Shown in pieces: positions 1 to 64,000 of a DNA stretch of 64,000 bases. A model generated the notes under the pieces. That model did no database searches, was not told where the DNA came from, and was given only the letters and a program-made list of their open reading frames with translations. The stretch is from Chaetoceros tenuissimus (taxonomy: Eukaryota > Bacillariophyta > Thalassiosirophyceae > Chaetocerotales > Chaetocerotaceae). The stretch covers positions 4,340,001-4,404,000 of the forward strand of contig BLLK01000047.1 in assembly GCA_021927905.1 (NCBI GenBank). Direction: 5' to 3'. Numbering within the stretch: position 1 is the first letter of the stretch; each line of letters starts with the position of its first letter. Both the position numbers and the translations under genes were made by a program.

Positions 1-1066
1 CGAGTATAAATCAAAATGTTGAGAAAACCAGCCAAGGGCCATGTAGCAGAGATGAGCCAAAAGACCCAAATCTTATCAGCTGATTCTTTGTTTCCATTTG
101 TGAATAATTGAGCCAACAGTGGCAAGTATGTCAAGAGAAATGTAAATACATACAATGAAGACTGCTTCAAGGATGACATTGCAATGGATGAGTTCGAGCT
201 AGGGTTGCTATCTTCTTGTGTATTGGAAGAGGTATTTCTTTCGTTACTAGTATTCTCGGCTCCAAGGACATCTTGTTCAATTTCACTCGCAGAGTCGTTA
301 TTGTTGATCTCTCTTGTAGGTCGTTCACTGCGAATATGGACAAGTTTCTTTTCTTCATTGTAGACATAGCATGTCAGCATAGAGAGCGTCACCAGGATAC
401 CAATGAAACAAACACCAGAAGTAGCATAGAAGAAGAGAGAGATGAGGGACTTTCGTAAATCTTCTTCTGTATTAATTACACAAAGAGAACCATATCTTGT
501 AGGACTTATTTTGCCTGAAATAAACAATCAAAATGTAATACCATGATGAGTTTATAAAACTAATGACCTTAAATAATAATAAAAGTATTCACTTGCTTAC
601 CTTTGATCGTTGGAATGATGGAACAGACAATATTATACAGCCAAATAAAAATATGAAGCATCTGTTCTTGAAGTCGAAATTCTTTCGGTTGAACTTTACA
701 TTTTACTTTTCGCAGAAAGTAAAACGTCAGGAAAAATATATAAAAGGGAACTACACCTGCTCCTACGCTCAAGAAGAAACCAGTCGCTTCACAAGTAGAC
801 TTTGTACCTATGGACCACAAAGCAAATTCAGATTCATTTCTGGGACTTGTCCATGGACTAATGAAAATTCCGAATGACTGCATCATATCGGCTATACTTA
901 GCCCAAATATGATGCGGCTATAGGGCGACTTCAATCCTTTCTTTGATTTTAATATCATGATAGTAATTGTAGTGGAACCAAAGAAGGATAAAATGGCGGT
1001 AGAGCAGCGTAGAATCTGTCCACCTACGATGAGACCATAGTGCTTACTATTTGTTGTGATTGACAT
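1..1066 (-). CDS. 7TM receptor (rhodopsin-like fold), partial, runs off the window
   Basis: Probable seven-helix plasma-membrane receptor; ligand unknown. Two exons: 1066-601 and 514-1, with an intron at 600-515 (GTAAGC...TTTCAG). The splice leaves Lys-Gly in frame. Exon 1 starts at the first ATG and carries four hydrophobic spans, including SIADMMQSFGI, which resembles the Leu-Ala-Asp region of helix 2, and Cys residues before helix 3 and in the loop after it. Exon 2 holds a fifth span, a long polar Asn/Ser/Glu-rich third cytoplasmic loop, a sixth span, and a last span with NILIY, reminiscent of NPxxY. This layout matches the large stramenopile family labelled GPCR family 1-like. The C-terminus lies beyond position 1. 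The membrane topology is clear; coupling to a G protein is inference. Confidence 0.75.
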
Positions 1067-1447
1067 ATTCAATATAGCTCTAAATGAGTATTTCAAATTG
1101 GTCGTATGAACTATGAAAGTGTAATTAATCACAATACTAAAGTGTGAACATAAATATGACGTTTATGCAACTTCATGAAGAATGGAGGATGGAGAATGAA
1201 TATTTCTTATGTTCTCGTGCATTGAGTTTTGAGTTGAGTCATTACATATTATTTATTACAAAAATATCATTTTGAAGACAGCAGACGTGGAAAATGATGT
1301 AATGATGACGTTATCTTGAAGAGATTAAAACCTGTTAGATCTTTCACTGGGCCATTAAAAATACTGCATTTCAAACATTCATTTAGCATTTAGCAACTAT
1401 TTCTGAACAAAAAATATAAAGTTTAATTTAAGATTTATCCTATTTTA
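1067..1447. other. intergenic, promoter side of the 7TM gene
   Basis: AT-rich sequence between the start of the 7TM gene and the 3' end of the phosphatase gene. I see no open frame worth calling, no repeat and no RNA gene. Confidence 0.5.
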
Positions 1448-4011
1448 TTATGCTAAGAAATCTTCTGAGTACATTTCTATGTCATCATCGTCATCGTTGG
1501 ACAAATAGGAGAAGGAGTGTTGAAGAACGCGCTTTTGTTGAAATGTCATTTGTTGAATTTCAGTACTGTCTATGGAAAGATCGTCTTCATCTTCAATATC
1601 AACACTTCCATCTACAGAAAGATCATCATCCGCAGCTTTCTCTTCTTCGTTGAGGTTGGTTGGAGATAATTTTGCACTCTTGATATATTCTGCAATGTCG
1701 TCACCTAGCATTGTTTTCCTTGTAGTTTCTGCAATGGAACTGAGATCAGACCCTATAGATTTTTCAATGCGCTGAATAGCACTATAATGCAGTTCTTCTT
1801 CGTTATCCAAAAGCACCCATTTATGCTTGAACTCTCCTCGATCTCCAACGTCTACGATGCGCATACCCAATCCAATTGTTTCACCATTTGATAACTCATG
1901 AGAGATTTCACTCTTGAGGTTCATACTCAGAGGTCCAGTGACAATCATTGGCATGCCCCACGATGTTTGAGTCACAACATTTTGATGGAAATGACCTGAG
2001 AAACATGCTGTTACATCATATTTACGAAACAGTTCCATGGCAACCTTTCTTTGCTTGTAAGGAATGGTAAAATATCCATCTTCGAATTTACTTCCGTCTG
2101 GACCCCAACCTATGGGAGCTGCACTGTAAGTTGTAAGTTCATCGTCTTTCTCCTCTTCATGCTTTAAGAACCATGGAAAGTGCCCGTAAATGAAAATATG
2201 CGTTGCATCATTAGCTCTTGCGTACTTGAGACGATCTTCCATCCATGCCAACTCTTCTTCATACAAATCTTGCGCTCCAGATGGATTGGAAAATAAACAA
2301 TTATTGAGGCAAATGTTGAATGTACCATTGACCCAAAATGAAAGATAATCGTCCCCAAATTTACTTGTCCAGTGTTTGATAGATTCCTTGGTTGGTCTAT
2401 TTCCAACATCGTGATTTCCACAAAGACAAATCAAGGCGATATCATGATCCAAGTTTGCCCAAACACGTTTAAAATCTGCAGCTTGTTGATCAAAGACAAG
2501 ATTTCTTTCCCAGCCTATTTACATGAAAGTTGTTAGTTATGCACATGCAACATTCTACATTTCAATCTAAATGACTCACCATTCATTACCTTTTTCCAAC
2601 TTGCAATAGCACCAGAAAAAGACGATTCTGTATCTACCAAATCACCACAAACACAGACAAACAAAGGACGTTCATCCCCTTCCATATTATTAATTTGCTC
2701 CACGCATCTTCTTGAAATCTCAATTTCCTGTGACCAACTAGGATTCTTCATTGCAAATCCATCCATGAGAATCCCAAATTGAGTATCAGCAGTAATGATA
2801 AATCGATGTCCCTTGGGTCTACTCCTTCGTTTTTCTGTTTTATCTTCATCACTACATTCTCCACAAATCATGGTAACTTCTTTATAGAGTTCTTTGGGTT
2901 GTACGAGGGTAGGATACAAAAGAGTCTTGTTGTATTGCGCATTTGCAAAACGATGTTTGTATAGATGAAATCTCCGAGATAGGAGTACTTGTCGTAGAGT
3001 ATATTTTTTACGTTTCTTTGGATCGAGACGATCGTAATTTTCAATAATTTTTGCTAAATTGGGTTTTCTCACATAACTATAACGTAGAGAAGTGATTTTG
3101 TGGGTTAGTGAGTAAGTGTTGTAGAATATGCTATCCCTCACTTCGTTCGTCGCTTACCTAATATCTGTAATATCCATTTCCTTTTCTTCTCCTTCCTCTG
3201 CAAATTCAAAAATATTAGAATCAAAACTCATTTTCCGAATTGAGTTGGATCTAGAAGAAGCAAGAACACTATTGGTCATATCATCATCACCCTGTACACC
3301 CAACACACCATCATTGTTCCGATTCATTCTAGCTCGAATTTTAGCAGTATAAAGTTTTGCTTTCAAATCTCGAAAATCTTGACTCAAAGTCCTGGATCGT
3401 TGCATCAGTGCAGGATCTTGTGCTACATCCGTATCCACAGCCATTTGTTCTTCATCAAGTGGTTGTCCTTCTTCCACTGTATTCAGATCACCAAGTTCAC
3501 CTTGAAGCATTAACAAATTCTCTTCATTAATTTCCATATGTTCTTCTTGTAGAGTTTGCCCTTCTTCCAACGGTGCCAAATCTGTATTCAAAGAAAACCC
3601 CAAAGCAGGTGTCTCTTCTTCTTCTTCTAGAGTAGCCATTGGCAATAGAGTTTGTCGTAAGGTCACTTGTTCCTTTTGCAAAGAGAGTAATTCATCAGCT
3701 GATAGACAGCAATTATCTTGAGCATTACTACAGGCTTCACGAGCTCTTGCCAATCTCTTTTCAGTGATTTGACATTCCTTTTTATTATATTCAATGTCTA
3801 AATGAATATCGGGATTTTTGTGAAGTTGTGCGATAGATTTAGACAAGTCTTGTACGATGCTATGATCTGCAAAGGGGAGATTACAAATGGATTCTCTGAT
3901 TATAGATTGCGATGCCATTTGTTTGGGAGAGGAAAGGATCGATGACTCTTTGGAAGTGAGAAGGAAGTGAGCCGAAAGAGCGGTTGATAGTTCATCGATG
4001 CTGGGATCCAT
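1448..4011 (-). CDS. CPPED1-like calcineurin-type metallophosphoesterase with long acidic N-terminus
   Basis: Three exons: 4011-3158, 3076-2580 and 2514-1448; introns 3157-3077 and 2579-2515 are GT-AG and keep frame; product 805 aa. The C-terminal half is a binuclear-metal phosphoesterase: TADTQFG (metal Asp), GDLVD, GNHDVGN, GHFPWF and SGHFHQN appear in the expected order. The closest family I recognise is CPPED1, a cytosolic Ser/Thr phosphatase in animals; shared features are GNHDxGN, DDYxSFWV and SGHxH. The first 280 or so residues are not part of the family: they are Glu/Asp/Gln-rich with an irregular repeat around EEGQxLxEEQM and are probably disordered or coiled. The last 90 residues are also acidic. 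Catalytic motifs look intact. Substrate is not readable from sequence. Confidence 0.85.
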
Positions 4012-4644
4012 TTTGATGAATGTTTTAGGAGATGAAAGAAAGGCCTTTTTAGAGATATATATTTTAAAATATTATCAGTCGTAGCTCGTATAGATGTTTG
4101 ATAGGTAAGCTGAAAGCTTTATAGATGTATAAAGCCTGACAGGAAAGGAAGATGTGAAGGAATCAATCAACACAAACAGAGAATCTTCAATGAACGGTGT
4201 GGGAAAGATGAGATCTTCATCCTCCAGAACACGTGGTACTAAAAAGTTCCGCGGAACTTTTGAAATGTAGCTAAAATAGATACCATTGACAAGTATCATT
4301 CAAGGTCATTGGTGTAAATAGGAACGCATTTCATGTGAAATTTAAGATTATATGTTTCCGTTTCAACTTGCTCTATTTCAAGTTACATCCAAATCATTAT
4401 GTATATCTTTTAACTTCTGGAGGAACTTTTATAAGTAGCAATCTCATCCATTTCCAGTTCATTGCATCAAAGACATTGACGAGCATCAATCAAGTCTTGT
4501 AAAGAAGGGAAGCTCAATCTGACACAAGCTTGAAGTACATACATGGATCGGTCCAGCGAACAAAGAATCTTTCCACTCAGCTTTCACTCTAAAAGGACCT
4601 AGCTGAAATATTTAACATATCTTTCATTATTCTTTCTTAACAAG
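4012..4644. other. divergent intergenic region between phosphatase and oxidase genes
   Basis: Shared upstream region of two divergently transcribed genes. It holds a perfect 20-base palindrome (listed separately) and, nearer the oxidase start, a copy of its right half, GGAACTTTT, at 4432-4440. The small open frame on the minus strand at 4075-4299 has no family features and is not called. Confidence 0.5.
4242..4261. promoter_or_regulatory. perfect 20-base palindrome
   Basis: AAAAGTTCCG is followed directly by its exact reverse complement. It lies about 230 bases upstream of the phosphatase start and 380 bases upstream of the oxidase start. The half GGAACTTTT recurs at 4432-4440, closer to the oxidase gene. 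A dimeric transcription factor site is a reasonable guess; the TTC and GAA steps are spaced by four bases, so it is not a standard heat-shock element. Confidence 0.5.
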
Positions 4645-6290
4645 ATGCTGAGTAGACACTGCTTCCATCAAGCGAGTCGTAGAGCTCTTTCCTTTGGTAC
4701 AAGGAATTCAAATCTCAAAGGTACCCTAGCTGCTACTGCCGATGCATCTCGTCTAGCTTCTGTATCTTCTCGTCAAGAAGTATCTTCTTCTTCTTCTCTT
4801 CATTTCTATTCCTCTGTTGCAAACAGACATGTGCATTCAACCTTGACTCCATTTATTCCTAGTACTGTCAACAATGAGGATGCATTCCTCAAAAGATACT
4901 TGTCTACTACTGCTTCTGCATCTTTGGATCAAAATGAAACCAAAGAACAAATTGGTTTCAAGAAACTATCTCCGGAGTTGGAACAATTATTGAGATCAGA
5001 ATTTGAGGTAAGAATTGTAAATGTATATAATTCACTTATCTCCCTCTATCGCAATCTCTAATCCCATCTCTTTCTACTAGGCTGTCGATGCCAACCACGA
5101 TGGAAAGATTGATTCAGAAGAACTCAAACATTTACTCAGAAAACACAAAGATGCATTCCGTGAATCCGAAATTTTGGAAATATCCGAATTATTCTACGTG
5201 GGAAATGCAGCACAGGGTGTACCCATCGATAGACTCCTCAAAGCGATCGATGATACCCTACAGGGAAAAGAAAAATCAAGTCTGGGAGCAGGAACCTGTG
5301 CAGCAGAGTATTATTACGATTTGAATCATCATCAGTGGAGACCGGAGGATTTGGAAAATGTCAAACAGACTCATATTGAACCGACTACTACTTCTGATAA
5401 AATAGCACTTGCGGCTGTCAAAGTTGTGAGATTTTGTTTTGATAATGCTAGTGGATGGAATCGTGGTCAGATTACCACCTCGAAAATTTTGACTAGAGTC
5501 ATTTTCTTGGAGACGATTGCAGCAGTGGTAAGTTCCATGTCTCTTTCTTTTGTTCTAGGTGAATGATTGTATATGAAAGAATTGGGTCTCATCTTACTCC
5601 TTTAGCCTGGTATGGCTGCTGCAGTGATTCGTCACTTTCAGAGTTTGCGTAACATGGAACGTGATGGAGGACTCATCAACATGTTTTTGGAAGAAGCAAC
5701 GAATGAAAGAATGCATCTACTTACATTCATTACTATGCGTGATCCTGGTATTTTCTTTCGTGCAGTGGTAGTACTCGGTCAAGCTGGGTTTGCAACTGGT
5801 TTTGTATTGGCTTACATTATTTCACCAAAGTTTTGTCATCGCTTCGTTGGATATGTAGAAGAAGAAGCTGTTTCTACTTATACCAAGATTATTGGAGCGA
5901 TTGAGAATGCAGAACAAGGAAGTGATCTTGGAATGTGGCAGACTGCAAAGGCACCAAAGATTGGTATTAGTTATTGGCATCTTGGAGAGAATGGGTGAGT
6001 ACATTGACAGTTTTGCAGATGATTTGGGAAGCATCTTATGTGGACGAATCCTTTCATTGCTAACTTCTTCACTCGTACCATTTCTACTTTATTTTTATAA
6101 TAGAACTGTTCTTGATCTTATGAAGGCAGTCAGAGCAGATGAAGCAGAGCATCGCGATGTCAATCATGAGGTTTGTGAGATGAATTCTGGTGATGTTAAC
6201 AAGCGTTATGACCCTGGTGCAAGAATCGATGGAGCATTGAACAAGTATGTCAAAGATATGATGACTAGAGCTCCAAAGGAAGATAAGTAA
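4645..6290 (+). CDS. AOX: mitochondrial alternative oxidase with an EF-hand
   Basis: Ubiquinol oxidase of the inner mitochondrial membrane that bypasses complexes III and IV. Exons 4645-5007, 5081-5527, 5606-5994 and 6104-6290, all introns GT-AG; product 461 aa. The first 70 or so residues are Ser/Arg-rich with no acidic stretch, a typical mitochondrial presequence. Residues 124-135 (DANHDGKIDSEE) form a canonical EF-hand loop with Asp, Asn, Asp, Asp and Glu at positions 1, 3, 5, 9 and 12. The oxidase domain follows, with the diiron-ligand motifs LET (264-266), NERMH (303-307), EEE (355-357) and RADExxH (410-416), and hydrophobic stretches between them. The EF-hand Glu lies far upstream of the first oxidase motif, so it is an added N-terminal module and suggests control by matrix calcium, which is inference. 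Splice joints fall inside conserved motifs, which supports the model. Confidence 0.93.
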
Positions 6291-6704
6291 GGAACTTTGG
6301 AAATGAAAGGTGGATTGTTGGATTGTAAATAGACTCTTGGATATGAGGAAAAAGACTTGAACATATGCACTGCTGTGTAAGTGTTATTCAAACAGAAATA
6401 AAAATGAAAACTAATTATTTTGTATACTTTGAATATTTATTTATATAAAATTCTCTACATTGCAGTATTCAAAAGAAAACAAACGCTGCATGCATCGTGA
6501 AAAATCTCGTTCCAATCGTTTTTTGCCGAAATTTAGAAATGTGAGCAGAGATTGATCAAAACATATCTTAGGCCATTTCTTTGCTTCCAACTTCCAACAC
6601 ATCACAGATCACAGCCTCACGCAAATGGAAACAACGATCCGAAGATACAAAAGTACACCTCTATTTCTCTTATTCAATCATAGAAAATTCATCTACACAT
6701 AGAC
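6291..6704. other. intergenic between oxidase and TenA genes
   Basis: 3' flank of the oxidase gene and 5' flank of the next gene. AT-rich, no convincing open frame, repeat or RNA gene seen. Confidence 0.45.
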
Positions 6705-7442
6705 ATGAGATACACAGATACTTTGAGAGAAGCAGCAGGCGAGCAATGGACTCGAGTCACTCATCATAAGTTCACAGACAAGTTGGCAGAATCTACAATC
6801 TCAAAGGAAGTCTTATCCAAATATCTCATTCAAGATCATAGATTCCTCGATGCATTCGTCTGTCTATTATCAAGCATCATCGCCAAGGCTCGTTGTCTTA
6901 GTGATCGTATTGAAGGATGTCAGTTTCTAGCATTGATTACTGGTAAAGAGAATACTTATTTCGAACGATCTCTCAAGAAGTTGGGATGGGAGAAGAATGA
7001 TCATGTACCGGATGCAGATTGTACCAAGGCTTTTGTAGGATTGATGAGAGACGTGGTTGAGAATGGTACTCTGGCAGAGATGCTTGCCGTTATTGTCGTT
7101 TGGTAAGTTTATTCAGGTATAGATTTTCTTAGAGCTATGCTACAGACATGTACGATCTAATGCTGCTCTTCTCGAAATATTAGTGAATGGAGCTATCTAT
7201 CGTGGGGAGAAAGAGTATTGTCCAAGACTGTACGTAAAGATGATAACTTTGAATGCTATGAATGGGTAGATTTACATTCAGGTGAATATTTTGCAAGTGT
7301 TATTGAATACTTGAGGGGATTGTTGGATAAGGAAGGAACTTTGATTGATGAAGACGAAAAGATAAAAGTCAAGAAGAGATTCTTGCAAGCTGTTCAATGT
7401 GAAGAAGATTTTTTTGATTATGCTTATTCAACAGAGGAGTAA
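6705..7442 (+). CDS. TenA/THI-4 family protein, probable thiamin-salvage aminopyrimidine hydrolase
   Basis: Exons 6705-7102 and 7184-7442 with a GT-AG intron; the splice creates Cys-Glu-Trp in frame; product 218 aa, the usual size for a stand-alone TenA domain. The heme-oxygenase-like helical fold is indicated by QDHRFLDAF near residue 45 (conserved acidic residue), the junction motif C-x-W-x-Y, which matches the catalytic Cys region of TenA-C proteins, and a C-terminal EEDFFDYAYS segment, where the family has its Glu-plus-aromatic signature. TenA enzymes release the pyrimidine precursor HMP from amino-HMP or degraded thiamin. No targeting peptide is evident, so it is probably cytosolic. Assignment to the Cys-type rather than the Glu-type rests on that one motif. 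Confidence 0.85.
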
Positions 7443-7811
7443 TAATGATGAATAGAATACCTTCAAAAAACGAGAACTCAGAAGTGGATATTGAAAATAA
7501 AGCGAGAGATAGACTCGACTCTTTTTGCATCTCTTGGCATAACACACTGTTTTATTGATTCGTCTTCTACCATAAGCCTCACTTTTCATATACATTGTCA
7601 CATCTGCATCTATTTCATTCCTCATGGGATCGATTGTAGCAAATCCTGCCACTTTCCAACTAAGAATGCAAAAGTATACAAACTCCATCGCCATGTAGTC
7701 CAGAATTTATCATTCATAATAGGTATTCATATCGTAATTCTACGAGCTTTGATTTCTATATCATTTAACTGGAACGAGTAGATCATTTGGTAGCTAATAC
7801 ATGCAAAATAG

Positions 7812-7970
7812 TTATCCCTTTCAATTCGGGAAAACCATTAAGGCTTCTCACCGATCGTATCAAATGTTCTTTGCAAGATAAAAATATTTGCATTCGTTCG
7901 TTGGAATGCATCAATAGTATCAAATAAATCAGTTCACCAAAGCATGAGTACCAACATCAGCATTCATGAC
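7812..7970 (+). pseudogene. detached promoter and 5' end of the F-box-like family
   Basis: Read against 9844-9990, this stretch keeps TATCCC..TC-A-TCGGGA, GGCTTCTCA-CGATCGTATC, TGTTCTTT, GAATGCATCA, AAGCATGA, TACCAACAT and CATTCATGA in the same order. It therefore copies the promoter and the first dozen codons of the gene starting at 9928. After CATTCATGAC the similarity stops, so the body of the gene was lost or never copied. Confidence 0.6.
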
Positions 7971-8210
7971 ATTTCATAACTTGATTTTTATAACTCACAT
8001 TGTTCAAACAAACTTGAAGTAAATTCGATCGAACTCATCTTAACGCGTTTGAAGCGGCAGCTGCCAAACCCTATTTTTGCGGCTGGGAAGAAAAACAGAT
8101 GGCAATAGTTTGTCTTTTTAGCATGTCTTTCTGACTTTTCGTATCGAATCCTTTGACGTTCGACAAAACAAATCCTCAACTTGTGCGTCGTAGTTGAAGA
8201 ACGAGTCAAC

Positions 8211-8296
8211 CGGAATGCTTCTTTCACCTGAAGAACAGATCGCGCGTCATCTGGAATGCTTCTTTCACCTGAAGAACCAGTGGCGAGTCATCTGGA
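8211..8296. repeat. 41-base tandem repeat, two copies plus start of a third
   Basis: GGAATGCTTCTTTCACCTGA occurs from 8212 and again from 8253, and GTCATCTGGAA closes both copies, giving a period of 41. A third unit begins at 8294 and diverges after GGAA. No coding sense is apparent. Confidence 0.75.
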
Positions 8297-8478
8297 ACAA
8301 AGCTCCTTTAAAAGTTGGAAGTTCTTGGAGCAAGTTCAGCCAATGAAACAAACTAACTGGCTGATCCAGTCAACAAATTCTCTATATTGATTAGAATAGT
8401 TATATACTAATAAGAAAATCAGACGAAAAAAAATACGTGCTTGTACAGCCACACTTGTTATATAATTATAAATTAGAT

Positions 8479-9504
8479 CTAGAAGAATTGAGAGATGAAA
8501 AATTTTGTTTTGGAGTCAAAACCACTCATTGAACTAGGCTCTTTGTTTCTCCTCGTAATAGTTGATTTCATCGATGTTACCATCCTCGGTGATCTTTTTC
8601 TCAAAGTGGATTTATCAAGGGACCTGTTGTAGTCGTCTTGAATCATAATCCTCTCATAGATAATAGATAAAGGTAGACGGCGAAAGATTACACCGTCGTC
8701 AATTTTTCTCTTCTTTTGTTGATTGCATAGCGAGTGATAGAGACGAAGAAGATCAGGAGTGTTTTCTTGCACTGCTGCTGTGACGTTGCTTTTCTTACTT
8801 ATGCTGGTGACCTTCTTTTTAGCAAATGAAGATTGCGCTTCTTCATAGTTTGATCTCAACTGGTCAAGATACAAGGGTGTAATCTCGTCACTCGTCTTCG
8901 CATTGCTCCTACGAAAAGTAGAAGGAGAAGAAGCTGAGGATGCTTCAGATGTATTATCACAAGAAGTAGTAAAAGTAATCTCTGGAAGGTACGATAGGCT
9001 TTGGAAATTCGACTCTTGCTCAGAGTTCTTATAACTAAGTTTGGGAAGGTACGGCATGCTATAGAACTTCGGCTCTTGCTCAGAATCTACATGCAAAGAA
9101 TGCTCAGATCCTTTCAATGGCATCCTCTTGATCAATTTACATAGCTTGCTTTTACTACGGAGAAACTTCTCATGATAGTACCCTCCTTTATCAGGTCCTT
9201 TCGATAGCAATCGAACGAATCCATACAAGTTCAGTTGTCTTGTAAAGGAGGTCTTCTTGGTAGAATGGAAGAAGTTTGGCAGTACGATTTCAACAAATAG
9301 CTTTGGTTGATGAATGAGGAAGCATCTGCCATGAGGTGCCCACGATATGATATCAGAATGTATTCCTTCATCGAGTATTTTGTGCAGCTTTTGAGGGAAT
9401 GGTGTCGCGACACCTCCCTTCATTTTGTTGAAGGGTCCGTTAGATGCAACGTATGCATCTTCGTCGATGGTAGCATAGTCAGTGTAGTTGTAGTAACCAG
9501 GCAT
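8479..9504 (-). CDS. heat-shock-factor-type transcription factor, divergent
   Basis: Single-exon gene, 341 aa. Residues about 35-125 form an HSF DNA-binding domain: FPQKLHKIL (helix 1), IISWAPHG with the usual Trp, and SFTRQLNLYGF, the recognition helix with the invariant RQLNxYGF. The wing is degenerate (LLSKGPDKGGYYHEKF), and the domain differs clearly from the four clustered HSFs further on, so it is not a recent copy of them. No HR-A/B coiled coil is obvious. Residues about 140-180 hold an imperfect internal duplication built on SEQE-x2-F-x-S-x-x-YLP. The C-terminal third is basic and Ser/Lys-rich. It is transcribed away from the F-box-like gene. Likely a nuclear DNA-binding regulator; targets unknown. 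Confidence 0.88.
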   Translation of the reverse strand: MPGYYNYTDYATIDEDAYVASNGPFNKMKGGVATPFPQKLHKILDEGIHSDIISWAPHGRCFLIHQPKLFVEIVLPNFFHSTKKTSFTRQLNLYGFVRLLSKGPDKGGYYHEKFLRSKSKLCKLIKRMPLKGSEHSLHVDSEQEPKFYSMPYLPKLSYKNSEQESNFQSLSYLPEITFTTSCDNTSEASSASSPSTFRRSNAKTSDEITPLYLDQLRSNYEEAQSSFAKKKVTSISKKSNVTAAVQENTPDLLRLYHSLCNQQKKRKIDDGVIFRRLPLSIIYERIMIQDDYNRSLDKSTLRKRSPRMVTSMKSTITRRNKEPSSMSGFDSKTKFFISQFF

Positions 9505-9927
9505 GATGCAAGTTGTAATGTCTCAGGGTGGGATGGCTTGATGTTTTTGTTCAATGTGAATGTTTTCAATCTTTGTCTTGAAAATAAAAATTTGATTCAA
9601 ATTCTCTCTTGGGTCCCAAGAGAATGGAAAATATGGTGTTTTGCGTTCTTTTTTTTGTTCAACTTGCGTTTGCACCTTCAATCAAGCTTCGGTCAAACTT
9701 AGACGCGTCATGCGTTTTTACCTATTTTAGTTAAAAATGGGAATGCAAATGTCATTTTTCTGATTTTCTTGAGTTCCTTCCTTTTTTTGTAGAAGTGAAG
9801 ATACGTACGTAGTCAATCCAATATGGCTAGCTATTTAATAAATATCCCTATCAACTCGGGATATAAACAGGCTTCTCATCGATCGTATCAAAATGTTCTT
9901 TCAGATATGAAATATTTTATGCGTTGA
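9505..9927. promoter_or_regulatory. divergent promoter region between HSF and F-box-like gene
   Basis: Contains an inverted repeat with nine-base arms TCTCTTGGG/CCCAAGAGA around a central T (9605-9623). The stretch 9844-9927 is the promoter block also found, without its gene, at 7812-7970. No other feature seen. Confidence 0.45.
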
Positions 9928-11061
9928 ATGCATCACTTACATCAATCAAATCATCCAAGCATGATCTCTACCAACATTACCATTCATGATATATTAGAAT
10001 CTCTACAGGGAGATTTTCTAAAGTATCTCACAGTCAAAGAAATCTGCATCCTTCGTCACATTTCTAAATCTCATTCCTTTCTCAAATGGTCCAAAATTGA
10101 ACTTGAACGAAGATATCATTCTTGGCTTACGACTTGTTCTAGAGCATGGTCACCTCCATCTCATTCATTAGTATCAGCCGATGATCTTCCTTTGGATGAG
10201 GAGATGAAACGTCAATTACGTGATATTGCTATAAATATGAGCGGAGGCCTAGAATTGTTTTTACATAACAGAGAAACAGGAGCTCCGAAACAGCCGAATC
10301 TATTTGAATTTGGAAAAGATGTGCATTATATTACATTAGGTAATGAGTACTCGTCTGTACCTTTTGTAGCCATGTTTGACATTTACTGCAATGGTAAACA
10401 TGTATGGAATGGAGTGAAACCAATTTTAGCCAGTGACTTGGGAAACATCTGTTATCCAGGAGATGATGATGATGATGAGAATTATATTGATGCTACAATT
10501 ATTGAACCATTTTCAAGTAATTCCTTGGGAGATGAGACAGATGAAGCGACTTATCATGCCTTTAGTCATGGCTTTCGAGTCAACAAGTATTTATTGTCGA
10601 CTGATGTGAATGATACAAGGACTTATACATTAAATGTTAGTTTCTTAACACCAAAGAGTCGAGAAACACTCGTGCTTTCGGTGGATATTGAACCACAGCA
10701 AGTTTTAAAAGATATTGAGAATAAAACTACGTGGGATGATCAACACGAAATGTTTGCGGAACATATTGCTGGTTGTGGTGGGGTAGAAAGTGAAGAATCT
10801 CAATGGTATAGCCTCGATAAAGTTCTACTGGATGAGAAGCTGAAGCGATGTTCTGGATTCTATTGGGAGCCAAAGAAAGGGACCAAAATTATGGCTGTAA
10901 CGAAAAGGAATAAGTTGATTGAATGCAACCTTGATCGTAATCGTTTTGATATTTGCTTCTGGTTAGATGAACGGGATCCTAGCAATAAAAAGTTTCATGT
11001 AACGGCTGACTTTTCGTTTGAGAATGATTTGCTAGGTGGAATGATTTTGGATGGGAGATAG
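9928..11061 (+). CDS. F-box-like family protein, function unknown
   Basis: Single exon, 377 aa; a second in-frame ATG at 9961 could be the true start. Residues about 20-60 (ILESLQGDFLKYLTVKEICI and on through ISKSHSFLKW) resemble a degenerate F-box: hydrophobic, Leu-rich, followed by the Ser/Lys and Trp region. The rest is a soluble alpha/beta-looking domain I do not recognise. Conserved blocks with the neighbouring paralogue are FLHNRE-GAP-QPN, YITLG-EY-S-P, AMFDIYC-G--WNG, SN-LGD-TDEATYH, YLLST-V-DTRT and FDICFWLDERDPSNK near the C-terminus. A single-residue repeat of Asp at 10459-10476 sits in a variable loop. If the F-box is real, the product would be a substrate adaptor of an SCF ubiquitin ligase; that is inference. 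Confidence 0.7.
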   Translation: MHHLHQSNHPSMISTNITIHDILESLQGDFLKYLTVKEICILRHISKSHSFLKWSKIELERRYHSWLTTCSRAWSPPSHSLVSADDLPLDEEMKRQLRDIAINMSGGLELFLHNRETGAPKQPNLFEFGKDVHYITLGNEYSSVPFVAMFDIYCNGKHVWNGVKPILASDLGNICYPGDDDDDENYIDATIIEPFSSNSLGDETDEATYHAFSHGFRVNKYLLSTDVNDTRTYTLNVSFLTPKSRETLVLSVDIEPQQVLKDIENKTTWDDQHEMFAEHIAGCGGVESEESQWYSLDKVLLDEKLKRCSGFYWEPKKGTKIMAVTKRNKLIECNLDRNRFDICFWLDERDPSNKKFHVTADFSFENDLLGGMILDGR

Positions 11062-11255
11062 TTTCTCTACAGAGAGTATCCACGATGGGAGTTGAAAGCC
11101 TTCCATGATCTTGGATTAGTCCACGATTTTCGTTCAGTCCAAAAATGAGCGTTCCAAGTCCAAATATAGCATTTCGAAAGAAGACGAGAAGCACACTCCT
11201 CTCCATCCTCTCATAATTTCTATTTTTTACACTTCTTCCGATCGCAAGAGATAAC

Positions 11256-12323
11256 ATGAACCACATAGATTCAAATACAACCGTTCATGATATCTTAGAA
11301 TCTCAACTAGGGGATTTCTTGAAGTACCTCACAGTAAAGGAAGTATGTATTCTTCAACGTACCTCCAACTGCTTTCGTAAATTTTCCAAGAAAGAAATAG
11401 ACAGAAGATAAAAACACTGGCTTCATACGTGTTCAAGAGCATGGGAAATTTGGATCCCACGGGGAAACATTTTCACGGAAAACTTCTGCATTCAAGCCCA
11501 TTCAGGTGATGACCTACCATTGGATGACGACGTAGAAAGTTTTTTAGAGGATATCGCAAAGAATATGAGCAAAGGTATTGAGGTATTTTTACATAATAGA
11601 GAAGTTGGAGCTCCTTCTCAGCCAAACCCATTGGCATATGGGAAAGAAATAAGATACATCACACTTGGAGATGAATACAAGTCTATTCCAATTCTAGCCA
11701 TGTTTGACATTTACTGTGATGGGCAAAACATATGGAATGGGATTAGACCGATTTCAGATGATGATATTGGATGTATTTATTTTGATGGGGCTCAGATCAA
11801 AGCCACGCGTATTCCTTTGTTGTCTAGTAATACTCTGGGAGATCAGACAGATGAAGCTACGTATCATCCATCATGCTATGAATATTATCCAAAGCGCTAT
11901 TTGCTATCTACCAATGTCGAAGACACTAGAACTTGGAGAATCAATCTTAGCTTTCTAACGAAAAAGAGTTCAGAAACGTTGGTCATGTCTTGGGAATTTC
12001 AACCTAAAGAAATTATGAACCTTACGTACAATAAAAAGTCTATATGGGATGATCAAGAAACAGAATTATCTGATTCGATCGGGTCCTATATTGGTGTAGT
12101 TCTGAATAAAAAGATGAAGAGATGCTCATCTTGTAGAAAAGACGCAGAATGTATGTTGCTATCCAAAGAGAATAGCTTTGTTGAATGCAACGCAGACTAT
12201 AATCATTTCGACATTTGCTTCTGGTTAGATGAACGCGATCCTAGCAATAAAAGGTTTCATCTTACTACCAACTTTGTTTGCGAGAATTCTTTCCTGGGAG
12301 GTATGATCTTAAATGTAAAATGA
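11256..12323 (+). pseudogene. F-box-like paralogue with an in-frame stop
   Basis: Tandem paralogue of the gene at 9928. Starting at the ATG at 11256, the frame stays open and aligned with the neighbour (HDILES-LGDFLKYLTVKE-CIL) except for a TAA at 11409-11411, where the neighbour has the Tyr codon of RRYHSW. Downstream the frame is open for another 300 codons, ending TAA at 12321-12323, with FLHNRE-GAP-QPN and FDICFWLDERDPSNK intact. One base change would explain the stop, and the rest has not decayed, so inactivation is recent, or a shorter protein starts at the in-frame ATG at 11565, or the stop is an allele or sequencing error. No GT-AG intron that removes the stop keeps the frame. Confidence 0.75.
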
Positions 12324-12422
12324 CTTGTTCGAAAAGTAACTATGGAAGATAAATACTACACTACAGGAACATGTAGACTACGTAACTCAAAACTTTTATT
12401 TTCTTAGTTATTACTAATGTAT

Positions 12423-14888
12423 TTAATTGCTCTTTGCATGGCCATTGAGTCCAGACTCCTCGTCCTCAAGCACTAAACCGACCCCGGCGTTATTCTTAGG
12501 CGAAGCTTGCTCCAAACCCAATCCAAGACTAATTCCAAGATCATGTTGACTCATTTCCATACTCAACAATGGGAAGATTTCTCTCTCACTTCCAACCTTG
12601 ACTACATTGGCAGCCGACTTGGTAATTACTTCTTCTTCTTGTTGATGCTGGCTCCATTTATTCACCTCGTCGGTATGCATTGCTGCCAAACAAGAATCCA
12701 TAGCATCATGTGTAGACACAAATATATACTGTTCTCCCAATTGTGTCACCAATCCACTCTGCACAAATCTTTCCATCACAGTCCCATTTGGATTCGAAAA
12801 GCATAGTTGGATATCACGATGTTTGTAAATCTTGATCATATCCTTCAGAATGTGCAATGCCGACGTATCCACATGGGAACATGCACTCAATTCGATAATA
12901 ACAAAATGTATAGTCGGATCTGGCTTTTTACGATATTCCAAACTAGCAATTTCCTTATTGACATACTTTTGTACCTTTTCACGTACACTCTGTGTATTGG
13001 CAAAGTAAATTGGTGCATCCACACGAACCACTACAACTCCATCGTATCGTTCTGCTTGACGGTAGTTCTTAATGTTGCGATATTCGGTGGTACCTGGCAA
13101 ACGACCTAGAATAGCCGTATGCGGATAGGCACTTTCGAAAATTACTAAAAATAGCGATAGACCTACAGAAATAAGCAGACCCAATTCTACTCCAAGAAAT
13201 AGAGTTCCCAAAAACGCAAAGTTCCATACACCAAAGTCGAATTTGTGTACTCTCCATAGGTAAATTGCTTCTTCATAGTCTACCAAAGAAATAACTCCCG
13301 AAATGACAATGGATGCCAAGGTTGGAAGTGACTAGAGTAGAGTAGAGGAAAGGAAGGTGAGTTAATACTCAACAATTGCACGCCATAACCTCTATATTCA
13401 CCAAAACACACTTACCAACAACTCAAATACGGGAGTCATGAACAATAACACCAATGCGACAAGAGTCGCAGTAACAATGGAACTAATACCAGACTTTGCA
13501 CCAGCCTCATTATTCACAGCCGATCTTGAGAAACTTCCAGTGATTGGATATCCTCCAAAAAGTCCTGCGGATAGATTCGCCATACCAAGACCAATCAATT
13601 CTTTGGAACTATCAATTTCATAATTATGTTTGGATGCCAATTGTTTGGCAATGGCAATGGACTCCATAAATCCCACGACGACAATACTAATGACAAGAAT
13701 AGCCAAATCTCCAAAATTTTGAATATCGACCGCAAGTCCACCGGTAAATTTCGGAAAACCACTTGGAATATCTTGAATAGTCTTGATGCCTTCCGCTTCA
13801 AAGTCAATTCCAAGTGCCAACAAGATAGTCGCAACGGTAACTACCAAAGGAGCCGCAGCTCTGGACCATTTCCAAACAGGATGAGTATCATACTTTTTCG
13901 CCAAAAATTTCATGCCCAAAAGAGTCCCTAAACAACTCATACCCAAAAGAAATGTTTTGTAATTGAAATTCCCAATATTACGAAAAATATTGTATAAAAT
14001 CTTGTGCAAACTTTTATCGGATGGGATATCATACCCCAAAACATATTTAATTTGCGACAAACCAATCAAAATCGCTGCTGCGGAGGTGAATCCTGAAATG
14101 ACAGCATGTGATAGAAAAATTGTAATAAAGCCCAATTTGAGTACTCCCATGAGGATATACATGCATCCCACGAGGAAAGAAGTTTGAATGGCCAATTTGG
14201 AATAGGTGGCCATGTATTCATCGTACAATTGTTCATACCCTTCACTCCCTTCATCTGGTCGTTCCATTCCATTATTCCTCATTAACAATGTAAGTCCATT
14301 ATTCAAAATCAAGGAAACAAGTGCTACAGGCCCTACTGCCAATTGACGTGAAGATCCAAAAAAGGCATAGGCATAAATCGGTACCAAGCTCGAATAAAGC
14401 CCAAATTCAACAGGCAAACCAGCCAATTTAGCATAACTCATACTCTGAGGTATAATCATAACACCTACCGTCAAACCAGCAATAATATCGGTAATCAAAT
14501 GATCTTTCCACTGATAGACTTTGAGCCAAGATACCATGGGCAACAAACACTGTAAAAAGTCCAAACAAGACTTTTGTTGAATGGATTTTTTCAAAGCGTG
14601 ATGATGACGTTTCATCCATGATTCAGGATCACCCGCTGCGGTAGTGTAGGATGTAGATTCATCATCGTCATGTTGGAGTCCGTAGACGCGATGAATGGTT
14701 GGTTTACCCTTGGCACAGTCTTGTTGAATTCTTTCGAGGTGACGTTTGTGGGATGTTGGTCGAGCCGATGCTTGAGACGAGGAAGAAGAGTTTTCATTGT
14801 CGCGGATAGGTGTCAAGTATTCATCGTTATTGGTTATGTTGGTATTGCTGTTGTCATCGTTGTTGGTTGGAGTTCGTAAGGAAGTCAT
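12423..14888 (-). CDS. SulP/SLC26 anion transporter with STAS domain
   Basis: Exons 14888-13416 and 13331-12423 with an 84-base GT-AG intron that leaves whole codons on both sides; product 793 aa. It is a polytopic membrane transporter for sulfate or related anions. After a polar Asn/Ser/Thr-rich N-terminus of about 100 residues comes the family signature IPQSMSYAKLAGLPVEFGLY, then a run of hydrophobic helices to about residue 560. The C-terminal cytoplasmic STAS domain has YDGVVVVRVDAPIYFAN and IELSACSHVDTSALH, the latter covering the conserved Asp-x-Ser loop. The tail is Gln/Glu/Ser-rich. Length and domain order are normal for eukaryotic SulP proteins. Substrate (sulfate, bicarbonate, molybdate) cannot be read from sequence. 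Confidence 0.92.
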
Positions 14889-15507
14889 TCTTTCTCTTTC
14901 CTTTAATTTGAATTGAATGAGAAAGAGAATGAATAAGAAGAAGACTGGTTCTTTGCTTCTTGACCGTTAATGACTAGTTGCCTTGAATAGAAATTAATTG
15001 ATAAGAGAATCTCTTATTTCGTTGACTTTCTTTTTATAAAAATAAAGTCAACGAAAAAAAAATGAAGGAAGTTCCAAGAAGCTTTTCTTGAAATGAATTT
15101 GATAAGCCAGGCTAAAGCTAGGAAATAATACTCCTGATGACTGATAATCGCTATTTGCTTTTGTACTTTTGGAATGTTGAATGGCTGGCTGCAAATGCAA
15201 ATATTTTTGGATACCAAAAGTGTACGTACTTGGTTTCGACCAATGAGATGCGTTTTACACATAAAGAGCCTATTTAGACATCAGAATGAGAAGAGTGAAA
15301 CTATTTAGAGGTATTTAGTTCATTGACAGTGAAACTTTCCGTTGAGGTGAGAGCTCGCTGTTGGTTTGAAATTTCGAATTTGGATTTCAATCCAAAATGG
15401 ATCTCCATTATACGTATTCATTTTTATATAACAAAACTAAATTTAATGATTATAGAAACAACACCAATTCCGGAGAATATCCAAAGCAATATACAGCAGA
15501 CTAATTG
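14889..15507. other. intergenic, upstream of the SulP gene
   Basis: AT-rich promoter flank of the transporter. GAATGAGAAAGAGAATGAATAAG is a purine-rich stretch just upstream of the start. No gene, repeat or RNA seen. Confidence 0.45.
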
Positions 15508-16185
15508 AAATCTAAAGCCATCAATACTGCAGCCTCTTCATCTTCATCACAAATTTTAATGTTATAAGGAGATGATCCATCTCCAAGGGTACCAAGTAGT
15601 TCCCCAGGAATAGACAGAATTATCAGAATAGACTGCATGACCTGTATAAAATCCAATATTCACAGAGACAACTTCTTTATCAGGAAGACTGACAGTTAAT
15701 TCAGTTTTGATACCCAATTGATAGTTAGAGTTACTACCGAAGCACATTGGAGTTCCATTGGCAACAAGACAAGTAGAAGTAGATCCTGCATTGATGTCTG
15801 TGATCCCAAAAAAGAGGAGTATTTGCATCAAGCAGAACTGATACTGCATTATCGTAAATGTAAGTTTTCAAACCATTTCCAAGTTGGCCGTGAGGAGAGT
15901 TATCTCCGAAACATTTTGCTGTTGAATCTTCTAGAAGAGCGCAAAAGTGATACTGGCCAGTAGTAAGTTTAGCAACCTTCTTGTTGTTCGGCCTGCTGAT
16001 CCAGTTAATGACCCTTGACCTTTACATTTTACTTGTGTCTCATCAGTAGTCAATACAATACAAGTAGCTTTTTCAGAGAGAGCCATTATTTTCACACCCT
16101 CTTCTCCTGAGAAACTAAGACGGTTTTCAGCGCTTTGACCAAAACAGTAAAGTTCCTTCTTGAACACATGCACTATTTCATTCAA
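15508..16185 (-). pseudogene. relic of the 3' end of an RCC1-repeat gene
   Basis: Matches the last 750 or so bases of the intact RCC1-repeat gene at 44573-47113 in the same order. Peptide blocks in different frames include CLVANGTPMCFG-N-NYQLGI, DKEVVSV-(H/N)-(V/I)-GF-TGHAV, ALS--ATCIVLTTDETQVKC and a final AVLMAF-like tail. The reading frame is interrupted several times and the N-terminal repeat region is absent. The copy is therefore a truncated, decayed duplicate of a host gene. Similarity remains high at the DNA level, so the copy is not ancient. Confidence 0.85.
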
Positions 16186-16496
16186 ACGAATAACTAGATA
16201 TATTTCATTAAGTAATTAGAATGTACAGGCGACAAGATAAGACTAGTATCCACGTCATATCTACCTATTCATGTAATGTTCATTGATTTTCTTTCTTCTT
16301 TTGTTTTGATTTCTTCTTTCTGATTTTTTGTTTCTATTTGTGTAGTAGGTCCCCTACCTTTACTATTCGTAATGGAGGCATGATAATATCCATGTTAAAA
16401 ACCAGCGCATGTTTGAATGTTGCTACAACACGCACTCGCCTCTCATCCCTAACCACTACGAAGTACTACTCACTTCCATTCCCCCATTTTTCATCC
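16186..16496. other. intergenic between the RCC1 relic and the 2TM gene
   Basis: 3' flank of the minus-strand 2TM gene. Thymine-rich around 16280-16340. Nothing else recognised. Confidence 0.4.
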
Positions 16497-17393
16497 TTAT
16501 GGCATCATGTTACTTGGATAAGACAATCTATCACTCAAGTCATCATATTCCAACTTTTCCATTTGAAGTTCTTCCTGAAGCCTCATCTTTTTACCCGCTT
16601 CTTGCTGCAAATCCAACAATTCTCTATTCAACTTGGACTCTTCCTTTGCCTCCTTCTTGATTTGCGCCAATGCCTTTTCACGAAACATTCCTTCAAACCA
16701 TACCGTCACTTCACTTCGTTTCGCATGGGCATACTTGATTTGCAATTCTTCCACTGTAGCCTTCATTTTTGGTTCATTGTCACAAAACTGGGATTCATAC
16801 TGAGAATGCAAGTTAGCATAGGACTTGTTTGCATGCTTGACATTACTGCAATGTTCATCAATTTTCAATAACTTGTGCGCTAGAATGAGAGTACCACCAA
16901 TCACAGCCATCACACCCGCACTCTTATCCGAAACTACACGATCTGTATCAAATTCATCATCTTTGGAAATCATGAGTCCGCCACCTAGTAGCGAAAGGAC
17001 ACCAGCAGCAATCACTACTACAAAGTTAATGATTTGTACAATATCAAGCCATTGTCTATAAATGAGACTTTCAATTCTACACTTGTTCAATAAATTACGA
17101 AAATCTTTACGACACTTGAGAATGCTTCGTTCAGCTTCAGTCAGACGCAAATTATTTTGCAAGCGGAGAGAGGAGAGACTGGAATCATCCGGTGAGAGTG
17201 GTCTAATTTCTTTCTTCATTGTTTTTTTAGAAGTGACTGGATGGCTACTGTTGATTGGAGATTTATTAGAGCGGCCGGGTGTCGCTTGAGATTCAGGATC
17301 GGTTTGAATGGAAATTCTAGGGGAGTCGTCTACGTGGTTAGAGTTACCGAGTGACATGGACGAAAGGACTCTGCTGAATTGATTGCGGTCCAT
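16497..17393 (-). CDS. two-helix membrane protein with C-terminal coiled coil, SLATT-like
   Basis: Single exon, 298 aa. Residues 1-85 are polar, Ser/Pro-rich and probably disordered. Two hydrophobic helices follow, about 118-140 and 158-174, separated by a short acidic loop. After helix 2 comes KLLKIDEHCSNVKHANKSYA and LHSQYE, then a charged Lys/Glu/Gln-rich coiled coil to about residue 285. The layout of two close helices followed by a helix rich in His/Ala/Tyr resembles SLATT domains, the two-helix membrane effectors first described beside bacterial SMODS and SLOG genes and also present in eukaryotes. Length and loop fit, but I cannot run a profile search. Otherwise it is an unassigned 2TM protein. 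Both termini probably face the cytosol. Confidence 0.65.
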   Translation of the reverse strand: MDRNQFSRVLSSMSLGNSNHVDDSPRISIQTDPESQATPGRSNKSPINSSHPVTSKKTMKKEIRPLSPDDSSLSSLRLQNNLRLTEAERSILKCRKDFRNLLNKCRIESLIYRQWLDIVQIINFVVVIAAGVLSLLGGGLMISKDDEFDTDRVVSDKSAGVMAVIGGTLILAHKLLKIDEHCSNVKHANKSYANLHSQYESQFCDNEPKMKATVEELQIKYAHAKRSEVTVWFEGMFREKALAQIKKEAKEESKLNRELLDLQQEAGKKMRLQEELQMEKLEYDDLSDRLSYPSNMMP

Positions 17394-18368
17394 AAGATAA
17401 GGAGAGGACAGAAATAGAACTCTTCAGCGTTTCTTGAAGTACTGCTGATGGACTTCAGTATGTTGCAAACATACCTTGTGTCAAGTACTGTTGGCAAATG
17501 AATGAGGGTGCGCTTTTGAGTCACACTTTGGAAATTTATCCTTGTTTTGCAACAGACAGCTATTTCAGTGGTATTTAAATTTTGACCGAGAATGTACAGA
17601 TATCAACGTACGTACTTAGAAATGTATTCTTCAGCTGAAGGAAGAAGCATAACCCATCATGATAGAGTGCAAGTACACAGCTTTCGAGACATGATCAAGT
17701 TGCTTTGTCATGCTCTGTCCTCCGTAATCCCGAATTAGTTCTCATTTGAATTTGGAAGGGAAGGAAATGAAAACTTTTTCGGAGTTTTACAATGCATCTC
17801 TTTAAGGTCTGCACTTTTTCATTCCTCTCCCGAATAAGAATTCATTCGGGAGATAAGGAATAACGAACGAAGCAAGGAAAAAGTATCCGAATCCATTGTG
17901 AATCCATCAAATTTCGGGCGGAGTTATATGATGTCGCTTCAAGATCTCTTGAAGTAAAGCCTGCATTACATTCCACCAGTTCTTGCTGTTCGGATTCTTT
18001 CCAAGTGTCAAGAGTCGAGATTCTTGAATTTATACGGTGAAGAGGAACATGTTTTGAAGGATGGAATCAGAACCACTTTGGATAGCGGGAATTATTTATG
18101 AATTACACTTAGACTATGAATTTCGTCCGTTCTTGTAGACTGTTTTGAGTCTCCTCCGGTCTCTTTTTGTTTGTTTAAATTTCAAATCATATGTATATAA
18201 GTAAACATACTATAGTATCACATAAATATATAACTAATAGATATGCATTTAATTTATGAAACATATAATAGATTCTTCCATTTTTCTAATGCATGGTGTG
18301 ATATATTTACGTCTAGAGCTTTCTATCCTATGAATGCATTTTCATTCAATGAAAGGGAAAGGTTCCTT
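17394..18368. other. intergenic with a short inverted repeat
   Basis: Nearly 1 kb with no supported gene. It contains an inverted repeat CTCCCGAAT/ATTCGGGAG at 17827-17852 with an eight-base loop. The rest is AT-rich, with a strongly AT-rich stretch at 18180-18300. Confidence 0.45.
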
Positions 18369-19202
18369 TTATACATTGGCAAAGAAATTCAGAGATGATC
18401 CTTCCTCCTCATCGAAATCAAAACAATCTCCAATATCAAAGCAGTCTAGATCACTCATGAACGTATCATGTCCTTGTTCACTTATGCCAACAGTTGGCAT
18501 TGTTTGCTGAATCTTGACTTTATCTTCCTCAATACTTTGAAAAGCTGGCAAAGTGAATTTCCTCACCTGACCATAGAATTGGTACTCTTTTTGCATGCTA
18601 TCGTCTTCAGTAGCGATAGAAGATCTAGTAGAGTCTATGAAAGAAACAGCATCATCATTTGATGTACTTGCAGCACTTACAGCACATGAAGTATTTGTCT
18701 TGATCGTTGTAACTTGTTTCGTCGTTTTTGAAGATCCAGAACGAGCAATTGTATGGCATAGGCTTGGATTCTCTTTGAGGAATAGAGGATGACCATAGAC
18801 GCCACAGTCAGCAGCACATCTTTTACCAATCTTCTTGAAACCCCACAAGTTCAATTGGCGACGGAACGAGGAGTAACTCTTTTGGTTAAAGAAGCCACGT
18901 TGCTTGACTAGCTTCTCGAATAGCTTCTTATCATGGATACGGAACGTAGTTCCATTAGGTTGCCACGATATGATATGAGCGAGTTCAGGTTCTTTTGTGT
19001 CAATCAATTGCAAGATGTGCATAAGCTTGACAGGAAAAGATTCCTTGCCATCACTGTTTGTGTTGTTCTGAAGCTCAATCTTAGGAGTCTCTTGCGTGGT
19101 AGCTTTCTCTATTTCCATAGAGTTGTCAGTTACAGTCACAGCCCTTTGACGAGGTTGCAGTTCGGGGTAAGGATATGATTTAGGGCCAGCAAAAGTACTC
19201 AT
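18369..19202 (-). CDS. heat-shock-factor-type transcription factor, cluster member 1
   Basis: Single exon, 277 aa. The HSF DNA-binding domain is at about 56-152: FPVKLMHILQLIDTKEPELA, HIISWQPNGTTFRIHDKKLF, then SYSSFRRQLNLWGFKKIG, in which the recognition helix has Trp where most eukaryotes have Tyr. It ends with CGVYGHPLFLKENPSL, which replaces the usual wing. No HR-A/B coiled coil is evident; the C-terminus is acidic with FDIGDCFDFDEEEG, a possible activation segment. It is the outermost of four tandem HSF genes, all on the minus strand. The DNA-binding segment shares an identical stretch of roughly 80 bases with the next copy, including synonymous sites. A TTCnnGAA site lies 126 bases upstream. 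Confidence 0.92.
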   Translation of the reverse strand: MSTFAGPKSYPYPELQPRQRAVTVTDNSMEIEKATTQETPKIELQNNTNSDGKESFPVKLMHILQLIDTKEPELAHIISWQPNGTTFRIHDKKLFEKLVKQRGFFNQKSYSSFRRQLNLWGFKKIGKRCAADCGVYGHPLFLKENPSLCHTIARSGSSKTTKQVTTIKTNTSCAVSAASTSNDDAVSFIDSTRSSIATEDDSMQKEYQFYGQVRKFTLPAFQSIEEDKVKIQQTMPTVGISEQGHDTFMSDLDCFDIGDCFDFDEEEGSSLNFFANV

Positions 19203-20076
19203 GATGTTCTAGTTGTTCCTTTCAGTATTTATGAGAGATGCAAAAATGCGGAATTACTTTTTATGAGTCCACAAATGTCGATGATGCAGACCACAGATGC
19301 ACTGACATAGAAAGTTTCTCCAATGGATTCGAGAACCACCCGGTTCTCTGATCATTTAGGACAAATGTATCCCTTCCTTTAAACATATTTCGGAGTCGAG
19401 TCGAAGCGAATGAAATGTCATTATTCTGTTTCTTCAGAAAGATAGAAAAATATTCGGTATGAAAATGTCTATGAGAATACAATTCTATTACTGTGAGTGG
19501 GATTGCAAGATCTTCGTTCTTTTCTGAAGAGTTGACAGGGAAACAATAAAATTGATAAAACATATAGTTGTGAATCTCTTAGGGAAAAGGTCAGATGTCA
19601 AGGTGTTCATATAGGCTTAACCTGTTTTGTTCTATGTATTTGTGCAGGCTTGATAAAGCTTTTAAAAAGAAGTCGAACGTTTGAGTTCCTATGTAGGTAT
19701 TCCGCTCATGTGTCGCTTACGTGTCACTTAAAAGTCTCTAGAAAGAGATGATCCGAGCAGGGAGACAAATTTGATTTCGGACAATCATGTTTTAGAGGAA
19801 GAAACGCGGAAAAATTTGGATGTTCCTCATTTGGGTTCTGATGTGGTTGTAACGTTTTGTCAACTTTTCTGATAATGATTCATTCATCTTTTAAATTGAC
19901 ATCCCGTTTTGGTTCCCTTCTTTATGGAAATCAGGGAGGGAACCCTTGCATCGACCGACTAATAGGTGTGAGAACTGAGAACGAAGAAAACCGATGATCG
20001 CTTACTAAGCATAGAAAAAATATGTTTGCACTTTATTACTGAAGGGTAATTTTAAAAACTTTGCTATGTAATTTTT
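19203..20076. other. intergenic between HSF copies 1 and 2
   Basis: Promoter flank of copy 1. The open frame on the minus strand at 19261-19563 has no family match and overlaps the promoter, so it is not called. Shares GAACCACCC-GTTCTC with the upstream region of copy 2 near 20900. Confidence 0.4.
19328..19348. promoter_or_regulatory. candidate heat-shock element plus short inverted repeat
   Basis: TTCGAGAA (19328-19335) fits the nTTCnnGAAn core recognised by HSF proteins and overlaps an inverted repeat GAGAACC-ACCC-GGTTCTC (19331-19348). It lies 126 bases upstream of the HSF start at 19202. Autoregulation is inference. Confidence 0.4.
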
Positions 20077-20787
20077 TCATGAACTTTCTAGTGCTTCTAA
20101 TAATAATACACCATATTTGGATGGCAATGGAATAAACTTTTCATCGAGTTGCATAGGTTCTATCATTGGATTCTTTCGAATGTTATTGTAATAAAAGTAT
20201 TTCCTCTCCTCACCTCGCCTTTGATGATCGACTGTGTCAATAGATTTTGTAGATTCTGTGACTGCTCTCAAAGAATCTTGGAAATAGAACGATGATGTAG
20301 AAGCATCCTCAACTTCTGAAGAGATTATGTCATCATCGAATTCAGTGCTTTGTTTACTCTTGAAAAGCTCACAGTGCTTTCTATTCATTGCTGCTGATAG
20401 ACGAGGATTATCTCTAAGAAACATTGGATGTCCATATACACCGCAGTGTTCAGCACATCTCTTGCCAATCTTCTTGAAACCCCACAAGTTCAATTGGCGA
20501 CGGAACGAGGAGTAACTCTTTTGGTTAAAGAAGCCACGTTGCTTGACTAGCTTCTCGAAAAGCTTCTTATCATGAATACGGAACATAGTTCCATTGGGTT
20601 GCCATGATATGATATGAGCGAGTTCAGGTTCTTTTGTATCGATTAATTGCAAGATGTGCATAAGTTTCACCGGGAAAGATTCCTGATTCCTACTAGCAGC
20701 AGGAGACCTCTTCTTCTTGGCAAAATGTTCTGGTGAAGCCATCATGTGATCGTGTTTATTGGAGAAAGATGATCTAAAACTATTCAT
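20077..20787 (-). CDS. heat-shock-factor-type transcription factor, cluster member 2
   Basis: Single exon, 236 aa when started at MNSF (20787). The two copies further on begin with the same MNSF residues, so the longer upstream frame starting at 20982 is taken as non-coding. The DNA-binding domain has FPVKLMHILQLIDTKEPELA, IISWQPNGTMFRIHDKKLF and SFRRQLNLWGFKKIG followed by CGVYGHPMFLRDNPRLSAA. It is shorter than its neighbours because the acidic C-terminal region is reduced, ending with PMQLDEKFIPLPSKYG and LLLEALE. The motif (P)LQLDE-(I/L)-PLPS near the C-terminus is shared with copies 3 and 4 and may be a functional peptide. The N-terminus before the domain is Lys-rich (KKKRSPA), a possible nuclear signal. 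Confidence 0.9.
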   Translation of the reverse strand: MNSFRSSFSNKHDHMMASPEHFAKKKRSPAASRNQESFPVKLMHILQLIDTKEPELAHIISWQPNGTMFRIHDKKLFEKLVKQRGFFNQKSYSSFRRQLNLWGFKKIGKRCAEHCGVYGHPMFLRDNPRLSAAMNRKHCELFKSKQSTEFDDDIISSEVEDASTSSFYFQDSLRAVTESTKSIDTVDHQRRGEERKYFYYNNIRKNPMIEPMQLDEKFIPLPSKYGVLLLEALESS

Positions 20788-21316
20788 TGTCTCAATGTGC
20801 GAAGTGCTGATGTATGTAAGAACAAAATTATGTTGAAAAGATAATATTATGAAATCATGCAAAATACATAGAGAGAAAGCTGTTGTTCCAAAGTGGTCAT
20901 TACTGAACCACCCGTTCTCATAGGCCAGGTAGCGAACAGATTGTGCTTGGTACATTCTTAGCCTTCTCACACGACTTCCCACAATAATTTAGCTATCATT
21001 CCAAGGACGATTAGACTGTATTAGACGGAAGAGATAGGAATATATGTTAGCCTTCTCTTTGAAAGAATGATTTTAATAGGAAGGCGTGAATCAATAACAA
21101 GCATACTGTAGTCTATTCAATTTTCATAAATAAACCAGCACTTTGTTGTTTATCATTTCTTCTTTTGGAATCATTGTCATTTCTTTAAGATATCCTGAAA
21201 GCAAGCGATAGCGCTAAAAGCTTTTTGATAATCTGAATACTTCAAACCATTCTTACATAAATAATGCATATACTGTGAATAAAAAATAGATTGTTATAAA
21301 TATATGAAACAATTGA
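20788..21316. other. intergenic between HSF copies 2 and 3
   Basis: Upstream flank of copy 2. No gene, repeat or RNA recognised. The open frame continuing upstream of 20787 lacks an equivalent in the paralogues. Confidence 0.4.
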
Positions 21317-22292
21317 CTAATTCTCTAGAGCCTCACGAAGATACTTCCCAAAGTTAATATTCGAAGGCAAAGGCGAAATTTCCTCATCAAGCTGAAGTGG
21401 TTCTATCTCACAATACGCATCCTCTTCTATATCTTCTACTACATGATGACTTTGAAAGAAATCTGAACTAGAAAAACTTGATTGAGTAGGTTTTGGTCTA
21501 TACTCTTCGTAACTATCTTCGAAATCGAAGCATTCAAGCTCTTCAAGCATGGTATCTTTTTCATAGCTCTGAGTAGGCTCATAGTAAGTGCTACTACAAA
21601 CTTCTTCCTCGAATGGTGGTTTGAATGAATAAGTTTCTCTAGGTCTTCTCAAGTTACCATAGAAGTGGTATTCTTCTTGCTTTGAAGATGCCTGATTGTC
21701 TGTACTGATAGATAAAGTCGACTCTGTTACAGCAGTAATATCAAACTTATCATAAGTAGAAGGAGTTACAGTACTTGAATGAGTCGAAGAAGAATTGAGG
21801 ATCTTTGAGGCATTCTCTTGTTCCATCAAAGCCTTGATTTCATTGTCTAGTAACTTTGAAGAGCCTCCGCAGCGAGAAATTGCATTGCACAGTCGAGGAC
21901 TTTCGCGTAGAAACATTGGATGTCCATAGACGCCACAGCTTTCCTTGCTACGCTTACCAATCTTCTTGAAACCCCACAAGTTCAGTTGGCGACGGAAAGA
22001 AGAATAGCTCTTTTGATTGAAGAAGCCACGTTGCTTGACTAGCTTCTCAAAGAGCTTCTTATCATGAATGCGGAGTTCCATGAGGTTGCCATGATATGAT
22101 ATGAGCGAGTTCAGGTTCGTTTGTATCAATCAATTGCAAGATGTGCATAAGTTTCACCGGGAAGGCCTCTTTGTTTGAATATTGAGCTCCTGAGATTTGG
22201 CTACTAGCATGGATTGGTGGTCTCTCTGTAGAGGCTTTTTGCTTCGTATTAGACTCGTGTCTCTGGAAGAAAGGGGCCGTGAAAGAATTCAT
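21317..22292 (-). pseudogene. HSF cluster member 3, frameshifted in the DNA-binding domain
   Basis: Begins MNSFTAPFFQRHES at 22292 and runs in frame through FPVKLMHILQLIDTNEPELA and IISWQPHGT. There the paralogues read GGAACTACGTTCCG, but this copy reads GGAACTCCG, five bases fewer, near 22073. The frame shifts at that point. The second frame resumes with RIHDKKLFEKLVKQRGFFNQ and runs open to 21317, ending with PLQLDEEISPLPS like its neighbours. No GT-AG intron explains the gap. Everything else is intact, so loss is recent, polymorphic or an assembly error. The DNA of the recognition-helix region also differs more from copies 1, 2 and 4 than these do from each other. Confidence 0.8.
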
Positions 22293-23290
22293 TTTTAATA
22301 GGGTGTCAAATCTTTAGAATGAAAATTATGTTCTCTGTCTATGTGGTGATACTTAAAGGTGAAGTGATGTGCAGGCCAATACTTTTCGGGCTTCGCCTTC
22401 CGGAAGGCTTTGTCATATTTTTGTCACTGATGTGAATTATTTCCCGCTTCTCACCTTTCTTTTGTCATCTTTGCGATTTGTTTTCTTTCATCTACAGGAA
22501 TTCTTCCGGAACTTGACAATTCTAAAAGATCTGAGGAAAATCTGACAGAATAAAACAGACTACGCTTCGGAAGAAGCTCATTGATTATTTATAAGTGATA
22601 AATAATTCCAGATCATATTCATCAGTTACTCAGTACCATAATTATTTCATCCTTATCAACTTTTTCCTTCTTTGCTTTCTTTCATGTTTAAAGTGTGGTA
22701 TATAGGTATGTCTTGCTTAATAAATCTGACAACAATTCGCAATCTTGTGTAAATTCCCTCCTTCACTTTCTTCTTCCGACTTTTACATTCCGGCTTCCTC
22801 CTGGAAGAATTGTATGGCCTTCCAGATCGCGAGTAGTACTACCTACCGTACTGTACCTATTTCTTTCAAGAAAACCTTTTTTGCAAAGAGTGTTTTCTAT
22901 TTCTCTTGTTCTATACCAGAAGTCCTCAATAAGTTCTGGTTTACTGAAATCCGAACAGGATGTGCCTCTGCTAAGGATATATATGATTATGGAATGTGGT
23001 AATCAAACGAGATCTTACATGAAAACGAGATGCAATGAGCAGTAGCCGGTCAGAACGAAGAAGATGACTGAGCATTATACGAGTATTAGTGGTATCGAAG
23101 AGCTCGGATCATGATTGTGATCCAATGTATATTTTTATTTGTACTATTATGCTTTTCAATCACATGCAGATGTAAAGGTTTTATTTCTTTTAATTTACAG
23201 GAATAAAACTCTATAGATTCTTTTGTGTGATTATGTGAAGCAAACATGAAATAGTATATGCATCTATCACAATATTTTATATAACTTATA
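22293..23290. other. intergenic, duplicated HSF upstream block
   Basis: Upstream region of HSF copy 3. It is related to 24215-24930 upstream of copy 4: both have GATGCAGGCC, TGTCAT-TTTTTGTCA, and a pyrimidine-rich block with TTGYGTAAATT and TTCCGACTTTT-C-TTCCGGC (about 22742-22800 and 24628-24680). The duplicated unit therefore includes about 500 bases of upstream sequence. No gene is called. Confidence 0.5.
22395..22511. promoter_or_regulatory. two TTCCGGAA heat-shock-element-like sites
   Basis: GCCTTCCGGAAGGC (22395-22408) is a perfect 14-base palindrome containing TTCCGGAA, and CTTCCGGAAC recurs at 22503-22512. Both fit nTTCnnGAAn. They lie about 105 and 210 bases upstream of the frameshifted HSF copy. 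Confidence 0.4.
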
Positions 23291-24214
23291 TTAATTCCCT
23301 AAAGCATCACTTAAATACTTCCCACAATGCGAAGGTAAAGGTGTAAGTTCTTCATCAAGCTGAAGAGGTTCAATCTCACAAAAAGCATCCTCGTCAAACT
23401 CTTCTGCCATCTGTGTATTGAAAAGATCGAAGCTGGAATTGTGACTCGATTGCATAGGAGAGTCGAAGCATTCAAGCTCTTGAAGCATACAAGCATCATT
23501 TTCATCATTATGGCACGTGGTAGAGTTGTAGTAAGCGCTACTACAAACTTCTTCTTCTTCCCGTGGTTTGAATGAATAAGTTTCTCTAGGTCTTCTCAAG
23601 TTACCATAGAACTGATACTCTTCTTGCTTTAAAGATGCCTGATTATCTGTACTTATAGACATAGTGGACTCGGTAACAGCAGTAACATCAAAATTGCTTT
23701 CATAAGCAGAAGGAGTTACAGTACTTGAATGAATTGACGAATTGATGATCTTTGAGGCATTCTCTTGTTCCATCAAAGCCTTGACTTCCTTATCCAACTT
23801 TGAAGAGCTTCCACAACGACTAATTGCACTACAGAGACGTGGATTCTCACGAAGGAAAAGAGGATGACCATAGACGCCGCAACTCTCCTTGCTACGCTTG
23901 CCGATCTTCTTGAAACCCCACAAGTTTAGTTGGCGACGGAACGAGGAGTAACTCTTTTGGTTAAAGAAGCCACGTTGCTTGACTAGCTTCTCGAATAGAT
24001 TCTTATCGTGGATACGGAAAGTAGTTCCATTAGTTTGCCATGATATGATATGGGCAAGTTCAGGTTCTTTTGCATCGATTAGTTGCAAGATTTGCATAAG
24101 CTTCACAGGGAAAGAAGCCTCTTGTTGAACTCCTGAATTGAGGCTACTTGAGGGTATCTCTGGATATTTGTCAGATTCATGTCTTTCGAAGAAGGAGGCC
24201 GTGAAAGAATTCAT
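23291..24214 (-). CDS. heat-shock-factor-type transcription factor, cluster member 4
   Basis: Single exon, 307 aa, started at MNSF (24214) by agreement with copies 2 and 3. The DNA-binding domain begins near residue 35 (FPVKLMQILQLIDAKEPELA), with IISWQTNGTTFRIHDKNLF, SYSSFRRQLNLWGFKKIG and CGVYGHPLFLRENPRLCSA. The region after it is conserved with copy 3: ALMEQENASKI, TAVTESTMSISTDNQAS, EEYQFYGNLRRPRETYSF and the C-terminal EIEPLQLDEELTPLPS. No classical HR-A/B zipper is visible; the C-terminal half is acidic and Ser-rich. This is the intact sister of the frameshifted copy 3. Likely nuclear, binding TTC/GAA repeats. Confidence 0.92.
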   Translation of the reverse strand: MNSFTASFFERHESDKYPEIPSSSLNSGVQQEASFPVKLMQILQLIDAKEPELAHIISWQTNGTTFRIHDKNLFEKLVKQRGFFNQKSYSSFRRQLNLWGFKKIGKRSKESCGVYGHPLFLRENPRLCSAISRCGSSSKLDKEVKALMEQENASKIINSSIHSSTVTPSAYESNFDVTAVTESTMSISTDNQASLKQEEYQFYGNLRRPRETYSFKPREEEEVCSSAYYNSTTCHNDENDACMLQELECFDSPMQSSHNSSFDLFNTQMAEEFDEDAFCEIEPLQLDEELTPLPSHCGKYLSDALGN

Positions 24215-25033
24215 TTTTATATTTCGGTTTCTTTGAGAGTAAAAAAATTTATGGCATCTTCTTTGTTGACGTGAGATGCAGGCCCTCATTCACGTTTTAT
24301 CCAGGCTGTCATGTTTTTGTCAATTCGTTCTGATTTTTCCTGCTTTCTTTCGGATAGGTTTTTGTTTAGACATTCGATATCCAAGTTTCTCCGGTAGTTT
24401 CTGAGGAAAGAATATATGGATACAAAATCGGAAGAAAGAACATCCCCATTATTGATACAATCTGAATAAAGAAGATCGAAACTCATCCATACTCTTTACA
24501 ATCCTCCTCATGATCTATAAATGTTTGTTATATCAGAAACAGTTCCTATTCTCTTACTTCTATTTTTCATCTTGTATGGCCATGGCCTAATTTGTAGCTC
24601 TTACTTTACTTTGACACGAGCGGAACATCTTGCGTAAATTGTCACCTTCTCTTCCTTCCGACTTTTCCCTTCCGGCTTCCTTCCGATTTTCCCATTCCCA
24701 CTTCTCTATTCATTCCAAATGTTAAGCTTTCCTTACGACATTGTAATGATATACTTCCGTTTCTCCGTAAATTGACTTCAGTAATTCCTATTTTAATTCT
24801 GAGTTTGAAAAACAAAGTCTCTGTAGGCCTGACCAAATTCTGTTTTGTATTGGTTAATCCGAAAAAGAGCGAGGGGTATAGCAGTGCCTTGCGAATGCGA
24901 TCGAAGACGAGATGTAAGTAAGCTAGATACACAATAATTACAGCAGCTGACTTTTAACCATTTCTGTCACCATTCTGCATGTATCTTAACAACTGCTATT
25001 AAGAATAAATCATTACTTATTCAAATTATCTGT
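24215..25033. other. intergenic, upstream block of HSF copy 4
   Basis: Upstream sequence related to that of copy 3 (see 22293-23290). The rest is AT-rich with a pyrimidine-rich tract at 24648-24715. No supported gene. Confidence 0.45.
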
Positions 25034-26401
25034 CTATACATCTTGACTCTCACTTACGACAAGATTTTGAGTTTCTTCATCTGTTTCTTCTGGCCAAACA
25101 TTTTCCTCATTAATTTCAATCTCTTCCTGGGAGTTCGTCTCTACAGTACTCATGTTGTCTTCTTCCATCTCTAGACCTTGTAAAATGATATCGGCATCAT
25201 TATTCATTGCAATATAAGTTGCATCAGTTTCCCCTACTTCATTGTCGCTCAATAGAGGCTGATGTGACTCAGTTTGGTCATAACCGTGCTCCTGGTCTTG
25301 CAGTCTTCTCTTGAGTTTACGATTGGAACGATACATGAATATCAAAGCAATCCCCATCAAACTCCAAATAAACATGAACAACAAGGGCTGAGCAAAGTCG
25401 ACAGTCGTTGCATCATCAGGCACTGGATTCATATGTTCGCCACTACCACTGCTACTAGCATCATATAGCTCCGCTGCAGAAGGAACGCAAGGTAGCCCTT
25501 CTACACAAGCATGTACCAAATTCAACATTTGTTTCGGTTCCTTGGAATCAAAATTCATATCAAAACTCCACCCTCTATTCGGATCATCGCCGTAACAATA
25601 TGGTCCACTAATATGAAAACCAAGATCAGCACGATTGACACGATCCTTAATCTTTGGATATATACCATACATGTAATCTTTTTTACGAGGCATAGTCATG
25701 AGTTTATAATCCAATTTCACTTCAATCATTTCTTCCCCTTGATCATTATCTACAAAATTGAATTCAAATAGGGGCAAGAGAGGTTCCACATTTCCATGTT
25801 CACATGTATGTTCATATTTTTGATAAGGATCAGTGTCATCTCTTGTATATTGACTATGCTGTGTATTATTCACAGCAGTTGCTCCTGCCATATTATCAAA
25901 GTCTTTTTCATTAATAAGTGTAGAATTGTCAGGCATGCGAAGATATGGTGTCAAAGGTGTATTGACATATCGAGTGAGGTATCGATCGAGTATAGGTCCT
26001 TGTATATGTGGAGTATCCTGCGCAAGAATAATATTGAGAGGACCGATCCAAGATCCGGTGTCTTCCGCTCGATGTTTATTGAATGGAAAGCCGACATCAA
26101 TTTTGGCACCGAAATACATGAATGCTGATAAATCACTCCAAGTGCTGACATCATCTGATCCTGTTTCACTGAGATTCATGCAAATCTTGTTTTCCTTGAC
26201 TTGAGAATGTCTCGAGAGTTGACAAATTTTATTTTCATATTCGTTGCAATCTTCTAGTGTACATTGATTATTCCGACTAGGATCGGGCATGAAGTGGATC
26301 ACGAAATATGCCATGAGTTCGTAGTCACCTATGGAGGTCTTGAGATGGGTTGTTCCAGTCCACGTCCCTAGTAGACTGGCTATGCGAGTAGAGTTTTTCA
26401 T
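25034..26401 (-). CDS. single-span membrane protein, family not recognised
   Basis: Single open frame of 455 aa from an ATG at 26401. Residues about 1-340 are a polar domain with several Cys pairs (for example NNQCTLEDCNEYENKICQ, FHISGPYCYG, HACVEGLPC) and N-glycosylation sequons (NST, NNT), so it probably folds in the ER or outside the cell. One hydrophobic helix follows (FAQPLLFMFIWSLMGIALIF), then a basic stop-transfer MYRSNRKLKRR and an acidic 85-residue cytoplasmic tail. No cleavable signal is seen at the N-terminus. The frame is open upstream of the ATG back to a TGA, with a possible splice acceptor, so a short first exon carrying a signal may be missing. I do not recognise the family and give no function. 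Confidence 0.7.
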   Translation of the reverse strand: MKNSTRIASLLGTWTGTTHLKTSIGDYELMAYFVIHFMPDPSRNNQCTLEDCNEYENKICQLSRHSQVKENKICMNLSETGSDDVSTWSDLSAFMYFGAKIDVGFPFNKHRAEDTGSWIGPLNIILAQDTPHIQGPILDRYLTRYVNTPLTPYLRMPDNSTLINEKDFDNMAGATAVNNTQHSQYTRDDTDPYQKYEHTCEHGNVEPLLPLFEFNFVDNDQGEEMIEVKLDYKLMTMPRKKDYMYGIYPKIKDRVNRADLGFHISGPYCYGDDPNRGWSFDMNFDSKEPKQMLNLVHACVEGLPCVPSAAELYDASSSGSGEHMNPVPDDATTVDFAQPLLFMFIWSLMGIALIFMYRSNRKLKRRLQDQEHGYDQTESHQPLLSDNEVGETDATYIAMNNDADIILQGLEMEEDNMSTVETNSQEEIEINEENVWPEETDEETQNLVVSESQDV

Positions 26402-26732
26402 GGCAAAATACAGTAGTTCTAATGGAGATATGAATAGCAGAGGAGTTCAACCTATATATTTATTTTGTTAGATGCTACCTGTTCTGTGCTCTACCGCTGA
26501 TGACGAGTAACGCTTCTGCTTTTCGTTCTCACACAATGATGACACAACTCTCATTATTCCGAAGAATTTAGTCATAGCGCGCGAAATAAAAAAGTCGACG
26601 TGTTTCTCACAATTCCAGACCTTCCTTTCATAATCTCCGCACCTTCCTTTCAATATTGTACACGGAAAAGGTTCGCTATTTATGTGATTCATATAAAAGG
26701 TTATGAAAAGTCATTCAGGTTCTAGAGAAAGC
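26402..26732 (+). promoter_or_regulatory. B-type promoter block of the paired family
   Basis: Contains the block shared by B-type genes: TTAGTCATAGCGCGCGAAAT at 26569-26588, then TTCTCACA and CCAGACCTTCCTTTCA, then AAAAGGTTCGCTATTTATG at 26667-26685 just before the start. TTTCGCGCGC on the other strand fits the E2F consensus TTTSSCGC. Related blocks lie at 28200-28320, 29440-29600 and 31990-32150. Confidence 0.5.
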
Positions 26733-27209
26733 ATGTCGGATACTACCCTACAAGTGATTCATATTCCATTCAAAACGGATCTTAATGGACGTTCGTGGAT
26801 AGATCGTAATGAAGAGTACTTATCAGCTATTCCAAATATTACAAAAGAAGAATGGATGAATTTCTACGATCGAATAGATTACAGTCTGAATCAAGATGCA
26901 CAGCCAAAGTTTGAAAAGACAATCAGCGAAGAGAATAAAGAAGGATGTGCAAGTTGTTTAGCTTGTATCTTTCTTGTATTCATGTGTTTTCTAGGTGGTG
27001 GGTGTGATCCTAGCTGCGGCGGCGGTAGTGGAACTCCTGCAGAGATTAATCAACCTATGAATATAAAAGCTTGTATGAAAGAGTTAGACAGCGAGAGTAA
27101 GAGGAGAGAGACCTTATTGTTTCAACTAGTTATCGATGGAACAATAGAGGGCGGGGGATATGTTTTATATGTCAAATGTACATTAAAAAAGGAGAATACC
27201 ACAGTATAA
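26733..27209 (+). CDS. B-type small Cys-rich membrane protein
   Basis: 158 aa; start MSDTTLQV chosen because the B-type gene at 32188 begins MSDTNLQV. Domain order: an N-terminal domain with HIPFKTDLNGRSWIDR and KEEWMNFYDRIDYSLNQD; a charged linker; one hydrophobic span rich in Cys (CASCLACIFLVFMCFLGGGC); a Gly/Cys loop; then INQPMNIKACMKELDSESKR, LLFQLVIDGTIEGGGY and a terminal VKCTL. The same order is found in all members between 26.7 and 33 kb. There is no signal peptide, so the N-domain is probably cytosolic and the single helix is an internal anchor; Cys residues at the helix edge could be acylated. The family is unknown to me. It converges with the A-type gene at 27358. Confidence 0.8.
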   Translation: MSDTTLQVIHIPFKTDLNGRSWIDRNEEYLSAIPNITKEEWMNFYDRIDYSLNQDAQPKFEKTISEENKEGCASCLACIFLVFMCFLGGGCDPSCGGGSGTPAEINQPMNIKACMKELDSESKRRETLLFQLVIDGTIEGGGYVLYVKCTLKKENTTV

Positions 27210-27357
27210 AAAAGACAAAGAGAGCGCTGAGGAAGAGATCAAATGACTGAACCCCGAGTACAATGTTCTCATTGACTTTTAAATTGAATCAATTGAGAGT
27301 AGATTTCTTAATGGGAATTAATTTATAAAGTTATGATCTTTTCGAAAACTTCAAATT

Positions 27358-27873
27358 TTAAACATCATCATTGAAATTCTCCACAACTTTAACACTATCC
27401 ATGATAGTGCACTTTATATGTTGAATGTATCCACCACCGATAATTGTACCATCAATCACCAACTGTAACAAAACGTTGCTCTTTTTCTTGCTCTCTTTAT
27501 CGAGTACATTCATACATGCTCTAATCTGGGCAGGTTGGACTACATGCTTATCTGCTCTGCCTGCATTATCGCCAGCAACGCATAATACCAAGCAGCAGCC
27601 AATTCCTGAACACATTAATGAGGTCCACATGAGACAAGTGCACAACCTTTTCAATGCATCTTTCCTATTTTCTTTCTTTGTCGCCCTCTTGAGTTCTGGC
27701 TCTTCATGCGGATTCAAAGAAAAATCTACATTATCGCAGAATTTTTTCCATTCCTCTTGCGTGAAAAGTTTTTGGATATGTGGATTGCTGATTTTGCTAC
27801 GGTCAATCCAGCTGCTTCCGTTTTTATCAGTTCTGAATAGGATCTTGAGAACAACAGGCTTTTCTTCGAACAT
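27358..27873 (-). CDS. A-type small Cys-rich membrane protein
   Basis: 171 aa from MFEEKPVVLKIL (27873); the other A-type genes begin M(V/F)(F)EEKP-VLKI at the same place, which decides the start over the upstream ATG. N-domain: FRTDKNGSSWIDRSK, then EEWKKFCDNVDFSLN. A Cys-rich span follows (LCTCLMWTSLMCSGIGCCLV), then VVQPAQIRACMNVLDKESKK and LLQLVIDGTIIGGGY, ending IKCTIMDSVKVVEN. It differs from B-type proteins mainly in the first 15 residues and in FCDNVD against FYDRID. Its promoter (about 27945-28100) is copied upstream of the A-type genes at 29043 and 30666. Confidence 0.8.
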   Translation of the reverse strand: MFEEKPVVLKILFRTDKNGSSWIDRSKISNPHIQKLFTQEEWKKFCDNVDFSLNPHEEPELKRATKKENRKDALKRLCTCLMWTSLMCSGIGCCLVLCVAGDNAGRADKHVVQPAQIRACMNVLDKESKKKSNVLLQLVIDGTIIGGGYIQHIKCTIMDSVKVVENFNDDV

Positions 27874-28506
27874 ATTGAAGTTGTTTCTCTGAACAGTTTT
27901 ATTTCTTAGATATAAAAAAATGGGAAGCAAGGGCTCTACATTTTTGCTCGTGAAGGTCCTTACGTTTTGTTCGTGAAGAGCTTTTATTTCCAGAGACCTT
28001 GTTTCCTATTCTTCATACAGTTTCATTCATCCAACGGCTTTTCTCTCTTTGCAAAATTTGAGCGCACATGGCTAAGAATGTCATTTTTCAAAATTTCATC
28101 AAAAATTGGCAAACATAAAAGCACTGCTGATGACTCGAACCTTGAACTAAGTTGAAAAGTGCTTGCTTCACACTCCATTTCCTCCTTGCTTTCTCAATTA
28201 TACTTTGCTCTAGAATTTTGTCATAGCGCGCCATATGAAGAAGCTTCTTTTTGCTTTATTTCGTTTTCACATTAAGGTTCGCTATTTCTAAAGCCATTCC
28301 ATTTATAAAAATTCAAGTATACTACATACTAAACTAAAAACAATTAATATTCCAAAGTAAATGAATCTCAACACTGTAAATGCAATGCTACGAAAAGAAT
28401 AGGACGAGAAAGACATTGCTAAGATGAAAGGAAAGCCCAATGACAATGTACTTTGAAATTAAACTGTTATTGATAAAATTCCAATCACTTTCTCGTATAT
28501 CCACAC
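27874..28506. promoter_or_regulatory. A-type promoter and an orphan B-type promoter
   Basis: 27945-28100 holds the A-type block (GTGAAGGTCCTTACGTTTTG, GAGCTTTTATTTCCAGAGA, CTTGTTTCCTATTCTTCATA and AAGAATGTCATTTTTC) also found at 29135-29280. 28200-28320 holds a B-type block on the plus strand (GTCATAGCGCGCC, TTTATTTCG, AAGGTTCGCTATTT), but no B-type gene follows: 28321-28506 has no recognisable coding remnant. The B partner of this pair appears to have been lost. Confidence 0.55.
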
Positions 28507-29043
28507 TTACAGCACATCATCAATAAACTTATCCTCTTTGATGGTGCACTTTATATGTTGCACGTATGCACCGCTCTCAGCATCACGGCTAGCTGCAATC
28601 GTTCCTGAAGTCTTCTCCATCTGAAGCAAAATGTTGCCCTTTTTCTTGCTTTCTTCATTTAGTAGTTTCATGCATGCTTTCATCTGAACAGGTTGGATAA
28701 TTGTATTATCTCCTCCTGAATGTTCGGTAGCAGCGCATAAAGCAAGACACCCCATTACACAAAATCCTATTCCGCATGAAAGAATTAGGAAAGCCCAGTA
28801 GAGACACATGCATGTGATCCCTGGACTTGACTCTTCCCACTCGCCTATTTCTTCTACAGGCTCAGTCTCTTCAACTAGATTCAACGAAGAATCTACATTA
28901 TCGCAGAATTCCTTCCATTCATGATCCGCATAATATTTCTGCAGGTATGGGTTGCTTGATCTTTTGGTGCGGTCAATCCATCTGTATCCTTTCGAACTAC
29001 AGCCTAATAGGATCTTGAGAACAACAGGCTTTTCTTCGACCAT
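28507..29043 (-). CDS. A-type small Cys-rich membrane protein
   Basis: 178 aa, starting MVEEKPVVLKILLGC. Family blocks in order: SSKGYRWIDRTKRSSNPYLQ, HEWKEFCDNVDSSLN, an acidic linker (EETEPVEEIGEWEE), a long Cys-rich span (CMCLYWAFLILSCGIGFCVM), IIQPVQMKACMKLLNEESKK and AYVQHIKCTIKED. The C-terminal domain has a longer insert (MEKTSGTIAASRDAESG) where other members have IDGT--GGGY. It faces the B-type relic at 29601 head to head. Confidence 0.8.
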   Translation of the reverse strand: MVEEKPVVLKILLGCSSKGYRWIDRTKRSSNPYLQKYYADHEWKEFCDNVDSSLNLVEETEPVEEIGEWEESSPGITCMCLYWAFLILSCGIGFCVMGCLALCAATEHSGGDNTIIQPVQMKACMKLLNEESKKKGNILLQMEKTSGTIAASRDAESGAYVQHIKCTIKEDKFIDDVL

Positions 29044-29600
29044 GTTGGTTGAAGTAGTTTTCGTTAGAGTCTTTTATAGATTTATGAAGAAATGAAACAT
29101 AAGGCGAACTATCTTTTCTCTATTAATATCTTTTTGATCGTGAAGGTTCTTACGTTTTGTTCGTGAAGAGCTTTTATTTCCAGAGAGCTTGTTTCCTATT
29201 CTTCATACTGTTTTTGTTCATCCATGGTTTTCTATTGCAAAATTCGCGCGCACATTGGCAAGAATGTCATTTTTCTGAGGGGATTTGTATTCGTATTGAG
29301 CATTTTCGAAAATGTTAATCATCATCCAATTGTACTAGTATTGACTCAAAACCCATCAAATTTCGAGATCAGCTTTTCAAAATTGCATACTTCTTATTTT
29401 CCTTGCTTTCTTGTTTGTTATTTGCTTGGTTTGTTCCTCTTTTCACACTCCTCATACAATGACGAATGGGTACATAACGCTTCTGCTTTTCGGCGCGCGA
29501 AATAAAAGGCCTCTTTTTGGAACTGTTTTCCTCACATTTTCAGACCTTCGTCTTTCATTCGAAAAGGATCGTTTATGAAAAGCTACTCAAATACAACATC
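29044..29600. promoter_or_regulatory. divergent promoter of pair 2
   Basis: 29135-29280 carries the A-type block, and 29440-29600 the B-type block (CTTTTCGGCGCGCGAAATAA, CTCACATTTTCAGACCTTCG, AAAAGGATCGTTTATGAAAA). GCGCGC occurs in both halves (near 29246 and 29493). Confidence 0.5.
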
Positions 29601-30039
29601 ATGCAAGATAATTAATTAATTAAAGTTGTTTATATTCCATTAAATACGGATCTTAATAACGTTCGTGGATAGATCGAAATGAAGATTACCAAGTATCAGC
29701 TATTCCAAGAAAGAAGAATGAAATTGATTATAGTCAAGATGCACAACCAAAGTTTGAAATGACAAGCAGCGAAGAGAATAAAGAAGGATGTGCAAGTTGT
29801 TTAACATATATCTTTCTTGTATTCATGTGTTTTCTTGGTGGATGTGATCCTACTAGGTGCGGCGGTAATTTTAGATCCATTAACCTATGAATATAAAAGC
29901 TTGTATGAAAGTATTAGACAGCGAGAGTAATAGGAGAAAAGATGTATTTTTCCAACTGGTTATCGATGAAAAAATTGAGGGTGGAGGATATGTTTTGTAT
30001 ATCAAATGTACTATAAATAAAAACACGATTGATAGATAA
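29601..30039 (+). pseudogene. decayed B-type gene
   Basis: DNA similarity to the B-type gene at 26733 runs from its ATG to its stop: GGATCTTAATAACGTTCGTG matches the NGRSWIDR region, and GAAGGATGTGCAAGTTGTTT, TCTTGTATTCATGTGTTTTC, AAAAGCTTGTATGAAAG and GGTGGAGGATATGTTTTGTA match the later blocks. There is an early stop in the first codons, and small deletions shorten the N-domain. The C-terminal half is still open for about 50 codons. It is a recently dead copy. Confidence 0.8.
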
Positions 30040-30120
30040 AAGAGAAGGAAGATGATTATGTAAGATTGGTATGAGTAATTCACTAATTGAAATAGAGTTA
30101 TATAATAATCTTCAAAAATA

Positions 30121-30666
30121 TCACACCGATGCAATGCTATGTAAATGATCTTTAATGGTGCACTTTATATATGTCGGATATGCACCGCTCTCAGCATCAC
30201 CGCTTGCAACTAATTCAAGCAAAATGTTGCCTTTCTTCTCGCTTTCTTTTTTCAACATGTTTATGCATGCTCTAACTTGAGGAGGTTGGACGACATTATT
30301 ATTTGCCCCACCATACTTTTCAGTAGCATTACAACACGCCCGTGCTAACAACACACAACAACCAACGCATGTAAGAAATAAGCCAGTCCAATAAAGACAC
30401 TTCCCTATTCTGCTACATATCCCTTGAGAAGAGTATGCTGTTTCCGTCCTTATAAAATCAGGTTCGTTATCCACAATCTCAGGTTCTTCTTTTTCTGGAT
30501 TCAATGAAGAATCTACATTATCACAGAATTCCTTCCATTCCTGCTCTGTATAACATTTCTGGAGCAGTTGATTTCTAGATCTTTTACTACGGTCAATCCA
30601 TCTGTATCCCTTTTTGTCGGCACCAAAATGGATCTTGAGAACTATAGGTTTTTCCTCAAAGAACAT
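30121..30666 (-). CDS. A-type small Cys-rich membrane protein
   Basis: 181 aa from MFFEEKPIVLKIHFG (30666); the longer upstream frame is promoter. Blocks: DKKGYRWIDRSKRSRNQLLQ, EQEWKEFCDNVDSSLN, a linker with EIVDNEPDF, a Cys-rich span (CLYWTGLFLTCVGCCVLL), VVQPPQVRACINMLKKESEK and LLELVASGDAESGAY with a terminal IKCTIKDH. It faces the B-type gene at 32188; the mobile element at 31001-31989 lies between the two. Confidence 0.8.
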   Translation of the reverse strand: MFFEEKPIVLKIHFGADKKGYRWIDRSKRSRNQLLQKCYTEQEWKEFCDNVDSSLNPEKEEPEIVDNEPDFIRTETAYSSQGICSRIGKCLYWTGLFLTCVGCCVLLARACCNATEKYGGANNNVVQPPQVRACINMLKKESEKKGNILLELVASGDAESGAYPTYIKCTIKDHLHSIASV

Positions 30667-31000
30667 GATGCTATTGTGTAGCAAATAGTTTTTATAGATT
30701 TCTGAAGAAATGCAACGAATGAATCTCTGCTCTGCAATTTTATTTGTTCGTGAAGTGCTTTTTATTTCTAGTAGCACTTGATTTAATTCCTTCATACACA
30801 GTTTTGCTTATCCAACGGATTTCGCGCGCAATGACTAAAAAGTCATTTTTCAAGAAAGATTTGTGTTGATTTGAAACGTCGATAATATTGATCATCATCC
30901 AACGTACCTTACTATTACTCAAACTTTAACTTGTTAAGTAATAAGTAGCTTTTCCACACTTCTTCTTTGGCAATTTGCTGTTCGTTGTTCTCACATTCAG
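30667..31000 (-). promoter_or_regulatory. A-type promoter of pair 3
   Basis: Carries TTTGTTCGTGAAGTGCTTTT, TTCCTTCATACACAGTTTTG and ATTTCGCGCGCAATGACTAA (about 30740-30850), the A-type block seen upstream of the other A genes. Its far end (TTGTTCTCACATTCAG) joins, across the mobile element, to B-type promoter sequence. Confidence 0.5.
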
Positions 31001-31989
31001 TATCCCTTAGTTCGCAGCCCGACTATAGCCGGGTTTACTCCAATGTTTCGGTGCACCATAAATCTTGAAAAAACACTAAACTAGACTAAAACAAGTACAT
31101 CAATGTCTTGTATACACCAATTTTCATAATACCATCTTGAAACGAGTTCAATAGTACGTATACTTCTTGAGATACAGCCTTGAGCAATCTGAACCACGAA
31201 AATCCGTTGAGCAGTCGGGTTAACGAACTTTTTTCAAATGTGAAACTGTCTCCATTATATCTTCTGCAATTCACATCCAAATTGCATCAAATTTAAAACA
31301 CAAGAAGAAAACATACAACAGCAACTTATGGAAATACCGTGGAGTTCAAAGGTGGTTTGGAATATGTAAAATACATGATGACACAACAATCAACTTTTGT
31401 ACAGTCCCGTACCCATCGCTTGACCATGCCAAAATGAGAGGTGCAATATCTTATTCAAAACCGACCTGATTTTCAAATCCATTGTCACCCACAAAAAATA
31501 TACACTTGAGATTTATGTTAAGGCTTTAGATCTAGCAATACTGGTCGTTTTGATTGTTTTATGGCAAAAAAGGGGTAGGGGGATCTGTTTTGGATCATTC
31601 AGCATGTTCATGAATGTAGGAATGAAGAATAATGGTCAAAAACGAACAACAAACACAATGGACATCTACTTTAATATATAAATGATGATATCCTCAAATA
31701 TTACTTTGTAGATATTCATATTCATCAAGAAATACAAAGTACAAGTAATTCACTTGAAATGTGACTTTTGAGGATATTTTTGAAAATAGGGTCATTGTAA
31801 CGTTTTCATATTTCATGAAGAAAATGAAATTGGAACATCATATTCAAAGTTTACAATCTTTACATATCATATAATAATATTCTAATGAGAAATATAGAAA
31901 GTATATGATTTTTACTATGGAGACGGCAACCTAACAATTTTTGGTGCCCAACCCGACTATCCGTGTGCCCCCATGCCAACTAAGGGATA
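31001..31989. mobile_element. non-autonomous TIR DNA transposon with TA flanks
   Basis: Left end TATCCCTTAGTTCGCA (31001-31016) and right end TGCCAACTAAGGGATA (31974-31989) are inverted repeats with one mismatch in 16. Inside the ends, both sides carry CCCGACTAT and a GGTGC or GGGCACC motif in mirrored order, so the inverted repeat continues with gaps. If the outer TA is the target duplication, the element is 31003-31987. It encodes no recognisable transposase; the sequence between is AT-rich without long open frames. Removing it joins TTCTCACATTCAG to GCAATGGGATGACCGAATTT, which parallels the uninterrupted promoter near 26525-26590. TA targets suggest the Tc1/mariner superfamily, but the ends alone do not prove it. 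Confidence 0.6.
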
Positions 31990-32187
31990 GCAATGGGATG
32001 ACCGAATTTAGTCATAACCGTGAAATAAAAGGCCTCATTTTGGGCCGATGTCTCCTCACATTTTCAACCACAACCTTCCTTTCAACAAAACACAGCACGA
32101 CAACTTCAACTTCCTTTCATTCCACTAGGTTCGCTGTGTAATTCATTTTTGACTTTATGAAAAGTCAACGCAGATAAGAAGGAGGGC
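31990..32187 (+). promoter_or_regulatory. B-type promoter remnant next to the mobile element
   Basis: GAATTTAGTCATAACCGTGA and AATAAAAGGCCTCATTTTGG correspond to the block at 26565-26590 and 29490-29515, but the GCGCGC core is replaced by ACCGTG. TCACATTTTCAACCACAACC and TAGGTTCGCTGTGTAATTCA follow in the usual order. Confidence 0.5.
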
Positions 32188-32682
32188 ATGTCAGATACTA
32201 ATCTACAAGTGCTTCATATTCCATTCAAATCGGATCTTAATGGACGTTCATGGATCCATCGTGATGACGAAGTCATTTCAGCTATCCCAAATATCACAAA
32301 AGAAGAATTGATAGATTTTTACGATAGTATAGATTACAGTCTGAATCAAGATGCACAGCCAAAGTTTGAAAAGACAATCAATGAAAAAAATGAAGAAGGA
32401 TATGGAAGTTTTTCAGATTGTATCTTTCTTGTATTCAAGTGTTTTCTCGGTGATGGATATGATCCTACTAGCCGCGGTCGCGGTAGTGGTGTAACTCCCG
32501 CAGGAGAGACTAACCAACCTTCGAATATCAAAGCTTGTAAAAAAGTATTAGACAGCGAGAGTGAGAGGAGAGAAGATATTCTTTTTCAGTTAGTAGTCAG
32601 TAGAGGAGGAGGATATGCTTTGTTTGTCAAATGTACAATAATGCCAGAGGAAGAAGAGGAGGAAGAAAGTATCAAAGCATAA
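32188..32682 (+). CDS. B-type small protein with degraded membrane span
   Basis: 164 aa, starting MSDTNLQVLHIPFKSDLNGR. N-domain blocks SWIHRDDE, KEELIDFYDSIDYSLNQD and QPKFEKTINEKNEEG match the copy at 26733. In the membrane segment the Cys residues and hydrophobicity are partly lost: CASCLACIFLVFMCFLGGGC in the sister becomes YGSFSDCIFLVFKCFLGDGY, with Lys and Asp inside the span. The C-domain keeps NQPSNIKACKKVLDSESERR and GGGYALFVKCTI, with IDGTIEG deleted. The tail is Glu-rich. The frame is intact, but the protein may no longer be membrane-bound. Confidence 0.75.
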   Translation: MSDTNLQVLHIPFKSDLNGRSWIHRDDEVISAIPNITKEELIDFYDSIDYSLNQDAQPKFEKTINEKNEEGYGSFSDCIFLVFKCFLGDGYDPTSRGRGSGVTPAGETNQPSNIKACKKVLDSESERREDILFQLVVSRGGGYALFVKCTIMPEEEEEEESIKA

Positions 32683-33358
32683 GTAATCATTTAGACAAAT
32701 CACAGACATTCAAATTTATTTTTTAAAAATACAAAGGAATCTAGACTTGCATACATACTTCGCACTTATTTCTTGATGGTAAAGTAAGAGAAAGGCAATA
32801 TGCTAGTACTTCGTTTGACTATCGAAGGCTCAGCAAGCTACTCAACCAAATGCTATCAAAGCTTGTGTAAAAGTTTTAGATGAAGAAAGTAAGAGAAAGG
32901 CAATATGCTAGTTATGTATGAAGTAGAGACGAAGAGCTTCCAAAGAATTTTTATCCTAAAAAGAACCTTAAATGAACATCATACTTACTATCTACTTCTG
33001 GTATCCTACTGAACTGAGTACTGCGCATTCAATACCAAAGGAATAATCAAGGTCAAATGTATTATTTATGCTTTATGAAGACTGACTTGACAATGAAAAT
33101 GTAAATGCTCTGTCATTGTTACATTCACATACGCAATCAATTCCTATGCAAAAAATGATGGCAAAGATGGGACTTGTCTGTCTGTCATCCAAGTATCAAA
33201 CTTCCCCTTCAAGGTTGGGAAGTATTCGATCCGCACAGACAGACAGACGTTGTGAGTGTATCTTCTCATTCTTCTGTCTCGCCATTTTTCTTTCATTGCT
33301 CGCAATTGAACACCATAGACGAAGCTTCTATTGAACCTAAATAGAAATAGAAACAGAA
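32683..33358. other. intergenic with a family relic, upstream of the reductase
   Basis: Holds the C-terminal relic at 32825-33076 and a direct repeat AGTAAGAGAAAGGCAATATG at about 32785 and 32890. From 33100 on it is the promoter of the reductase gene. Confidence 0.45.
32825..33076 (+). pseudogene. C-terminal relic of the small Cys-rich family
   Basis: ACTCAACCAAATGCTATCAA followed by AGCTTGTGTAAAAGTTTTAG reads TQPNAIKACVKVLDEESKRK, the conserved C-domain block of the family. Near the end, GGTCAAATGTATTATT reads VKCII, like the terminal (I/V)KCT(I/L). The upstream half of the gene and the segment between these blocks are missing or scrambled. Confidence 0.6.
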
Positions 33359-34748
33359 ATGACCATTAGCATCACTCAACCAATTTGTGTCACTGGAGCA
33401 TCAGGCTTCCTAGCATCATGGGTCACCAAGATGCTCATTGATCAAGGCTACACTGTCCACGCAACTACCCGTAAAATGGAAAAGGCTCTCTTTCTCAAAA
33501 ATCTCGATGGAGCCACCGATGACAATTTGAAAATCTTTGACGGATGTGATTTCTCTGTTGAGAATTCTTTTGATAAAGCTATTGAAGGTTGTTATGCTGT
33601 CATTCATTGTGCTTCTGTAAGTTATCTACTCTGGAAGTATGAGTATGGTCTTTGCATATTTATGTGTCAAGAAAGATACAATTGCATAAATCTTTTTTCA
33701 ATTAAATGAATCTATCTATTCTTACACAATGTCATTACATATTATCAGCCATTTTTCAATGCAGGAGGAACAAGAGAGAATCTCATTGATCCAGCAGTAG
33801 AAGGAACAGAAATGGTATTGAACGCATGTAAAAAATACAATGTACAAAGAGTCACCTTGACGGCATCTTCAGCCTGTGTCATTGTCGATTATGGTACAAA
33901 GGCGGATGCAAGTGCTACTGGCAATCATGTATATACTGATGCAGACTTTTCTCCAGCTGATATTTTGGAAGAGAAAAAGAATTATTATTCCTTGAGTAAA
34001 TTGTATGCGGAGCAAAAGGCTTGGGAGATGAGTAAAGAAGAAGGGTGTCCATATAAATTATGTGTTTTGAATCCTTCCTTGATTTGGGGACCGTAAGTAA
34101 TTGATGATATGTGTGTTGTATTGTTGTTTGTTATTATGAATCTTGTATTTACTCACTCGCTACGCTCGTTCGTAATACTCACTGCTCCTCGCTCCGCTCG
34201 CATCATTCGTCGCTTCGCTCCTCATTGCTCGCTGCCGCTCGCTACTCCTCGCTACGCTCGTCGCACACAGAATGACAAAAGGTCAAACCCATCTCAACAC
34301 ATCGTCCGCAGCAATCATCCAATACATGGACGGAACACACTCCAAAATTCAAAATGGAGTTCGATGTGTAGTCGATGTCCGTGATGTAGCCGAAGCACAC
34401 ATTACACCAATCACTCAAGACATTGGATGGGGTAAACGCTATTTATTGTTTGGAGGAGCTCCTCATTTTCAAGAAACTGCTTCTTTTGTCAAGAAAGCCC
34501 TTACACAAAATGGAAGTGATGCTGCTTTAAGCTTGGTAAAGAATGTACCTACTGAAGTGGATGAGAAATTACAACCAACTGTCATGGGTCCAAGTGCGGA
34601 TAAACCATTGTTGTTTGACTGTACTCCTGCTGAAAAAGAGCTTGGAATCAAGTTTAAGTCTGTAGAAGAAATGGTGACTACTTGTGTCAATGAATTGTTG
34701 GCCAATGGATTTACTGGATCAAATCAATACGATACCACCAAGCTATAA
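33359..34748 (+). CDS. NAD(P)-dependent reductase, extended SDR family (DFR/CCR-like)
   Basis: Exons 33359-33616, 33749-34092 and 34271-34748, GT-AG; product 359 aa. Rossmann start ICVTGASGFLASWV carries the T-G-x-x-G-x-x-(G/A) nucleotide motif, with basic residues after strand 2 (TTRKMEK) suggesting NADPH. The catalytic triad region reads TASSACV and YYSLSKLYAE (Tyr-x3-Lys). LNPSLIWGP at the second splice junction is typical of dihydroflavonol-4-reductase, cinnamoyl-CoA reductase and methylglyoxal-reductase relatives; exon 3 continues GPMTKGQTHLNTSS as in the family. Diatoms lack lignin and anthocyanin, so the substrate is probably a small aldehyde or ketone; that is inference. No targeting peptide. 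Intron 2 holds an odd repeat (listed separately). Confidence 0.9.
34152..34263. repeat. CGCT-rich imperfect repeats inside an intron
   Basis: Within intron 2 of the reductase, CTCGCTACGCTCGT, CTCGCTCCGCTCGC, GTCGCTTCGCTCCT, CTCGCTGCCGCTCGC and CTCGCTACGCTCGT follow one another with short spacers, ending eight bases before the acceptor CACACAG. The unit is GC-rich against an AT-rich background. It contains GAGCG/CGCTC pairs that could fold. Confidence 0.75.
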
Positions 34749-35435
34749 AAAGTGTGGTGGTGTAAGCATGAAGATGGGATATGAATGAAATATGGTTTTC
34801 CATGTCTTTTACCAATACTCGAGAAAAGGGAGTAAAAAGAAGCAATGCTAATACTACTATAATTGAAATTACAGAGAACGACATATGAGTACAAAGAAAA
34901 GTGTAAAAGAATATTTTGTAGTATTGTACAAAGCACCAAGTCTTTAATATGCTATTTATTGGAGTCAGAACAAAACATTTCTCTTCTGAATGAATATTTC
35001 TCATTTGAATACTGGAATACTCGTAGTTTGTTTTTTCTGAATTTCATTCCAATGACGACAACGTGTCAAGAGTATCATTCACAAGAAGATGCACACAGTT
35101 CAAAGCCGTTGAATCTTTTTACACCAAGTCAATACGGCAAGTCATGTTCCTCTCTCCTCTATTCTCAGCCATTTATTTTTCTTTCCTATCCATTCATTCC
35201 TTCCTTTCAAAAATATCTTTAACGTTAAATGACAATTGTCAAAGAGGCCAATTAATCACGTGGTGTATTTCTGAGCCAATCAAAGCGACAGAATCCTTTT
35301 TGCCGGTTTTGGATAAGTAATGAAAATGAAAAAGCAGCTGTTTGCCCAGCCAGTCAATGAAGGAGAATAAATGCAAATCTTTTGAATGTAATATATGTAT
35401 TATTATTATATCTAGTAGCCTATTCATATATTACA
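34749..35435. other. intergenic between reductase and DUF6817-like gene
   Basis: No supported gene. AT-rich, with TATATGTATTATTATTATATC close to the next start as a possible core promoter stretch. Confidence 0.4.
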
Positions 35436-36734
35436 ATGAAGTTCTCAATAATCTCAATTCTAGCGGCTCTGCTTTCCATTTCATCTTCTGTTGCAACTGA
35501 AACTGAAACTCAACAAGAAGTCATTCTCGAAAATGAAATTGAATCTACAAATGAATCAATCTGCAACTCTACAAACAGAGAATGCCATTCATCCATTCCA
35601 TTTCCAGTCATGCCACAAAAAATCAAAGCCATGTTATTGGACAATCACAATCTTCTCGATCCTCAAGGAGAAGAAATGCTATCAAAATTACAACAAATGG
35701 AAGCGACTGCTGCATTCGCTCATGCCAGATCAACCTTTTTTGAGCATTTAAAAGGTACTTTTCAAATTCTATCTGCTTGGAATCAACCTACGAATATCAA
35801 AAGAGCGGGAATGATTCATACCGGTTATTCCGGTGATTTATTTCAATTCTTTTTATTTGACTCTAATAAAGAACAGGACAGAGAATCACTCAGATCTCTC
35901 ATTGGAAAAGAGGCGGAGGAGTTGGTTTACTATTTTGGAACCATTCACAGAGGAGATTTATGTCAATTCTCTCAAGCTGTTGGTAGACAAGTGGCTTTTC
36001 CTAAATGTGATGTTGAAAATATTACAGTGGCACATCGTGGACTAAATGAGGTGGAGGTCTCACCGCAACTAGCCGCTCAAATTCTAATGGTGACCATTGC
36101 AGATTATTTAGATCAAATGGTGGATACCAATGGATGGAGAGATCATCATCAACATGAGGAAGGTGGGAATAAGCTTTATCCGGGCAATGGAAGACCGGCT
36201 CTTGGGTTTTATTGGTTCTCATCTGTGTGTAAAGCTATTAAACCCTTTTTGGAGGTTGTACCAAGTGTCTTTGATAGTTGTGAGACTGTCATTACTGTGG
36301 AGAATGAGGAAATTGCCAGAGATGCCTATTGGAAAGTCACCATGGATGAAGCGGATTTGGAAATTGATACACAGATTGAATTGCTTCAACAGACTGTTGA
36401 GTTGAATCCATTTGTAGGGGAGCCGCATTTACTTTTGAGTCAAATACATTATCGTCAAGGACAATACTATGATGCAGCGATTCAAGCACAAGCTGCACTC
36501 AAAAAGTTTTATACTTTGGCGAGTTGTTGGGATAAACGTAGAAGTTTTGCGCATTGGGTGGGATATGCTAGAATCATGCTTTTGAGATCTAATCGAAAAA
36601 TGGAAGGACTTGATTCTAGTTGGCCAGTTGTCGATCCAGAGGATGAGAAATATGTCAATTACAATGATTTGAAATTGACCAATTTGCATCATTTTGTACA
36701 GGAAATGAAGGAGAGAGAAGTTGAGGGAGTTTAG
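35436..36734 (+). CDS. secreted DUF6817-like protein with TPR-like C-terminus
   Basis: Single exon, 432 aa from MKFSIISILAALLSISSSVA, a clear signal peptide; the upstream in-frame sequence is not needed. After a Glu/Thr-rich linker, residues about 95-215 resemble DUF6817: FFEHLKGTFQILSAWNQP, AGMIHTGYSGDLFQFFLF, IGKEAEELVYYFGTIHRGD. This His-containing helical domain is common in algae and bacteria, and no activity is known to me. The region at about 340-400 (LEIDTQIELLQQTVELNPFV, PHLLLSQIHYRQGQYYDAAI, QAQAALKKF) has the spacing of two TPR repeats. Two Cys pairs (ESICNSTNREC, FDSCETV with VCK) fit an oxidising compartment. Role unknown. Confidence 0.75.
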   Translation: MKFSIISILAALLSISSSVATETETQQEVILENEIESTNESICNSTNRECHSSIPFPVMPQKIKAMLLDNHNLLDPQGEEMLSKLQQMEATAAFAHARSTFFEHLKGTFQILSAWNQPTNIKRAGMIHTGYSGDLFQFFLFDSNKEQDRESLRSLIGKEAEELVYYFGTIHRGDLCQFSQAVGRQVAFPKCDVENITVAHRGLNEVEVSPQLAAQILMVTIADYLDQMVDTNGWRDHHQHEEGGNKLYPGNGRPALGFYWFSSVCKAIKPFLEVVPSVFDSCETVITVENEEIARDAYWKVTMDEADLEIDTQIELLQQTVELNPFVGEPHLLLSQIHYRQGQYYDAAIQAQAALKKFYTLASCWDKRRSFAHWVGYARIMLLRSNRKMEGLDSSWPVVDPEDEKYVNYNDLKLTNLHHFVQEMKEREVEGV

Positions 36735-37588
36735 ATGTTTGGGGAATAGAGGAGGAATGGAATTTGGGAAATGTTGGAAATATTGGTAATTAGGTACGAG
36801 GTAATTACTAATACTACTATGAGATATAATGGACTGTCGTGTTTTTAGAATATTGTAGTTGTGGCAGTGTGAATATGCTATGATGTAGATTTGCGATAAC
36901 CTCACAAACCATTACCTATACTTCATATTCGTAAAAGGTTACTACTATGTCCACTTTTGGAAAAGTAGTTTTCTTGTGCCCTTAACATGGACTTTTTCTA
37001 TGCCGGTACCTATTGGCTTTGCCTTATAACTTTTTCTTCACTTCGAGGATGTAATCTTTGTAGGAAATGATGATTAGGTACAAATCGTAACAAGTCTTTC
37101 TTTCCAGATGACGTTACCTCCCCTGACGATTTAAAATCAAAAGTAGAAGTAGATTACTACTATGATATGAGGTAGTTAGTTAACCTAAATCTTTAAGTAA
37201 GATTTCGTTTTGCTGGAAAGTAGAACCTACGGAGGTCCTACCTTGATCGAGAAAGATTTAATCATTCAGAGCAATATTCGCTCCAATGCAATTATCTTGG
37301 CTGTAATTATTGGATGATATTATCAAACGTATCAGATTCTACTTTAGGATGCAATTGCAAAAAATCAACTATTAATAAATTGTTTCAATTTAGTTTGGTA
37401 CTTTTTAAACATGCACAAGTTATTTCTGCCTCCTATAAACAGACAGTTTGTGTGAATGCAGCTTTCACCCTATATTCATGGTAGCATTGTTCTTTACTTC
37501 TGCATTCACACGATCATCACCCCTCGTCCTTCCTCCTCCTCATTCATTTCTTCCAACCTCGTTCTTAAATCCATCCTCTTTCCAAATC
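36735..37588. other. convergent intergenic region
   Basis: Lies between the 3' ends of two convergent genes. I see AATGATGATTAG near 37067 and CCCCTGACG near 37116, which resemble C and D boxes of a snoRNA, but no terminal stem or guide could be confirmed. No gene called. Confidence 0.35.
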
Positions 37589-38764
37589 TTACTTTTTAGA
37601 CTCCATGAATTCAATCATGTATTCCTTCAACTTTTCGGTTTGTTCAATAGAGATTCCATTGTATAGACTAGCCCGTAGATATTTACCAACCCCAAATGGA
37701 GTCTTGGTTCGAAGTCCAATAATACCCTTTTCCCAAGCCTTGATGAGAAATTCATTGGTAGTCTCCGTATCTCCCCCGGCAACATCAAATGGAACATTCA
37801 TTCGACTGCGAATAGAAACATCACTGAGAGGAGTCGAATAAAACCCATTGGAATTGTCAATGACATCATAAATCATACTACTCTTGGCAATACTACGTCT
37901 TTCCATTTCAGGCATGGCACCCTCTTGACAGATCCACTTCATCATAAGCGCCGTAACTTCAATATTAAAAGTACAAGAAGTATTCCATGCATTATCCGCC
38001 TTGATGTTATCTTCATAACACAAAACACCTGGACAAATGTTTTGTTGTTTGCCATACATGTCATTACGAATAATGACTAGCGTAAGACCTGGATGACCGA
38101 TATTTTTGGAAGCACAGGCGTAAATCACTCCAATATTTGACTCAACCCATTCGATCGGTTTGGTAGTGAGATCCGATGATCCATCAACTACAAGTGGAGG
38201 AGAGTTTGGTCCAAGTTTCGGTAGACGGAATGCTTCAATTCCATTCACAGTTTCATTGGAACACATGTAAATGTATTTGGACTCAGGATCATAGTTGGCA
38301 GGGTCAGGGTTGGAAGTAAAGGTTCCATCTTCATTTGCCGAAGAAATGACGACAGGTTTGCCGTATTTCGAAGCTTCTGCAGCAGCTCTCTTGCTCCAGG
38401 TCCCATTTACAAGGTAAGTAGCTTTATCTTCTGGACTTGACATGAGGTTCATTGGCACAGCAGCGAATTGTCCATGTCCTCCTCCATGCATAAAGAGGAT
38501 CTCATAATTGTCAGGAACTTGAAGAGCTTCTTTGGTGTACTTTCTTGCTTCCTCCAAAATCTTTACAAATTCAGGAGAACGATGAGAGAGGTACATGGAA
38601 CTTGCTCTTGGTGCATCGAATGTGGCCTTGATTTCATTTTCAACTTGTTCAGGAAGGTTACATGGTCCAGGAGAAAAGTTGATGGCTTTGACGTCTGCTG
38701 GAGGAGTCAAGGATCCATCAAGGACTGGATGAGTGACTGTAGTAGTTGGTGTAGATTGGCACAT
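37589..38764 (-). CDS. serC: phosphoserine aminotransferase
   Basis: Single exon, 391 aa, close to the normal length. It converts 3-phosphohydroxypyruvate to phosphoserine with glutamate, the second step of the phosphorylated serine pathway, using PLP. Family features: INFSPGPCNLPEQV at the N-terminus, MYLSHRSPEF, MHGGGHGQFAAVPMNLM, VNGTWSKRAAAEA, a substrate and PLP region VDGSSDL, and CASKNIGHPGL holding the PLP-binding Lys. The C-terminal part ends GIIGLRTKTPFGVGKYLRAS and LYNGISIEQ as in SerC proteins. The usual GGAxxQFAxxPMNL reads GGGHGQFAAVPMNL here. There is no obvious targeting peptide (MCQSTPTTTV), so it is probably cytosolic. Confidence 0.95.
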   Translation of the reverse strand: MCQSTPTTTVTHPVLDGSLTPPADVKAINFSPGPCNLPEQVENEIKATFDAPRASSMYLSHRSPEFVKILEEARKYTKEALQVPDNYEILFMHGGGHGQFAAVPMNLMSSPEDKATYLVNGTWSKRAAAEASKYGKPVVISSANEDGTFTSNPDPANYDPESKYIYMCSNETVNGIEAFRLPKLGPNSPPLVVDGSSDLTTKPIEWVESNIGVIYACASKNIGHPGLTLVIIRNDMYGKQQNICPGVLCYEDNIKADNAWNTSCTFNIEVTALMMKWICQEGAMPEMERRSIAKSSMIYDVIDNSNGFYSTPLSDVSIRSRMNVPFDVAGGDTETTNEFLIKAWEKGIIGLRTKTPFGVGKYLRASLYNGISIEQTEKLKEYMIEFMESKK

Positions 38765-38918
38765 TGTAGTGATAGGATAGTATTATAGTAGTAGAGAGAG
38801 TTAGTGAGTGATCCAATAAAGGATTGACGATGATATCTTTTAGAACAAAAAATGAATGCAACGAGCGAGCCAATGCAGCGCAGACATGTGAACAAACGAA
38901 CATACTCGACACATATGC

Positions 38919-38929
38919 TTTGGCGCGAA
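38919..38929. promoter_or_regulatory. E2F-like site upstream of serC
   Basis: TTTGGCGCGAA matches the E2F/DP consensus TTTSSCGC and lies 155 bases upstream of the serC start. ATTGGA and TCCAAT in opposite orientation follow at about 38964-38979, resembling paired CCAAT boxes. Confidence 0.35.
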
Positions 38930-39912
38930 CAAAATTCTTTGGAAGCACGGAAGGACGGTTGACATTGGACAACATCCAATCAGAATCATTTGGAAATGAG
39001 AGGAGGTCTGCATCAGGGTTATGGTAATTATAAATAAAATGCTATTAAAATGTATTTGACACTGCCAGCCAAAATTTACCGTAGCCTTTGAATCTGTGAA
39101 TCTGAGGAAAAAGCGTCACTCCTGCGTCAGTACGTCGTACATACGTACGGACATGGGAAGGTCATCGAACTTTGCTCACTTTTTGGAAAAAAGAATTACA
39201 TCGTCACAATTGTTGAATAAAGTACACATTCGTTGAATGAATAAAGTGGCTTGATTGATGTATATACCAACATTATTATAATAAAAAGGATATTGAAAGT
39301 GGTATCATGTTGTATTCTACTAGATTCGGATGCATGATCATAACGGAAAGACCTGTATTCTTTCTTTTTCGTTGATACTACAAATCAAAAGATGACAAAA
39401 CCTTTTGCACAGTTTCGAATTCCTATGAATGTTGAAGCATATGATGTTTCAGAAAAGATTCAATGATTGCAGATATTTAGATAGATACTATTGGTTCGGG
39501 TGGATGTTAAAAATGTTGCCTGCTTACAATTTGGAAAAAGAATTTGTACATGCATGATTCTCTTGGTGTTGAGTGACAAGAGAAACAGAACTATTTCATC
39601 TCAACTCTTGTACGATTCATTCTTTTGATTCTTTTTGACGAGAAATGTTTCATAGGATATATCATTTAAGGCTGGAGCATTGTACTACTGCCTATGAAAT
39701 CGTATTGAAACAGCCAACACCTTGATTTGATTTAGAAGAAAGCCTTTGGATGGTCATGGAATTGAACGAGTAACTTGTTGCATAAGAAAAGACAGTTTCA
39801 TTGAGGCAATTGACTTTGCTTAGAGTTACGAGTTAGCTACATACTTTTCATATTACAACAATTGATATAAGTTTCAAACATAAAGAGTAAATATCCAATG
39901 AATATAAATATG

Positions 39913-40340
39913 TTATATATATATACATTTACATATATAAACATGATCATTTCGAAAAAAGAGCGCGAGATCTAATTTCATTTTCTTATTGGAACATGGA
40001 GAAAAGTGTATAGAATGTATATCATGACACGAAATACTACAAAGGTGATGGAAAATAGTCTCATCGAATTCTATGCAACCAAATATTTTTATTTCGCGTA
40101 TATTGGGATTTTTTGCAGTAATACGATCCAATTGTGCACAAGTAGGTGGATTTCTTAGTTATGTTTGACGCCATGATGAAGAATTCTACTTTCTTGACAT
40201 GCGTGGTAGTATTGTTGTAAAACGAAATCGCGAGAGGTAATCATACTGAGCAAGCGTAAAAATATATACAATATTTGTTGAATAAAGTTCGAGAAGCAAT
40301 CATATGTATCCATTTCCTTTTCCCTAACATGTGATCCCAA
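39913..40340 (-). pseudogene. possible F-box/LRR-like remnant
   Basis: Two adjacent minus-strand frames. The upstream one ends YYHACQESRILHHGVKHN; the downstream one reads AQLDRITAKNPNIREIKIFG and CIEFDETIFHHLCSISCHDI, which looks like one leucine-rich repeat of the kind found beside F-boxes. Stops separate the two frames and no start is clear. It could equally be chance. Confidence 0.2.
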
Positions 40341-41426
40341 TGACTATCCTATTGTCATTGCATCCATCATTTATCTTTCCCTTCCTTTCCCATTTCCATT
40401 TGTATCTCTTTCCTTTCATTCCCACTTTTTACAATCATCCTAGAGCTTCTCAATAAAAAGGCCATAAAAACGCCACTTGACACACTTCTTCACACATCAA
40501 ACGGAACAGTCCAACACAAGCACAACAGCAAACACATGATGCAGCAACCGACAACAGGTGAGACGACAAGCTGTTAACGAATTAGAGTAAGGCATCACTT
40601 GAGTCAGTCAGTCTATTGGAATTATTTGCTTTTTATAGCATCAGTGGAAAGAGTCTATTGGGAGTAGATTCATTAGGTACGTTTGAATGAAAGTGAAACA
40701 TGTAAAGAAGAGAGAGACAGGAGATGTCGTGACACTAAAGTTCGCAAATAAAAATGAGAGCTCCTTTTATTTGGTGATGCGGCCGCTGTCAATAGAGATT
40801 GCCTTCTTTTGGTTTCTATTATTAGAGAAAGAATAAAGAGAAGAAGACTTTGAAATGTAAAAATTGAAAAGAAAAAAGAGAGAGATTCATTGAATCAAAG
40901 AGTTTTGGAAATGAGAAGACTGCAGTTCTGTGTTGTACTTTCATTCTCTCTCTCTTTCTAGTAATAGAAGTAGTGAGTGATGCATCGATTCTCTGTTGAA
41001 AGCATGAAATTAATCAAAAGAAAGAAAGAGTATCGAGGCTATCTTTTGATTTTTGTAGAAGCTCAGTCAGAAATTTGATTCATTAAAGCTGAGAACTCTC
41101 TCGTTTCGACTTGACTTTTACTTGTCTCTCTTTTTCTTTTCATTCTTTGGGATCTGATTCCAGGAATTCTTTAGCATGTACTTCAAACTCGTATCTAACT
41201 TCTTCTTTTTATTATTTAGTGGTAGAAATTGAAAGAAACTGATTCGATACTGTTTCGATTGACAAGCAAAACACATTAAAGAAGCTTGCTCTTCTTTACA
41301 ACACCAATATTGCAAAGGAACCATTAGGACTTTGAGCTCAGTCCTATATTATCATTCAAGCTTATTCTTCATTCAAGGGATACTATATTATTACATTACT
41401 TCTAGGACCTTTTATATATTTTCAAC

Positions 41427-44044
41427 ATGACAACTACCGACTCGACAACCACTCCAAATCCTATTGCTGCTAGTAGTACTGTTGCTGCTGCTAGTACTAG
41501 TAGTGCTAGTAATGGGACAACTACTGCTGTCAAACCTGCTTCTAGTGCTACTATGACTGCAGTTAAACCTGTTCCTACTGGACAGAAGTTGACCTTGCCT
41601 GCCACTCTTTTGCCTCCATCCAGTACAACTGCTACTACTACTGGTAGTACAGGCAACAAGACACTTACTACCGCTCCTTCTACTACTGCTGCGGTTGCTT
41701 CTACCACTACTACTACTACTACTGCAAAAGTACCATCTCCGATTTTGACTGCTGGAACTACTACTGCAAAAGTACCATGTCCTGTTGCTCCTACGGCTTC
41801 TTCGAAAGTGGCTGTTCCATCAACTACTACTGCTGTTGTAGCTACTGCTGCGACTAGTAACGTCAAGACTGCTGCTGCTCCCTTGAAACCTGCTTCACAG
41901 GCTGTCAAACCTACTGTACCAACCACTTTCCACAAGCAAGTTGCAGTTACTTCATCTACTGCTGCTCCAGTGACTACCAATAGTGTACCTCGACCTGTTG
42001 CAATGACGACTACTACGTCAGCCTCTGCTGCTGTTCCGAATAGAACATCGACGATCTCAGTTGCAGCTCCTTCCACTATTAGAGTACAAGTACCGAATCC
42101 TGTATCGGCTCCTGTTACTACGACCACTGCTGTTACCTCTGCTGTTACTTCTGCTGCCTCAGTACCAACTCCTGTACCTGTTCCAATTTCAACACAAGTA
42201 CCAACCCCCGTTCCGATTGCTTCCAATCCTGTTGCAAATACGGCCATTGTTGCTCAATCTACTACCAACAAAATTGCATCAACCATGTCACACGTGACTC
42301 ACCATCCTGTCAAACCAACTACTGTACATTCTGCACCTACATCCACAACCACTACAACTAATGCTACCACTCATATGGCTACTGCAGCAGTCAAAACTGT
42401 ACCTGTACCACAACCCATTCACGTCAATAAAACCATGACTACCAGAAAAATGAATCAAAGACATGTCACCACTACAGCCAATACTACTACTGTCAGTCCA
42501 GTACCATCCTCTACAACCTCCACACGCTCTTCGAAATCATCTCCCAAGAAAAAGAAACATAAAATACCAATGACTACCTCTTCTGGTGGATCTTCTAATA
42601 ATTCCGCATCGGAAAATACAGGAAGATGGACGACAGAAGAACATAGACTTTTTCTACAGGGATTAGAACAACATGGCAAAGGATGGAAAAAGATTGCATC
42701 ACTCATCAAATCACGAACTGTGGTTCAAATTCGTACCCATGCTCAAAAGTATTTTCAAAAAATGGCCAAAGCGAGACAGAATGGGGAAACTACCGAAGAA
42801 ACTGTTGTCAGTCATGGTGGGAATCATGTTGTTTCGCATAGTATTCATCATGGTTCGAAAAGAAAGAAGAATGGGAATAAACGTAAAGCGATTGCAAGTG
42901 TCGTTCATTCTGCTGTGAAGGAACGTAAAACCAAGAAGAAAAAGACTGCTGCTGCTTCGACTGTTGCTACTTCATCGACGGTAGATCCTGTAGCTGCTCC
43001 TGTAGAACAAGTACAATCGAAAGCGGAACCAGAGGGATTTCCAGTTAGCATGGTATCGACTGTTTTGGCACCATATGTCTATCCTCCTGTGGAACATGAT
43101 GGAAATGGAACTGTCGTAACTGCAGAAACTACTGTACCTTCCATTACTACGGCTCATGGAACTATCTCTGGAGCTGCTCTAGAGGAATCATTGTAAGTAT
43201 TGCTGTGCTATAGAATGTGTGTTCTTTAATTCAACGAGTGGATAAGCTGACACTTTCTCTCCAATTCTTTCTCTTTTCTAGATTTCGCTTCTTGACACCA
43301 ATGCCAAATGACTATGTCAATGATGTAGCTCGTCAAGCTGGTGCAAATTCGATTACTCTTCCAAGTGGCAATCCTAACAAGACTGCTCTCGATGGAGAAG
43401 TAAGTCCATCAGGAGTTATAGACTTTCCTTCGGATTGGGCTTGGAGCACTGAACCTCCATCATGGTATGCAAAGGGTGCAGATGTCGATGAACTTTTGAA
43501 TGAAGCAGATGCTCTTGATTGGCTTGCTGATACAGGCGATTTACAAGAAGCATACACTCCACCTGATCCAACGAAAATGACTAGTGAGCCATCACTCATG
43601 TCCCTAGTGGAAAATCCAAGTACTGCTTCTGTTGTAGGTACTACTATGAATGAGGCAAAGAACGAACCAATGATGCATAAGGAACACGTCGCCATCAAGA
43701 CAGAAGAAGTGGCTGCTCCTATCCCAGTTTTAGAGACTTCCAACAATATGGCATCGATAGCAAGCAATGGGAACATGCCTCTCCTACCTTCCATGTTTGA
43801 CAGTGGCAATCATCTTGCTGGTCTCAAGAAGGAATCATCTGTAAATGAGCATTTAGCATCATCTGCGTCTTTGTTTGCAGCAGCTACTGAAGGTTCTGAT
43901 GCGGTTGTAGATGCTGATAACTTCAAGCTTTTGGATGATCATTTCGAAGACGAGCAAGCATTTGTAACTGCATTACTGGATCATCCAAATGATTCATCAG
44001 CGAATTTGACTCATTTGGGCGCAGGTGATAATAATCATCAGTAA
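41427..44044 (+). CDS. SHAQKYF-class single-MYB transcription factor
   Basis: Exons 41427-43192 and 43282-44044, GT-AG; product 842 aa. The first 390 residues are a low-complexity Thr/Ala/Val/Pro/Ser tract. A basic stretch ([10 protein letters not shown]) precedes a single MYB repeat at about residues 395-445: [40 protein letters not shown] and AQKYFQKM, the THAQKYF form of the SHAQKYF motif. [10 protein letters not shown] and KERKTKKKK after it are likely nuclear signals. The C-terminal 300 residues are acidic, with [16 protein letters not shown] and two Asp/Glu-rich helices ([20 protein letters not shown]), a plausible activation region. In plants this class includes circadian and sugar-response factors; in diatoms 1R-MYBs are common. 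Target genes unknown. Confidence 0.88.
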
Positions 44045-44572
44045 AAGGAGCGGTAATGAGAGAGCTTCATAGAGTCAGCATTGGCAAAGGAGGTATTCGA
44101 AATATGCAAACCAGCAGTTGCCTTGGGATACGAAATTTGTTTTATTCTTTATATTGAGAATCTATATCGAGGCAACATGAGAATAGTACGATCGACAATG
44201 CTGTTGCGTGTGACTTCATTGCTGCGACACTAGCGTTACTTTTAACTATATAATGTATCACTTCATATTGTACTGTATTATTCAAGTATGCCATGATGTT
44301 TACAATGGAATGCAATAATATTAGTTGATGCTATTGTTTCTTCCGACCCATTGTTTTCAGTTTCTTTTGGAATTGGAGTGCATTTAGAATATTATGAAAG
44401 TGAATCATGAAACTTTGCGAAGATTCGATAAATATGTACAAACATGTTTCGATGTTCATATCTGCCATGTTTTTCGTCTAATCAAAGTGAAAAAGAAAAA
44501 TGACATGTATTATTTTTTTTAGTGTACGAGTATACTTCTTCAAAGCACTTTGTCCCCCGCCCCAACCATAAA
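44045..44572. other. convergent intergenic region
   Basis: Between the 3' ends of the MYB and RCC1-repeat genes. AT-rich, with a run of T near 44511-44520. Nothing else recognised. Confidence 0.4.
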
Positions 44573-47113
44573 TTAAAAGTTGAAAGCCATCAAAACTGCA
44601 GCCTCTCTCAATTCATCACCAATTACATTAGTGCCTGAAATTGAAGATCCATCTCCAAGAGTTCCATAATCATTAGTTCCCCAGGCATAGACAGTGTTGT
44701 CAGTAAACACTGCATGGCCTGTATCGAATCCAACATGTACAGAGACAACTTCTTTATCGGCTGGAAGAGTCACATCCAGTGCAGTTGGATACAACACATC
44801 ACTGGGCTTACCAGTAGAATAATCAATTTCAGATCTGATACCCAATTGATAGTTTCTATTGTCACCAAAGCACATTGGAGTTCCATTTGCAACAAGACAA
44901 GTAGAATATGTACCAGCTTCGATGTCTGTGATTCCTGATAATTCATTGCCTGCTGATGCAAGAACATCCATTGCAGCATTATAACTATCTGTAGTGGATC
45001 CATTTCCAAGTTGACCTTGATAGTTATCTCCGAAACATTTTGCTGTTGAATCTTCTAGAAGAGCACAAAAGTGATTAACACCTGCAGTGAGCGTAACAAT
45101 CTTTGCACCCATCAAAAATACTTTGTCGTTGAGGTTTCCACCTTCACATTTCACTTGTGTCTCATCAGTAGTCAATACAATGCAAGTAGCAAATTGAGAG
45201 AGAGCCATCATCTTGACATTCGGCTCTCCTGAGAAACCAAGATGGCCTGAGAAACCAAGAGTATCTGAACCAAAACAGTAAAGTTCCTTGTTCGTAGATG
45301 CATCATTTAGGATGACACATGTATGATCATTACCAGCTGCGATGTCAGCAATATTAGTGAGAACTGCACCATTTTTCTTTACATAGACTGGAGTATGAAA
45401 GGAAATTTCAGGGTTTCCATTACCTAATTGTCCAAACATATTACTTCCAAGACACATTGCAGTATCATCACTGAGTAGTACACAGGTATGACTACCACCA
45501 GTTGCAACCTTTTTAGGAGTTGCAATTGAAGAAAATGTCAATGTATTTGGTGTACTCATACTTGTTGATATATTAGGATCGAAACCTGCTTGTCCATTCC
45601 CATTGAACCCTACGCATTGGACTTTGGAAGAGTCAGTTGCGCATGCATGACTACTTTCAATCGAAAATTGCAATAGGAGAATAGTTGGTGAATTTGAGGG
45701 GCTCAAAGACGGAGAATTTGATATAGACGGAATAGAAGAAGGAGAGTCAGAGTGAATCAACTGGTCTGAAAGATATTTCACACCTTCATTCAATGAATCA
45801 GTAATGGCTTCAGTATCGGTCTTGACAGCAGCGACATCTGTATCAACGTCAGCAATATCAGTCTCTACACTTGAAACGGATCCAATAATTGCTTCAGTAT
45901 CATTCTTGACTGCGGAAAGAACGTCTGTATCTACACCGACAATAGCAGTCTCTAAATCTGAGACAGAACCAATGATTGCTTCGGTATCGTTCTTGACAGC
46001 TGCAACATCTGCATCAACGTCAGCAATATTGTTCTTGACAGCAGCAACATCTGTATCTACAACGGCGATATCAGTTGTTACATTAGATATGGATCCCATG
46101 ATTGCTTCAGTATCAGACTTGACAGCAATAACATCTGTATTAACATCGGCAATACCAGTCTCTAAATCTGAGACAGAACCAATGATCACTTCGGTATTAT
46201 TCTTGACATCAGCTACATCTGTATCAATATCGGCAATACCAGTCTCTACATCTGAGACAGAACCAATGATGGCTTCGGTATTGGTCTTGACAGCAGCGAC
46301 ATCTGTATCAACATCGGCAACATCAGTCTCTACATTGGAGATAGAACTAATGATAGTAGCAGTGTCGGTCTTGACAGCAGCAATATCTGTATTCATAGTA
46401 ACAAGATCAGTCTCTACACTCGAGACAGAACCATAGATTGCTTCGGTATCGGTCTTGACTGCAGAAATTAAGCTCTGCATCAATGTCTCCAGTTTTGCCT
46501 CCATGGACTCAATCTTTGCTGATATAGTTGCTTCAATAGTGTCAAGTCTCGTTGCAAGAATATCCTGGTTACTTTGAATCGAGATCAAGGTAGGATCCAA
46601 TACAATTTTGGTCTTGCTCGCAGTTACAACCTTTTCAAATTTTTTGTTGATACTGTCTGTGACATCGATTTCAGCCTTGAAAATGTTTGTATTGACATTG
46701 TCATCAGTCGTTACAGAATAGGCAACACGAGTACTAGGAAGATTCTCAGCCTCAGTCTCTTGAAGTTCCCTTGCTTTATCCATAAGCCTTCTTCTCACTG
46801 CGTTACTACATGTGTTACTGTAGGTAACTTTGACAATAGAAACACTTGCATTTGGAGATGAAGGAAAGACGTTCTTGACTGCATCTTCGAACTTTCTTCT
46901 TCTTTTTTGTCCAAAGTTACAAACTCCATAAAGAGTAGAGCTTCCATCCAAGCGAATGGTACCTTTGGAAGACTATGAAAACATATGTAGACGTTAGTTG
47001 CATTGTAAATAAATACATTTATTATTTGGAATGAAAATATGTAGAAGACTTACGGCAACAAGTACTTTCTCAGCAGTAGTTGATAATAGAAATGAACTCA
47101 AGAAAATAATCAT
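44573..47113 (-). CDS. secreted protein with 28-residue repeats and RCC1-like propeller
   Basis: Exons 47113-47054 and 46972-44573, GT-AG; product 819 aa. Exon 1 encodes only MIIFLSSFLLSTTAEKVLVA, a signal peptide; an in-frame ATG 45 bases upstream is an alternative start. Order of parts: an N-terminal region of about 170 residues; then about eight tandem units of 28 residues (VAAVKTDTEAIIGSVSDVET type), four heptads each, predicted to form a long coiled coil; a Ser/Pro linker (SIPSISNSPSLSPSNSPT); then five or six RCC1/alpha-tubulin-suppressor repeats, seen as HTCVILNDAS, ELYCFGSDTLG, HFCALLEDSTAKCFGDNYQG and MCFGDNRNYQLG. Paired Cys in these blades fit extracellular folding. It probably binds something at the cell surface; this is inference. 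A decayed copy of its 3' end lies at 15508. Confidence 0.85.
45805..46470 (-). repeat. 84-base coding tandem repeat array
   Basis: About eight units encode (V/I)-A-A-V-K-(T/N)-D-T-E-A-I and then I-(G/S)-S-(V/I)-S-(D/N/S)-(V/L)-E-T-(D/G)-I-A-D-V-D-T-D. One unit is cut to 14 codons (VAAVKNNIADVDAD), exactly half, and one has an extra residue (VLSAVK). DNA-level similarity between units is high, for example GCTTC(A/G)GTATC and TTGACAGCAGC(G/A)ACATCTGT. This suggests expansion by slippage or unequal exchange in whole-heptad steps. Confidence 0.8.
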
Positions 47114-47851
47114 TTTGAGCAAATTTGCTCCAGGCTTATTGTAGGTGGGACCGTACATGTTGTTGATTCCAGTCTTTTTGTAGGATAGATTCTTTGCTTG
47201 CTGTATTTGAAAGTTTTTATTAGATTGATGTGGTCAGGGTGTACATAAAGCAAAATATATTTAATCAAACTTACTATTGTCTTTGAGGGAACAGTTGTCA
47301 AGTTTACAAATAAAATGAGAGTAAGTGTACTCGATCAAGAAGAAAAAGGTTTGTGTGGCAAGTTTTGTTCCGTTTTTCTTCATTCGTGTCGCCAACTTCT
47401 GTATTGGACATCTAAACGGTAGATAAAGATAATAAATTATGTCCAAGTATTGTAAAAAAGTCATTAATATAAAATACGTCTAATATAGTCTAAAAAGTAG
47501 CTTATATCTTAGAATGACACCATTATTCAGCGAATCCATTCATGTGAAATAACACGAAGTATGACGTTTATAGATCTAAGATATAACGTCAGAATACCTT
47601 CTTTTCAAATTATATAGCCATCAAAGCCTTTCTATATATGGCTCGAAATTAATATGTGTTGTCTCTTTTTCTCGTTTGGTGTCAACGTGTGGCCAGTGGC
47701 CAGCAGTTACGCACTTTCGTTGCTGCTTCAACATTCATCTTTACTTTTTGCATTTGAATTGAAATAGAATCTTTCTGCTTTCAAGCTCTGTCTTCTTTCT
47801 TGAAACTAAGATACTTTTTCATATATTCTCAGTTCTTGAATTGAAAATTTA
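47114..47851. other. divergent intergenic region
   Basis: Shared 5' region of the RCC1-repeat gene and the mutase gene. GTGTGGCCAGTGGCCAGCAG near 47690 contains a short direct repeat TGGCCAG. No gene called. Confidence 0.4.
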
Positions 47852-49783
47852 ATGCATCGAATAGGCATCCGAAAGAGGCAGCAGCAGTTGCTGTCCAATA
47901 GATTGCCTTCATCTATCTTGTTTTCTTCTTCTTTCTCATCATCTAGTAGAAGTCAATTGGTGTCAAGAGCAGATGTAACATTATCGAGAAATAATAGCAG
48001 AGCTTCTTTATCGAGTTTGAATAAACATTCAGAAAGAACATATAATAAAACTCTTTCAACTGACTCAAATCAACAAGGGAGTCCATTCAATATTTCTTTC
48101 AAAGAAGAAAGATGTCTCATTCAATCTCCTTTCCGTCTTTTATCAAGAAACTTATCCAAAGACACAAAGAAATCTCCTTTTAAAGAAATCAAAGAAGCAC
48201 CCGGAATAGACTCAACAATGAAACGAAAAGTACCAATTGCCAAAACTCCAAGGGCACAAGCAGCCATCAAGGCTAAAATGTACGATGACAGTATATCAGG
48301 TCCGAAACAACTGCTAGACTACAACTCACCTATAATACCAAATACAGCTTCTACTACAAAAACTACAGTTACCGATACAAGTTCAAAGACGGCTACACAG
48401 GATGATACAGCCATGACACATTTCGTAAGAGGAGGAACACCATGTGATCCTGTACCACCTCCCTTTCAACTAGCAGACTATGGAAATGATTCACTCTATA
48501 CACTCGTCTTATTACGTCATGGAGAATCAGAATGGAATTCACTCAACAGATACACAGGATGGTGTGATGTTAACCTTACTGAAACGGGTAGACTGGAAGC
48601 TAGAGCAGCAGGAAGACTCTTGAGGGAAAATGGCGTCGAGTTGGATCATGTCTTTACATCTGTATTACGAAGAGCAAACTTTACAACCAATATGGCACTC
48701 AATACTGCGAAACAACATTGGGTTCCTGTTACCAAAACTTGGAGATTGAATGAACGGCATTATGGTGCGCTACAGGGATATAATAAGGATACAGCTTATG
48801 AAGAATTGGGTATTGATCAGGAACTTGTTATGGAAATGAGAAGAAGTTATGATGTGAGACCACCGGAAATGACGGATGATCATCCTTATTGGCATGGAAA
48901 TGATCGAAGGTATGTTACAGGAGTGAAACTATACTAGGATAATATATTGCACATTTCTCACTCACATTATCTCATCTCTAGGTACAAAGACTTGACACCG
49001 GAACAATTGGAAGCATCAAGAGCTGAATCACTAAAGGATGCAGCTGATCGGATTCTACCATTCTTCAATTCACACATTGTCTCATCCCTTCGAGCTGGAA
49101 ATAAGTGTTTAGTCGTATCGCATGCAAACACCATTCGTACATTGATTAAACATATCGATAACATATCCGATGAAGATATCAAGGGAATGACTATTCCAAC
49201 TGCTGTTCCCATGCTTTATAGATTAGACAAGGATATGAAACCCGTTGATCCCAATCAAGAATTGGAATTCAGATACATGGTGGAACCAAAAGGGTATACA
49301 TGGGCTACTGCTCGTCAACATGGCTTTCATGGAGTGTATCTCGGTGATATGGAGAGATTGAGTGAGATTCAACGTAAACGTGATGCTACAAATAGAGATT
49401 GGCAACGTATCATTTTAAGAAATATTGCACGACAATTGGAGGAAAGTTCTGCACAAATAGGTGTTGTGGGAGATGGAGTTATGGAAATTCGACAACTCTA
49501 CTTCAAGATTGACTCCAAAATGAAGGAGAATGCAAATTATGCAAAGATGCTTTTGTTAGTTCGTATGAGGAGCCATTTGGAGAATCTCATGTGGAATCGT
49601 AAGCAAAAGTTTCTAACCATGGAAGGATTTGAAAGTATCTTGAACAAACTTCATCTAGATGCAGAGGGCCATGTCGTAGAGCCATTTGTGGCAATGACCG
49701 ATGAAGCGGCACGAGAGCAACGTTCGAAAGAATGGGAAGAGATGCTGACACTCGACTTGGAAGAGGAATGTTTGATCAAATAA
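47852..49783 (+). CDS. cofactor-dependent phosphoglycerate mutase with long extensions, probably mitochondrial
   Basis: Exons 47852-48909 and 48982-49783; GT-AG with a GTATGT donor; product 619 aa, against about 250 for the enzyme alone. It interconverts 3- and 2-phosphoglycerate. Residues 1-50 are Arg/Ser/Leu-rich without acids, a strong mitochondrial presequence, which fits the mitochondrial lower glycolysis known in diatoms. About 150 poorly conserved residues follow. The catalytic core starts near 218: LVLLRHGESEWN (phospho-His), NRYTGWCDVNLTETGRLEA, FTSVLRRA, ERHYGALQGYNK, and VVSHANTIRTLIKH, the second-His motif, usually AHGNSLR. After TWATARQHGFHGVYLG comes a 140-residue charged helical C-terminus not found in the enzyme family (LRNIARQLEESSAQ, MRSHLENLMWNRKQ). 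The changed second-His loop and the C-terminal domain deserve attention. Confidence 0.88.
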
Positions 49784-49796
49784 GCTAAAGTAAAAA

Positions 49797-49837
49797 AGAT
49801 AAACATATATAATGTCTTGTTAAGCATATGTTTATCT
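49797..49837 (+). terminator. 3' hairpin after the mutase gene
   Basis: AGATAAACATAT (49797-49808) and ATATGTTTATCT (49826-49837) are perfect inverted repeats with a 17-base loop, beginning 14 bases after the stop codon at 49783. It may act in 3'-end formation or mRNA stability; eukaryotic genes do not need such hairpins, so function is inference. Confidence 0.4.
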
Positions 49838-49876
49838 ATTTATTCTAATATATTATTTTAACGGTCTGCACTACTT

Positions 49877-50122
49877 CTAGTCATCAAGAGCAAGTACCTC
49901 ATGATTTAAAAAGAAAGTTGACCTTTTATTTTCTTCAACAAGCCACTCGTCATTTTGAAGCCCTTGCCTAAGTTGAAAGCTTCGCCTCCTTCGTTCTTGC
50001 ATACGATTGGTCTTGAGTTCAAAATATCTCTCTAGTTCCTTTGCACCTTCATCGTTATATTCATCTGCCCTAGCAATAATGATTGGTTCCGAGGGGCACT
50101 TTTCTATAGCTATCGGATACAT
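49877..50122 (-). CDS. short paralogue of the neighbouring RRRR-motif protein
   Basis: Open frame of 81 aa from ATG at 50122. It matches the C-terminal 75 residues of the gene at 50337: AKELERYFELKTNRMQERRR against SKELERYFESKTDRMNERRR, then RSF, and STFFLNHEVLALDD against NTFFLDHGVLTLEED. The long N-terminal part of the neighbour is absent. It is either a truncated duplicate or a small real gene; the frame is intact. Confidence 0.5.
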   Translation of the reverse strand: MYPIAIEKCPSEPIIIARADEYNDEGAKELERYFELKTNRMQERRRRSFQLRQGLQNDEWLVEENKRSTFFLNHEVLALDD

Positions 50123-50336
50123 GATATCGAAAACCAAGTTCTCATTTTCCCATGAAGACCTTTTTTAATCACACAAATATTCGCCGTTTCCTATCAGAGG
50201 GTACAAAAATCCAAATTTTGTTGATTGCTTGGACTCGTCTTTGGGCTTTGCCAAAATAAAAATAAAATACATGTACTTTCGTTTTCTCAATATGTATAAT
50301 CTTTAGTTTAAACACATAGTTCAAGAAGATGATAAC

Positions 50337-51029
50337 CTACTCATAATCTTCTTCTAGAGTCAATACTCCATGATCTAAAAAGAATGTATTGAAACTTGTA
50401 GTAGAGTTCAATGATCCACTTTGTTGCGCATTAATAGGATCCCAACTAGCATTGCGTTGATGACTAAAGGATCGTCTCCTTCTTTCATTCATTCTATCTG
50501 TCTTGGATTCAAAGTATCTTTCAAGCTCTTTGGAACTGTTGCGACTCATCATTTCCTGTTCCTCTTCTTCTTCTACTTTTCGAGGTATCAGAATCGGCTG
50601 TGAGCGTCTGGGAGTACTGGATTGAATTGATGAAGATTCATCACCTATGCTTGTTTCTCTTGTAGTATTCCTATCTCTTGGATGCGCATCTTTTTCTAGC
50701 CTAATACCAATATTTCTATAGTCAAGAGCATGATACATTCCTGAATTGGAAGAATAATATGGAATGGATGTACTACTACCTCTTCTTCTTGCATCACCAT
50801 TTCCTCGCAGAGTATCTTTATTTCTATTGATGGATTGGTTCTTGCTTCCTTGGTTGAGCAAATTCCATGCAACTGAATCGAGTTGGATGTCATTACTTGT
50901 TCCCCTATTGGCCTCCTTATATGTGGTTCCTCTTTCAGTTTCTGACGTGAAACCTCTTCGTTCCAAACTCTCCACGTCACGTAAATTCATAGTTCTATCT
51001 TTTTCTTGTACAAACTGGTGAAAGTTCAT
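50337..51029 (-). CDS. disordered Arg/Ser-rich protein, family unknown
   Basis: Single exon, 230 aa. Nearly the whole chain is polar, rich in Arg, Ser, Asn and Glu, and probably disordered: LRDVESLERRGF, GDARRRGSSTSIPYYSS, TPRRSQPILIPRKVEEEEE. The conserved part is the C-terminus, KELERYFESKTDRMNERRRR and TFFLDHGVLTLEE, which is kept in the short neighbour. No domain recognised. No signal peptide or membrane span. The RRRR cluster could be a nuclear signal. Function unknown. Confidence 0.6.
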   Translation of the reverse strand: MNFHQFVQEKDRTMNLRDVESLERRGFTSETERGTTYKEANRGTSNDIQLDSVAWNLLNQGSKNQSINRNKDTLRGNGDARRRGSSTSIPYYSSNSGMYHALDYRNIGIRLEKDAHPRDRNTTRETSIGDESSSIQSSTPRRSQPILIPRKVEEEEEQEMMSRNSSKELERYFESKTDRMNERRRRSFSHQRNASWDPINAQQSGSLNSTTSFNTFFLDHGVLTLEEDYE

Positions 51030-51628
51030 TTCACAAACTAGTTGTTGAAAGTAATAAAAATAAAGTGAGACCGGAACCGAGAAACGGATTTACACTCGAC
51101 ACGAAAGGAAAGTTTGGATGGCTGTCATGCACTTTGTACGTACCACATTCAGTATATTACGATTCTACCTACCGCTAGATTTTTATGGGACTGAAATGGG
51201 CTTAAGTAAAGAGCTATTTCTGCGACATTTTCTTCAAAACGAAGTTGGTTACCATTGAAATACATTGTATTCCGAATGAACAATGATAATAGAACCTGCT
51301 ACATTCAATGATATGTTTTTCATTTATCTTTGTGTATTGAAAAAGAAGGACGGAATTTTCAAAGGTATTTTTTTTATTAGATTTTTCAGCTCAACTGAGT
51401 ATCAACTTCGCGGGTCTCAACTTGACGCAAAAAAATGTAAAACTCAAGTGATCAATATTTTTTGATTTTTTGTGTGAAAATCATATTTCTATACATAAAT
51501 CGATATGATATATATTAAAGAGCATTATTGAAGTGTTAAATATAGAATTTTGTTGATCTATGATTTTCATAAGCAAAAACCTATAGTTCAAATGTACTGG
51601 TGTATATCTAATGCAATATTCAAGGGAA

Positions 51629-51716
51629 TTTTTCCTTTCTGCCTTGTAGTATTTAAAAGAGATGGTAAAGAATAGATTGCCGAGCAGAAAGGAAAAAAAT
51701 ATTTTGTTTACCATCT
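51629..51716. repeat. interleaved (A-B-A'-B') inverted repeats
   Basis: Arm A TTTTTCCTTTCTGC (51629-51642) pairs perfectly with GCAGAAAGGAAAAA (51684-51697). Arm B AGATGGTAAA (51660-51669) pairs perfectly with TTTACCATCT (51707-51716). B lies between the A arms, and B' lies outside them, the order that forms a pseudoknot rather than nested stems. No open frame or known RNA matches. Confidence 0.65.
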
Positions 51717-52167
51717 GTAATTCTTGATTTTGTATTATACAAGCAGTCATTGGTTTTTCCGTACTACATCCGTACGTATTAAACATAGGTTTTGTTATCC
51801 CTAAAGGAAATGGTAGAAATTTTTCATTTTGTCGCATTAACTTCGTACAATAGCCCCCCAAACACGACTGGCAATGTAGCGGCAGGTAGATTCTTGTTTA
51901 AAGGCATGCAGACCGGTGTTGCAGACCTAATTCTTGTTTTCTGAAGATCAGAAAGGTACAGCAATTCAGGATGATGTCATATCTTCGTATGCCTTCCGAT
52001 GAAAGAGAATAACGAGAAGCTGGGCAAGAAACAAGAAAATCTCATGTGTATGCACCTCGTTTTATTTTCATTTTCTTTACACTAGAGTATTTATTTCATA
52101 CAAATTGAATATTTTCTTTCTCTTAGGTATTTAAACCTATTCATAAAATATTTCTTCGTAAAGCAAG

Positions 52168-52197
52168 TGAACGAGCTAGTAATGAACGAGCTAGTAA
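52168..52197. repeat. 15-base tandem duplication
   Basis: TGAACGAGCTAGTAA is repeated twice without a gap. It is a simple local duplication; no function inferred. Confidence 0.85.
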
Positions 52198-53320
52198 CAG
52201 CCTATCAGGTAGGAGATAGCTAGGAGGAGGAAGCAATCAGCTGCCTGTCATATTCCTTTTTTTGACTGGCTCGCTCCATTGCATATGAGAGTTGATGCAA
52301 CTAGCACAGGATTGAGAGCTACTGTATAGTTTACGTTGTATATTTTTATTGTACAGAAATGAATTGCTTATAGCTAGGATGATGCTATTTTGTATTTTTT
52401 GTGAATAGAACAAAAATTTACTATTCTGAAAAGAGCTTGACATCATAAAGTGAAACACAAGTCATTGATGAATTATGGTGTGGCTGTCCATATAACTATC
52501 TAGATTTTTGTCGCTTATTTGAAGAAAGCAATTACACGTCTTTGCCTACAATATCTATCAGATTCGGAAATTGCCAATCAAGTGAACAAGCAAAATAAGG
52601 ACCACATGATACTTCTTATCGTTTGTATAAAGATTGCGAGTACTTTCATACTAGATGGTAATTGCTTTTTTAAGTTACATACACAACATAGTGTCTTGTA
52701 GAACAAAAATGTACTATATGCCACTACTTGCTACAAAAGAACAAAAGCAAGAAGTGAAAGACTTGCATGAAGCATAGACGGGAATTCTCGTGCGTTTTTT
52801 CCTAACATTTACATCCAATCAAATTTCAGACAAGAGAGATGATATTCCAACCACACAAATTCAGTTGATCTGCATGAAAGAGTGATAAGTCGATAATTCA
52901 ATGGTTCATAGAGTTAACCTTATTACCTAACCTCTTCCTCCAATCAGAATTTTGAAGCAGCTGTAAGAAAATCAAAATCAGGTGTTCGTTTTCAGGATGC
53001 AGTCCCTCATAAAGTCTTGCAATTGAGCTAAATATTCCAATGACACCTTGCTTGATTCCAAAAACGAATGCTTTTAGGCTACTTTATGCCAAAATGTAAG
53101 ATGCATCGTGACATTCTGAGAATCTTTTTTTCAATGCAGACTGCAGTCCCCAAAGGTTTCGTTTTGAACCAATGGAATGTTGCAAGTAAGGAGGTATGAA
53201 CATGAATGAAAGTGGAGTAGAGCTGCAGGCAGTCGTTTGCTTTATGTTCGCCTCTCCTCTCCAAATCTACATCGACATAAATCTATCTTTTTCCAAAATA
53301 TATATCACAAACTCGATAGT

Positions 53321-55093
53321 ATGATGAAATATACATGTTCAAAATGGAGCTTGGCAGTCGGGCTGCTTCTCAAGGCATCACATGTGTCTTGTGATTCTAT
53401 AGAATTTGGAATCTATACAAAGGTACCAGAAGCAGCAGCAGCATTGGTGAGTTTATTCGTGTTGGTCATTCCTTCCAGAGTTCTTTACTCATTGTAGTCG
53501 TTGTTGTTCTTTACCTTGATAGGAGACAAACAACAATGGCATCCTTCAAGAAGCAATCGCAGTTGTATCTGATGTTGTGTCATCCGAAACATCGAATCGT
53601 ACCGACTTTGAGATTGCATCTCCTCTTTCTCAACAAGCTGCTAGAAAATATCTACTTGAAACTGTTTACGAAGAAAAGGACTTTGTGAATCAAGACGGTC
53701 AAGTGCCTCCTTATTGGGAACATAGAAATGTTTCAAATGAAACTGAAATTCATACTATGGGACCTTGCTATATGCCAAACGAAATCACTGCCGAAAACTG
53801 GCGTCAATTGATTCTTCAAAATGAACATCATGATGATAAGTTTGAATACTCAGATGTCAATCCTTTGTATCAGGATGCAAATGACAATGATTTGAGTAAC
53901 ATGTGTCGACCTAGCTTTGTCATTATCGGAGCAGGAAAAACTGGAACGTCGTCATTGTAAGTAGAAATATTGCATATATGTTGCTAGATGTACATCATTT
54001 TAAAGTATTCTCGACTCACGTAGACTGCTATACTAGGTATCAATACCTCGTAGGACATCCAAAAGTATTACCTGCAAAAAATAAACAAGTAGACTACTAC
54101 AGATACCACAGCGAGAATACAATGAAATGGTACCTTAGCAACTTTCCCAGAGCACAAGACTTTTTATCTTCCGGTGCACTCATGACTGGTGAAGCATCAC
54201 CGGGATATCAGCCATATCCTAAAATTGCACATATGCTTGGACATCGAATGCAGACGTTTGCCAATAGTGGACAACATCTACCTAAAAGATCTCCTAGAAT
54301 CATTTCTATTGGAAGAAATCCATTGGAAAGGTCGTATTCTTCCTATAATTACAACTATCGTGATCCACTCATAAAGAAGTTGCGAGAGGAAGATGAGAAA
54401 CTCGATATTTATCATGATGATGAATGGTATATGCAACATAGGATATTTTCCTTTGAACAAATGGTTCAAGCGGAACTACATGTATTGCGTGAATGTTTGC
54501 TTACTTCTCTAGGTGAAGAAAGGACATTTGAAGTATATTCCAATGAAGAGTGGGCTGTGCCAATTTTCGAAAGAAGAAGGCAACTCGGTCAAGCACCATT
54601 GATTGACATTGAAACATGCTATGGAGATGTCGTATCCGATGCAATTCCTCGTAGACAATGGACTCAACTCGTCCAAGATTACCCTGAGAAAATCATTAAT
54701 GTGCCAAAGTTGCACGTCGTTCAATCCATGGTAGGACGCTCCTTGTATACTCTTCCTCTCGAATGGTGGTACGAACTCTACCCAAAGGATGAACTATACC
54801 TCGTCTGCAATGAAGAATTGAAACATGACACTGCTAATACAGTTTCCAAAGTGAGTGACTTTTTGGGATTGCCTCGATTTGACTTTACCGAAGTTACAAG
54901 TAAAGGACACTACAATGTAGGAAAAAATGTTGGATACAATACTCCAACTCAAATGCCTGTCGATAGCAACAGTCCAGCGCCAGCAGCTTCTTCTATTCCA
55001 ATTTCGATCGAGTTGAAATTGCAATATGAAGAATTCGTAAGGCCATTCAATGAACGACTCTTTGAACTCACTGGGAAGAGATGCAATTGGTGA
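53321..55093 (+). CDS. secretory-pathway sulfotransferase
   Basis: Exons 53321-53446, 53523-53956 and 54037-55093, GT-AG; product 538 aa. It probably transfers sulfate from PAPS to a glycan or protein in the Golgi. The N-terminus KYTCSKWSLAVGLLLKASHV is a signal or anchor segment. FVIIGAGKTGTSSLY at about 173-188 is the 5'-phosphosulfate loop, with the conserved Lys and Thr-Ser; RIISIGRNPLERSYSSYNYN further on is the 3'-phosphate motif (Arg...Ser). TGEASPGYQPYP between them is also typical. The C-terminal half keeps LYPKDELYLVCNEEL and a DFLGLPRFDF segment, as in carbohydrate sulfotransferases. Splices fall inside the PAPS loop region and preserve it. Acceptor substrate unknown. Confidence 0.9.
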
Positions 55094-55433
55094 TTGCGTT
55101 ATGATATTTGAATAGAAATACATACATCTATAAAAATTATAATGGAATATATATATATATATATTTGAAGGTATCGTCTTCCACTAAGGAGAAACCATCT
55201 ACTTAGTATGAATAGAACCAATCCAAATCGAAATGAAAATTTGGAAAATGAGATTTTCAATCCCATCTTTCAGTCTTGTTGGCGCGCCGTTTTTACCTCA
55301 CACAACATCTTGTTGTTTTACTTCTTTAATGTTCATCTTATTCTACTTGTATCTATATGAGTATCATTTCCTCCGTTGTCATCGACAAATTCTCTGTTTT
55401 ATTGCCAGTTCGTATTTCTAAAGAATTGTAAAG
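55094..55433. other. intergenic with (AT) microsatellite
   Basis: Holds an AT dinucleotide run at 55145-55165 and GGCGCGCC at 55281-55288, a GC-rich palindrome in an AT-rich setting 146 bases before the next start. No gene. Confidence 0.5.
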
Positions 55434-56189
55434 ATGAGGAGCAATTATGAACCAGAATCATCGAGTATGAATAACTACGACGATGAGGTACTGTCAGAGG
55501 ATTCATCAGTGAGAAATTCATTCTCTGCATCTCGTCCTAATTCTTCTCATACTACAAGTACTACAACAGTATCCAAACGAACAAGAATACGAAACGCAAT
55601 GATTCAATTTGCCAAACAAGAATTTACAAAAGACAAACATGACACTACACAAATTGAAAAAGTAGCACCTATATCCCCTACACCACTCAAATTATTACAT
55701 CACGTCATGCCTCATTTAAATCTACATAAAAATTCCAGGATAATAGAATTGGGATGTGGAGATGCCCGTTGGCTAACACATTTATGTCAAACATTTAATT
55801 GTCAAGGTATAGGTGTTGACATTGATTCAGAACGGTTAGCACTTGCACGACGGAATATATCCCAATTGGAAAACAAGATTGTTATAAAAGAAGAGGATAT
55901 ATTTGATTTTCTGCACTCCATCATGTTAAATGAAAAGGATGTATTAGTCATGTATCTCTTTCGCGAAGCCATGATTCGTATTGCTTCTATATTGAATGAA
56001 AAGGGATGGAAATGTGCCTTTGAATTAAGTGAGGAGAAAAAGAAGAGTGGAGAATCACTTCAGCATGATGTTGATCATTTTGACATTATGCAAATAGTTT
56101 GTATAGGTTTCACATTACCAGGATTGAAACCAATTTGGAGTTCGCAAGTGGAAGGAATTCGATGTTACATTTATCATTGTAGGAAATAG
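55434..56189 (+). CDS. small class I SAM-dependent methyltransferase
   Basis: Single exon, 251 aa. After a Ser-rich N-terminus of about 75 residues, the Rossmann-type domain begins: SRIIELGCGDARWLTHLCQT (motif I, Glu-x-Gly-x-Gly), GIGVDIDSERLALARRNI (acidic residue after strand 2) and VIKEEDIFDF (motif III). The usual motif IV is DVLVMYLFREA. The product is short after that, with no recognisable substrate domain. The order resembles small methyltransferases of the METTL or DUF families acting on proteins or small molecules, for example the ATPSCKMT type, which methylates ATP synthase c-subunit lysine and has a similar D-x-x-x-x-Y-L segment; this is a guess. No targeting peptide. Confidence 0.75.
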   Translation: MRSNYEPESSSMNNYDDEVLSEDSSVRNSFSASRPNSSHTTSTTTVSKRTRIRNAMIQFAKQEFTKDKHDTTQIEKVAPISPTPLKLLHHVMPHLNLHKNSRIIELGCGDARWLTHLCQTFNCQGIGVDIDSERLALARRNISQLENKIVIKEEDIFDFLHSIMLNEKDVLVMYLFREAMIRIASILNEKGWKCAFELSEEKKKSGESLQHDVDHFDIMQIVCIGFTLPGLKPIWSSQVEGIRCYIYHCRK

Positions 56190-56757
56190 AAATAAAAGTG
56201 TAAATAGAAAAAGATACGATGAAACTGAGTTGTAGACGTCCTTTATAAGTGTATAGTTGATTGCATAAATTTATAAAAGATATCATATTTCTTTCAAGCC
56301 ATGGCTTTGCTCCTACCTGCATACATTTCGACAAAGATGAAGAATAAAACATTTTTACAAAAGTACAGACCAGCATAATTGTTTGTCTCCTTTTCTTCCC
56401 CTTTGGCTTTTCGCAAACATAGTTTATATAGTCTACAATAATTAGATTATGCTATGTCAGTCACTACTAATAAATAATACCAAGAACTTGGAATGAATTC
56501 GAGCATCCACCAATGACTGCAATGACAATAACTGGCAATGCTGTCTAGCTATTTATACTCATCCATTGTTGGGTTGGGGATTGATCTTGACCGTACAACA
56601 CAAGTAAAGAAAGCTGCAACAGAAAAACATGAAATAAAGCAACGCATCTTTCATTACTATTGATGTTACTACTGCTACTGACTGTTCATAAAGCAAGTTC
56701 AGTACTCTACTGCAGTCATTGATATCACGTCATAACAACACTACTAATTACTACAAG
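56190..56757. other. intergenic
   Basis: No supported gene. AT-rich 3' flank of the methyltransferase and 5' flank of the next gene. The frame upstream of 56758 has no ATG. Confidence 0.4.
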
Positions 56758-58491
56758 ATGCTCCTCAAATATAAATTTCTAATTTCAAAAAGTTCTCTCT
56801 CGAGTCCCATCTCATCTCGTCTCTTATCAACTGCACCTTCAGTCTCCAAAACACAAAAACAACACTTGGCAAATAATTTCAACAATCGTCGAGCAGCCTA
56901 CAAAAAATCCGTTGGAAAACTCAGAAATCGATATGCAATTGAAATTCAACAACAGAAACAATCCGATGAACAAGCCTTGAAAGAAGCCAAAGCCAAGGAG
57001 ACGAGAAAGCGTTTGGAAAGACAACGTGTCAAGAATCTCAAGAGTGTAAAGAATGCCATGAGACATGAAGAACAACGAAGAGCTCAGGCTCTGAATAAGA
57101 GTGAAAAAATCAAGAGTAGTCAGGAGCATTTGCTAGACAGAATGGAGAGATTTGACAAAGCTCGTCAACTTGTTTTAAATGAATTGGAAGCTGAGTCAAA
57201 ATATTGGTTGACCACTTCTGAAGAAGTCGATGCAGCCTTGACTGGTGAAGAACAGATTCAAAAACTATGGAGTCGTCCAGGACAATTCATTGGTGCACCA
57301 CTTCCTTCCGAGGATGCGGAATATTGGAGATTTGAAAGTCACACCTGGGACATGTCCAAAACTTATACCTCTTTAAGAGAAAAACAAATGCAAGAACTAG
57401 AAGACATGGCGTACTTTGATGCCAACCTTTCTGAAACATATTGGAATGATGATCGTATTCAATTCCAAAATGAATTGGAAGAAAAGGCTAAATTGCGTGC
57501 TTTGGTGAGAGAAGAAGGACGTAAATCTCTTTTAATGAAACAGAGACAAATGATGCAGGATATTTATACACAAGAAAATTCTGTTGGACCAGATGGTTTG
57601 CCGGTAGTTCCAAAAACCATGGCGGCTCCTTCACTCAATGTATTGGCAGATTATGAAGCTATGGAAAAGGAAGGTGTCAAAATTCTACAAGAAAATCCTC
57701 AACAATTTTTTGTTTTTGATAAAGATACGGAAGGCTCGAAAGGGAAACCACTTCGACTCAAGGATCCTGTTCGTGATGCATCTGGTACCAATACTCCCTA
57801 CCCTGAAATTCTGGGAAGACCACCAAAAGCGGATACACGTACTGAACGAGAAAAGAAACGACAAGAACGTGAAGAACGCATGTTGGCTGCTGCACAACAG
57901 GATGAAACTTCCGGAGTGGAATATGCTGCCGATGATGAAATTGCACCATCCTCTCAACCATTGGATTATGACACTCTTGCAAACTTTGGGGATGCTACAG
58001 ATACTGAATGGGAAGAAGGACTTGATCCTAATTCTGATGCGGAATTATTGGATACGCCTCGAGACAAACGTTTCACGGATGATGATGTGGAATGGATGAT
58101 TGAGCATTTGGAAAAGAAAATTGCATCCATTGAAGAACTTATGAAATTGGAAGCTGCCGAGAAAAAGAGTGCTATGGTTGGAAATGGAGATGAGGTTGCA
58201 TCGGCTCTTGGAGCCAATACTGTGAAATCTACAAAGGTGGATGATAAGGGACGTGAATACACTTCCTATGAGGTCATGGATGATACTAGTCCTGGTAATA
58301 TTAGTAGTAGTATTGACATGTCGGCATTGGATAGTTTGACTGAGGAACAAATGGAAGCAATTGAAGCATTAGCTTCTGAACCAAATGATACTGAAGAGGA
58401 TATCAAGAATGCATTGACAAAGGTGCCTGGTTTGTCGGAGGAGCAAATTGAACAACTTGTACAACTTGAAATGAGTCTCAAGAATGAATAA
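56758..58491 (+). CDS. probable mitochondrial coiled-coil protein, conserved but unassigned
   Basis: Single exon, 577 aa from ATG at 56758. The N-terminus LLKYKFLISKSSLSSPISSR with LLSTAPS is a convincing mitochondrial presequence. Residues about 45-150 form a long Lys/Arg/Gln/Glu helix (AKAKETRKRLERQRVKNLKS). A folded part follows with EEQIQKLWSRPGQFIGAPLP and EDAEYWRFESHTWDMSKTYT. The second half is acidic with a charged helix (TRTEREKKRQEREERMLAAA) and two UBA-like or short helical segments at the end (LTEEQMEAIEALASEPNDTE, LSEEQIEQLVQLEMSLK). This composition is usual for lineage-specific mitoribosome or translation factors, but I do not recognise the family. Confidence 0.7.
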   Translation: MLLKYKFLISKSSLSSPISSRLLSTAPSVSKTQKQHLANNFNNRRAAYKKSVGKLRNRYAIEIQQQKQSDEQALKEAKAKETRKRLERQRVKNLKSVKNAMRHEEQRRAQALNKSEKIKSSQEHLLDRMERFDKARQLVLNELEAESKYWLTTSEEVDAALTGEEQIQKLWSRPGQFIGAPLPSEDAEYWRFESHTWDMSKTYTSLREKQMQELEDMAYFDANLSETYWNDDRIQFQNELEEKAKLRALVREEGRKSLLMKQRQMMQDIYTQENSVGPDGLPVVPKTMAAPSLNVLADYEAMEKEGVKILQENPQQFFVFDKDTEGSKGKPLRLKDPVRDASGTNTPYPEILGRPPKADTRTEREKKRQEREERMLAAAQQDETSGVEYAADDEIAPSSQPLDYDTLANFGDATDTEWEEGLDPNSDAELLDTPRDKRFTDDDVEWMIEHLEKKIASIEELMKLEAAEKKSAMVGNGDEVASALGANTVKSTKVDDKGREYTSYEVMDDTSPGNISSSIDMSALDSLTEEQMEAIEALASEPNDTEEDIKNALTKVPGLSEEQIEQLVQLEMSLKNE

Positions 58492-58677
58492 AGTGCTACT
58501 TGGAATGCATTGCTATAATAAGTTATTAACAAAAATATATTTTAACAAAATATTATTATTTACATTCTAGTGATTTCTTTCTGTTTTTTTAGACTCTTTG
58601 AGAGTTGGAAGCCATTGGAATTGCTGTCACTGAATCGTTACATCACACACGCAATACCGTCAGCTTGCTTTCGAACC

Positions 58678-59737
58678 TCATCTTTCTACTCTTTCGATAG
58701 ACATTTTCAAGAACCTACTACCATCTGAACCATACATTTGGAATTCGTCCATTGAAATACTATACAATCCTCTTTTATTCTTGCTTTCCAACAAATCTCG
58801 AAAGGCAGGTAATGCCTGTCGCTTCCCTTTGGCAATCAATGGTGAAAATAATATAACTTCATCTACACGTTCCAATAGAATTTCCAAAGTATTCCAAAGA
58901 GGATGCATGACATGCTCATAGTAAATGAGGTCCGACCCAATGACGACATCAATGTCAAATTTCTCTAAAATGTTTCGAGTGGAGTCAGAATTGGTCCAAT
59001 CTAACGATTCAACAAATGCATTCTTGGAACTATCTTGTACATTATACTTTAGATTTTCCCCATGCCAATGAGTAGGTATATTCACGTCAAGATTGTTGTC
59101 ATTATTCTCATTATCGAAACTCTCTTTCCAAAAGTCTGTAGCCACAACAGATGAAGCACCCAAGACATCTCGACAGACTACAGAAGGCAAGCCAACTCCT
59201 GCTCCCAACTCGAGTATATTTTTATTTTGAATCTTGTCCTTGTTGGCACATAAATACTTACATGGAAAGGACAAGACTTGATGGCCATATTTCATGACCA
59301 AGATTTCCGCATCCAAACGATGTCGTTCTTACGCATAGATTCTGTTGATGAAATTGAAAATAGCGCTTCTTTGTTTCAAATAAAAGTTCGAGTTCATCTT
59401 TAGGACTTTTGTTGCTTTCTACTTCTTCTTCATTCATGTATAAATCTTGAAACGGAGGCTTTAATTCAAAACATTTTGATATTTCCTGTCCTTGTGAACA
59501 TTTTCCTCGGAGACTGACAAGAGACCACGATTTATCAACTTCTTGAATTCTTTCAAAATCTTCTATTTGTGATGAAGATTTCAATTGATGAGAATATGGT
59601 TCATTGCTTGCTGCATGACGACGAGTAGATTTTATTTGAGAAAAGGCATGGCAACAATTAGGTAATGTCAAATACGAGTATATGATGCTCAGAGTCAAGA
59701 GAAAGACAATTGCTCTTTTCTTGAACATATCCGTCAT
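58678..59737 (-). pseudogene. METTL21-like methyltransferase with plastid-type presequence and a one-base frameshift
   Basis: Frame 1 starts at 59737: FKKRAIVFLLTLSIIYSYLT is a signal peptide, and CHAFSQIKSTRR gives a Phe at the predicted cleavage site, as in diatom plastid ASAFAP presequences. It runs to GNLGHEIWPSSLVLSM, the typical start of METTL21-family lysine methyltransferases, and then meets TAA at 59258-59260. The next frame continues in register as KYLCANKDK, then NILELGAGVGLPSVV (motif I) and VVIGSDLIYYE (the DxxY motif) to 58678. The only disagreement is one extra T after ATG. The GTAAGT at that spot looks like a splice donor, but no acceptor gives an intron of normal size with the right frame. 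It is therefore a recent frameshift, an assembly error, or a shifted site; all other motifs are intact. Confidence 0.7.
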
Positions 59738-60502
59738 CGTGTAAAAATATGGCGTGTTATTGATGATTTCTGTCGAACTTCCTAGTTTTATTTTTCATAC
59801 TATAGGTCTTCATCAAAAATACAAGAAGGTCTTCATTATTATGAATGGCTTTGTGGCATGATATTTTAATGCGACTTTTTACATGAGCTAAGTTAATTCT
59901 ACAATTCTACCGTATGTGACAGTCGTGCTAAGTCATCATTTTGTCTTATATCGGAAAAAAGGTATAGATTTCGAATGTTCAAACGCTCCTGTCATTTCTT
60001 ATGTTGCGAAGAAAAGGGATTGTTCATTTAGGGTAAGCTTTACTCATATTTTTCGTTGCTAGGCAAAGAGTTAACAGCAAGGGGAAGAACTCTACTATGA
60101 AAGGTCTGGATGATCATCCAATCATGATTACAAAAGCAATTTTACGTCATAGCCATCCTGTTTATTGCGATACAGATTTCGATGACTCCAAACCTTACTA
60201 CTTTACTACATATAGTTATAATCCCCTTTTTTTCTAATTTATGTTTACTTATCAGTAGCTACCTTTTCTAGGCTTAAACAGATAGTGAGGTAGAAGAATG
60301 AGCGAGCTCTTGTCGATTGCGACTTTTCACAAACTAAACTAGATGAGTCTAGGTCATTGTTCACAATGACCGCAGGATCTTTCACTCCACATTTTTAGAA
60401 AAATGGATTGTTCTGAACCATAAGTAATAAACACATCTAGTTGGTATTGTATGCTTTTGAATGAATTGTTCTTAAGAGTACCATAAGAAGCATAGCTAAA
60501 GA
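59738..60502. other. divergent intergenic region
   Basis: Between the divergent METTL21-like and Cys/His protein genes. AGGTCTTCAT occurs twice 23 bases apart near 59805 and 59828. No gene, RNA or longer repeat recognised. Confidence 0.4.
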
Positions 60503-61261
60503 ATGACACCTAAGAAGAAGCAAAAAGAAGGCATAGCTCCCATACTTGTTGGAAATAAAAGTTCAATTGATCCCAATAATCTTAATTTGATCTACAATTG
60601 CGATATCATTTCTTTGAATGGGGATGAAGTTTCGAGAGATGGCGAAGCTCCCCTTTGTTTGGAAGGTAGTGATGTATTCAGTCCCATAAAGGGAAAAGGT
60701 ACCATAGAACATTTGTTATATTCTCCCATCAAAGTCTCAAAAGAGAAAGATAACCCTAACCCTAGAAAAAATCGTAGTAAGAATCAAGTGTCAAAAGGAT
60801 GCGAAAAGAAAAGCGAAGAAATTCAATACATCAAAATACCAGACAGAGCAAAGGAATATGGAACTCAATTCTCCTTTGAAGTATTTAAACATTTGCGCAT
60901 AACAAAATTTCGAGAATCAGATCGAGGAGGACGAAGTAAAACACTTGAAAATAAACTGTTTCTAACTCTTGGACTGTCTTGTAGATATTGTGATGGCGAA
61001 AGTGGTAAAAAGAAGGGGGGAAGATGTGGTCGATACTTTCCTACCTCCTTCAAAACATTCAAAGATCCAAACAAGATAATATTTTCTGTGTATCGACATT
61101 TGAAAAGATGCCAAGAATGCCCTACCGATGTAATACAGAAATTAGATGCTTTTCATACTGTCTATGAAACAGAGAGAGCAGCTCAAAAACGTGGGATGCA
61201 AGTGAAGTTCTATCAATTAGTTTGGAAAGCCTTTCGTGAAAAAGAATTCGAAAATTTTTAG
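60503..61261 (+). CDS. diatom-type Cys/His (zinc-binding-like) protein
   Basis: Single exon, 252 aa. Lys-rich start (MTPKKKQKEG) and an SPIKGKG/SPIKVSK pair in the first 80 residues. The C-terminal half has the conserved domain: KLFLTLGLSCRYCDG (Cys160, Cys163), GRCGRYFPTSFKTFKDPNK (Cys175) and VYRHLKRCQECP (His199, Cys203, Cys206). A C-x2-C...H-x3-C-x2-C arrangement around GRYFPTS is one I associate with many diatom proteins, some with other nuclear domains. Zinc binding and DNA binding are inferred from the arrangement; BED-type fingers are similar. No signal peptide. Probably nuclear. Confidence 0.75.
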   Translation: MTPKKKQKEGIAPILVGNKSSIDPNNLNLIYNCDIISLNGDEVSRDGEAPLCLEGSDVFSPIKGKGTIEHLLYSPIKVSKEKDNPNPRKNRSKNQVSKGCEKKSEEIQYIKIPDRAKEYGTQFSFEVFKHLRITKFRESDRGGRSKTLENKLFLTLGLSCRYCDGESGKKKGGRCGRYFPTSFKTFKDPNKIIFSVYRHLKRCQECPTDVIQKLDAFHTVYETERAAQKRGMQVKFYQLVWKAFREKEFENF

Positions 61262-61429
61262 ACTTGTAAGCCTGAAAAGATTTTCAGTACAAAAACCAGT
61301 GTATTGTAAAATACAACGGTGTATGCATGCTATCAGTTTTATCCAGCATTTCGTAAATAGCAAACTGTAGATGTATAAAAAGTGAAAAATCCTGTAGTCA
61401 TTGTTGAGTAAGGCTACAATAAGTTTATT

Positions 61430-63589
61430 CTACCGTTTACCTTTCTTCTTTGTTGGAGAGCCACTACTTCCTCTTCGACGACTATGGTGATGATGTTTCC
61501 GTTTCCGTTTGCTATGAAGTAAGCTACTTCGTCGCCTAATCATTCGTGCTTTGTTCTTTTTTTGATGTTCTGTACCAAATCCTTGAAGCATGAGTGGTGC
61601 TTCACGTATTAATTCATACAATGTACTCAAGTCTGCGTTCAATGTACTTTTTGACGTATCCTTTTCCTCTTCTGTATTTGTTGTGGCTGTAGCTTCCTCC
61701 TTTGTGTCAACAGTAGTAGTCTTGGACGTGATAGACGCTGCTAGTAAGAATGGATACAGCCCACTGACTGGATCCTTGACTTCCAAAGTGTGTGGAGCTG
61801 CACCTACAATCAAGTCATGAACAGGCCATCCATTCTCAATAGCAATGTGAATAGGTAATTTTCCATTCGCATCTGGTGCCATTCCAACGCTAGGGTATTT
61901 CTTCAAAACAAATCTCACAAGTTCTCTTGCACCAGATATTCCAAATCTATCTGAGAATGGTCCATTCAGGATATCGTGAATTAATAGATCCTTTTCTTCC
62001 TCAATGACATTATTTGTAGAACCACCAGGCGAGAGGAATGACATGGATGTTCCTGCTGCACTGGGTGTTGCACTATTTCCAACATCCAGTACAGATGGAA
62101 GTAAACTCGTTTGTATCACTCCTTCCGTGTAACTGGTTGGGCAAAAGTGACAAATGATATCATACACTGGCCATCCATTTTCAATTGCAAGCCGAATCGG
62201 CATTAGCCCTTTTGAGTTCTTCATAGTTGCACTATCTGGATTCGCCTTTAGTAGAAACTTGATTAATTTTCGTTCCCCAATGACTCCTAAATTGGTGTTA
62301 CATTTCGTCATGAGAACAGTATGCAATGGAAGGTTCCAATCCTCATTGACCTCATGAAATGGAGTACCGTTCTCATCCCCATCAATACAAGCATTCAAGC
62401 AATTAATGAAAGCCACTTGTCCAAAGTGGTTTCCTTTGAAATCAATAGATATTAATCGCTTCAAAAGTGCATGAAATGGATAGAATTTTGGATTAGGAAT
62501 GATGTTTCCTGTATTGGCAGCCAATAACGCCAATTTCAACTTCTCCACCCACGTATGAGTATCACCATGTATAAATTGTCCACTCAACATCCGATCTAAA
62601 GGACTCACTCCAAACAATCCCATTTGTGGATCTAAAATACGATCTTCCACCTTTTCAAACATTTGTAATTTATATTCAAATAGAAATCTCGCATGTTTGA
62701 GACTAATTCTCGCATCACCCAATAAAGCCACCATACTCCATTTAATCCCAAATTCTTTTCTCGAAGAGATTGTTTTCTGAATAATAAATTTGACAACTTC
62801 ATCATTGCAAAATTGACATGCAGCATAGAATGGATCCATATCGACACATGCTCTAGGATAGACTTTTGTAATTTCTTCCAGGATGGGGATCGTCGGTGTC
62901 ATTCGTAATATCGACTGTACTAAAAAGGAAGCTAAATCATCCCCCACTTCTTGTGCGGGATAGGTTGGCAACTGTGTCAATAAAAGTTTCCAATCAATTT
63001 CAGCTCTAATAAGTGGTAGAATTTCACATCTTGCAATTCTCATTATAAGTTCATTGGATCGAGGGTGTGCTTGTATCCGTTGCAGTATTTGCGTCGATGA
63101 TGTTCGGTTAGGTGGATGTCTTGCTGCTCCTGCGATTGCCTGTCGTTGTAAATGTGATAGTTGATGTTCAGGCAAGAATATAACTTCATTCTCATTTTCA
63201 TTTGCTTCCTGTTGTGCTTCTTGTGCAGCAGGTGGCGCTTCTTGTAGTTGCTGATCGGCTACTGCTTGTACTGCTTCAGCTTCTAGTGGTGCAACTCGCT
63301 GCTGTTGAATATTCAATGCCTGCTGCATCTCCATAATATTAACATCGATATCATTTTCCATCATTAGTTGCTGCTCTACTTGATCGTCGTTGATTTGAAT
63401 CTCCTGCTGGTCTGCATCATCTTCATCATCATCGTCGTCATGTTCCAGTTCTTGATCCTCTTCTTCGACGTCTTCGTCATCGCTACTATCAAAATCTGAT
63501 GAAGAGAGAGAAGAAGAACTTATGGAGATGTCATCATCAGAAGACCAGGTCAATGTAGAATCCTGAATTTTATCAAAGAAGCTTTTCAT
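61430..63589 (-). CDS. ankyrin-repeat-like protein
   Basis: Single exon, 719 aa from MKSFFDKIQDS (63589); an ATG 114 bases upstream is in frame but adds a basic segment that looks untranslated. The N-terminal 150 residues are acidic and then Gln/Ala-rich. From about 190 to 640 it has divergent ankyrin-type units: KGLMPIRLAIENGWPVYDII and NGKLPIHIAIENGWPVHDLI are clear, each followed by a helix and a Pro/Thr loop (CPTSYTE, AAPHTLEV). The same (L/M)P-I-x-x-A-I-E-N-G-W-P form is common in diatom ankyrin proteins. The C-terminus is very basic (ARMIRRRSSLLHSKRKRKHH) and may bind nucleic acid or serve as a nuclear signal. A binding scaffold is likely; partner unknown. Confidence 0.8.
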   Translation of the reverse strand: MKSFFDKIQDSTLTWSSDDDISISSSSLSSSDFDSSDDEDVEEEDQELEHDDDDDEDDADQQEIQINDDQVEQQLMMENDIDVNIMEMQQALNIQQQRVAPLEAEAVQAVADQQLQEAPPAAQEAQQEANENENEVIFLPEHQLSHLQRQAIAGAARHPPNRTSSTQILQRIQAHPRSNELIMRIARCEILPLIRAEIDWKLLLTQLPTYPAQEVGDDLASFLVQSILRMTPTIPILEEITKVYPRACVDMDPFYAACQFCNDEVVKFIIQKTISSRKEFGIKWSMVALLGDARISLKHARFLFEYKLQMFEKVEDRILDPQMGLFGVSPLDRMLSGQFIHGDTHTWVEKLKLALLAANTGNIIPNPKFYPFHALLKRLISIDFKGNHFGQVAFINCLNACIDGDENGTPFHEVNEDWNLPLHTVLMTKCNTNLGVIGERKLIKFLLKANPDSATMKNSKGLMPIRLAIENGWPVYDIICHFCPTSYTEGVIQTSLLPSVLDVGNSATPSAAGTSMSFLSPGGSTNNVIEEEKDLLIHDILNGPFSDRFGISGARELVRFVLKKYPSVGMAPDANGKLPIHIAIENGWPVHDLIVGAAPHTLEVKDPVSGLYPFLLAASITSKTTTVDTKEEATATTNTEEEKDTSKSTLNADLSTLYELIREAPLMLQGFGTEHQKKNKARMIRRRSSLLHSKRKRKHHHHSRRRGSSGSPTKKKGKR

Positions 63590-64000
63590 TGTAAAGTCTA
63601 GTTGGATGATCTTTTGACAGTAATGTTCTTTCAGATGTTCTTTCTTTCTTGGTCTAGCTTTTGTAAAATTATATAAAAAAGATGTGACAAAACTTGTTCT
63701 CATGAAATTGAAGAGGCAATTAGTTGAAAACTACTGTATTGCCTATAAGTAAGTATTGCGAGAAGAAGTAACTCAAACCTATTTCATAAGTAATTGCAAT
63801 AATTAATTCGAGAAGAGATCATGAATGTGTGATGTCGGATGTAAAATGAGTGGCTGGACCCCGAATACGTACGTGTTGCGAAAATGTCAATGCTAACGTT
63901 CTTTTACCCGCTCAATCTGTTTTCATTTTTTATTTGTCTGTCCGAAGTTGTACCTCGCATAGCTATATAAGAATTCTAATCATAACTAATACTATCTCAA
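63590..64000. other. 5' flank of the ankyrin-like gene to the window end
   Basis: Promoter side of the minus-strand gene. No feature recognised apart from ACGTACGT at about 63869-63876. Confidence 0.4.

Follow-up and report, generated by a model that had tools for sequence, protein, structure and literature searches.

Our question was why related genes of two types, A and B, are paired head to head on opposite strands at one locus of a diatom genome, which block of DNA was copied to give this arrangement and what the pairing may mean for the proteins. The window analysed is a stretch of 64,000 nt, and the family spans 26733-32902 of it with five intact open reading frames and two relics. The gene positions given in the earlier note all hold, as does its rule that every A lies on the minus strand and every B on the plus strand (Table 1). 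Protein searches of the 41-Mb own genome with B1 (extended by the in-frame residues before it, E<=0.001) and, at E<=10, with A2 and with B3 place the family at this one locus, with the counts being lower bounds; the one row outside it (contig C54, E 3.9) is at chance level. A check for a subtelomeric position, made on 3 kb at each contig end, found one TTAGGG and no array.

Table 1. Genes, relics, divergent regions and other features of the locus, in positions of the window
Feature	Position	Strand	Description
B1	26733..27209	+	intact, 158 aa; left-edge member, unpaired
A1	27358..27873	-	intact, 171 aa
A2	28507..29043	-	intact, 178 aa
B2 relic	29601..30039	+	frame broken; 83% DNA identity with B1 over 430 aligned bases
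A3	30121..30666	-	intact, 181 aa
B3	32188..32682	+	intact, 164 aa; four Cys, central hydrophobic stretch weak
B4 relic	32825..32902	+	confined to the sequence around QPNAIKACVKVLDEESKRKAI; E 0.535, with 54% of 26 residues identical; DNA 79% identical to B3 over 42 bases
Pair 1 divergent region	27874..28340 (as compared)		A1 promoter and B promoter remnant 28212-28243; no B gene detected behind the remnant
Pair 2 divergent region	29044..29600		557 bases; GCGCGC on the A side at 29246 and on the B side at 29493
Pair 3 divergent region	30667..32187		529 bases as compared (repeat excluded, without 31003-31994), against 557 in pair 2
21-base element before B1	26567..26587	+	TTTAGTCATAGCGCGCGAAAT; GCGCGC start 156 bases from ATG
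21-base element before A3	30819..30839	-	TTTAGTCATTGCGCGCGAAAT; GCGCGC at 30824, 158 bases from ATG
Inserted repeat	31003..31987		985 bases; ends TCCCTTAGTT and AACTAAGGGA; flanked by TA on either side

Two clades and the probable unit of duplication

Identity over aligned codons is 49-58% among the A genes, 71% between B1 and B3 and 29-40% between A and B. The tree divides A from B into two clades with 100% ultrafast bootstrap, and the A and B of one pair are not each other's closest relatives. Within the A clade, A2 and A3 group together at 99% (protein) and 100% (DNA). If the pairs were copied whole, this grouping predicts that B2 and B3 are sisters, for which the support is just 45%.

The arrangement itself can be read from the spacers. 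With the repeat in the third set aside, all three divergent spacers are collinear over their full length (z 24.0, 10.1 and 20.9, each with 0/300 shuffles) whereas the convergent spacers are not (z 1.4, 1.1 and 0.5), which bears out the claim that coding and promoter DNA were duplicated together. The middle part of regions 2 and 3 alone still gives a z of 8.4. Pairs 2 and 3 have one A and one B each, B2 being a relic, and pair 1 has the B promoter only, in agreement with the earlier note, which had it as a pair that lost its B gene. The remnant of this promoter matches the region upstream of B1 (0/500 shuffles); taken alone it does not match those upstream of B2 or B3 (57/500 and 60/500 shuffles). 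Given that the divergent spacers are collinear, that the convergent ones are not and that a B promoter stands without its gene, the divergent A|B pair is very probably the unit of duplication. The case for this phase is strong and not proven, because promoters under constraint would align better than 3' spacers whichever block was copied.

The copies have not fared equally. To the right of B1 there are four B positions, of which one is empty, two have relics and one has an intact gene, so an A does not depend on its own B. With three intact A genes against two intact B genes, and with B1 unpaired, strict one-to-one retention of the genes does not hold. The extra A genes next to lost B genes argue against a strict one-to-one need.

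A familiar type of array and a possible common control element

The earlier note knew of no description of this arrangement, and this part of it does not stand, as the silkmoth chorion A/B genes are the classic case (PMC4639761). In the available portion of that source, chorion A and B are two branches of one superfamily, and most of the genes form tight pairs that share one promoter region and are transcribed away from each other; the HcA/HcB array of Bombyx mori has head-to-head pairs in tandem along with unpaired and dead B copies, the promoter is better conserved than the 3' flanks and the products are high in cysteine. The diatom array is alike in each of these respects. It differs in scale, with three pair positions against the 8+15+21 pairs listed there, and in that the chorion products are secreted eggshell proteins, whereas in the diatom proteins no signal peptide is evident by eye. 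We do not claim a sequence relation to chorion, and a Pfam scan of all five intact members at E<=10 (Pfam models only) returned no chorion family. The type of genome organisation is thus already familiar.

Head-to-head pairs with bidirectional promoters usually join unrelated genes. The diatom pairs are unlike these in joining two paralogues and in recurring as a repeated block. What they have in common with such pairs, as described in the portion of PMC7817982 available to us, is that the starts lie less than 1 kb apart on opposite strands with a control region between them.

The explanation we favour, as somewhat more probable than its negation, is an array of the chorion type, in which an A-promoter-B block was copied in tandem under common control and encodes membrane-attached adaptors used as a mixed pool. 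In this view, two ancient paralogues, A and B, would point in opposite directions from one control region of about 530-560 bases that serves both, and at least two rounds of tandem copying of the block would account for the alternating strands. Later, pair 1 would have been left without its B, B2 would have decayed and a TA-flanked repeated element would have landed in the control region of pair 3, with extra B copies (B1 and B4) at the edges. This account builds on the observed genes, clades, collinear divergent regions, insertion, shared element and coding constraint. Beyond these, a single factor may bind the 21-base element and switch A and B on together, and the products may be used together, as two forms of a small membrane-attached adaptor that are not obligate one-to-one partners.

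The main competitor, which we consider a serious possibility of lower probability, is that A and B are independent paralogues whose pairing is a by-product of an early inverted duplication and tandem copying, with no functional meaning. The unpaired B1, the surplus of A genes, the two decayed copies B2 and B4 and the B lost from pair 1 all fit this, and the upstream sequences fit it in part. Among the 12 comparisons of an A-arm with a B-arm, only A3-B1 is at 0/300 shuffles; the next are at 19, 23, 28 and 39 and the other seven at 71-214 per 300. What speaks against independence is the match itself. The element TTTAGTCATNGCGCGCGAAAT lies about 150-160 bases upstream of both A3 and B1, and its two copies are identical at 20/21 positions in the same orientation relative to the gene (0/300 shuffles), their distances from the ATG being nearly equal. 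As an exact match it occurs twice in 41 Mb, both times at this locus, and with up to three mismatches it has four matches genome-wide (one, on C38, inside an open reading frame) against one for a reversed control pattern. The exact form stands before one of the three A genes and one of four B positions (B1, lost B, B2 and B3), the others having altered or partial forms. Local alignment of the A3 and B1 upstream regions finds nothing beyond the 21 bases, and the idea that the A-arm and B-arm are inverted duplicates as a whole was dropped, as the element alone stands out. That A3 and B1 have this sequence in common suggests common control.

The sequence GCGCGCGAAAT has a likeness to E2F sites. 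A reading as E2F was not supported, with TTTCGCGC in 0/7 of the 5-kb upstream stretches at MCM loci and the looser TTTSSCGC three times in 2/7, though these stretches may not all include the promoter. The seven remained of 12 MCM loci once a near-copy (L046) and four additional exon pieces, whose genes were already represented, had been dropped; there is one TTTCGCGC behind the MCM match of locus L049. GCGCGCGAAAT itself has eight sites in the genome, three of them at this locus, against three for the reversed control pattern, and the open reading frames next to the five other sites had no common theme by eye.

The proteins and their possible relatives

The motifs that had been taken to define the family stand in part. 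QP-x-x-(I/M/V)-(K/R)-AC and (I/V)KCT are present in all five intact members; WIDR and EW-x-x-F-(C/Y)-D are present in four, as B3 reads WIHR and has EL. Similarly, the single Cys-rich membrane span ascribed to every member stands for A1-A3 and perhaps for B1 (Kyte-Doolittle maxima of 1.98-2.41 in a 19-residue window) and fails for B3, which has no convincing span, its central stretch reaching 1.54 across 15 residues. The structural models of A2 and B1 have their strands and main helices in matching order, beta-beta-alpha, insert, alpha-beta-beta, but are weak (mean pLDDT 63.3 and 64.7, with the middle below 50). Given this predicted order around a Cys-rich hydrophobic insert, the two ends could fold into a single cytosolic domain while the insert dips into the membrane or is lipid-anchored to it. 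A membrane role for A and B is thus a prediction from hydropathy and these models.

Database searches gave no assignment. Pfam had no significant match for the five members in a scan at E<=10; EAD6, seen in A3 alone (E 0.0088, 16.7 bits against a cut-off of 27), was taken as chance. There was no match in NCBIfam, none significant in PHROGs (two rows at E 0.09, one member each) and none significant among PDB sequences (best E 1.2 for single proteins and 0.19 for the profile). The five-member profile met 85 and 59 pattern stretches in viral_contigs and genome_contigs, collections that may omit records close to the own genome, and none was confirmed; among eukaryotes, homologues were sought in the own genome. 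Foldseek returned nothing at E<=0.001 among 73 PDB matches for A2 or among 179 PDB and 509 viral-library matches for B1. Since the models are weak, the lack of a fold match does not count as evidence for a new fold. The family is therefore without assignment, and its fold could be unseen. A bolder version of the chorion-type account, which we regard as unlikely, would have a lineage-restricted family with a new membrane-dipping alpha/beta fold and a mixed A+B complex balanced by common bidirectional promoters, whose 21-base element is seen before no other gene of the genome; an intracellular membrane protein would then have come by a chorion-like genetic design through independent evolution.

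Erf4/GOLGA7 proteins are accessory subunits that stabilise DHHC palmitoyltransferases. It is distinctly improbable that our proteins belong to this group (GCP16, PF10256) as remote members, or are analogous to it, with A and B serving different DHHC enzymes. Size, strand and helix order in both models and the Cys-rich hydrophobic middle are similar to those of Erf4/GOLGA7. The genome also has 27 DHHC-domain matches, 24 of them above the cut-off, counted exon by exon, and the part of PMC12528901 at hand describes two short amphipathic helices of GOLGA7 placed into the membrane and acylated cysteines. However, the Pfam Erf4 model matches 0/5 members at E<=10 (control human GOLGA7, 1.2e-36), and the profile comparison with GOLGA7 gives a probability of 0.15%, a local score of 11.6 that is below at least ten of 60 shuffles and a global score of 4.3 below seven of 60 shuffled sequences. 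No RDYS motif is seen by eye, and there is no GOLGA7 chain among the best 50 of 73 (A2) and best 50 of 179 (B1) Foldseek matches of these weak models. The own-genome search, run without a positive control, likewise gave no support for GOLGA7 as kin.

The intact members are under coding constraint. dN/dS is 0.32 for B1-B3 (bootstrap 95% range 0.20-0.52), 0.32 for A2-A3 (0.19-0.53) and near 0.3 for A1-A3 too, with 0/300 bootstraps at or above 1 in each; for A1-A2 it is 0.55, with 1/300. These values, and frames of 158-181 codons open in five copies, make it very improbable that an orphan locus is dying here or that its frames have no protein function, even with no significant family match, two relics and one lost gene.

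The locus is a small and readable case, in a unicellular alga, of a paralogue pair amplified jointly with the promoter between its genes. Because one A promoter and one B promoter have the element in common, co-regulation can be tested directly, and intact, decayed, emptied and repeat-split copies can be compared side by side at one locus. The repeat that splits the third control region was listed in five long copies in the genome, this one included, and in five partial ones.

Divergent pairs as the probable unit of duplication

The cluster of cysteine-rich A genes (minus strand) and B genes (plus strand) described in an earlier note was confirmed, with genes and relics at the places listed in the table. 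The five intact proteins share 31 invariant columns, and searches of the 41,027,912-base genome (68 contigs) with three protein queries found the family confined to this locus. The G+C content of the window is 34.8-43.2% in 2-kb steps. An exact 27-base repeat lies beside the B4 relic (32781-32807) and again over its end (32886-32912).

Features of the A/B array (window positions)
Feature	Position	Strand	Remarks
B1	26733-27209	+	intact, 158 aa
A1	27358-27873	-	intact, 171 aa
B promoter remnant of pair 1	28212-28243
A2	28507-29043	-	intact, 178 aa
B2 relic	29601-30039	+
A3	30121-30666	-	intact, 181 aa
Inserted repeat	31003-31987		in pair-3 spacer
B3	32188-32682	+	intact, 164 aa
B4 relic	32825-32902	+	short

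Either of two blocks, divergent A|B or convergent B-A, could have given rise to an alternating array. Spacer alignments were scored against 300 shuffles each. The divergent spacers, which lie between the A and B members of pairs 1 to 3, are collinear end to end (z 24.0 for spacers 1-2, 10.1 for 1-3 and 20.9 for 2-3; 0/300 shuffles in each case). Spacer 2 is 557 bases long and spacer 3 as compared is 529, with 992 bases excluded, that is, the 985-base repeat and seven adjoining bases. The three comparisons of convergent spacers, between neighbouring pairs, gave z of only 1.4, 1.1 and 0.5, scores reached by 24, 52 and 95 of the 300 shuffles. Functional constraint on the promoters could be part of this contrast. 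However, the middle of divergent spacers 2 and 3 aligns by itself (z 8.4, 0/300 shuffles), and pair 1 keeps an orphan promoter of its lost B gene, which on its own matches the upstream region of B1 (0/500 shuffles) and shows no match to those of B2 and B3 (57 and 60/500). The aligned middle and the orphan promoter favour the divergent block, and the proposal in the earlier note that the divergent A/B pair is the unit of duplication is well supported. The upstream region of B1 is similar to spacers 2 and 3 (z 5.8 and 8.5, respectively), but its distal part only marginally so (z 2.5, 5/300 shuffles); B1 may thus at one time have had an A gene beside it, or may never have had one.

In a tree of the five intact proteins and in a DNA tree of the same members plus the B2 relic, the split between A and B has 100% support. 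The outcome named beforehand as refuting, with A and B of one pair as each other's closest relatives, did not come about. A2 and A3 are joined at 99% in the protein tree and 100% in the DNA tree; B2 and B3 group at 45%. These trees are compatible with the copying of whole pairs, with weak support on the B side.

The repeat inserted in the pair-3 spacer has at least four further long copies in the genome (89-95% identity) and at least five partial ones (80-81%). The window copy ends in TCCCTTAGTT and AACTAAGGGA with TA on either side. Copies L035 and L036 have both ends with TA. L034 is missing its left end; in L037 the right end is missing, and the left one, with TA, is a variant. The TA flanks suggest a Tc1/mariner-like kind.

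The arrangement had been thought undescribed, which does not hold, as the silkmoth chorion HcA/HcB array has the same design, although built of other proteins. The published account gives 21 pairs of HcA and HcB, every one of them head to head, along with unpaired HcB pseudogenes, and an HcA/HcB promoter identity of >90%, against a fall to 48-72% in the 300-base 3' flanks of five pairs (PMC4639761). Literature titles and abstract openings, in which subscription journals are mostly uncovered, yielded no diatom precedent for the family, which is not proof of absence.

Coding constraint and protein models

Pairwise dN/dS (NG86, 300 bootstraps per pair) was 0.32 for both B1-B3 and A2-A3 and 0.28 for A1-A3, where dS is near saturation at 1.56; none of the 300 bootstraps reached 1 in any of these. 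A1-A2 gave 0.55 (1/300), and the six A-B pairs had no usable dS by this method. As judged from sequence, these values and bootstraps indicate that the intact A and B genes are retained as proteins.

AlphaFold2 models were built from the five sequences with A2 or B1 first (mean pLDDT 63.3 and 64.7, pTM 0.54 and 0.57, respectively). In both, two strands and then helices precede a middle of low confidence, which is followed by one helix and two further strands. Block means at the ends are mostly 65-91, with a dip in A2 to 42-58 around residues 141-160. Given the length of the first strand, nine residues against only three for its neighbour, we infer that this strand pairs with a C-terminal one and that both ends form one domain. 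If so, the cysteine-rich middle would be a dip or anchor and not a plain span linking domains on opposite sides. Of the single membrane spans claimed earlier for every protein, hydropathy supports those of A1-A3 and perhaps B1 and not that of B3. By eye, none of the proteins has an evident signal peptide.

The layout is similar to that of Erf4/GOLGA7. Kinship was supported neither by a Pfam scan that included a positive control nor by a profile comparison with shuffled controls; own-genome searches also gave no support, but had no positive control, so that their empty answer shows nothing. Erf4/GOLGA7 is a lead on how the A/B proteins might work and not a family assignment.

Promoter elements and possible co-control

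Five of the six GCGCGC sites in the window lie upstream of genes within the cluster (26577, 28226, 29246, 29493 and 30824). A 21-base element containing this motif reads, in gene direction, TTTAGTCATTGCGCGCGAAAT at A3 and TTTAGTCATAGCGCGCGAAAT at B1, a likeness reached by 0/300 shuffles. From near edge to ATG the motif lies 158 (A3) and 151 bases (B1) away, or 158 and 156 by plain coordinates. With up to 3 mismatches the element has four matches in the whole genome; those upstream of A3 and B1 are the two exact ones, and the pair-1 remnant and a match inside a 705-codon ORF on contig C38 have 3 mismatches each. The reversed control pattern has one match at this threshold, and the chance expectation within the window is 0.00. 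The pattern was derived from the cluster and is present there by construction; the weight to be given to this sequence lies in the likeness between one A and one B promoter and in there being no other exact copies. Altered forms stand at A1, A2, B2 and B3, and the other 11 of the 12 A-arm/B-arm upstream comparisons did not beat all shuffles (best 19/300). The shared element, a new finding, makes co-control of A and B plausible.

Common to the A promoters are TTCGTGAAG (3 of its 3 window sites) and GAAAAATGAC (3 of 5). Between the promoter blocks of A1 and A2, identity is 95% over 83 bases and 88% over 41, against 66% in the coding regions. This excess of promoter (27941-28089 and 29131-29275) over coding likeness may reflect constraint or gene conversion.

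Neighbouring and other loci

Four HSF-type transcription factor genes (PF00447) stand in tandem on the minus strand at 18369-24289, one with a DNA-binding domain shortened as called from the first ATG. A 455-aa protein (25034-26401), whose gene faces B1 head to head with 331 bases in between, has no Pfam match at E<=0.01 and no second genome copy at E<=0.001; nearer its C-terminus a hydrophobic stretch can be seen by eye. The gene at 35436-36734 carries a DUF6817 domain (E 6.6e-21). Elsewhere, two MCM matches of equal score lie 13 kb apart (C48:2231970 and 2245144), which may reflect either recent duplication or an artefact of assembly, and a DHHC palmitoyltransferase array (C27:2182097-2217410) has nine domain matches on one strand over about 35 kb.
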